26,442 nt of DNA from a virus, in the IMG/VR virus record IMGVR_UViG_3300017759_000059, positions 1 through 26,442 of that record; one strand, 5' to 3'. The number at the start of each line of letters is the position of its first letter. The first letter of the stretch is position 1. The translations under genes were made by a program, and so were the position numbers. The notes under the pieces were generated by a model. The model saw only the letters and a program-made list of their open reading frames with translations, ran no database searches and was not told the origin of the DNA. This document shows positions 1 to 26,442 of the stretch, piece after piece.

Positions 1-161
1 CAAAAATAAAAGAGGCCGTGTATAATCCTGATCAAGGCCTTTATGCAAGGCTAAGAGAGTTAGAATCCTGGAAGCAAACATCGTCCAGAATGATTTGGAC
101 ACTGTTTACGACGGTGGTGGGCCTCATTGGAGCATTTGTGCTTAAAAATATAGGACAATAA
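1..161 (+). CDS. C-terminal part of an XhlA-like membrane-anchored phage protein (5' truncated)
   Basis: An open frame enters from the left edge (codons from base 3) and gives 52 residues before TAA at 159-161. It has a charged helical part (LRELESWKQ), one hydrophobic segment (about residues 31-48, starting IWTLFTTVVG) and a short tail KNIGQ. A helix plus C-terminal membrane anchor is the layout of XhlA/holin-associated phage proteins, and the motif of a Trp and an Arg just before the anchor fits. The N-terminus is missing, so the family call is tentative. The next gene starts at the following base. Confidence 0.6.
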   Translation, partial: KIKEAVYNPDQGLYARLRELESWKQTSSRMIWTLFTTVVGLIGAFVLKNIGQ

Positions 162-362
162 ATGAAATCAAAATATATAATTACATTATTTAACTCTAAA
201 TTAGATGAATATGTATCAAAACAGCAAGAGTTTCTAACTTTTGAGGAGGCTGCTGTACGCGCTAATCATGTTAGGCATGAGCTTGGTATGGATTGGAAAA
301 CTGTATCTATAATTGATACAATGAAAGACAATAAATATGCTTTTACAACTAAAAAAAATTAA
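162..362 (+). CDS. Small hypothetical protein (66 aa)
   Basis: ATG directly follows the stop of the preceding gene, consistent with translational coupling. The product is soluble, basic at the C-terminus (FTTKKN) and has no recognisable domain. The centre (residues 26-45) is probably one helix (FEEAAVRANHVRHEL). It overlaps the next reading frame by 26 nt. Function unknown. Confidence 0.6.
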   Translation: MKSKYIITLFNSKLDEYVSKQQEFLTFEEAAVRANHVRHELGMDWKTVSIIDTMKDNKYAFTTKKN

Positions 363-627
363 TATCCTGAATGAAGGGTACGGAAAAACCTCAGTCTCTT
401 TAGAGAAAGTGTACATCAACCCATCTCACATAATCAGTGTAAGAGACTACGAGGGGTTAAGGCAATTTTTACTTAGCGAGGGAGCAGAAGAAATGTCATC
501 TGAGAATTATTCCCTAATTAAACTTAGTATTGCAAATACAGTCGAAGAAATGATCGTCCTCGGAGCATCCGAAGATATATATTCAAGACTGCAAAAACGT
601 CCACCTAGGGAACTTTTAAATGGATGA
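337..627 (+). CDS. FlbD-like small protein (96 aa)
   Basis: The pattern of beta strands around 'INPSHIISV' (residues 28-36) and 'VEEMIVLGASEDIYSRL' resembles the small FlbD-like family (xNPxxIxxI ... xVxGSxxEI), seen in flagellar operons and as phage hypotheticals. Similarity is by eye only. The ATG lies inside the previous gene with a poor ribosome site; no better in-frame start exists downstream before the conserved part. Its end overlaps the glutaredoxin start by 8 nt. Confidence 0.55.
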   Translation: MLLQLKKINILNEGYGKTSVSLEKVYINPSHIISVRDYEGLRQFLLSEGAEEMSSENYSLIKLSIANTVEEMIVLGASEDIYSRLQKRPPRELLNG

Positions 628-868
628 AAGATTTATAGTTATCGGAAGGGCTACCTGCCCTTTTTGTACCATGGCAGAGGACTTGCTATCTGCCTCGCAA
701 AAGCAGTGCATATTTTTAGATTATTCTACGTCCACGCACATCCTGGAAGATTATAAAGAGTTTTATCAGCAAGAAACAGTTCCAATTATTCTATCCAATA
801 ACCTAAAAACTGGCTATACAAAGAAGGTGGGTGGGTACACTGACCTATTGGAGTACATTGGTGGATAA
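620..868 (+). CDS. Glutaredoxin
   Basis: An 82-aa thioredoxin-fold protein. It has the redox motif CPFC (C13, C16) after the first strand (RFIVIGRAT), the cis-proline segment TVPI (about residues 53-56) and the GG-Y-x-x-L-xx-Y ending (GGYTDLLEYI) typical of glutaredoxins. Length matches the family. Phage glutaredoxins usually supply electrons to ribonucleotide reductase, which is not in this window. Start ATG is preceded by a weak CTAGGGA site inside the end of the previous gene. Confidence 0.9.
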   Translation: MDERFIVIGRATCPFCTMAEDLLSASQKQCIFLDYSTSTHILEDYKEFYQQETVPIILSNNLKTGYTKKVGGYTDLLEYIGG

Positions 869-1199
869 AAAAGATCTAGAAATAAAAATATCAATCATGA
901 AAACCATCTACGATGCAATGCTGCCAATATATCATAGACTGAACTGTCTATTGGACGACCTAATATACAAAAAAATCATGATGTCAGAAACTGACAAATC
1001 TGTTCTATTAGAATATTGCAGCTGCGCAGCAGCGCTGAAAGTTATATTTGAAAATTATTTTGAATTATACCCTAACCCAAGAAAAGAAGAAAAGATTACT
1101 TTACCATATGAAGAGTATCTCGGTATTATGTCTTTGGCCAAAACAGTTGAATTGGCAATGAGAACAAACATAGGCGGCCTAACACTGCAGGAGCACTGA
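861..1199 (+). CDS. Hypothetical protein (112 aa), helical
   Basis: I place the start at GTG 861 because TTGGAG lies at suitable distance upstream and the start overlaps the glutaredoxin stop by 8 nt; a longer frame from GTG 831 is possible. The product is mostly helical, with a Cys pair (YCSC) in the middle and no membrane segment. Family not recognised. Confidence 0.6.
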   Translation: MDKKDLEIKISIMKTIYDAMLPIYHRLNCLLDDLIYKKIMMSETDKSVLLEYCSCAAALKVIFENYFELYPNPRKEEKITLPYEEYLGIMSLAKTVELAMRTNIGGLTLQEH

Positions 1200-1200
1200 T

Positions 1201-1539
1201 GTGAGTATATACGTTGGAATCTTCCTGGTATTCTTGGGCCAAGTGTTAGGGTGGTTTGTATCCAACGCACAGTTTATATCAGATTGGTGGAAAGATAAGC
1301 CTGTCATAGCCGCCCTCTTGATGGGTGTACCAACCTCTGTAGCGTTTTGGTATGCCTGGAAAATTATTGTTGCATCCACTGGATCTGTATGGACAGCAAG
1401 ATTTATTGGATCTTCTGCTGGGTTAATTGTGTTCCCTATATTGACTTGGTTTCTGTTAGGGGAATCAATGTTTACAGCAAAAACTATGATTTGCTTTTTT
1501 CTAGCAGTTTTAATAATAATAATTCAAATTTTTTATTGA
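1201..1539 (+). CDS. Small integral membrane protein (112 aa, about 4 TM)
   Basis: GTG start with a good CAGGAG site at 1187-1192. Four hydrophobic segments are visible: residues 2-20, 34-54, 64-84 and 91-111. The last two resemble the final helices of EamA/SMR-type transporters, with a GES motif (LLGESMFTAKT) between helices. It contains a Trp-rich loop (SDWWKDKP). Probably sits in the host inner membrane; substrate unknown. Its last codons overlap the -35 box of the Hsp20 promoter. Confidence 0.65.
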   Translation: MSIYVGIFLVFLGQVLGWFVSNAQFISDWWKDKPVIAALLMGVPTSVAFWYAWKIIVASTGSVWTARFIGSSAGLIVFPILTWFLLGESMFTAKTMICFFLAVLIIIIQIFY

Positions 1540-1563
1540 CATAATATTTTTTGTGTTTATAAT
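1536..1563 (+). promoter_or_regulatory. Sigma70-type promoter for the Hsp20 gene
   Basis: TTGACA at 1536-1541, 16-bp spacer, TATAAT at 1558-1563. Both boxes are perfect consensus. The -35 overlaps the stop codon of the upstream membrane protein. Confidence 0.85.
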
Positions 1564-1570
1564 ATATAAG

Positions 1571-1599
1571 TAACCAAATCGCCGTAAGGGGCTTGGTTA
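1571..1599 (+). promoter_or_regulatory. 5' leader hairpin of the Hsp20 mRNA
   Basis: TAACCAA (1571-1577) pairs perfectly with TTGGTTA (1593-1599), with a possible inner GCC/GGC extension. It begins a few bases after the predicted transcription start and stands about 18 nt before the AAGGAGGA ribosome site (1617-1624). It does not sequester that site directly. Confidence 0.5.
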
Positions 1600-1630
1600 T
1601 CAGTAACTTGCTTAATAAGGAGGAAACAAA

Positions 1631-2056
1631 ATGAATGCAATTACTACCTACCGCCCAGGTTTGTTAGGGCACAAAGTTATTAACGAGGTCTTTGATAGTT
1701 TTTTCAACGACTTCCCCACCCACCTCAAGGCATCCACACAGGGCTATCCCGTTGCCGACATTTATCGAGACGATGATGGTTCTACTGTGTTGGAGTTTGC
1801 TTTAGCTGGATTCAAGAAGAAGGAATTGGCTATTGACATACAGCCTGATAAGAGGTCTATCACCATTACTGGAAATGCTAACGAGGAAAACTCAAAGCGA
1901 CAAAGGATTGCTCGACGCAACTTTACGAGGACGTATGTCAACTATGATGACAATTTAGATTTGTCACTCGCTAAGGCATGCTTCGAAAATGGTCTCTTGA
2001 CAGTCAGAGTGCCACAGCGCCCTGAGGTTAAGCCGGTCTCTATTGACATCGAATAA
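1631..2056 (+). CDS. Hsp20 / alpha-crystallin family small heat shock protein
   Basis: A 141-aa protein with the small-heat-shock layout: N-terminal arm (residues 1-35), alpha-crystallin domain (about 38-130) beginning PVADIYRDDDGSTVLEFALAGF, containing IDIQ..RSITITG, and ending in the conserved A-x-x-x-N-G-x-L (ACFENGLLTVRVP), then a short tail. It is an ATP-independent holdase chaperone; phages including cyanophages carry such genes. It is alone in its transcription unit start with its own promoter and a near-perfect ribosome site. Confidence 0.93.
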   Translation: MNAITTYRPGLLGHKVINEVFDSFFNDFPTHLKASTQGYPVADIYRDDDGSTVLEFALAGFKKKELAIDIQPDKRSITITGNANEENSKRQRIARRNFTRTYVNYDDNLDLSLAKACFENGLLTVRVPQRPEVKPVSIDIE

Positions 2057-2112
2057 AACCACCATCTTAGCTTCCACTTGACTATTTATAATAAAAAGGT
2101 TACACTATCATT

Positions 2113-4653
2113 ATGTCAAATTTTCATAGCAAGTGGAAGCAGTATCTTCAAGAAGCACAACAAGACGCAAAGGTTCTGCGAAACATAAACATCAAGGCCC
2201 TCCAGAAAGAAGTGCCGCAAGGCCCAGAAGAAGAGACTAGGGATTACTTTGCTCGCATCCAAGCAATGGAGCGCACCCCCGAGTATCTGAACCCAATCTT
2301 CCCACAGGGATTGGTAGATTGGATAGAATCCTTACCAGACAATCATTTCCCAAGAGAAGGCAGAAAGCGCTTTGCAAAGTGGCTCGGCAATGCAATCTAT
2401 ACCCGCGAGACAACCGAAAGGAACAACTTAGATTCTGTTGATAACCCTGAAGAATTAAACATCTATAACAATGATGTTAGATATATTGCAGACTACCTCA
2501 ACGGATCACAGGAGATCCCTGGCAATGTCTGGGAGATGAACTGGCAAAGCGTATTCAACCTTTCAGAAGATTGGCACGAAGAGTTGAAGAGAGGCATCAA
2601 ATACACTGGCGAATATAAACACAAGGAGGTGGTCTACGAGTTCGACAATGGCTTTACCATAGTAGATGTCAACACAGAACACGACCTGGAGACAGAAGGC
2701 GATCTTATGGGTCACTGCGTCGGCGGCTACTGTGATGACGTTGCGGAAGGTATCGTGACGATCTATTCTCTGCGCGACAAAAGGAACAAGCCCCACGCAA
2801 CAATAGAGGTCACGGATTCTGGATTCGTGGAACAAATAAAAGGCAAAGGAAACGATGCACCAGCAGAGAAGTATCGTGGTATGATCAGGCAGTGGCTACA
2901 GACCACTGAATTCGACTATAGCAACAGTGAAGACTATTTGAACCTTCTATCAGATGAAGAAATTAAGGAGTTGATTGTTTCCGGAAAGCTACAGAAAGCT
3001 AGAGTTAAAGAAGTGTTGAGGTCAACTGAATCCTCAGAACTAATTGACTTCTTCATCGGCCAAGTAGAGGCTATCGGCCCGGTTTACGGCGGGTCTGACA
3101 TAGAACCAGTCCTGTCTATAAGCACCCAGGTGTTAGTGTCTGAACTTGCTCGCAATCACAACTTCAGCGGAGAGCAGGCGATTACTCTAGCAAAGATTAA
3201 CTTAAACCTTCGACAACCTGCACTTGGTCGACAGTTGGGATCTATGATCGCGGCCAACAGTTACGGAGCGTACCCTGGCCCTGAACGGAAGTTCTCTACT
3301 GTTGAAGTGGCAACAAGAATCTGGCAAGAGTTGGGTGAAGAGCTTAAGCAAGGCGCTCTCGATGAGAAGTTGTATTATATGGAGACGCTAATGAGTGTAT
3401 CTGAGCTAGATGCTGCCGTAAAGAGAGAGATCGTAGAGCATCTCATAAGCGAACCCTTTATGGAGAAAGCTGCATCAATTCCTGGCAATTCAAATGCGGG
3501 AATCTTTGCTGTCTACGGTTCGATCTTGCAACTATACATGAAGTCCCCAAGAGCCGACAAGCAGTTGGTAAGAAAATTGTATACAATGCAGAGAGACGAG
3601 AGGTTTGTAGAGCTTATCCAAGCTAAAGACAGATTAAGCGCGACTGCGGTAACATCTCCAGGGATGAGCGATGAACTGGTCGATGAGATTATTGAAGATA
3701 TCAAGTCAGGGGCCCGGCAAAGCCCACAGTCAACCCATTGGATAGACATAATAACTAGCCCCCAAGTAAGTGACTCGAAAAAAATTGAGATGCTTAACGT
3801 AGGTAAGGCCGACACACGCTATCATTCTGAAAACTTATCTGGGATTGGTCTCCCGACAATAGGTAACGCAGACCAGCTAGATCCTATGTTAAAATGGTCT
3901 TATACAGGTAAAATCCAATCTCGCAGGTTTGTTGAAGCCGCAAGAGAGGCTAAGTTTAGCAGGAAAGTTGTTAAGTATATGATTGATTCTGGAATGTTTG
4001 ACCCTCATTACGCAAGACTGTGGGCTGATCAGCAGTCAAAACTCAAAGGCAAACGCCCAGACCTTGAATCGATTCCTTACGATAGTAGAGAGGGTGTTGA
4101 GATTATAAAGAAAGCCCGAGACATGGCTTTGCAAAATCTTAGAGGTGGAGCATACACTTCTGTAAAGCTTGATACGATTACAACAGGAGACAAAGCGCCA
4201 TGGCTTAACGAGTCTAACAACAAAGTGGGAGCAGAAATAAACAATTATTTTAGGAAAAACATAATGACAAAAAGCGATTTTTATGATACTATTAAAGAAC
4301 AGTTGGGAATCAATGAAGAAAAAGGAAGAAGCAGACAGCGAGGCATCTACAAATTTTACTGCATGGTAGCTTATGGACTCACTGCTGATGGCGAGAAGAC
4401 AAGAGGTTTAGATGACATTTTAGCAGACATGCGCGCACTACCGAATGTTACAATCGTTACAGTTGCAGTTCGAAACCAAAAGATAGCCGAGGGTAGATAC
4501 ATAGCTGGTCTTGCCATTAAATTTATCCCCTCGACTCCAGGAGACTTGAACACACCAGAGAATGTGAAAGCAAGAATAGTAAGAGACATCAAGCGCTTGA
4601 CCAACGTACAGTCTCTATTTAAATTATCGACTGGTCTAATAAGATTGGAATAG
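2113..4653 (+). CDS. Large PcfJ-like domain phage protein (846 aa)
   Basis: N-terminal helix FHSKWKQYLQEAQ, then a region matching PcfJ-like proteins at about residues 170-260: GDLMGHCVGGY (around 195-206), IYSLRD, KPHATIEV and QIKGKGN. These are the hallmark segments of the PcfJ family, first known from conjugative plasmids and common in phages; biochemical role unsettled. The long remainder is helical, and the last 110 residues (RSRQRGIYKFYCMVAYGL, VTVAVRNQ, LAIKFIPSTPGD, IKRLTNVQSLFKLS) form a separate alpha/beta domain that I do not recognise. The ribosome site is weak. A TTGACT-17-TACACT element at 2078-2106 would start RNA almost at the ATG. The next gene follows at the next base. Confidence 0.75.
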   Translation: MSNFHSKWKQYLQEAQQDAKVLRNINIKALQKEVPQGPEEETRDYFARIQAMERTPEYLNPIFPQGLVDWIESLPDNHFPREGRKRFAKWLGNAIYTRETTERNNLDSVDNPEELNIYNNDVRYIADYLNGSQEIPGNVWEMNWQSVFNLSEDWHEELKRGIKYTGEYKHKEVVYEFDNGFTIVDVNTEHDLETEGDLMGHCVGGYCDDVAEGIVTIYSLRDKRNKPHATIEVTDSGFVEQIKGKGNDAPAEKYRGMIRQWLQTTEFDYSNSEDYLNLLSDEEIKELIVSGKLQKARVKEVLRSTESSELIDFFIGQVEAIGPVYGGSDIEPVLSISTQVLVSELARNHNFSGEQAITLAKINLNLRQPALGRQLGSMIAANSYGAYPGPERKFSTVEVATRIWQELGEELKQGALDEKLYYMETLMSVSELDAAVKREIVEHLISEPFMEKAASIPGNSNAGIFAVYGSILQLYMKSPRADKQLVRKLYTMQRDERFVELIQAKDRLSATAVTSPGMSDELVDEIIEDIKSGARQSPQSTHWIDIITSPQVSDSKKIEMLNVGKADTRYHSENLSGIGLPTIGNADQLDPMLKWSYTGKIQSRRFVEAAREAKFSRKVVKYMIDSGMFDPHYARLWADQQSKLKGKRPDLESIPYDSREGVEIIKKARDMALQNLRGGAYTSVKLDTITTGDKAPWLNESNNKVGAEINNYFRKNIMTKSDFYDTIKEQLGINEEKGRSRQRGIYKFYCMVAYGLTADGEKTRGLDDILADMRALPNVTIVTVAVRNQKIAEGRYIAGLAIKFIPSTPGDLNTPENVKARIVRDIKRLTNVQSLFKLSTGLIRLE

Positions 4654-5262
4654 ATGAAAAAAACACCACAACAATTTAAGAGAACAGAGGTCAAGGAAGT
4701 CATTGCTAAGGTTCTGGGGGACACCATGACAACTCTTTTGCCGGTATCCATATCTGTTTCGGAATCTTTAGAGGACGATTTTACAACTACTGATTTCTCA
4801 TTTGAAGTCACAGGGTTTGACCCTAAGGTTGTAACCTTGCAGAGTCAAAAAGGGAAAGGCTTTGTAGATGGCCTGTTCACTGGTCTGCATAAACATTTTA
4901 AAGATCAATACGACAGTCTTGAGAAGATTAAACTAGCAGACTATAATGTAAATCCAATCATGGTTAATTCTAAAAAGAGTATGGGCACTGATGCACAGGC
5001 ATCAGTTTTGTTATCGGTGTTTGTCGGTACCCATGGAATAGCAGAGTTTAGCCACACTTCTCGCTCTATGATTTATTCTAGTTTTTCGGCCGCATTGGAA
5101 TCTTTTCAGTTTTACATTAACTGCGACAGAGCGTTTAGTAGAATACAAATGTTTATTGAAGACGCCCAAAAAAGAAACAGGGGTGACTTAGTTAGCAATT
5201 GTGTTTACGATTTGTCAAAACTTACGGAGGTTAACACTTATGATAGGGAAAGGCAAGCGTGA
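4654..5262 (+). CDS. Stand-alone LeuA regulatory (dimer) domain-like protein
   Basis: 202 aa. Residues about 65-155 resemble the C-terminal allosteric domain of 2-isopropylmalate synthase (LeuA_dimer): GKGFVDGLF (as in G-x-GPVDA), L-x-x-YNVNPI, then GTDAQASVLLSVF (as in G-x-DA-x-A-x-V) and a helix SFSAALESFQFYI where LeuA has its last helix. The catalytic TIM barrel of LeuA is absent, so no enzyme activity is expected; the fold may bind a small ligand or serve in the virion. The first 60 residues are a separate beta-rich part. Starts immediately after the stop of the PcfJ-like gene, suggesting coupled expression. The assignment rests on motif reading only. Confidence 0.55.
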   Translation: MKKTPQQFKRTEVKEVIAKVLGDTMTTLLPVSISVSESLEDDFTTTDFSFEVTGFDPKVVTLQSQKGKGFVDGLFTGLHKHFKDQYDSLEKIKLADYNVNPIMVNSKKSMGTDAQASVLLSVFVGTHGIAEFSHTSRSMIYSSFSAALESFQFYINCDRAFSRIQMFIEDAQKRNRGDLVSNCVYDLSKLTEVNTYDRERQA

Positions 5263-5332
5263 AGTCGACTGGCCCACAGCGGTGGCTGCGGGTATTATTA
5301 CAGTTGCTTTGTTTATTTGGAGAAATTGTTAA
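5240..5332 (+). CDS. 30-aa single-span membrane micropeptide
   Basis: ATG at 5240 has a strong GGAGG (5226-5230) 9 nt upstream. The product has a basic N-terminus (MIGKGKREVDW), one hydrophobic segment of about 16 residues (PTAVAAGIITVALFIW) and the tail RNC. It starts inside the end of the preceding gene and lies almost wholly within another ORF (5259-5444) in a different frame. Confidence 0.5.
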   Translation: MIGKGKREVDWPTAVAAGIITVALFIWRNC

Positions 5333-5444
5333 CAAATATAGAAATCATCTAGTCTTATTGTGGTTGCTGCTAATTATTATATTAGGAGTGGTAGCTTATT
5401 ATGGACCCCAATACATCGAGAATCAAGGACATATCAATCGGTGA
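5259..5444 (+). CDS. Small membrane protein overlapping the 30-aa micropeptide
   Basis: GTG at 5259 overlaps the preceding stop in a GTGA arrangement, with AAAGG about 5 nt upstream. The 61-aa product has two hydrophobic stretches, WLRVLLQLLCLF (residues 9-20) and LVLLWLLLIIILGVVAYY (31-48). If the 5240 ORF is the main gene, translation of this frame might instead begin near 5325. The end overlaps the start of the SH3-like gene by 44 nt. Function unknown; small phage membrane proteins of this shape include holins and lysis helpers. Confidence 0.4.
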   Translation: MKSTGPQRWLRVLLQLLCLFGEIVNKYRNHLVLLWLLLIIILGVVAYYGPQYIENQGHINR

Positions 5445-5736
5445 TTTGGTCACGCACGTCTTGTATGGCAAAGAGTGGGTGGGTATGGTCCTAGGATTCA
5501 AAGATGAAGAAGGCTCTTTTGGCACCAGAAGCGAGAAAGCCTTGGTTCAAATACAACCCGGGACCAAGTTTGAGGGGTTTTTCAAGAACAAAGTTGCGGC
5601 AAAAGACAAGATGAATGAGAATTTAGGGTATGTTACAACAAATTGGCTGTTCAAAATCGAGATAAAAGATGCAAAGTTTAGACCTTCACGGCGTGAGGCA
5701 TCACAAAGCCGAGGAAAAGATTCGTCAGTTTCTTAA
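5401..5736 (+). CDS. SH3/KOW-like mini-barrel protein (111 aa)
   Basis: Opens ISIGDLVTHV (residues 11-20), then strands EWVGMVLGF, EKALVQIQPG and YVTTNWLFKIE, the five-strand pattern of a small SH3-like barrel. After residue 90 a basic tail (KFRPSRREASQSRGK) is encoded in the region that overlaps the Smr gene by 68 nt in another frame, so the tail may be shaped by that overlap. Exact role unknown. Confidence 0.65.
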   Translation: MDPNTSRIKDISIGDLVTHVLYGKEWVGMVLGFKDEEGSFGTRSEKALVQIQPGTKFEGFFKNKVAAKDKMNENLGYVTTNWLFKIEIKDAKFRPSRREASQSRGKDSSVS

Positions 5737-5881
5737 TTTTGTAGATCTCCCCTGTCAAGTCATAACAGGCAACTCACCAAGTATGAAAAAAATCGTCAAA
5801 ACAATCGTGACAGAATATGAGTGGGTATGTTACGAAAAGAGCTCTTATAATTATGGAACCCTAATTATTATAGGAGACTAA
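5669..5881 (+). CDS. Stand-alone Smr-domain protein (70 aa)
   Basis: Smr (small MutS-related) hallmarks: LDLHG at residues 4-8, a helix ending IRQFL, then CQVITGNS (29-36) equivalent to the V-x-I-I-x-G-x-G loop, followed by KKIVKTIVTEY. Smr domains are nicking endonucleases or RNA/DNA-binding modules at branched structures. Here the domain is shortened: the usual His-x-G-x-G is reduced to GNS, so activity is uncertain. The first 23 codons lie within the upstream gene in another frame. Confidence 0.7.
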   Translation: MQSLDLHGVRHHKAEEKIRQFLNFVDLPCQVITGNSPSMKKIVKTIVTEYEWVCYEKSSYNYGTLIIIGD

Positions 5882-5883
5882 TA

Positions 5884-6150
5884 ATGAGACTATTTTTAAT
5901 GTGTTTTTTAATTCTGTCCTGTGATTCCACCCTGCCAGTAGAAACTGAAAGTTTTTCAGAACCCGAAGACAGAGAAGAAACTCTTAGTGTATGTTATAAT
6001 AACGACAGCCCACAGCATGGCCAAATTTGTAGTGAACAGTGTTTTGAAAATTACACAGACACAGAATTTTGTTGGACACTTGAGAGGGACGATTGTATAG
6101 TACCATTCCAGTACGAATGGCAGGAAAAGAATTGCCATCTTTTTGATTGA
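5884..6150 (+). CDS. Cys-rich lipoprotein (88 aa)
   Basis: A signal peptide MRLFLMCFLILSC ends in a lipobox (ILSC), giving a lipidated Cys13. Asp at +2 would favour inner-membrane retention by the rule known for E. coli. The mature part is acidic and contains six further Cys. Good TAGGAG ribosome site. Phage-coded lipoproteins often block superinfection, but no specific homology is seen here. A second protein of the same style is at 17336-17518. Confidence 0.75.
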   Translation: MRLFLMCFLILSCDSTLPVETESFSEPEDREETLSVCYNNDSPQHGQICSEQCFENYTDTEFCWTLERDDCIVPFQYEWQEKNCHLFD

Positions 6151-6175
6151 CTTTCGCCGCAAAGCAAGATATAAT
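6147..6175 (+). promoter_or_regulatory. Sigma70-type promoter for the UV endonuclease operon
   Basis: TTGACT 6147-6152, 17-bp spacer, TATAAT 6170-6175, followed by the AT-rich stretch ATATAAACAA. Confidence 0.85.
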
Positions 6176-6206
6176 ATATAAACAATCACAACAACAAGGA
6201 TAAACC

Positions 6207-7169
6207 ATGAACTACGGCTACGCCTGTATTAATGAGACACTTGGCTCTGGACCCAAGAAGACCCGAGTCACAACTAACCGCTCTATGATTAAACGTACTT
6301 TCAAAGAGAAGGGTATCAAGTACGCTTCTGAACTTGCTCTTCAGAATGTCAAAGATTTGATAAAAATTTTACACTGGAATGAACAGAATGACATCCGCTT
6401 TTATCGCATGTCTTCTGACATTTTCCCTTGGTCTTCGGAGTACCAGTACTGGGAGCTACCTGAGTACATGGAAATCAAGTATTGGCTGCAAGTAGCCGGA
6501 GAATACGCGGTGTCCAACGGTCATCGCTTGACGTTCCACCCTGGTCCGTTCAACTGCTTAGCCTCGCCAAACTTCGAGGTTGTGGAGAAAACATATAAGG
6601 AACTCAACAACCACTCTCGTATTTTTGATATGATGGGTTTCTTTCCTAGCCACTATAACAAGATCAACATCCATGTCGGCGGTACATACGGGGACAAGGA
6701 GGCAACAGCGAAGCGCTTCATTGAAAACTTCCACAAACCTAACGGCTTGGATGAAAACACTAAGAAACGATTCACGTTAGAGAATGATGACAAAGCCTCC
6801 ATGTGGAGTACAAAGGATATTTATGACAAGATTTACCACAAAACTAGAATCCCGATTGTTTTCGATTACCATCACCATAGGTTCTGCACAGGAGGACTCA
6901 CAGAACAGGAAGCCCTCGAACTCGCAGCCTCAACTTGGCCGAAAGGAATCGACCCCGTTGTTCACGTCTCAGAATCGAGAGCTATTGAACAAGGCGACCC
7001 GAAAATACGTAAACAAGCTCATTCGGATTATATCAAAAAACCAGTAGAAAACTATGGACAAACACATGATATTATGCTAGAATGTAAGAAGAAAGAATTA
7101 GCGCTCTTAAAATTGAGAGCGACAATAACAGAAAGACATCAACAAATAAAGGAGAAAACATGTCTGTAA
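6207..7169 (+). CDS. uvsE: UV damage endonuclease (UvdE/UvsE family)
   Basis: A 320-aa TIM-barrel protein matching UVDE: N-terminal YGYACINETL (usual GYACxNxxL), FYRMSSDIFPWSS (about residues 70-82), RLTFHPGPFNCLASP (106-120), INIHVGG, the E of FTLENDDK, and VFDYHHHRF plus VHVSES near the end, which carry the metal-binding His/Asp/Glu. These enzymes nick DNA 5' to UV photoproducts independently of UvrABC. Length is normal. ATG has an AAGGAT site. The C-terminus (after about 285) is Lys-rich and overlaps the next gene by 10 nt. Confidence 0.93.
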   Translation: MNYGYACINETLGSGPKKTRVTTNRSMIKRTFKEKGIKYASELALQNVKDLIKILHWNEQNDIRFYRMSSDIFPWSSEYQYWELPEYMEIKYWLQVAGEYAVSNGHRLTFHPGPFNCLASPNFEVVEKTYKELNNHSRIFDMMGFFPSHYNKINIHVGGTYGDKEATAKRFIENFHKPNGLDENTKKRFTLENDDKASMWSTKDIYDKIYHKTRIPIVFDYHHHRFCTGGLTEQEALELAASTWPKGIDPVVHVSESRAIEQGDPKIRKQAHSDYIKKPVENYGQTHDIMLECKKKELALLKLRATITERHQQIKEKTCL

Positions 7170-7648
7170 CAATTATTGATACCATCAACAATCTTGATGT
7201 AACCGACGAGACAATCGTCACACTAAAGTATGAGGACCGCCATGAAGGTTGGCACTCAACCGGAGACTTGGAAGAGAATGCTGTAAGAGAGACAAGCACA
7301 GCAGATATGGTAGCAGAGCTTATCTTGGATAAGCAACTTGCTGTCACCACCAACTTTGGCGAAGAAAACGCGCTTGAAGCTATGCGCGACACAGATTTTC
7401 TCGACCAGTACGAGCGAGGTGAATTTGCTTTTGGGCAGTTTATCGCTGAGACAATTCGAGAGAACCCGTTCGATCTCGATGAGTTTGTGGAGTTTACAAC
7501 TGAACAGTACGACCACAAGCGCGGAGTGTGTACAGTGGCAGCACAGTTTAAGACTACCATCGGCAATATCAAAAGCAGTCCAGACTCGGTGTCTGGCTGG
7601 GAAGTGTCCGTTCCAACCAACAACGGTAATTTTACTTTTTCAGGTTAA
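7160..7648 (+). CDS. Hypothetical protein (162 aa), acidic
   Basis: Starts within the end of uvsE with an AAGGAG site. An acidic protein with predicted mixed alpha/beta structure; the central part (residues 70-125) is rich in Asp/Glu and Phe (DEFVEFTTEQYDHKRG). No motif I can name. It sits between a repair gene and a nucleotide-salvage gene, which suggests but does not show a DNA-metabolism role. Confidence 0.75.
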   Translation: MSVTIIDTINNLDVTDETIVTLKYEDRHEGWHSTGDLEENAVRETSTADMVAELILDKQLAVTTNFGEENALEAMRDTDFLDQYERGEFAFGQFIAETIRENPFDLDEFVEFTTEQYDHKRGVCTVAAQFKTTIGNIKSSPDSVSGWEVSVPTNNGNFTFSG

Positions 7649-7650
7649 AA

Positions 7651-8202
7651 ATGAAATCACCAGAACTCAGAATATATACTGGTCCAATGTTTGGAGGTAA
7701 GACTACCAGAATGTTGGCTGCGCTCGAAAGGTATCAGTACCAGAACAGGAGCACGAAGCTATTCAAGCCAAAACTTGACGTCAGATATTCTGAGGAAAAG
7801 GTGGTGACACATAAAGGCCAGCAACACACTTCTATACTTGTTGAAGATGGGCTACAGATTATAGAGCATGGACACGATGCAGATGTTGTAGCCGTGGACG
7901 AGATGTTCATGATACCGCAATCAGCCCAAGTTCTGTTGGAGCTTTTTAAGCAAGGAAAAACCATTCTGGTATCTACCTTGCAGTTATCTTCTCAGCCCGA
8001 AGGTTACATGCCATTCCGCGAGGTAATGGAACTTATGCCTTGGGCTACAAGTATAGAAGTTTGCCCTGCCGTTTGTGCCAAGTGCGATCGCGACGCATAT
8101 TATACTGAACGGTTGATAAAAGAAGATAGAAAAGTCCTCGTTGGAGGCCCAGAATCTTACAGGCCTGTGTGTTGGTCGCATTCTCTCATGTCAAAAACTT
8201 GA
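7651..8202 (+). CDS. tdk: Thymidine kinase (type II)
   Basis: 183 aa. P-loop GPMFGGKT at residues 11-18, catalytic/metal motif AVDE (D83, E84) and a zinc site from CAKC (C142, C145) and CWSH (C174, H177), with the substrate-loop motif GGPESYRPVC. It phosphorylates thymidine to dTMP for DNA synthesis. Divergent points: the usual DEAQF is DEMFM, and the usual GLDxDF segment is STLQLSS, so substrate recognition may differ. Starts 2 nt after the previous stop. Confidence 0.93.
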   Translation: MKSPELRIYTGPMFGGKTTRMLAALERYQYQNRSTKLFKPKLDVRYSEEKVVTHKGQQHTSILVEDGLQIIEHGHDADVVAVDEMFMIPQSAQVLLELFKQGKTILVSTLQLSSQPEGYMPFREVMELMPWATSIEVCPAVCAKCDRDAYYTERLIKEDRKVLVGGPESYRPVCWSHSLMSKT

Positions 8203-8234
8203 TGAAATAGTCAAACTTTTGAACTATTTATGGT

Positions 8235-8477
8235 ATGAACGAGGACTTTGAGAGGGGTGATCGTGTCGTTCTATTAGATAGACCCATGGGACACCCAAGT
8301 AAAATACAAGGAGTTATTGTAGGCACCGTGGGAGAAGATTGTTACAATATTCTCTTGACAAATGGACTCTCTAAAGGTAAAATAAAGAGAGTTAAGTTTT
8401 TTGAAATCAGAAAGGAAAACGCTTGTGTTTTCACAGAAAATAAGAAAAGGCCGCTCTTTAGTGACCATCATGACTGA
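8235..8477 (+). CDS. SH3/KOW-like mini-barrel protein (80 aa)
   Basis: RGDRVVLLDR, then KIQGVIVGTVGEDCYNILLTNG and IKRVKFFEIRKE, giving the short-strand pattern of a KOW-like barrel. The C-terminal 20 residues are polar. The upstream gap holds an imperfect palindrome (TCAAACTTTTGA at 8211-8222) but no convincing promoter. Confidence 0.65.
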   Translation: MNEDFERGDRVVLLDRPMGHPSKIQGVIVGTVGEDCYNILLTNGLSKGKIKRVKFFEIRKENACVFTENKKRPLFSDHHD

Positions 8478-8703
8478 CGAATATCAAGAGTGTAGGTTTC
8501 ATGAAGTGGATAATCTAGACACCAAAACGATCGATGAAGCAGAAAATAATTATGAGAAAACTTTTATCGTAGTTAGAGATTTCTTGGAGCAGAAAAAAGA
8601 TGGACAACATAATCTTGTTAGCGAGACAGCTAGGCTATCACTTGCTCAAGGTGTCACTGATTTACTTAGACAGGGGGGTCTCATTCGCAAGGAGCCGAAA
8701 TGA
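8470..8703 (+). CDS. Hypothetical protein (77 aa), helical and acidic
   Basis: I choose ATG 8470, which overlaps the previous stop by 8 nt, rather than the upstream TTG at 8401. The product begins MTDEYQECRFHEVDN and contains helices NNYEKTFIVVRDFLEQ and VTDLLRQGGLI. Not recognised. Confidence 0.6.
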   Translation: MTDEYQECRFHEVDNLDTKTIDEAENNYEKTFIVVRDFLEQKKDGQHNLVSETARLSLAQGVTDLLRQGGLIRKEPK

Positions 8704-8948
8704 AAAGAGGCGAGGCAGTAAGGTGTGTCGTTGATTATGATCTTTTCGATGTCAATATAAACGGAGAAGAAGGTTGTTTCGTAAAATTAGATGAAGCCTC
8801 AAATAAATCGCTAACCTACTTCTGGGTAAACGGAGAGTGGGCAGAGCTTGAAGCGTCACAGTTTGAGCTTATTAACAAGCCAGGATACATTCCGACAAAG
8901 AACAAAGAGTTCGTATCAAGAGTCAAAACTTTAGAATACAGTTATTGA
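8700..8948 (+). CDS. SH3-like mini-barrel protein (82 aa)
   Basis: ATGA overlap with the previous stop and a GGAG site. KRGEAVRCVVDYD, GCFVKLDEA, LTYFWVNGEWAELEASQFELI show the typical 'xVxWxNGExxxxxxxxLELI' second half seen in the cassette-array proteins further right. A short basic tail follows residue 65. Confidence 0.65.
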   Translation: MKRGEAVRCVVDYDLFDVNINGEEGCFVKLDEASNKSLTYFWVNGEWAELEASQFELINKPGYIPTKNKEFVSRVKTLEYSY

Positions 8949-8949
8949 A

Positions 8950-9153
8950 ATGAAATCAGCAGACGTTAAATGCAATCACACTTATTGGTCAACTAGATTC
9001 CAGCGCAAGTGTATTTGCAGGACTGTCGCCAATTACTTTGTTGAGCTTGAATTTCAAGATCCCGCCAAGAATGGTTGGTATCATTGTCAAGAGATTGAAG
9101 AAGTTCCCGAATCACAAAAAAATGTCATTGACATCACCGACCTCATAAGGTAA
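8950..9153 (+). CDS. Small hypothetical protein (67 aa), probable mini-barrel
   Basis: One base after the previous stop. MKSADVKCNHTYWSTRFQRKC, ICRTVANYFVELEF and GWYHCQEIEEVP form a short beta-rich pattern; three Cys and one CNH could bind metal but spacing is not a known motif. The phrase CRTVANYFVELE is echoed by CRTMANKFCMVLE in the protein at 10947-11630, so the two share a module. Confidence 0.6.
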   Translation: MKSADVKCNHTYWSTRFQRKCICRTVANYFVELEFQDPAKNGWYHCQEIEEVPESQKNVIDITDLIR

Positions 9154-9156
9154 AAT
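9128..9156 (+). promoter_or_regulatory. Possible sigma70 promoter
   Basis: TTGACA 9128-9133, 17-bp spacer, TAAAAT 9151-9156, within the end of a coding region. The predicted RNA start falls at about 9163, right at the ATG of the next gene, so it would produce a leaderless message for that gene or serve the genes from 9317 on. Confidence 0.5.
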
Positions 9157-9162
9157 AATATC

Positions 9163-9330
9163 ATGTTTGAAATTATTGTAGCATCTATTATTGTTTTAAT
9201 TATTCGTAATCGTATTTTGCACGCACATCACCAACGACAGAAGGAAGCATTGTGGCGCGAAGTGATTCACAAAGTAGAGCAAAAAAGAAAACTAGACGAA
9301 CTTTACGGGAGAGATCATGAAACCTGGTGA
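9163..9330 (+). CDS. 55-aa membrane-anchored micropeptide
   Basis: MFEIIVASIIVLIIRNRIL gives one N-terminal membrane helix, followed by a highly charged helix (HHQRQKEALWREVIHKVEQKRK) of probable coiled-coil type facing the cytoplasm. No strong ribosome site. It overlaps the next gene by 14 nt. Confidence 0.6.
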   Translation: MFEIIVASIIVLIIRNRILHAHHQRQKEALWREVIHKVEQKRKLDELYGRDHETW

Positions 9331-9529
9331 TTTAATTTATTGGCACGAGGACGCCTGGTTAATGCGAGAAGGCGTACCCCCCACCATCAAGCACGCAGTG
9401 GTTGTTAGGCCATATGAGGACGCCCCAGCTGAGAGGGGCATTTGGCACGTTCTGGTTTTGGAAACCGGACTGCCAGGTGTTGTTCACGATACACCAAACA
9501 TAAAAATAAAGGTACCAGCCAATGTATAA
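9317..9529 (+). CDS. SH3/KOW-like mini-barrel protein (70 aa)
   Basis: Starts MKPGDLIYWHEDAW with GGGAGA upstream. The strand KHAVVVRPYE and the block WHVLVLETG..GVVHDT complete a small barrel. The end lacks the ESR tail and instead finishes VPANV, with an 8-nt overlap (ATGTATAA) to the next gene. Confidence 0.7.
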   Translation: MKPGDLIYWHEDAWLMREGVPPTIKHAVVVRPYEDAPAERGIWHVLVLETGLPGVVHDTPNIKIKVPANV

Positions 9530-9734
9530 GCGTGGAGACTTAGTATTTTTTGATAAAAGGGGATTCTTTGACTCAAAGAATTCGACGATAATGGGAGTCA
9601 TTATTAGTACCCTGAGCAACAATGGGTATGTAGATGTATTGCAAACTGACGGCGTAGTTTCATTCCGCCACGTAAGAGAGTTGGAGTTGGTAATTGAAGA
9701 CAGGCGATTTAGTAATGTGGAAGTATCACGGTAA
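9522..9734 (+). CDS. Mini-barrel cassette protein with stop-loss extension (70 aa)
   Basis: MYKRGDLVFFDKRG, STIMGVIISTL, YVDVLQTDGVVSFRHVRELELV is the barrel core. In the other cassettes the frame would stop at a TGA inside GGTGAT of the shared junction. Here that codon is CGA (GGCGAT), so translation runs on for nine more residues (RFSNVEVSR) inside the next gene, giving a 41-nt overlap. Confidence 0.7.
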   Translation: MYKRGDLVFFDKRGFFDSKNSTIMGVIISTLSNNGYVDVLQTDGVVSFRHVRELELVIEDRRFSNVEVSR

Positions 9735-9885
9735 ACTGGACCCCAAGAAGACAGGTATTATTGTTTCAGATTATGATTATCCTGGCAAGGACGGACTTTT
9801 GATGCAGAATGTTTACTGGTTCGACTGTCAGTGGGTTAGACCAATCCGGCAACAATTTCTAGAGGTAATCAATGAAAGTCGGTGA
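9694..9885 (+). CDS. Mini-barrel cassette protein, TTG start (63 aa)
   Basis: Start is TTG 9694, decided by position: the following codons (AAG ACA GGC GAT TTA GTA) match the ATG/GTG-started siblings and TTGGAG lies upstream. Product MKTGDLVMWKYHG...GIIVSDYD...NVYWFDCQWVRPIRQQFLEVINESR has the full barrel and the ESR ending. First member of the array. Confidence 0.75.
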   Translation: MKTGDLVMWKYHGKLDPKKTGIIVSDYDYPGKDGLLMQNVYWFDCQWVRPIRQQFLEVINESR

Positions 9886-10075
9886 TTTGGTTAAGTGGTC
9901 TTTTTCAGAACAATGTTATCACGCTGCTTTTCATGATGGTTATGAATTGACAGAAGATAGAAAATGTGGTATTATTATAGATAAGAATGAAAAGTATCAT
10001 TTTGTTTATTGGGTGAATGGAGAACTCAAGGCCCAAGCAGACGGTTCATTGGAGTTAATAGATGAAAGTAGGTGA
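9872..10075 (+). CDS. Mini-barrel cassette protein (67 aa)
   Basis: ATG 9872 overlaps the upstream gene by 14 nt. MKVGDLVKWSF, CGIIIDKNEKYHFVYWVNGELKAQADGSLELIDESR shows the family consensus most clearly: GDLV start, central G-I-I-x-D, then VYWVNGE and LELIxESR. Confidence 0.8.
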   Translation: MKVGDLVKWSFSEQCYHAAFHDGYELTEDRKCGIIIDKNEKYHFVYWVNGELKAQADGSLELIDESR

Positions 10076-10250
10076 TTTAGTGCAGAACGCCCAAGGACAC
10101 ACGGGCATAGTGACAGGCATGGGCTATGCTGGAAGCTGTCCGAGTTACGATGAGTGTCCTTTCCTGAATCCAGACGTTCATGTCGTGACTGCCAACGGCA
10201 AAAGGCTGTGGAGCTATAAAGCACTGGAGTTAATCAGTGAAAGCCGGTGA
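10062..10250 (+). CDS. Mini-barrel cassette protein (62 aa)
   Basis: ATG 10062, 14-nt overlap with the upstream gene. MKVGDLVQNAQGHTGIVTGMGYAG is KOW-like (GxxGIVxG). The middle holds a Cys pair (CPSYDEC), and the end is WSYKALELISESR. Confidence 0.8.
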   Translation: MKVGDLVQNAQGHTGIVTGMGYAGSCPSYDECPFLNPDVHVVTANGKRLWSYKALELISESR

Positions 10251-10446
10251 TTTGGTAAAGTTCGACCGTATTAACGGACACACCCGCGACATTAATGAGA
10301 AGGTAGCTGTTTATCTGGGTGAAGCCTTTATTCATCGCGATGATGGAGTAACAATTCAGAACCACAAGGTTTTGTTGCTTGGGGAGTCAACGCCGAGAAT
10401 TATTGATGTTCGCTTGCTTAGATGGTTGAGGAGATACTCAAAATGA
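10237..10446 (+). CDS. Mini-barrel cassette protein, GTG start (69 aa)
   Basis: GTG 10237 with GGAG upstream, 14-nt overlap. MKAGDLVKFDRING, VAVYLGEAFIHRDD, HKVLLLGESTPRIIDVRLLRWL. It ends LRRYSK rather than ESR, and its junction to the next gene is the ordinary ATGA overlap. Confidence 0.78.
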   Translation: MKAGDLVKFDRINGHTRDINEKVAVYLGEAFIHRDDGVTIQNHKVLLLGESTPRIIDVRLLRWLRRYSK

Positions 10447-10700
10447 AAGTCGGTGATTTAGTTACGCTGTCAGCGTACGGAAAAAAAGTAAAGAGAACAG
10501 GCTGGGTCAAAGAGGGAGACGTTGGTATAGTTATCAAGGACGATCTAAGGCTTGGATGGGCTACTTACAAAATCATGTGGAACCAATCAATCAGTAGACC
10601 TTCCTCTCATTTGGCTAGGGGAGTGGAATACAAATTTCGCGGCTCATCCTGGGACTGGTCAGTCACGTTCGACCGTCGCGACCTAAAGCATGTAAATTAA
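10443..10700 (+). CDS. Mini-barrel cassette protein (85 aa), last of array 1
   Basis: ATG 10443 (GAGGAG upstream) is preferred over an in-frame ATG at 10422 because the MKVGDLV opening begins here. VGDLVTLSAYGKKVKRTGWVKEGDVGIVIKDD, ATYKIMWN and DWSVTFDRRDLKHVN. It is longer than its siblings, with an insertion before the last strand. Confidence 0.78.
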   Translation: MKVGDLVTLSAYGKKVKRTGWVKEGDVGIVIKDDLRLGWATYKIMWNQSISRPSSHLARGVEYKFRGSSWDWSVTFDRRDLKHVN

Positions 10701-10703
10701 TTC

Positions 10704-10732
10704 TTGACAAATTCTTCAAATTCAAGTATAAT
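10704..10732 (+). promoter_or_regulatory. Sigma70-type promoter, consensus
   Basis: TTGACA 10704-10709, 17-bp spacer, TATAAT 10727-10732. Both boxes perfect. Drives the unit beginning at 10765. Confidence 0.85.
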
Positions 10733-10764
10733 TGTAATATAACAAAAAAGCAATGGAGAAGTCT

Positions 10765-10950
10765 GTGAAACTCGATTATGAAATTGGTGAAATTGTAGCC
10801 ATGAAGCACTTTGGCAAGGGACAAGTGAAAGCGGTTGTACTTGGCTTTGAGCCAAATGTACTTTTTGATTCAGTGCAATGCGTAAAAGTTATGATTATTG
10901 GTAGAGATAGGCCAACCTTCACCCTATCTGATAGGGTTCATAAACTATGA
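10765..10950 (+). CDS. SH3/KOW-like mini-barrel protein (61 aa)
   Basis: GTG 10765 is favoured by a GGAG 6 nt upstream; an ATG at 10753 without a ribosome site is the alternative. YEIGEIVAMKHFGKGQVKAVVLGF and SVQCVKVMIIGRDRPTFTLSDRVHKL form the barrel. ATGA overlap to the next gene. Confidence 0.65.
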   Translation: MKLDYEIGEIVAMKHFGKGQVKAVVLGFEPNVLFDSVQCVKVMIIGRDRPTFTLSDRVHKL

Positions 10951-11630
10951 CACTAGAACAAGCACAAGCAGAAATCTTTTTCGCACACCTCGCTTCAGTC
11001 GAAGAGCACATTGCTTATGGAGACAGGCAATTCTATATGTCACTGCTGTGGCAGCATGAAAATACAAAGTCAGGACCACTTTCCTCTTCACAAATCATGT
11101 ACTTGGAGCGGATGTATAACAAATACAGTATGGAAGAAATTAAAAAGAAAGAAGAGTTTGTACAAAATTACTCTGACCATCACCGCGAGATCGCGGTAAG
11201 GTGTGCTCAATATTATGCGGATCAGTATCCGCCATATTATGATGCTATTGTAGAAAAAGTTCTAGACGAACCGTATCGCCACATCTTATCATTCAACGAA
11301 TTTAACAAGATGTGCAACAACAAGTATGCCTTAAAGGTTCTGTCCTCTTACAAAGAAGAGGTGAAGTATCAGGTTGGAGATTTTGTGCAAATTCGTGCAA
11401 CTAACAGGGTCGACCTTGCAAACACTAATCACAAAGAGGGCCACCAGCCACGACGCTCAGTGTGTAGGACTATGGCTAACAAGTTTTGCATGGTACTGGA
11501 AGTGAATGCGAAGCCAATTACGAGAGCAGCCAAGGGCGCTAGGGTGTACAAGGTACTAATTACTGACGAAGCCCAACCAATCTACGCTCATGAGTCTGAC
11601 CTAAAGAAGGCAAAGGGAAAAAAGAAATGA
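10947..11630 (+). CDS. Two-domain protein: helical N-terminus plus SH3-like C-terminus (227 aa)
   Basis: Residues 1-135 are helical (EQAQAEIFFAHLASVEEHI, SSQIMYLERMYNKY, AQYYADQYPPYYDAIVEKVL). Residues 140-220 repeat the local barrel theme: YQVGDFVQIRATNR, SVCRTMANKFCMVLEV, ARVYKVLITDEAQPIYAHESDL. It shows that the mini-barrel can be fused to other domains. Basic tail KKAKGKKK. Function unknown. Confidence 0.7.
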   Translation: MTLEQAQAEIFFAHLASVEEHIAYGDRQFYMSLLWQHENTKSGPLSSSQIMYLERMYNKYSMEEIKKKEEFVQNYSDHHREIAVRCAQYYADQYPPYYDAIVEKVLDEPYRHILSFNEFNKMCNNKYALKVLSSYKEEVKYQVGDFVQIRATNRVDLANTNHKEGHQPRRSVCRTMANKFCMVLEVNAKPITRAAKGARVYKVLITDEAQPIYAHESDLKKAKGKKK

Positions 11631-12049
11631 ATAAGAAAGTTATCCACGCCATTTCGTTTTTGCATAACGGCGAGAGAGTGGTAGTAAAACCGACTACTTT
11701 TGGCAAGTTTCGCGTACCTGTTGTAAAGGTAGAAAATGGTTCCTTGAAGACCAGAATGCGAGCATTAACCGCGATGGAAATTCTTAAGCACGACATCATT
11801 AAAAATTGTGACCCAACATTTTACCTTGAAAATAATGAGAGACTCAGAGTTTATCCAGGCGGAGACCCTTCTTATCTACCTGCACAGTCAGAGGGGTTAG
11901 CTCTCAAACACGACACCGCGAACAAGGTGGAGATACCGAAATTGAAGAACAAGATTAACATAAAACCTTCATCAAAATACAACTACGAACAAGCCTCGCT
12001 CGATATGTATGGGTGGTACCCCGGATTTGACGATGGAACAGCAGACTAA
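11627..12049 (+). CDS. Hypothetical protein (140 aa)
   Basis: ATGA overlap with the previous stop. Beta-rich N-terminal half (ISFLHNGERVVVKPTTFGKFRVPVVKVENG), then a polar region and a C-terminal segment YNYEQASLDMYGWYPGFDD. No known motif. Confidence 0.7.
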   Translation: MNKKVIHAISFLHNGERVVVKPTTFGKFRVPVVKVENGSLKTRMRALTAMEILKHDIIKNCDPTFYLENNERLRVYPGGDPSYLPAQSEGLALKHDTANKVEIPKLKNKINIKPSSKYNYEQASLDMYGWYPGFDDGTAD

Positions 12050-12296
12050 AATACAACCAGGAGACCTAGTCTTCACTCATCCGCAAGACAATCCAGAACA
12101 CATTAAGGATTTACCATCCTACACTCATGTTCTATATTATCTTGTTTTGTCGGAAGAATTAGCTCCAAACAGATGTGCCGATACCGTAGGGCATCAATCG
12201 TGGTACAAGATAATGTCAACCAGTAGAATCACAGGAGACGTTAAAGTGATAAAACTACCAGAAAATATGCTCTCAAAGTACGAGGAACTTTTATGA
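12033..12296 (+). CDS. SH3-like mini-barrel protein (87 aa)
   Basis: I prefer ATG 12033 over ATG 12009. MEQQTKIQPGDLVFTHPQDNPEH, then THVLYYLVLSEEL and WYKIMSTSRITGDVKVIKLPENML. It overlaps the previous gene by 17 nt and the next by an ATGA. Confidence 0.65.
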   Translation: MEQQTKIQPGDLVFTHPQDNPEHIKDLPSYTHVLYYLVLSEELAPNRCADTVGHQSWYKIMSTSRITGDVKVIKLPENMLSKYEELL

Positions 12297-12586
12297 ACGA
12301 AGTTTACAATTTAAGAATTGGAGATATGCTGTTTAACAACCGCTCTTATCGAGGAGACCAATGTGAAAAAGCGAACATTGTTGCTGTAATTTACAAGATG
12401 ACGCCAAAGTATGCTTATTTTGCCCAATGCGCTCGAAGGCATAACGATCCCGAAGGTCAACATTTTGTCACGAAAGATAACAAAGCAAAAAAGGAACAGA
12501 TTTATAAGGCTGTAAAACAAGGAAACCTTGGAATTAGTTATGCAAATGGAATTAAGCATCGAAGAAAAATTGAAGATTTTTCTTGA
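12293..12586 (+). CDS. SH3-like small protein (97 aa), basic tail
   Basis: MNEVYNLRIGDMLFNN, ANIVAVIYKMTPKYAYFAQCARRH gives the barrel start; the C-terminal half is Lys-rich (KDNKAKKEQIYKAVKQG, GIKHRRKIEDFS), suggesting nucleic-acid contact. GAGGAAC ribosome site inside the preceding gene. Confidence 0.65.
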   Translation: MNEVYNLRIGDMLFNNRSYRGDQCEKANIVAVIYKMTPKYAYFAQCARRHNDPEGQHFVTKDNKAKKEQIYKAVKQGNLGISYANGIKHRRKIEDFS

Positions 12587-12616
12587 TTTCATAGAAAGTC
12601 TGTGGTACTATGGGGT

Positions 12617-12853
12617 ATGATTAAGCAAGTAATAGACGTTGGCGACCTTGTGGAGTGTAATTTCGGTTATGGAAGAAAAAAACTGACAGGCGTAGTGTTG
12701 GAAAGTAAATCAATAAACCCAAACTATAACACTGATAGAACCTTTCACCCAGACGAATATCACTGCAAAGTCCTAATCTTAAACTCAGAACCAGAAAACG
12801 AACAACGATGGGTTCGTACTAAATGGTTGAAATTATTATCAAAATCTTCTTGA
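12617..12853 (+). CDS. SH3/KOW-like mini-barrel protein (78 aa)
   Basis: MIKQVIDVGDLVECNFGYGRKKLTGVVLESKS, then YHCKVLILNSEPENEQRWVRTKWLKLL. A GTG at 12602 is an alternative start. A TTGATT-17-TACTAT element at 12583-12611 would start RNA nearly at the ATG, the same pattern as at 9128 and 2078. The end overlaps the next promoter. Confidence 0.65.
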   Translation: MIKQVIDVGDLVECNFGYGRKKLTGVVLESKSINPNYNTDRTFHPDEYHCKVLILNSEPENEQRWVRTKWLKLLSKSS

Positions 12854-12878
12854 CATTTTTATTAAACTCTGGTATTAT
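12850..12878 (+). promoter_or_regulatory. Sigma70-type promoter
   Basis: TTGACA 12850-12855, 17-bp spacer, TATTAT 12873-12878, then TATAATACAACAA. Confidence 0.8.
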
Positions 12879-12904
12879 TATAATACAACAATGAAGGAAT
12901 GCAA

Positions 12905-13507
12905 ATGAGCCACTTAAAAGAAAATATCCCCTATATGACCAACCCCGAATTGATCGGTCTTGCCAAGAACAGGTTTCTCGACACCGAAGATCAAGTTGCG
13001 ATTGCTAAACACCACTATGGTAGAGCGCACAATTATCTTATCGAGAACGCTCACCTATCCCGAGCAGCTAGAGATATTCTTTGGGGCTACAGGGGTTATG
13101 CAAAGAAGTGTGAGATTATCGCATACGGCCATTGCATCGAGGAGCAAGACAAGTATCACGAATTGTATGACAACTACTCTGATGCAATTCGTAGTCGCTC
13201 ACCTTGGCGCATATCTAGGGTCTTTCTGACACACAGCAGGTGGTATTCCCATGGCGCTCACGGACACACTGAGCAGACTGGCACACCAGCTTCTATTATT
13301 GAAGACATCTACAAGAAAGATGTTCTGCCAATGAGGTCCAAGAGCGACAGTCGTGGTAGCTACTATTACCCTTCACCACGATACATTGAGCAAGCAATCG
13401 TTAAGAACCCAAACACGCCACTTGAACTTGTAGTGCAGATTTCCGCGTCGGCAGAATCCGACGACACTCGTGCTATGGCACTGAAGACAATGGCGTCCCG
13501 TAGTTAA
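12905..13507 (+). CDS. Conserved-type phage hypothetical with LRV-like repeats (200 aa)
   Basis: ATG 12905 has AAGGA at proper distance; ATG 12899 is two codons earlier. Helical throughout. Segments such as IEQAIVKNPNTPLELVVQISASAESDDTRAMAL resemble variant leucine-rich (LRV) repeats (NPxTPxxLLxxLAxDxxxxVR), and the N-terminal NPELIGLAKNRFLDTEDQVAIAKHHY looks like another. A protein-binding scaffold is plausible; the partner is unknown. A five-codon ORF (12891-12908) precedes it. Confidence 0.65.
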   Translation: MSHLKENIPYMTNPELIGLAKNRFLDTEDQVAIAKHHYGRAHNYLIENAHLSRAARDILWGYRGYAKKCEIIAYGHCIEEQDKYHELYDNYSDAIRSRSPWRISRVFLTHSRWYSHGAHGHTEQTGTPASIIEDIYKKDVLPMRSKSDSRGSYYYPSPRYIEQAIVKNPNTPLELVVQISASAESDDTRAMALKTMASRS

Positions 13508-13525
13508 ATTATTTGATTTTTTATG

Positions 13526-13554
13526 TTGACAAATTTAACCAACTATGACATACT
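13526..13554 (+). promoter_or_regulatory. Sigma70-type promoter for the MoxR-type ATPase
   Basis: TTGACA 13526-13531, 17-bp spacer, CATACT 13549-13554. Perfect -35, 4/6 -10. Confidence 0.7.
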
Positions 13555-13602
13555 AGTTAAAGATAGAGAAAGAAATAACGCCAACAAACAAGGAGATTTC
13601 TA

Positions 13603-14670
13603 ATGGCCGTTGACTTTGCTACATTTTCCCAGATCGTTCATCACGTAACTAACGTCCGCAAGCCTGTGTTGCTTCGCGGTCGTCACGGCATTGGCAAGTC
13701 CACTGTCGTGTATCAATGCGCTGCACAGCAAAACATGGAAGTTGTCGAGCGTCGTGCATCCCAGATGACCGAGGGCGACTTGGTTGGCTTGCCATCCATC
13801 GATGGTAACTCGACTTCATTCAACCCACCAGACTGGTTCAAGGCTGCATGTGACCGGCCTGTTGTATTGTTCCTTGACGAAGTCGACCGGGCGACCTTGG
13901 AAGTCCGCCAAGGTATTTTTGAGCTTACCGACTCTCGCAAGCTCAACGGACACACGCTCCACCCAGACACTCTTGTCTTTGCTGCTGTCAACGGCGGTGA
14001 GCATGGAGCGCAATACCAGGTAGGTGAGATGGACCCAGCCGAACTGGACCGCTGGACCGTGTTCGACATCGAGCCTTCCGTGGAGGACTGGCTATCTTGG
14101 GCGAAGGAATCCAATGTATCTGATGAGGTCTGGAACTTCATTAACGGCAACCGCGCCCACCTTGAGCATACAGACGACTTTGAGCCGAACAAGGTTTATC
14201 CTTCTCGTCGTTCATGGGAGCGTCTAGACCAGTGCCTGACACAGGCTGATCTACTCAAGGAAGCCAGTCCTGCACTCTACAACTTGACTGCTGCATTTGT
14301 TGGATTCGAAGCTGCCGTTGCTTTCAACGACTTCGTGCTGAATTATGACCGCCAGGTTACTGTCGAGGACATCTTAATCCATGGTAACTTTGCCAAGGTT
14401 GCAGACTTTGGCATCAACGACCACACTGCAATCATCGACAAGTTCGAAGCGGAGGAGACATTCCATAATGAGCTTGACCAAGAGTTGGTCGACAACTTGG
14501 CTCGATACTTCGTGATGCTTCCATCCGAGGTTGCCATGAAGCTCTGGACTGTGATGGGCAAGGGCGATGTTAATAACACCGTCAAACTGCACAAGTCTGA
14601 GGTTGATGGCGAGTCCGTTTCTAAGCACTTTGTCCGACTCATCAATGGGTCGGAGGAAGATAAGAAATAA
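13603..14670 (+). CDS. MoxR/CobS-type AAA+ ATPase
   Basis: 355 aa. Walker A GRHGIGKS (residues 26-33), Walker B VVLFLDEVD (87-95; D92, E93), sensor-1 N130 in AAVNGG, arginine finger in ELDRW (R150). The ASQMTEGDLVGLP segment (52-64) is typical of MoxR/AAA_5 proteins. These ATPases remodel partners that carry VWA domains; phage versions are often annotated as CobS-like. The partner is the next gene. AAGGAG start site. GC content looks higher than in the neighbouring small genes. Confidence 0.9.
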   Translation: MAVDFATFSQIVHHVTNVRKPVLLRGRHGIGKSTVVYQCAAQQNMEVVERRASQMTEGDLVGLPSIDGNSTSFNPPDWFKAACDRPVVLFLDEVDRATLEVRQGIFELTDSRKLNGHTLHPDTLVFAAVNGGEHGAQYQVGEMDPAELDRWTVFDIEPSVEDWLSWAKESNVSDEVWNFINGNRAHLEHTDDFEPNKVYPSRRSWERLDQCLTQADLLKEASPALYNLTAAFVGFEAAVAFNDFVLNYDRQVTVEDILIHGNFAKVADFGINDHTAIIDKFEAEETFHNELDQELVDNLARYFVMLPSEVAMKLWTVMGKGDVNNTVKLHKSEVDGESVSKHFVRLINGSEEDKK

Positions 14671-14673
14671 TTG

Positions 14674-14702
14674 TTGACAAATTGAACTACTTATAGTAAG
14701 AT
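14674..14702 (+). promoter_or_regulatory. Sigma70-type promoter for the metallopeptidase-VWA gene
   Basis: TTGACA 14674-14679, 17-bp spacer, TAAGAT 14697-14702. Confidence 0.7.
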
Positions 14703-14731
14703 ATAAGAGTAAATAACATTTGGAGTCCGTC

Positions 14732-15961
14732 ATGTCTGCTAAAGAATTTGATCTGAATCTTAACACCGCCCGTCTACTCATGGAGGAACCGTTCTTCGCG
14801 GCAATCTCTCGACGTATTGACAAGCGAGCATCTTACGCTATCCCCACCGCCGGGGTCATGATCAATCCCGACACTGCACAGTTTGAGATGCTTTACAATC
14901 CCAAGTTCTTTGCAGACTTGACAGACCTTGAGCGCACCGACATTCTCAAGCACGAGTTCTACCATGTACTATTCGAGCATGTTACTGGTCGTATGCCAAT
15001 CGATGTTAAACTAAAGTTGTGGAACATTGCAACTGACCTTGCTATCAACTCACACTTACAGAATCTACCCAAGGGTGGCTTGATTCCTGGCGAGCCAGGA
15101 ACGCCATTCGAGCACCTTCCTCGTGGTGAATCGGCCGAGTGGTATCTTGCCAACATGCCTGAGTTTGATAACGACAAGGGTAGCAACCAGTCAGGACCGT
15201 CGAGTTCTGAATCACAGGGCGAGGGCAGTTCTGGAGGCGACCCAAGCGACAGAGACAGTCAGTCTGACGGTATCCCCGACACGATCGATGACCACTCTGG
15301 TTGGCAAGAGTGCTCACAGGAAGTCAAGGACATGGCCAAGGAACGACTCAAGGAAGTTGTGCGTAAAGCTGCCGAAGAAGCAAGCGCCAGTAATCGGTGG
15401 GGTTCTGTATCTCAGGCTACTCGCAAGAAAGTTATGAAGATGCTTGAAACAAAGGTTGACTGGCGCAAGGTTCTTCGCTTCTTTGTCAAGTCTTCCCAGC
15501 GAGCTAACCGTTCTAGTTCAATCAAGCGTATCAACCGTCGCTACGCCTACGTCCACCCAGGTCGTAAAGCTAACCGAGTTGCACGAGTCGCCGTCTCTGT
15601 GGACCAATCTGGCTCTGTTGACGACAACATGCTTGCCATGTTCTTTGCAGAACTTAACAAGTTGGCGCAGATTGCGGAGTTTACCGTGATTCCATTCGAT
15701 ACGCAGGTTGATGAGGATAAGGTCTTTACCTGGAAGAAGGGGCAGACTAAGCTTCCTGAGCGAGTATTGCAGGGAGGTACTTGTTTTGAGGCTCCTACAG
15801 ATTATGTAAACAAAGAAGGGTTCGATGGTCATATCATTCTAACGGATATGTGCGCGCCCAAGCCCAAGCCCAGCAAGTGTCAGCGAATGTGGATGACTAC
15901 TAAGGAACATGCACAGCGCAACTACTTTTCGACAAATGAACGTGTCGTGGCAGTAGATTAA
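14732..15961 (+). CDS. Metallopeptidase-like plus VWA-like protein (DUF2201 type)
   Basis: 409 aa from ATG 14732 (TTGGAG upstream; an in-frame TTG at 14720 is less likely). N-terminal zinc-peptidase motif HEFYH (74-78). A low-complexity Ser/Gly/Asp linker spans about residues 148-195. The C-terminal VWA-like domain has a MIDAS-type D-x-S-x-S (VDQSGS, D291/S293/S295), then PFDTQV and a GGT motif (LQGGTCF). This is the DUF2201 architecture usually coded beside a MoxR ATPase, as here. The pair probably forms an ATP-driven metal-insertion or protein-remodelling complex; substrate unknown. Confidence 0.88.
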   Translation: MSAKEFDLNLNTARLLMEEPFFAAISRRIDKRASYAIPTAGVMINPDTAQFEMLYNPKFFADLTDLERTDILKHEFYHVLFEHVTGRMPIDVKLKLWNIATDLAINSHLQNLPKGGLIPGEPGTPFEHLPRGESAEWYLANMPEFDNDKGSNQSGPSSSESQGEGSSGGDPSDRDSQSDGIPDTIDDHSGWQECSQEVKDMAKERLKEVVRKAAEEASASNRWGSVSQATRKKVMKMLETKVDWRKVLRFFVKSSQRANRSSSIKRINRRYAYVHPGRKANRVARVAVSVDQSGSVDDNMLAMFFAELNKLAQIAEFTVIPFDTQVDEDKVFTWKKGQTKLPERVLQGGTCFEAPTDYVNKEGFDGHIILTDMCAPKPKPSKCQRMWMTTKEHAQRNYFSTNERVVAVD

Positions 15962-15964
15962 AAC

Positions 15965-16204
15965 CCACGGACAGAGAGTCGGTGGTGTCGGTTGGTCAAC
16001 TCTTGCGCTTTGCAGGGCAACCGGCGATTCTTGGATATTAAAATAGGATTAGGCGCGATTGTCTATAACCGCGTCCGCGTTATCGCTTATCCGGTGTAAG
16101 AGGTCATCTATTAACGAGACCCATCCTGAACTCGATGTAACAGAATAAAATTAGACATAGGCTGGCGAACGTCAAGGCGGTGAGGACAGCCTGACCCAAG
16201 AATC
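15965..16204 (+). ncRNA. Candidate structured RNA after the VWA gene
   Basis: A 275-nt gene-free, GC-richer gap with nested complementary segments. H1: CCAC-G-GAC (15965-15972) with GTC-G-GTGG (15978-15985). H2: GTCGGTTG (15987-15994) with CAACCGGC (16018-16025), one G-U, and an inner CTTGC/GCAGG hairpin. H3, long range: GATTCTTGG (16026-16034) with CCAAGAATC (16196-16204), 9 bp perfect. Inside H3: GCGAT/ATCGC (16055-16059/16082-16086) with flanking GGAT/ATCC, and AGGCT/AGCCT (16159-16163/16188-16192). No known RNA family recognised and no U-tract at the end. It may be an independent RNA or a 3' UTR element. Confidence 0.55.
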
Positions 16205-16236
16205 TAACTTTTCATATCTTGTAACATAGTTATTGT

Positions 16237-16461
16237 ATGAAGCAAAAATATGATACGGGTGATTTCGTTGCTTGCTATATAACTAATACCGAAGTTTATG
16301 AAGAGCTGCTAATTTGGGGAATGGTAATAGAGATTTCTCCAACTTTAGAGGACATTCTAATTTTAGATAAAGACGGCAACACCCGATGGTGGCCATCTCA
16401 CCGCTGGCGACCACTCAAAAATCTTAAAAAAACTATTGACATCTATGGCAAATTAGCTTAA
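16237..16461 (+). CDS. SH3-like mini-barrel protein (74 aa)
   Basis: MKQKYDTGDFVACYITN, LLIWGMVIEISPTLEDILILDKDGNTRWWPSHRWRPL. The 'D-x-D-G-N-x-x-W-W' strand pair matches the cassette family. No good ribosome site is visible. Confidence 0.65.
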   Translation: MKQKYDTGDFVACYITNTEVYEELLIWGMVIEISPTLEDILILDKDGNTRWWPSHRWRPLKNLKKTIDIYGKLA

Positions 16462-16464
16462 AAT
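16436..16464 (+). promoter_or_regulatory. Sigma70-type promoter
   Basis: TTGACA 16436-16441, 17-bp spacer, TAAAAT 16459-16464, overlapping the end of the preceding gene. Confidence 0.75.
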
Positions 16465-16494
16465 AAGATCTAGATAACGAAAGGAAAGACAAGC

Positions 16495-16548
16495 ATGAGA
16501 TTGAAAATCTTGATGGACATTATCCGAGCTATTTTTGGAGGAAAGTAG
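16495..16548 (+). CDS. 17-aa amphipathic micropeptide or leader peptide
   Basis: ATG 16495 follows GAAAGGAAAG; the frame reads MRLKILMDIIRAIFGGK and stops at the base before the next ATG. The helix has a basic and a hydrophobic face. Its last codons (GGA GGA AAG) double as the ribosome site of the next gene, so it could act as a coupling leader. Confidence 0.4.
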   Translation: MRLKILMDIIRAIFGGK

Positions 16549-16782
16549 ATGGCTATAAGATGCAAAACAGAGATGCCGACCAAAAAACTGGAAATAGACC
16601 TGACGGGACCAGAAGGAAATGCTTTTGTTCTTATGGGGTATGCACAAAGGTGGGGTCGCCAGCTCGGCTATAGTGATCATAGAATTAAATGTATCATCGA
16701 CGAGATGAAGCTGACTAACTATGAAGGCTTGGTGTATACTTTCGATCGTGAGTTCGGACATTTTGTGACAATTTGGAGATAA
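16549..16782 (+). CDS. Conserved-type phage hypothetical (77 aa)
   Basis: GGAGGA site, ATG directly after the micropeptide stop. KLEIDLTGPEGNAFVLMGYAQRWGRQLGY, then IIDEMKLTNYEGLVYTFDREFGHFVTIWR: a compact alpha/beta protein of a kind I recall as a recurrent hypothetical in large phages. No function known. Confidence 0.75.
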   Translation: MAIRCKTEMPTKKLEIDLTGPEGNAFVLMGYAQRWGRQLGYSDHRIKCIIDEMKLTNYEGLVYTFDREFGHFVTIWR

Positions 16783-16783
16783 A

Positions 16784-17104
16784 ATGCTAGACAATTTTGT
16801 TGATGAAAAGACAGCAAGAAGAAGACTCTACTCCCAGGGTAGACACGTCCTTCGTTCTATCCTTGAAGCATACGACACAGGGATGCTCGACGACCCCCGT
16901 TCAGCTGCTAATCTTTGCACCTTGTTCGCACTTTGTATTGAAGGTAAAGTGCGAGCAAAGTTCGATGACGATACAGCTCTCACCAAGTGGTCCATGACAG
17001 AAGACTGGACCAAGCACCTTCGCGACGTAGAAGACTCGATTTTGAAGTCAAAATTAATTGAAGGACCATGGAAAAAAACAGTTGACAACGACGTAAATAC
17101 CTGA
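16784..17104 (+). CDS. Hypothetical helical protein (106 aa)
   Basis: Starts 1 nt after the previous stop with GGAG in that gene's end. All-helical (RRRLYSQGRHVLRSILEAYDTGML, AANLCTLFALCIEGKVRAKF). The coding end contains the next promoter. Not recognised. Confidence 0.65.
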   Translation: MLDNFVDEKTARRRLYSQGRHVLRSILEAYDTGMLDDPRSAANLCTLFALCIEGKVRAKFDDDTALTKWSMTEDWTKHLRDVEDSILKSKLIEGPWKKTVDNDVNT

Positions 17105-17110
17105 TATAAT
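17082..17110 (+). promoter_or_regulatory. Sigma70-type promoter, full consensus
   Basis: TTGACA 17082-17087, 17-bp spacer, TATAAT 17105-17110 with an extended -10 (TGA just before). Serves the unit 17139-18415. Confidence 0.88.
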
Positions 17111-17138
17111 TATATTATAACAATAAAGGAGTATTTAG

Positions 17139-17339
17139 ATGGAAGCCGTTTGTATTGATTGTCACACCGAGTTCAACCCTAAGAGGCTTGAGCTTGGATA
17201 TCGCACTTGCCTTGACTGTGGTTCAACCCGCGCACTACGCGAGATGAACCGCAAAGCAAAGTGCTCCGCCCCTGCTTACAACAAAGGTGCTTACCAGTAT
17301 GTTGGTTCGGTTGAAGCCGCCCGAGGAGTAGGTCGATGA
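17139..17339 (+). CDS. Zinc-ribbon protein (66 aa)
   Basis: Two knuckles C5-x2-C8 (CIDC) and C24-x2-C27 (CLDC) spaced as in a small zinc ribbon; the link FNPKRLELGYRTC and the tail CSAPAYNKGAYQYV look like a recurrent phage family. Strong AAGGAG site. Likely nucleic-acid or protein binding. Confidence 0.75.
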   Translation: MEAVCIDCHTEFNPKRLELGYRTCLDCGSTRALREMNRKAKCSAPAYNKGAYQYVGSVEAARGVGR

Positions 17340-17518
17340 AGTTTGTTTCTATTGTATTTTGTTTGCTGTTCCTCACTGGCTGCCCACTCGAAGAAGATTG
17401 TGACAAGGTGATGCGTTGTGAAGACGATGTCGAGTTACTTTGCGACAAGAACGATTCGGGTTGCGGTGAAGACTGTCATTATTATGTTTACGAAAATTGC
17501 TACGAGGTCTGCAAATGA
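17336..17518 (+). CDS. Cys-rich lipoprotein (60 aa)
   Basis: Signal peptide MKFVSIVFCLLFLTGC with lipobox LTGC (lipid Cys16). The 45-residue mature part is acidic and holds seven more Cys (CD..MRCEDD..LLC..SGCGEDC..ENCYEVC), suggesting a disulfide-rich knot outside the cytoplasm. ATGA overlaps at both ends. Confidence 0.78.
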   Translation: MKFVSIVFCLLFLTGCPLEEDCDKVMRCEDDVELLCDKNDSGCGEDCHYYVYENCYEVCK

Positions 17519-17730
17519 AACTCGGAGAGCTGGTGAGTTACAAGATCGAACCTTGGGAGCAACTCAGTAGCCACTGTGTTACTAAAGAATGGGGTGTTGG
17601 TCTTGTTACTTGGTGGGATGGTCATGGCAAGTGTAGAGTTTTGTGGTCAAAGAAGGGGTTGGTTGTGCCTCACGATGATTGGGAATTAGTGCCTCATGCA
17701 AATCGGCGACCTGATAAAGTTCCAGTATGA
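17515..17730 (+). CDS. Mini-barrel cassette protein with stop-loss extension (71 aa)
   Basis: ATG 17515 overlaps the lipoprotein stop by 4 nt. MKLGELVSYKIEPW, WGVGLVTWWDGHGKCRVLWSKKGLVVPHDDWELVPHANR. At the junction the usual GGTGAC is GGCGAC, so the frame does not stop and adds RPDKVPV, overlapping the next gene by 35 nt. Confidence 0.72.
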   Translation: MKLGELVSYKIEPWEQLSSHCVTKEWGVGLVTWWDGHGKCRVLWSKKGLVVPHDDWELVPHANRRPDKVPV

Positions 17731-17875
17731 TGGCTACCATAAGTCGTATGGCCCCGGTGTTGTAACTAAGATTGAGTATGATCTAGGCGACGGAGAGGGC
17801 ACAGGCTACGCAATGTTTAATGAACTTTTGATGTTTAGATTCAGTGAAGTGGAGAAAATCAATGAAGCAAGGTGA
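17696..17875 (+). CDS. Mini-barrel cassette protein (59 aa)
   Basis: Start ATG 17696 lies inside the preceding gene. MQIGDLIKFQYDG, GPGVVTKIEYDLGDGEGTGYAMFNELLMFRFSEVEKINEAR: GDL opening, G-V-V strand, and the ending INEAR in place of ISESR. 14-nt overlap with the next cassette confirms the frame. Confidence 0.75.
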   Translation: MQIGDLIKFQYDGYHKSYGPGVVTKIEYDLGDGEGTGYAMFNELLMFRFSEVEKINEAR

Positions 17876-18038
17876 CATTGTAAAATACGGACATTCAAAG
17901 TATAGCGACGGGTCAGACGTGACAGCCGTCGTCCTTTATGTAAATGAAGAAGGTGGCACACTCAAGGTGTTGGACAAGTTTGGCAACGTAGATTGGTTCG
18001 TCACAAGTCACTGTGAGGTTGTCAGTGAAAGTCGGTGA
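17862..18038 (+). CDS. Mini-barrel cassette protein (58 aa)
   Basis: ATG 17862 with GGAG upstream (an in-frame GTG at 17844 is less likely). MKQGDIVKYGHSKYSDGSDVTAVVLYVNEEG, LKVLDKFGNVDWFVTSHCEVVSESR. Full cassette form with ESR ending. Confidence 0.8.
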   Translation: MKQGDIVKYGHSKYSDGSDVTAVVLYVNEEGGTLKVLDKFGNVDWFVTSHCEVVSESR

Positions 18039-18237
18039 TTTGGTTAAAGAGAACTGGGGGCTAGAACGGACTGCCGTTGTGCTTTCTCCAGTTCGTCGAT
18101 CGACGCCCAGTGACAACCATTTTTTAGGCGTAGCGTATCATGATGTACACCCAGTCGTTGATGTTTTGTTGTTCGAAGCTGGTGTCAAAGTGGTGAGAGA
18201 CATTGATGGCTTGGAGGTTATCAGTGAAAGTCGGTGA
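18025..18237 (+). CDS. Mini-barrel cassette protein, GTG start (70 aa)
   Basis: GTG 18025 at the shared junction, 14-nt overlap. MKVGDLVKENWGLERTAVVLSPVRR; VVDVLLFEAGVKVVRDIDGLEVISESR. Confidence 0.8.
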   Translation: MKVGDLVKENWGLERTAVVLSPVRRSTPSDNHFLGVAYHDVHPVVDVLLFEAGVKVVRDIDGLEVISESR

Positions 18238-18415
18238 CTTAGTAATAGACAACCATCCAAACCGAGGTATGGGTCCTGAAAGAATTGGTGTACTTGTCAA
18301 TCAGACTCGATTAGGCACATCATCATTAAACAAGTCGTTTAGGGTGTTGTGGCGTGATGGCACCATTGGAAATAATGTTTGGGATTATGACTTAAAAATA
18401 GTAAAAAGTCCTTGA
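18224..18415 (+). CDS. Mini-barrel cassette protein, GTG start (63 aa), last of array 2
   Basis: GTG 18224 preceded by TTGGAGG, 14-nt overlap. MKVGDLVIDNHPNRGMGPERIGVLVNQ; SFRVLWRDGTIGNNVWDYDLKIVKSP. It ends without ESR; its stop overlaps the next promoter. Confidence 0.8.
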   Translation: MKVGDLVIDNHPNRGMGPERIGVLVNQTRLGTSSLNKSFRVLWRDGTIGNNVWDYDLKIVKSP

Positions 18416-18440
18416 CTTTCAGTAGTTTAGCTGCTATACT
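18412..18440 (+). promoter_or_regulatory. Sigma70-type promoter with extended -10
   Basis: TTGACT 18412-18417, 17-bp spacer, TGC before TATACT 18435-18440. Confidence 0.82.
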
Positions 18441-18475
18441 ATAAGAGTAGAAACAATCAAGAAAGGTTATTTTCT

Positions 18476-18655
18476 ATGGCTGGTAAAGCAAGAATGAGAT
18501 TTGTTGCGAGGTCGAATCGACTTCGCTTTGAGCGTGACAGTGGTCATTATGCAGGCGCAAACATTTATGGCGTCGACTGCATTTACTGTCACGAGTATTT
18601 CCCTAATGTAAAGAAGCCTGAGTTCGGCGGTCATGTGTGCAGGAGTTGCAAGTGA
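18476..18655 (+). CDS. Small zinc-ribbon protein (59 aa)
   Basis: Basic N-terminus (MAGKARMRFVARSNRLRFERD) followed by C35-x2-C38 (CIYC) and C55-x2-C58 (CRSC), one treble-clef or zinc-ribbon unit. AAAGG site about 10 nt upstream. GTGA overlap with the next gene. Confidence 0.75.
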   Translation: MAGKARMRFVARSNRLRFERDSGHYAGANIYGVDCIYCHEYFPNVKKPEFGGHVCRSCK

Positions 18656-18825
18656 GTTTTATTTATCGTAATTGGACAGTCCACAATTTAATTGGACACC
18701 CACTAAGTGAGGTCTCTTATTGGTTTTCTCTACCGCTTGTGGGCAAAGAGAAAGCTGAAAATGTTAGTGGATGGGTTCATGATGTGACACTTCCAGTTCA
18801 CGAACCTGCAACAGGGAGGGGATAA
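18652..18825 (+). CDS. Conserved-type phage hypothetical (57 aa)
   Basis: GTG 18652 (AGGAG upstream). NWTVHNLIGHPLSEVSYWF ... WVHDVTLPVHEP is a motif set I recall from phage hypotheticals. Possibly membrane-associated through one amphipathic helix. No function known. Confidence 0.65.
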   Translation: MSFIYRNWTVHNLIGHPLSEVSYWFSLPLVGKEKAENVSGWVHDVTLPVHEPATGRG

Positions 18826-19172
18826 TGGGTTATCGTAGTGATGTAGGTTTTGCTTGTGATCCAATCATCAAAGATGTGGTTGAGACTGTGGCGGAGTGGG
18901 ATAAAGAGTTAAAGGAATTGATTGACTATGCCGAAGACATGTCGCCTGACGACCATGGACGATGGAGGTTCGAAGATGTCAAGTGGTACGAAAGTTATCC
19001 CGACGTACAAATCCTAGAAAACATTATGCTAATGTGCGACAACGTAGACATTTCCGGTCTTGCATATGATTCATACGGCTTCATCCGTATCGGAGAAGAG
19101 CTTGATGATGTTGAGATGAAGGGTGATACATCTGCGTTTGACCTTTACGTCAACAGGAGTATAGACATATGA
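18825..19172 (+). CDS. Conserved-type phage hypothetical, MGYRSDV family (115 aa)
   Basis: Begins MGYRSDVGFACD, a signature of a widespread phage hypothetical family. Acidic; WRFEDVKWYESYPDVQILENIM and SYGFIRIGEELDDVEMKGD follow the family's layout. ATG overlaps the preceding stop by 1 nt. Confidence 0.75.
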   Translation: MGYRSDVGFACDPIIKDVVETVAEWDKELKELIDYAEDMSPDDHGRWRFEDVKWYESYPDVQILENIMLMCDNVDISGLAYDSYGFIRIGEELDDVEMKGDTSAFDLYVNRSIDI

Positions 19173-19420
19173 TTAAAGAAGGCACAATCGTAAAGGGCAA
19201 TAGGAACAATGAGACAGTTTCAGGCGTTATCACCAAGACGAAGACACACAAGCGCAAGTCAGCAGCTTATGGTCGATCCGAGGTTGAACTTGAAATCACA
19301 TTAGCAGAAGTTCTGTTTCAGGTCGAAGGAAATGAACGAGCCATCTATGCTTATGTGGAAGATGAATTTTATATGATCAAGGACACAATAGCCGCACCAG
19401 CAGGATTGGAGTTAGCATGA
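19169..19420 (+). CDS. SH3-like small protein (83 aa)
   Basis: MIKEGTIVKGNRNNETVSGVITKTKTH, EVELEITLAEVLFQVEGNERAIYAYVEDEFYMI. Beta-rich barrel with a Lys-rich hairpin. ATGA overlaps both neighbours. Confidence 0.65.
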   Translation: MIKEGTIVKGNRNNETVSGVITKTKTHKRKSAAYGRSEVELEITLAEVLFQVEGNERAIYAYVEDEFYMIKDTIAAPAGLELA

Positions 19421-19587
19421 ACGAGGATACATTAACCGAGGCGATCAACGTGGCAGCCGTCGTTGCTTTGATTAATCAAAAGTTTGTTGAAAATTACGAG
19501 AACGAAGACAAGCAAAAAGTCTTGACAGAAGTATTAAATGATGTTAAACTATTACTACAACCAACAACGAACAATGAGGTTCACTAA
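19417..19587 (+). CDS. Small helical protein (56 aa)
   Basis: ATGA overlap on the left, 1-nt overlap on the right. MNEDTLTEAINVAAVVALINQKFVENY, then KQKVLTEVLNDVKLLL: two helices. The second half of the coding region holds the next promoter. Confidence 0.6.
   Translation: MNEDTLTEAINVAAVVALINQKFVENYENEDKQKVLTEVLNDVKLLLQPTTNNEVH
19522..19550 (+). promoter_or_regulatory. Sigma70-type promoter inside a coding region
   Basis: TTGACA 19522-19527, 17-bp spacer ending TGT, TAAACT 19545-19550. Placed to drive 19587-20384. Confidence 0.65.
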
Positions 19588-20099
19588 TGAAGTATAAGTC
19601 TTTTATTAACAAACTCAAGAAGCGCCTCGGCACTAAGGAACTGGATATTACCACTGATGAGTTCGGGGCAAACGGACGCAGGGAGTGGCTGATTTATGGT
19701 GACACTGTAGCCCGCTGGCACGTAGAGAGAGACGACTTTCGAGATCCAGAGTCGGAGCTTGTAGTGTCGAGTTTCCATACTAAGGGGGTAGGTCAAGAGT
19801 CTGACCCGCACACTGACTATTTCCCTGGGACTTATTGGAGCAATGCCACGCAGTTGATCGATAGATTAAAGTCGCCACCGGCAAAGTTCACCCCTGGTGT
19901 TCTTGTTCGGGGTAAAACAGAAAACAAACGAGCCAAGCGTCACGGCTATGCTGGAAAGACCGCATTGGTTATGGGAGCTAGTGGGAAATATATGAGCTTG
20001 CAGTTTGTGAGCGATTGCTGGATAGATGACACCGCTGCTCAATCATGGCGCGGGCAACTTACTTACCCTGTGCGCGACTTTGAGTTGGTGTCGGGATGA
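19587..20099 (+). CDS. Conserved-type phage protein with C-terminal KOW-like part (170 aa)
   Basis: N-terminal domain (1-100): KYKSFINKLKKRLG, REWLIYGDTVARWHVERDD, SSFHTKGVGQESDPHTDYFPGTYWSNATQLIDRL, a His/Tyr-rich block. C-terminal domain (102-170): FTPGVLVRGKTENKRAKRHGYAGKTALVMGASGKYMSLQFVSDCW ... FELVSG, resembling the local mini-barrels. Family and activity unknown. Confidence 0.72.
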   Translation: MKYKSFINKLKKRLGTKELDITTDEFGANGRREWLIYGDTVARWHVERDDFRDPESELVVSSFHTKGVGQESDPHTDYFPGTYWSNATQLIDRLKSPPAKFTPGVLVRGKTENKRAKRHGYAGKTALVMGASGKYMSLQFVSDCWIDDTAAQSWRGQLTYPVRDFELVSG

Positions 20100-20275
20100 A
20101 ACAGATTTACAGGGTCCGTTATCGAGTCGGCAAAGAAAGAAGTCAAGAGATAATCGCGACGGAGAAGATTTGTCAGAAAAAGATAGCGGAACTTAAACAA
20201 CAACATGGAAGCAACATTAAATTCTCAAAGATGGTCACGGCAAGTAGTCATCCGAATGGATCTCCCCATGTTTAA
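20096..20275 (+). CDS. Small basic protein (59 aa)
   Basis: ATGA overlap with the previous gene. MKQIYRVRYRVGKERSQEIIATEKICQKKIAELKQQHG: two beta strands then a helix, a layout like small phage 'sigma-strand' hypotheticals. The tail NGSPHV is disordered. 8-nt overlap with the next gene. Confidence 0.6.
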   Translation: MKQIYRVRYRVGKERSQEIIATEKICQKKIAELKQQHGSNIKFSKMVTASSHPNGSPHV

Positions 20276-20384
20276 TTTTTTTATCACTATTATTTTTGCG
20301 TCAGCCATGTTTATTCTTGGCGATGCTGTAGGAATAGATGGATTGATAGAAATCTGTAACAAAATTGTTTCACTTTTTCAGTAA
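20268..20384 (+). CDS. 38-aa membrane micropeptide
   Basis: MFNFFITIIFASAMFILGDAVG gives one membrane helix from the first residue; the remainder (IDGLIEICNKIVSLFQ) is a short amphipathic helix. Start overlaps the preceding stop. Confidence 0.5.
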   Translation: MFNFFITIIFASAMFILGDAVGIDGLIEICNKIVSLFQ

Positions 20385-20392
20385 ATAAAGGC

Positions 20393-20431
20393 TTGACTTT
20401 TTTGTTGTTTGGGTATATAATGTCCAAACAA
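20393..20431 (+). promoter_or_regulatory. Promoter of the tRNA/micropeptide operon with inverted repeat over the -10
   Basis: TTGACT 20393-20398, 17-bp spacer, TATAAT 20416-20421. An 8-bp perfect inverted repeat, TTGTTTGG (20405-20412) and CCAAACAA (20424-20431), brackets the -10 box symmetrically, suitable for a dimeric repressor. Confidence 0.8.
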
Positions 20432-20453
20432 TAAAAGATAGGAGGTTAAATAA

Positions 20454-20543
20454 ATGTCTACGAATGAATTTTTGAAAGCATCACTGGTGCTTATTGGGTA
20501 CTTCGGCTTCATTGCTACTGCGATTTTTTCGACAGTAGCGTAA
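20454..20543 (+). CDS. 29-aa membrane micropeptide
   Basis: Perfect ribosome site AGGAGG. MSTNEFLKASLVLIGYFGFIATAIFSTVA has one membrane span (about residues 8-27). First gene of the tRNA operon, 7 nt before tRNA-Lys. Confidence 0.65.
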   Translation: MSTNEFLKASLVLIGYFGFIATAIFSTVA

Positions 20544-20550
20544 GCTTCAA

Positions 20551-20623
20551 GGGCTACTAGCTCAACTGGTAGAGCATCGGACTTTTAATCCGCAGGTTCA
20601 GGGTTCGAGTCCCTGGTGGCCCA
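20551..20623 (+). tRNA. tRNA-Lys (UUU)
   Basis: Acceptor GGGCTAC/GTGGCCC (one G-U), D-arm GCTCAACTGGTAGAGC, anticodon loop CTTTTAA with anticodon TTT, T-arm CAGGG-TTCGAGT-CCCTG, discriminator A. CCA is not encoded. Confidence 0.95.
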
Positions 20624-20649
20624 CGAAAATCTTATGAAAGGAGAATGAG

Positions 20650-20829
20650 ATGGATAATAACAAACTTGCTGGCTATTGCTTTTGGGCTTCGCTGGCTTCA
20701 GTTGTAGGTTCAATCGCTGTGTGGTCCCTCACCGGAGATGCAGACCCAGCACATGCTGAGAGATTCGGCATCTTCATCGGCTTGTGGGCACCAACTTTGA
20801 TGGGTCTTGCAAACTGGTTTAGAAAATAA
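20650..20829 (+). CDS. Two-span membrane protein (59 aa) between tRNA genes
   Basis: AAAGGAG site 8 nt upstream. Two hydrophobic segments, YCFWASLASVVGSIAVWSL (9-27) and FGIFIGLWAPTLMGLANWF (39-57), joined by a short acidic loop GDADPAHAER. A holin-like topology but no known family. Confidence 0.7.
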   Translation: MDNNKLAGYCFWASLASVVGSIAVWSLTGDADPAHAERFGIFIGLWAPTLMGLANWFRK

Positions 20830-20835
20830 AATCAA

Positions 20836-20907
<72 letters not shown>

Positions 20908-20920
20908 TATTTTTTTATTT

Positions 20921-20993
20921 GCGAGAATAGCTCAACTGGTAGAGCGCGACGTTGCCAACGTCGAGGTTGTGGGTTCGAGTCCCGCTTCTCGCT
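20921..20993 (+). tRNA. tRNA-Gly (GCC)
   Basis: Acceptor GCGAGAA/TTCTCGC, anticodon stem CGACG/CGTCG around TTGCCAA (anticodon GCC), T-arm GTGGG/CCCGC. No CCA. Confidence 0.94.
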
Positions 20994-20999
20994 CAATTT

Positions 21000-21076
21000 C
21001 GGGGTGTAGCGCAGTCTGGCAGCGCATCTGGTTTGGGACCAGAGGGTCGTAGGTTCAAATCCTACCATCCCGACCA
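21000..21076 (+). tRNA. tRNA-Pro (UGG)
   Basis: Acceptor CGGGGTG/CATCCCG, anticodon loop TTTGGGA (anticodon TGG) on stem TCTGG/CCAGA, T-arm GTAGG-TTCAAAT-CCTAC. The only one of the six with an encoded 3' CCA. Confidence 0.94.
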
Positions 21077-21078
21077 AA

Positions 21079-21160
21079 GGCTGGGTGGTGGAACTGGTAT
21101 ACACAGCAGACTTAAAATCTGCCGCCTTCGGGATTGCGGGTTCGAGTCCCGCTCTAGCTA
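21079..21160 (+). tRNA. tRNA-Leu (UAA)
   Basis: Class II tRNA with long variable arm (CGCCTTCGGGATTG). Anticodon loop CTTAAAA (anticodon TAA) on GCAGA/TCTGC, T-arm GCGGG-TTCGAGT-CCCGC. Acceptor GGCTGGG/TCTAGCT has three G-U pairs, including the first, as in some bacterial tRNA-Leu. Followed by CTTTTTTT (21161-21168), which may end the tRNA transcript. Confidence 0.9.
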
Positions 21161-21179
21161 CTTTTTTTAATCTTTTTTG

Positions 21180-21208
21180 TTGACAAAGTGTTGAAATTTT
21201 GATATACT
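21180..21208 (+). promoter_or_regulatory. Sigma70-type promoter for tRNA-Arg and following genes
   Basis: TTGACA 21180-21185, 17-bp spacer, TATACT 21203-21208. Confidence 0.85.
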
Positions 21209-21231
21209 GTAAGTATAGAAAATGAGGATTT

Positions 21232-21304
21232 GCCCTGGTAGCTCAGTGGATAGAGCATCGGACTTCTAATCCGCAGGTCGTAGGTTCGACTCCTACCTGG
21301 GGCG
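21232..21304 (+). tRNA. tRNA-Arg (UCU)
   Basis: Acceptor GCCCTGG/CTGGGGC, D-arm GCTCAGTGGATAGAGC, anticodon loop CTTCTAA (anticodon TCT), T-arm GTAGG-TTCGACT-CCTAC. No CCA. Much of its core (AGAGCATCGGACTT and TAATCCGCAGGT) matches tRNA-Lys at 20551, so the two probably share a recent ancestor. Confidence 0.94.
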
Positions 21305-21324
21305 CAAATATTTTGGTGGACGAG

Positions 21325-21525
21325 ATGGTGTTCAAAGTAGAACTAATAAAAATTAGCAAAAGCTATGCGAGCGTTGTTCTTGACGCTGACAATCGAAAAG
21401 AAGCTCTAGCAAAAGCTCGTTCTATGTCGGAAGAAGAGTTTGACGAAATAGAAAGAACAGAGCAGATATCTTGGGAAACCAAGAGAGAGTGGAATTTCTT
21501 AGACTTTTTATTTAACAGAACTTAG
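21325..21525 (+). CDS. Small hypothetical protein (66 aa)
   Basis: ATG 21325 chosen over TTG 21313. VFKVELIKISKSYASVVLDADNRKEALAKARSM is two strands and a helix, the layout of the frequent 'fold of sensory strand-helix' phage miniproteins; the C-terminus is acidic then aromatic (WNFLDFLFNRT). Confidence 0.6.
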   Translation: MVFKVELIKISKSYASVVLDADNRKEALAKARSMSEEEFDEIERTEQISWETKREWNFLDFLFNRT

Positions 21526-21535
21526 GAGAGAGAGA

Positions 21536-21619
21536 ATGGATTTTCTTGGAAGTGTACTAACTATTGCAGTCGGCTTGTGGGTCGGGCAGTGTTTAATTGA
21601 TTGGTGGAAAAAACAATGA
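21536..21619 (+). CDS. 27-aa membrane micropeptide
   Basis: TAGGAGAG site. MDFLGSVLTIAVGLWVGQCLIDWWKKQ: one membrane span followed by a Trp/Lys-rich interface. ATGA overlap with the next gene. Confidence 0.6.
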   Translation: MDFLGSVLTIAVGLWVGQCLIDWWKKQ

Positions 21620-21804
21620 CAAGATACTTCGAGACATACAGTGGTGATTTCATTCGCATAAATCGCCGCGACCTTGAACGAGCTACGCGGTCAGAACTCA
21701 TTGAATACCTTGAATCCCGCGGATCCGCGTGTTACGATTATGAGTCCACCGAGCTTCTTCGAGCAGCTGCACTAGATGATTGGGATGGTGAATGCAATGG
21801 CTAA
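21616..21804 (+). CDS. Small hypothetical protein, SAP/HeH-like (62 aa)
   Basis: ATG 21616 preferred (ATGA overlap). MTRYFETYSGDFIRINRRDLERATRSELIEYLESRGSACYDYESTELLRAAALDDW: the second half, with SELIEYLESRG and STELLRAAAL, has the helix-turn-helix spacing of SAP or HeH DNA/RNA-binding domains. Similarity is faint. Confidence 0.6.
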   Translation: MTRYFETYSGDFIRINRRDLERATRSELIEYLESRGSACYDYESTELLRAAALDDWDGECNG

Positions 21805-22063
21805 TTATTCAAATAGAGATATTGACAGGTTATACGAACAGTACAACCCTAATCGAGTCAAGTCTGGTGACTTGGTGCTTGTCAACCTAAGTCATGCAAA
21901 ATATTCAGCCCGAGTGGTTGGGTTATCTCTTGACATTAAGAACAAAAAGGTGTATGCTGATCTTAGATTACTTGAACAAGATCGACGCCACCCAATTCGA
22001 GTTGACGTTGCAGACTGTACGGTTTCACCAGGTCCGTTATATCCTGGTCATCATGGAGGATAA
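21797..22063 (+). CDS. SH3-like mini-barrel protein (88 aa)
   Basis: ATG 21797 overlaps the previous stop by 8 nt (ATGGCTAA). MANYSNRDIDRLYEQYNPNRVKSGDLVLVNLSHAKYSARVVGLSLD, KVYADLRLLEQ, RHPIRVDVADC. Here the GDLV barrel starts only at about residue 25, after a helical lead. Confidence 0.65.
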   Translation: MANYSNRDIDRLYEQYNPNRVKSGDLVLVNLSHAKYSARVVGLSLDIKNKKVYADLRLLEQDRRHPIRVDVADCTVSPGPLYPGHHGG

Positions 22064-22064
22064 C

Positions 22065-22265
22065 ATGAATGATTTTTCGTTGTCTAGTGCCAGACGTGTA
22101 GCTAGACAGATTGTGGACATGAGAGATGATAAACGTAAAGCACTGTTGAGAGCATTTCCAACTGATTTGAAGTGCAAAATTGTTGAAGAAATGGTAAGTA
22201 TCAGGCTAGAGCGATTACGCGGTTCAGATGGCATGATTAGACCAGGAAAGGTAAGTAACCGATGA
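22065..22265 (+). CDS. Small basic helical protein (66 aa)
   Basis: ATG 22065 with GGAGG at 22055-22059. MNDFSLSSARRVARQIVDMRDDKRKALLRAFPTDLKCKIVEEM is a three-helix layout with many Arg. Function unknown. ATGA overlap to the next gene. Confidence 0.65.
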   Translation: MNDFSLSSARRVARQIVDMRDDKRKALLRAFPTDLKCKIVEEMVSIRLERLRGSDGMIRPGKVSNR

Positions 22266-22525
22266 AGCGGGTAAATAATTGTGAAGTAGCCCTAGCATGG
22301 GCGGAAGGTCGACCGGCAGTAAGCCACACAGGAAACTTGAGCACAGATGGTAAAGCTATCTTCTCTTATGAGCTACAGATTGGTGACACTGGAGAGAACA
22401 GCAAGAAGTTTGTTCGTGACTACACCGCGCGAGGTAGTTATGGCTTTCAGTCTATGACTACTTCACAGCATGTTGGTATGTTGCGCTACATCCGCGGAGC
22501 CAAGGAGCAACCAATCGTTATATGA
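22262..22525 (+). CDS. Conserved-type phage hypothetical (87 aa)
   Basis: NCEVALAWAEGRPAVSHTGNLSTDGKAIFSYELQIGDT ... YTARGSYGFQSMTTSQHVG is a motif string I recognise as a recurring small phage protein. The SMTTSQHV block is its most conserved part. Function unknown. Confidence 0.75.
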   Translation: MKRVNNCEVALAWAEGRPAVSHTGNLSTDGKAIFSYELQIGDTGENSKKFVRDYTARGSYGFQSMTTSQHVGMLRYIRGAKEQPIVI

Positions 22526-22767
22526 AAAACATAAAGCCAGGCGATATGGTTCAAATTTGGGATCATCAATCCACTAAGCCAATAGCCAATCGACTAGAGC
22601 TACACGGCAAGGTTGGTTATGTGGTCAAAGACCAAACAAAGGGCCTGCCGCCGGGGTTACTTTGGGAAGTAATTATCTTTGATGGCGATGCACCATCGAG
22701 AGAGGTGATTAACTCCGATTGGCTAGTTAAAATAAATGATGCTTCGGACATAAAAAAAAAGACATAG
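22522..22767 (+). CDS. SH3/KOW-like mini-barrel protein (81 aa)
   Basis: MKNIKPGDMVQIWDHQ, GKVGYVVKDQTKG, LLWEVIIFDGDAPSREVINSDWLVKI. Complete barrel; Lys-rich tail (DIKKKT). ATGA overlap on the left. Confidence 0.72.
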   Translation: MKNIKPGDMVQIWDHQSTKPIANRLELHGKVGYVVKDQTKGLPPGLLWEVIIFDGDAPSREVINSDWLVKINDASDIKKKT

Positions 22768-22783
22768 ACCCCTAAAAAAGTTC

Positions 22784-22812
22784 TTGACTTTTGGTTAAAA
22801 GTTTGACATAAT
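22784..22812 (+). promoter_or_regulatory. Sigma70-type promoter
   Basis: TTGACT 22784-22789, 17-bp spacer, CATAAT 22807-22812, then GTATATACAAACAATGAGGG. Confidence 0.8.
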
Positions 22813-22858
22813 GTATATACAAACAATGAGGGATTAACAAAAACGAAAGGATCTCATT

Positions 22859-23161
22859 ATGAAGTGGTTATTCAAACTGGAACGCGACCTTGACCTTGAC
22901 ATGCCAACAGCTTGGACCGGCTTTGTTCACGCGGACAACAAGAACGACGCACACGCGGCGATACTTGCAAAACTGGGAGTAGATAAGATGCCAGCCAACA
23001 CGATTGTTACAACGCAAGCGGACATCGTCGCAGGCAAGTCACCAAAGAAGCTACGTCGACAGTCGGTGACTAAGCCAGTTAAAAAGACGAAAGCCTTCGA
23101 GGATGTTGGCATGACCTTCGACCAAGCCGAAGACCTACTCAAAAAGTTTGGATTGAAATAA
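22859..23161 (+). CDS. Hypothetical protein with basic linker (100 aa)
   Basis: AAAGGATC site. Residues 1-55: MKWLFKLERDLDLDMPTAWTGFVHADNKNDAHAAILAKLGVD, two strands and a helix. Basic linker KSPKKLRRQSVTKPVKKTK (60-78). C-terminal helix MTFDQAEDLLKKFGLK. May bind nucleic acid through the linker; not recognised. Confidence 0.7.
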   Translation: MKWLFKLERDLDLDMPTAWTGFVHADNKNDAHAAILAKLGVDKMPANTIVTTQADIVAGKSPKKLRRQSVTKPVKKTKAFEDVGMTFDQAEDLLKKFGLK

Positions 23162-23367
23162 TGGGTATTTGGTTTACATTGAAAGGAAAGCCAATGTTGA
23201 GGTATCCATACACAACATATCTAGGGCGAACAAAGAAGTGGGGCCTATCGCTTACAAAGCATAACTTTCGTGTAGGTTCGGACACTACGACGCCCTACAG
23301 CATTTTGCATGTAGGTCCATTCGAGTTCTTCTCTCGCCCGCGCTCGCGTGATATGGATTGGTTCTAA
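23161..23367 (+). CDS. Small aromatic-rich hypothetical protein (68 aa)
   Basis: 1-nt overlaps on both sides. MGIWFTLKGKPMLRYPYTTYLGRTKKWGLSLTKHNFRVGSD...FEFFSRPRSRDMDWF: basic and aromatic, beta-rich. Not recognised. Confidence 0.6.
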   Translation: MGIWFTLKGKPMLRYPYTTYLGRTKKWGLSLTKHNFRVGSDTTTPYSILHVGPFEFFSRPRSRDMDWF

Positions 23368-23453
23368 TGGGTTGGCTAGGCACGCTTGCGTTTTATGTGC
23401 TTTTCACTACTTGTCTTGTTCTTGTATTAACGTGTTGTATTGGAAACGATTAG
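23367..23453 (+). CDS. 28-aa membrane micropeptide
   Basis: 1-nt overlap with the previous stop (TAATG). MGWLGTLAFYVLFTTCLVLVLTCCIGND is almost entirely one membrane helix with a CC pair near its end. Confidence 0.5.
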   Translation: MGWLGTLAFYVLFTTCLVLVLTCCIGND

Positions 23454-23510
23454 ATGATTGTGACATTGATCTTCGTGTGGATAGCACTTTATTTCGTTGG
23501 TGAGTATTGA
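23454..23510 (+). CDS. 18-aa membrane micropeptide
   Basis: ATG directly after the preceding TAG. MIVTLIFVWIALYFVGEY could span the membrane only just. Existence inferred from coupling and composition. Confidence 0.35.
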   Translation: MIVTLIFVWIALYFVGEY

Positions 23511-23538
23511 CGATGCCAATCGCCGCTATTTTTTTTTT
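23511..23538 (+). terminator. Weak intrinsic terminator candidate
   Basis: CGAT-GCCA-ATCG (23511-23522) followed after six bases by ten T (23529-23538). Stem short and offset from the U-tract. Confidence 0.3.
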
Positions 23539-23559
23539 GTAAATCGACTAAAATAATAC

Positions 23560-23588
23560 TTGACAAACGCTAGTAAGTCGGGTATAAT
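23560..23588 (+). promoter_or_regulatory. Sigma70-type promoter, full consensus
   Basis: TTGACA 23560-23565, 17-bp spacer, TATAAT 23583-23588, followed by ATATATATAAACAA. Confidence 0.88.
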
Positions 23589-23616
23589 ATATATATAAAC
23601 AATTGAGGAATAACAA

Positions 23617-23895
23617 ATGAGAACAGTAAACGAGATGATCGAGTATTACAAAGACATGAAATCGAGACCAAGCTCTTCGTACATGGTTGACGAAGTCGAG
23701 TGGCAATACATCGACATGGCTAAAGGTGGAGATGGTGGCGACTTAGGCTTCGAGCGTAACGGTGAGACCACTTGTCGAGGCATCAACTATAAAGGATATC
23801 CTAACTCGTTCTTTCGTGGAGTATGCGAAGGAATGGGTTGGTTGCCTAGTAAAGAAACTATAGAACTTGAGACGTACTCATCGGATCCGATGTGA
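23617..23895 (+). CDS. Hypothetical protein (92 aa), acidic
   Basis: TTGAGGAATAA site before ATG. Helix MRTVNEMIEYYKDMKSR, then DEVEWQYIDMAKGGDGGDLGFERNGETTCRGINYKGYPNSFFRGVCEGMGWL, Gly-rich with two Cys. Not recognised. Shares its transcription unit with the structured RNA that follows. Confidence 0.7.
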   Translation: MRTVNEMIEYYKDMKSRPSSSYMVDEVEWQYIDMAKGGDGGDLGFERNGETTCRGINYKGYPNSFFRGVCEGMGWLPSKETIELETYSSDPM

Positions 23896-24078
23896 GCGTT
23901 GTCCGTGGGGGACATAGACCAGAGACGTAATGATTCAGGATTAGCATTGTTGTCAAGCGCAAGCATTGTTGTCAAGCTAACCGAAGTTCAACGTCGTGGT
24001 TGCGTAAGCGTGGGAGAGATTCCCAGGGTAGGCTATGTCCAGCCGTGAGAAGTTGGGAACTCGCGGTATTTTTTTTGT
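23896..24078 (+). ncRNA. Candidate structured RNA with intrinsic terminator
   Basis: Closing helix GGACATAG (23910-23917) with CTATGTCC (24033-24040), 8 bp perfect. Inside: GACGT/ACGTC (23924-23928/23991-23995); TTAGC/GCTAA (23941-23945/23976-23980); CAAGC-GCAA-GC(A)TTG (23954-23968), a GNRA-capped hairpin with one bulge; TGGGA-GAGAT-TCCCA (24011-24025). It ends with the terminator below. It contains a 19-nt tandem duplication (23943-23961 and 23962-23980, the first 16 bases AGCATTGTTGTCAAGC identical). No known RNA family recognised. Confidence 0.6.
24043..24078 (+). terminator. Intrinsic terminator
   Basis: CCGTGAG (24043-24049) pairs with CTCGCGG (24060-24066), 7 bp with one G-U and a 10-nt loop, followed by TATTTTTTTT. 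Confidence 0.88.
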
Positions 24079-24097
24079 GAAATAGGTAAAATAGTTC

Positions 24098-24126
24098 TTG
24101 ACTTTTCTACCAAAATTTGAGATAAT
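24098..24126 (+). promoter_or_regulatory. Sigma70-type promoter of the rightward paralog operon
   Basis: TTGACT 24098-24103, 17-bp spacer, GATAAT 24121-24126. Confidence 0.82.
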
Positions 24127-24131
24127 ATATA

Positions 24132-24185
24132 TATTGAGAATGAGGGATTGGCTTTTATTCTCAATAATCAAAACGGGCATTGCCC
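24132..24185 (+). promoter_or_regulatory. Structured 5' leader: two hairpins
   Basis: TATTGAGAAT (24132-24141) pairs perfectly with ATTCTCAATA (24157-24166), 10 bp, loop GAGGGATTGGCTTTT. A second hairpin GGGC-ATT-GCCC lies at 24175-24185. Together they fill most of the untranslated leader before ATG 24211. Confidence 0.6.
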
Positions 24186-24210
24186 ACAATACCTCGAAAG
24201 GGTAAACATC

Positions 24211-24456
24211 ATGAAGCGTATCGTAAGCAACATTCAAAATCTAGGTTTCACCATCATGAACGAGGCAGTCGAAGGCAGCAAGCAAAAGCCTGCTGGTATC
24301 GTTCTCGACCAAACCCTTGTCAACGGTGAGTCACAAGGCGTAAGCGTCCGACTCATCAACGGCAAGCAGCGCTCTGCTGCTGTAAAGCTTGACCGAGCTG
24401 CACTCGGTGATCTTCAAGAGGCACTCAACGAGGTGCTGGACAAAGAAGACGCATAA
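24211..24456 (+). CDS. Paralog A: PC4-like-fold candidate, rightward copy (81 aa)
   Basis: ATG 24211 with AAGGG upstream. SNIQNLGFTIMNEAVEG...GIVLDQTLVNGESQGVSVRLINGKQRSAAVKLDRAALGDLQEALNEVLDKEDA: beta strands followed by one C-terminal helix. Paralog of the - strand protein at 25711-25947: shared NIQNL, DQT-[LI]-[VL]-NG-x-S, VS-[VF]-RL-[IV]-NG, SAAVKLDR and [DL]L-x-EA-x-x-E-[VI]-LD. The strand-strand-helix end recalls PC4-type ssDNA-binding folds, but I cannot confirm this. First gene of its operon. Confidence 0.8.
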   Translation: MKRIVSNIQNLGFTIMNEAVEGSKQKPAGIVLDQTLVNGESQGVSVRLINGKQRSAAVKLDRAALGDLQEALNEVLDKEDA

Positions 24457-24466
24457 AGTGTCGTAA

Positions 24467-24509
24467 CAAGGCTTATGGGGTTGTGCCTTGCCTTTCATTA
24501 AACAACCCC
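24467..24509 (+). ncRNA. H-type pseudoknot or switching hairpins
   Basis: Stem 1 CAAGGC (24467-24472) with GCCTTG (24485-24490). Its 12-nt loop contains GGGGTTGT (24477-24484), which pairs with ACAACCCC (24502-24509) as stem 2. The stems abut with no base between them; loop 1 is 4 nt and loop 3 is 11 nt, the proportions of a classical H-type pseudoknot. Lies between paralog A and the next gene. Confidence 0.6.
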
Positions 24510-24551
24510 ACTACCTTTAATCAATAACAGTTCGCGGGAGCAAAAAATAAA

Positions 24552-24740
24552 ATGTTTGTTAATTCAGATACAACTTCAAACTACAAGCACAGAAACGGTA
24601 TTTGCATTGCACAGCGCAGAGCAGGTAATGAGACTTTAGTACAATGGTCTAATGGAGACCAAAGATGGTACTCAACAAACGACCTTCAGGGGAAAATTGT
24701 TCTTGTGGACCCTAACCATGGAGAGCAAGAGCTTGGCTAA
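24552..24740 (+). CDS. SH3-like small protein (62 aa)
   Basis: GGGAG about 11 nt upstream. MFVNSDTTSNYKHRNGICIAQRRAGNETLVQWSNGDQRWYSTNDLQGKIVLVD: the LVQWSNGDQRWYSTNDL block matches the strand pair of the mini-barrels. Ends ELG with its TAA inside the start of the next micropeptide. Confidence 0.68.
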   Translation: MFVNSDTTSNYKHRNGICIAQRRAGNETLVQWSNGDQRWYSTNDLQGKIVLVDPNHGEQELG

Positions 24741-24792
24741 AAAAAAGAACCAGTCCGTAGCGAAAGCATGGTCTAAAACAAAAAAGAAATAA
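24733..24792 (+). CDS. AWSKTK micropeptide, rightward copy (19 aa)
   Basis: TTG 24733 gives MAKKKNQSVAKAWSKTKKK; an ATG at 24718 would add five residues. It aligns with MAKPRRPKTVSSAWSKTKRK on the - strand at 25301-25363. In both, the start overlaps the upstream stop by the same 8 nt ([TA]TGGCTAA). Very basic; may bind nucleic acid. Conservation in two copies is the reason to call it a gene. Confidence 0.55.
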   Translation: MAKKKNQSVAKAWSKTKKK

Positions 24793-24826
24793 AGTGTAGT
24801 GTATAAAGGTAGTAAGAAACCTTTAG

Positions 24827-24892
24827 AAAAAATCCTTTACTGAAAAAAAGAGTAAAGGTGCTTATGGGTGTAAGTGTTAGTAAGTGGTATAG
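24827..24892 (-). ncRNA. Predicted 66-nt small RNA on the - strand
   Basis: Start about 7 nt after the -10 at 24904-24899. It ends with an intrinsic terminator read leftward: CCTTTACT and AGTAAAGG (24858-24851 and 24841-24834) around a U-rich loop, then A and six T (24832-24827). It lies just downstream of, and antisense to, the end of the rightward operon. Confidence 0.55.
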
Positions 24893-24951
24893 GGTGTGAT
24901 TAAATACATACACATTCCCATTGTCAACGTAAATATACTAACACACACCCA
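24865..24951. repeat. Long imperfect inverted repeat with nested second hairpin
   Basis: TGGGTGT-AA-GTGTTAGTA (24865-24882) pairs with TACTAACACACACCCA (24936-24951): 16 bp with a single 2-nt bulge. Nested inside, GGGTGTG (24892-24898) pairs with CACA-TT-CCC (24911-24919). The inner GGGTGTG can also pair with the outer CACACCC (24944-24950), so two structures compete. The leftward promoter lies inside the loop. Confidence 0.75.
24899..24927 (-). promoter_or_regulatory. Sigma70-type promoter, leftward
   Basis: On the - strand TTGACA (24927-24922), 17-bp spacer, TTTAAT (24904-24899). Confidence 0.65.
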
Positions 24952-25166
24952 ATGAAAGGCGTTATAATTATGACATGCGAACAGATATGGTTACAAGTGG
25001 ATCTAGCCAATGCGGCTAAGACCATGTTTTTATTCAGTAGTCATGAAATCCAACATTTTTGGGTTTACTGTACGGTGTTAAGTTAGTAACGCCAACCGCG
25101 CAGAGTATGGCGCGGTGTAAGATAAAGACCTACACGTACAGGCACGTAGCCGGTGTAGGCAGCGAA

Positions 25167-25227
25167 CCTACATGTGGGATAAGGTGGTAGCAGGTAGTTG
25201 TATCTCCTACTTTATCCCACATGTAGG
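25167..25227. repeat. 16-bp perfect inverted repeat (about 23-bp hairpin)
   Basis: CCTACATGTGGGATAA (25167-25182) and TTATCCCACATGTAGG (25212-25227) are perfect complements. Pairing continues inward for five more pairs (two G-U) and two after a mismatch, leaving a loop of about 13 nt. The outer ends are also CCTACAT/ATGTAGG motif copies. Confidence 0.85.
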
Positions 25228-25255
25228 GAAATGTAGGTGTGGTGGATACAAAGAT

Positions 25256-25274
25256 GCCCCAGGCAAGCTGGGGC
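25256..25274 (-). terminator. Strong hairpin at the end of the leftward operon
   Basis: GCCCCAG (25256-25262) with CTGGGGC (25268-25274), 7 bp, loop 5. Leftward, it is followed only by ATCTTTGT, so termination without Rho is uncertain. A second CTGGGGC at 25284-25290 can compete for the same partner. Confidence 0.45.
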
Positions 25275-25300
25275 AGCTCACACTGGGGCTTGGTGGGATC

Positions 25301-25363
25301 TTATTTGCGTTTGGTCTTCGACCATGCGGATGATACTGTTTTGGGTCGTCGAGGCTTAGCCAT
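25301..25363 (-). CDS. AWSKTK micropeptide, leftward copy (20 aa)
   Basis: MAKPRRPKTVSSAWSKTKRK on the - strand, ATG at 25363, overlapping the upstream stop by ATGGCTAA. Matches the rightward copy at 24733-24792 in both its first three residues and its last seven or eight. Highly basic, no hydrophobic segment. Confidence 0.55.
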   Translation of the reverse strand: MAKPRRPKTVSSAWSKTKRK

Positions 25364-25547
25364 GTCGGACCCCCATGCGGTGAGCGATGGCACAGCCGGG
25401 CGCTTGAATGCCTTCGAGATGCCAGTAAATTGACATGTCGGCATCGCCCATGGTTCGCGCGATGCGCGCTTTTTTGAACGCCTTATCGCGCCGTGAACCA
25501 TTAACAACCTCGTACGAGTGACCCATAAATTCGTGTGTGTAATACAT
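25356..25547 (-). CDS. Small hypothetical protein (63 aa)
   Basis: ATG at 25547 with TTGGAGA 7 nt upstream on the - strand. MYYTHEFMGHSYEVVNGSRRDKAFKKARIARTMGDADMSIYWHLEGI: a strand pair and a basic helix (RRDKAFKKARIAR). It occupies the same operon position as the barrel gene at 24552 but shows no clear similarity to it. Confidence 0.6.
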   Translation of the reverse strand: MYYTHEFMGHSYEVVNGSRRDKAFKKARIARTMGDADMSIYWHLEGIQAPGCAIAHRMGVRHG

Positions 25548-25549
25548 AA

Positions 25550-25636
25550 TCAATTCTCCAACGCGGCCCAATCATATGAGACCGCGATCCATTCAACAAT
25601 AGCACAACAGAGTGCCGGTACAATAAACCAAAACAT
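25550..25636 (-). CDS. 28-aa membrane micropeptide, - strand
   Basis: ATG at 25636 with AAGGGG 7 nt upstream. MFWFIVPALCCAIVEWIAVSYDWAALEN: one membrane span. The stop lies 2 nt before the next start. Confidence 0.5.
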   Translation of the reverse strand: MFWFIVPALCCAIVEWIAVSYDWAALEN

Positions 25637-25675
25637 ACTAAACCCCTTGTCGGTCGATAGTAAATAATAAAATGT

Positions 25676-25700
25676 TGGGGCAGTTTTGAGACTTACCCCA
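25676..25700 (-). terminator. Hairpin after paralog A', leftward
   Basis: On the - strand TGGGGTA and TGCCCCA form a 7-bp stem (one G-U) with an 11-nt loop, then ACATTTTATTATTT. Possibly a partial terminator or processing site. It is the counterpart in position of the pseudoknot after paralog A. Confidence 0.4.
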
Positions 25701-25710
25701 GGTCGAGCGC

Positions 25711-25947
25711 CTAGAAATCGCCTTCTGTGTCGAGGATTTCGGTGACCGCTTCAAGCAGATCGACGCATGCTTGCCGATCGAGCTTGACAGCAGCGGACTT
25801 GCGTCCACCGTTCACAAGGCGGAATGATACCGCAGCGCTCTTGCCGTTAAGAATGGTCTGGTCAATGGTCATGCCAGCCTTCTCGTCCGCGTTAGCGATA
25901 ACTAGGTTGAGGTTTTGAATGTTGTTCTTCTGTCGTCGTAAAGCCAT
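25711..25947 (-). CDS. Paralog A': leftward copy (78 aa)
   Basis: ATG at 25947 with AAAGGAG 6 nt upstream; longer in-frame starts lack a ribosome site. MALRRQKNNIQNLNLVIANADEKAGMTIDQTILNGKSAAVSFRLVNGGRKSAAVKLDRQACVDLLEAVTEILDTEGDF. Roughly half its residues match the + strand paralog at 24211-24456, including the uninterrupted SAAVKLDR. First gene of the leftward operon, driven by the strongest promoter in the window. Confidence 0.82.
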   Translation of the reverse strand: MALRRQKNNIQNLNLVIANADEKAGMTIDQTILNGKSAAVSFRLVNGGRKSAAVKLDRQACVDLLEAVTEILDTEGDF

Positions 25948-25967
25948 TATAGGCTCCTTTCTTATTT

Positions 25968-25979
25968 GCGCCGTAGCGC
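25968..25979 (-). promoter_or_regulatory. UNCG-type hairpin in the leader of paralog A'
   Basis: On the - strand GCGC-TACG-GCGC: a C(UACG)G tetraloop, one of the most stable known, about 20 nt before the ATG. Confidence 0.55.
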
Positions 25980-26021
25980 GTCGTGTTGAATAATTCAGCC
26001 TTATTGCCAAATTACTCTGTA

Positions 26022-26050
26022 ATTATACCATAATCGAAAAGGTCTGTCAA
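26022..26050 (-). promoter_or_regulatory. Very strong sigma70-type promoter, leftward
   Basis: On the - strand TTGACA (26050-26045), 17-bp spacer, TGG then TATAAT (26027-26022). Both boxes are perfect and the -10 is extended. Confidence 0.92.
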
Positions 26051-26053
26051 GAG

Positions 26054-26082
26054 TTTTTTTCGTTTTTTTTCGTTTTTTTTCG
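26054..26082 (-). promoter_or_regulatory. Phased A-tract UP element
   Basis: Reading leftward: A8-CG-A8-CG-A7 (26080-26054), tracts exactly 10 bp apart, directly upstream of the -35. The tracts lie at about -65 to -39 relative to the predicted start, covering both UP-element subsites. Confidence 0.8.
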
Positions 26083-26442
26083 TCTTGACTTTGTTTTTCC
26101 TTTCCTTCTTACATGTATATTATAACATTTTAATTTCAAAATTGCAATTTACGTGTAGTAAACCCTTGAAATCATTAGAGAAATCGACTCGACCACGAAA
26201 TCAAAAACGTGACCGTAAGAACTCTAATAATTCCGCATACTTAGAGCACCCACACGTCAGGAAAGGTAGCGACAGCGTACACCTTTGCATACATATGCCT
26301 ACATCAAAATCGAATAAAATGATCTTTTTTTTGTTTTTTTTGATCTTTTTTTTGGTGTGCATTTATTAACAGTCGGAGACTCGACTACGTTTACCTACAC
26401 TTGCCTACATCATCGCACATCAACCTACTCGACGAAGTGTCG
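26083..26442. other. Gene-free right end: T-tracts and CCTACAY copies
   Basis: No convincing gene. Holds GATC-T8-G-T8-GATC-T8 (26321-26353), three CCTACAY copies (26298, 26394, 26404), a related CCTACTC at 26424, and small inverted repeats AGTCG/CGACT (26371-26375/26382-26386) and CGAC/GTCG at the very end. Continues beyond the window. Confidence 0.5.

Follow-up and report, generated by a model that had tools for sequence, protein, structure and literature searches.

Short conserved words at gene boundaries are found in lambdoid phages, where they are possible guides of modular exchange; such words are not known to be dual-coding overlaps of start, stop and ribosome site or to border arrays of paralogues. 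Integron arrays are composed of promoterless one-gene cassettes which share a common boundary sequence and vary in content between strains. Among T4-type phages, shuffling by PeSL elements, in which a promoter and a stem-loop lie between genes, has been described (Arbiol et al. 2010; Comeau et al. 2014, as presented in PMC4503421), while in laboratory T4 recombination at microhomologies of 2-10 bp leads to gene amplification and deletion, for example at dmd-tifA (PMC9391042).

The arrays described here share with the PeSL system, as presented in PMC4503421, a T4-type phage background, short repeats between genes and whole-gene homologous exchange without an integrase. The PeSL repeat is intergenic, with a promoter and a stem-loop, whereas the repeat described here lies within overlapping coding sequence, where it serves as stop, ribosome site and start at once, and lacks a stem-loop; the genes carried, in long arrays, mostly encode a single protein fold. 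No early promoter with stem-loop terminator of the PeSL kind was found between the array genes, where 14-nt overlaps leave no intergenic space. The features listed above for integrons are also shared, but here there is no integrase (0/17 large relatives), no folded attC-like site was found (the junction consensus forms stems of at most 4 bp), and the junctions are coding and overlap genes. The T4 microhomologies likewise involve phage recombination at short repeats which alters gene copy number, but they are accidental and unique (PMC9391042), whereas here a conserved, purpose-fitted junction stands at nearly every cassette. No account of the junction or the array was found in the searchable literature, outside of which most subscription journals lie. 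The system is filed here as a variant of integrase-free modular exchange, in which an exchange site inside overlapping genes is new compared to the intergenic PeSL.

The window (the whole stretch of DNA analysed) is a complete IMG/VR record of 26,442 bases. It carries two arrays of genes for SH3-like barrels, at 9317-10700 and 17515-18415 (Table 1), with products of 60-85 amino acids which begin with MKxGDLV and mostly end with LE[V/L]I[S/N]ESR. An overlap of exactly 14 nt, claimed by the sequence-only reading for six junctions, was confirmed at all six (9694-9885/9872, 9872-10075/10062, 10062-10250/10237, 17696-17875/17862, 17862-18038/18025 and 18025-18237/18224), and a seventh joins the non-barrel gene at 9163-9330 to the first barrel at 9317. 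The further claim that the listed starts share one junction held for most of them; the exceptions are 10443, where the overlap is the 4-nt ATGA, and 9694 and 17696, which have GGC heads. In these two heads (the former with a TTG start) GGC replaces GGT and the embedded TGA is lost, so that the upstream gene reads on to give overlaps of 41 and 35 nt; these natural variants illustrate the working of the junction. With up to 3 mismatches allowed, the window contains six copies of the head word, compared to none in 100 dinucleotide shuffles.

Table 1. Barrel genes, junctions and promoter-like sites in the window.
Feature	Position	Strand	Sequence or motif	Comment
Barrel cassette, first in array 1	9317..9529	+	MKPGDLIYW...	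14-nt overlap with non-barrel gene 9163-9330
Barrel gene	9522..9734	+	MYKRGDLVFF...	Upstream overlap 8 nt; C-terminus lengthened because of GGC in next head
Barrel cassette	9694..9885	+	MKTGDLVMW...	TTG start; upstream overlap 41 nt
Barrel cassette	9872..10075	+	MKVGDLVKW...	IDESR end
Barrel cassette	10062..10250	+	MKVGDLVQNAQGHTG...	AlphaFold2 model pLDDT 89, five strands
Barrel cassette	10237..10446	+	MKAGDLVKFDR...	
Final barrel, array 1	10443..10700	+		Upstream overlap 4 nt (ATGA)
Opening barrel, array 2	17515..17730	+	MKLGELVSYKIEPWE...	
Barrel cassette	17696..17875	+	MQIGDLIKF...	GGC head, 35-nt overlap; missing here in L015/L127
Barrel cassette	17862..18038	+	MKQGDIVKYGHSKY...	
Barrel cassette	18025..18237	+	MKVGDLVKENWG...	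Followed by two more cassettes in L015/L127
Terminal barrel, array 2	18224..18415	+	DNHPNRMG type	AlphaFold2 pLDDT 87.8, SH3-like barrel
Junction, non-barrel gene to first barrel	9305..9336	+	ACGGGAGAGATCATGAAACCTGGTGATTTAAT	14-nt overlap, without ESR tail
Dual-coding junction	9860..9891	+	TAGAGGTAATCAATGAAAGTCGGTGATTTGGT	-12..+19 around start codon
Dual-coding junction	10050..10081	+	TGGAGTTAATAGATGAAAGTAGGTGATTTAGT	
Dual-coding junction	10225..10256	+	TGGAGTTAATCAGTGAAAGCCGGTGATTTGGT	
Dual-coding junction	17850..17881	+	TGGAGAAAATCAATGAAGCAAGGTGACATTGT	Divergent
Dual-coding junction	18013..18044	+	GTGAGGTTGTCAGTGAAAGTCGGTGATTTGGT	
Dual-coding junction	18212..18243	+	TGGAGGTTATCAGTGAAAGTCGGTGACTTAGT	
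Sigma-70-like promoter before array 1	9128..9156	+	TTGACA-17-TAAAAT	11/12; consensus match only
Sigma-70-like promoter directly after array 1	10704..10732	+	TTGACA-17-TATAAT	12/12; consensus match only
Sigma-70-like promoter directly after array 2	18412..18440	+	TTGACT-17-TATACT	Consensus match only

Strong promoter-like sites were found only at the array borders, with the exception of one within a gene at 9947. There were no terminator-like matches in array 1, and the single match in array 2 (18065-18078) is intragenic, the number being no higher than chance. A barrel of the DNHPNRMG type repeatedly closes its run and has a gap behind it (52 nt in L041, L074 and L253); together with the promoter-like site after each array, it looks as if it were a terminal cassette bearing the next promoter. 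Between the arrays (13603-15961) lie a MoxR-like ATPase gene and then a VWA/metallopeptidase-like gene, the latter with relatives in 68 viral loci and only remote matches (22-31% identity) in annotated phage records. The window also contains six tRNA genes (Lys, Gly, Gly, Pro, Leu and Arg) at 20551-21305 on the + strand and, near the end of the record, two related small proteins on opposite strands (24148-24456, +; 25711-26010, -) with the pattern ...NIQNL...DQT.LNG.S..VS.RL.NG..RSAAVKLDR....

The shared junction reads approximately TGGAGGTnATCA[A/G]TGAAAGTCGGTGATTTGGT, the conserved DNA spanning approximately -12 to +19 relative to the start codon (818 overlapped heads), and each cassette has the head RTGAAAGTCGGTGATTTGGT and the tail TGGAGGTnATC. 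The approximately 32 nt of the tail-head joint do four jobs: they code for the end of the upstream protein (its final strand and tail, LEVI-[S/N]ESR), provide a Shine-Dalgarno sequence (GGAGG approximately 7 nt ahead of the start), open the next protein with its start codon and MKVGDLV, and contain the upstream stop codon, which is embedded in the GGT GAT codons of the head. TTG GAG GTT ATC before the start is thus both the last strand LEVI and the Shine-Dalgarno sequence, while ATG AAA GTC GGT GAT shifted by one frame reads xAT GAA AGT CGG TGA; the upstream frame ends in ESR-stop because MKVGD in the other frame forces it. The dual reading was therefore present as claimed, and part of the constancy of the junction is coding constraint.

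The junction pattern was identified in at least 120 stretches of IMG/VR viral contigs, and the same junction was found more than 1000 times in uncultured marine phages (1036 distinct junctions). Adjacent recognised barrels in the collected loci overlapped by 14 nt in 421 cases and by 4 nt in 43, other arrangements being rare. The forward word was present in 31/31 large relatives, on a single strand in each, compared to 0/31 for the reversed control. Eleven large viral records carry 16-30 barrels per genome, and the 1040 distinct barrel proteins fell into 566 clusters at 45% identity. At 168 of the 1036 junctions the upstream frame is apparently not a barrel, some of these being chance frames, and the junction system can thus also carry small genes of other kinds. 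Non-barrel genes with the same 14-nt junction (in L083, L092, L014, L172, L202 and L227) included GIY-YIG nuclease-like and SWIM zinc-finger-like genes, the families being judged by eye; nuclease cargo could in principle start recombination.

Array relatives were absent among annotated and cultured phage records in both DNA and tblastn searches. Only five metagenome-derived contigs in cellular genome collections gave matches, at least one of which is clearly phage by its neighbouring genes. A 2.8-Mb metagenome-derived WOR-3 'chromosome' (L231; CP070664.1, approximately 2.1435-2.1445 Mb) has eight barrel matches with the same junction, and this region may be either a prophage or a phage contig that was joined to it.

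The claim that barrel middles diverge while the junction stays constant was borne out across the 1036 distinct junctions, where DNA identity was 73% for junctions and 27%, which is near chance, for barrel bodies. One explanation is that the arrays are ancient tandem duplicates, in which the junction is constant only because MKVGD must give ESR-stop. This conversion is indeed mechanical (AAA for K gives E/S, GTC or GTA for V gives R, and GGT GAY gives the stop), and codons just 3' of the dual-coded stretch vary freely. The third base of the Val codon of the head (head codon 2), however, is synonymous in both frames (GTC/GTA both encode Val; CGG/AGG both encode Arg), and it was C in 508/591 cases (86%) and in 443/521 (85%) when one sequence per protein cluster was counted, compared to an expected 38% (codon use, both frames) or 51% (Val alone). 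Heads without an overlap also keep GTC (55% of Val codons, compared to 18% within genes) and GGT (68% compared to 31%), as if derived from overlapped positions. Junction identity is thus higher than coding need alone would give, and coding constraint, as judged from these alignments, accounts for part of the junction constancy and not all of it. Translation initiation or an mRNA constraint, in place of recombination, could also conserve the doubly synonymous base. As cassette content and order also differ between strains 99% identical (see below), which contradicts fixed duplicates unless the contigs are misassembled, duplication with coding constraint is considered improbable as a full explanation.

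Pairwise differences between junctions were 8.08/32 within one locus and 8.58/32 between loci. As this likeness within a locus is only slightly greater, concerted evolution inside a genome appears to be weak, and a pool shared between phages is more likely. The conservation of gene neighbours agrees with this, those of barrels being approximately half as conserved as those of other genes, as determined with a crude gene caller.

The nearest relatives of the window are only approximately 79-81% identical to it, and at this distance (approximately 80% nucleotide identity) flanking genes are kept and cassettes differ; the strain-level events given below were seen in relatives. Compared to the window, array 2 of L015 and L127 has two extra barrels before it, two extra inside and one fewer elsewhere. 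The 10062-type cassette, which in the window comes after those of the 9694 and 9872 types, lies ahead of both in L127 and L128, and a homologue of the array 2 cassette 18224 lies in array 1 of L128. In another phage, L253, 14-nt junctions link one gene after another, many of the cassettes being those of the window in a different order and one family occurring twice, and one of its cassettes is 97% identical to that at 9694..9885. Shared barrels often hold their relative order, as in array 2 of the window and L015.

Between L135 and L182, which have an approximately 99.5% identical backbone, the same slots hold different barrels, another slot holds one barrel in one strain and three genes in the other, and two shared barrels are in swapped order. 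L074 differs from L091 and L029 (98.6%) in one 140-nt body, after which 100% identity resumes, and L019 has one additional cassette within 73.6 kb that is otherwise 99.9% identical. Contigs which are 97.5-99.9% identical showed 20 structural differences in 286.7 kb, few and not all independent, of which 13 fell in barrels (9.7% of the DNA); this gives 0.47 events per kb of barrel DNA compared to 0.027 elsewhere, approximately 17-fold (binomial P =2.7e-9), in strain pairs that are not a blind sample since barrel families were recognised by the head motif. Breakpoints mostly lay from +13 to +23 past one start codon and from -14 to +4 around the next, i.e. within the junction, and clean cassette insertions and deletions were flanked by direct repeats of the junction word of 12-27 nt; in a few cases one of the two boundaries lies beyond the word. 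Three near-identical pairs had unchanged arrays (15, 22 and 8 barrels, with no event), which indicates that turnover is moderate, and two further searches for relatives gave no more strains. At the level of compared contigs these insertions, deletions, replacements and reorderings, with breakpoints in the junction, demonstrate cassette mobility and refute a fixed cassette number and order.

Since every strain pair consists of metagenome contigs, the changes might have been produced by assemblers joining different cassettes via the repeated junction. The longest exact junction repeat per locus, however, had a median of 17 nt, measured at least 33 nt in 0.4% of cases and stayed below 41 nt throughout, so that assembly with longer words would not be confused. 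Identical long arrays were also found in contigs of different samples (15/15 and 20/21 barrels), one cassette genotype was common to contigs of two samples (L091 and L029), and the same type of change was seen in different relatives. An assembly artefact is hardly credible on these data.

It may also be that recombination is random and illegitimate, with breaks anywhere and only exchanges at gene borders surviving selection, in which case the junction would be the outcome of the process and not what drives it. Ordinary gene borders outside the junction were indeed used by some exchanges in these strains (one left breakpoint falls on a bare ATG), 2-10 bp can be enough for recombination in T4 (PMC9391042), and junction breakpoints are expected for any whole-gene exchange between junction-sharing genes, so that in this respect the data fit targeted and selection-filtered exchange alike. 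Against this stand the far greater number of events per kb in barrel DNA and the direct repeats that flank clean insertions and deletions, which argue for an active role of the junction, and the conservation of its DNA above coding need. This alternative is considered unlikely, though it keeps some weight.

Precise boundaries and a short, conserved junction would also be expected if a recombinase, so far unrecognised, used the junction as an att-like site. Tyrosine integrase, serine resolvase and RecT were found in 0/17 large relatives, though, the consensus forms stems of at most 4 bp, breakpoints are scattered across approximately 30 nt and do not fall on one base, and junctions differ from one another at approximately 8 of 32 bases; site-specific recombination is accordingly regarded as very improbable. 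A search for an att-like palindrome in the junction gave none. A RecA/UvsX-type strand-exchange protein was present in 17/17 large relatives, and this, together with the missing recombinases, fits the description of the system as 'integrase-free'. The Gp23 T4-type major capsid protein was found above the family cut-off in 16/17 large relatives; its gene was not seen in the window itself, a 26-kb fragment.

AlphaFold2 models of two barrels of the window (pLDDT 87.8 and 89.0) gave a five-stranded SH3-like small barrel in which a short helix precedes the last strand. The best PDB match with Foldseek was YorP of B. subtilis (2heq; E 0.008, probability 1.0), a protein of the SPbeta prophage, followed by Tudor domains, and profile matches to the KOW regions of NusG and uL24 in PDB were weak. 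The predicted SH3-like fold, as in YorP, KOW and Tudor domains, is common to the cassette proteins, but nearly all of them have no significant Pfam sequence match: scans of single barrels against Pfam and PHROGs gave no assignment, and the Pfam KOW model matched 1 of 98 members (E 0.0066). Closer structural matches than YorP were found among predicted viral proteins (E 3e-4). The closest BFVD structures are many serially numbered unnamed proteins (A0A516M7xx and A0A516MBxx), which probably belong to a few uncultured viruses with similar arrays. The pN/pS of related barrels was 0.19-0.24, which indicates functional proteins under purifying selection; barrel variety arises by unit swapping and not by rapid point change.

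It is considered likely that the arrays are an integrase-free system of interchangeable SH3-like barrel cassettes, exchanged by short-homology recombination at the dual-coding junction through a pathway that we infer. The arrays would be operons of small barrel genes, and since each cassette sets its own frame, any cassette between two junctions could enter, leave, be exchanged or change place with every frame, ribosome site and stop left intact. The barrel repertoire would then be altered when two junctions, which are identical over 12-27 nt at clean insertions and deletions, recombine while phages co-infect a cell or replicate, most probably through the UvsX pathway of the phage itself. The junction as a homology arm for this pathway is plausible because T4 recombines at 2-10 bp, a length which 20-30 nt exceeds. 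The earlier idea of cassettes shuffled by recombination gains support from the whole-gene changes at the junction between strains, the pathway itself being putative. Selection would favour a shifting repertoire of small binding proteins, for example in host takeover or counter-defence.

More tentatively, the junction of stop, ribosome site and start may have been shaped and kept as a recombination arm, by which a phage clade might trade an integrase-free pool of mini-proteins of one fold (566 clusters at 45% identity among 1040 sampled proteins, with 16-30 in each genome), whose turnover between strains would outpace point mutation; this is possible, though somewhat doubtful. The arrays represent natural integrase-free plug-and-play genes, in which a single overlap carries stop, ribosome site and start for any unit in any order, and the same design could be used as a scarless operon-assembly junction. 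The system helps to account for the sets of small genes which large marine phages maintain and rearrange, and the junction provides a searchable signature for a large family of phage mini-proteins which may act on hosts or host defences.
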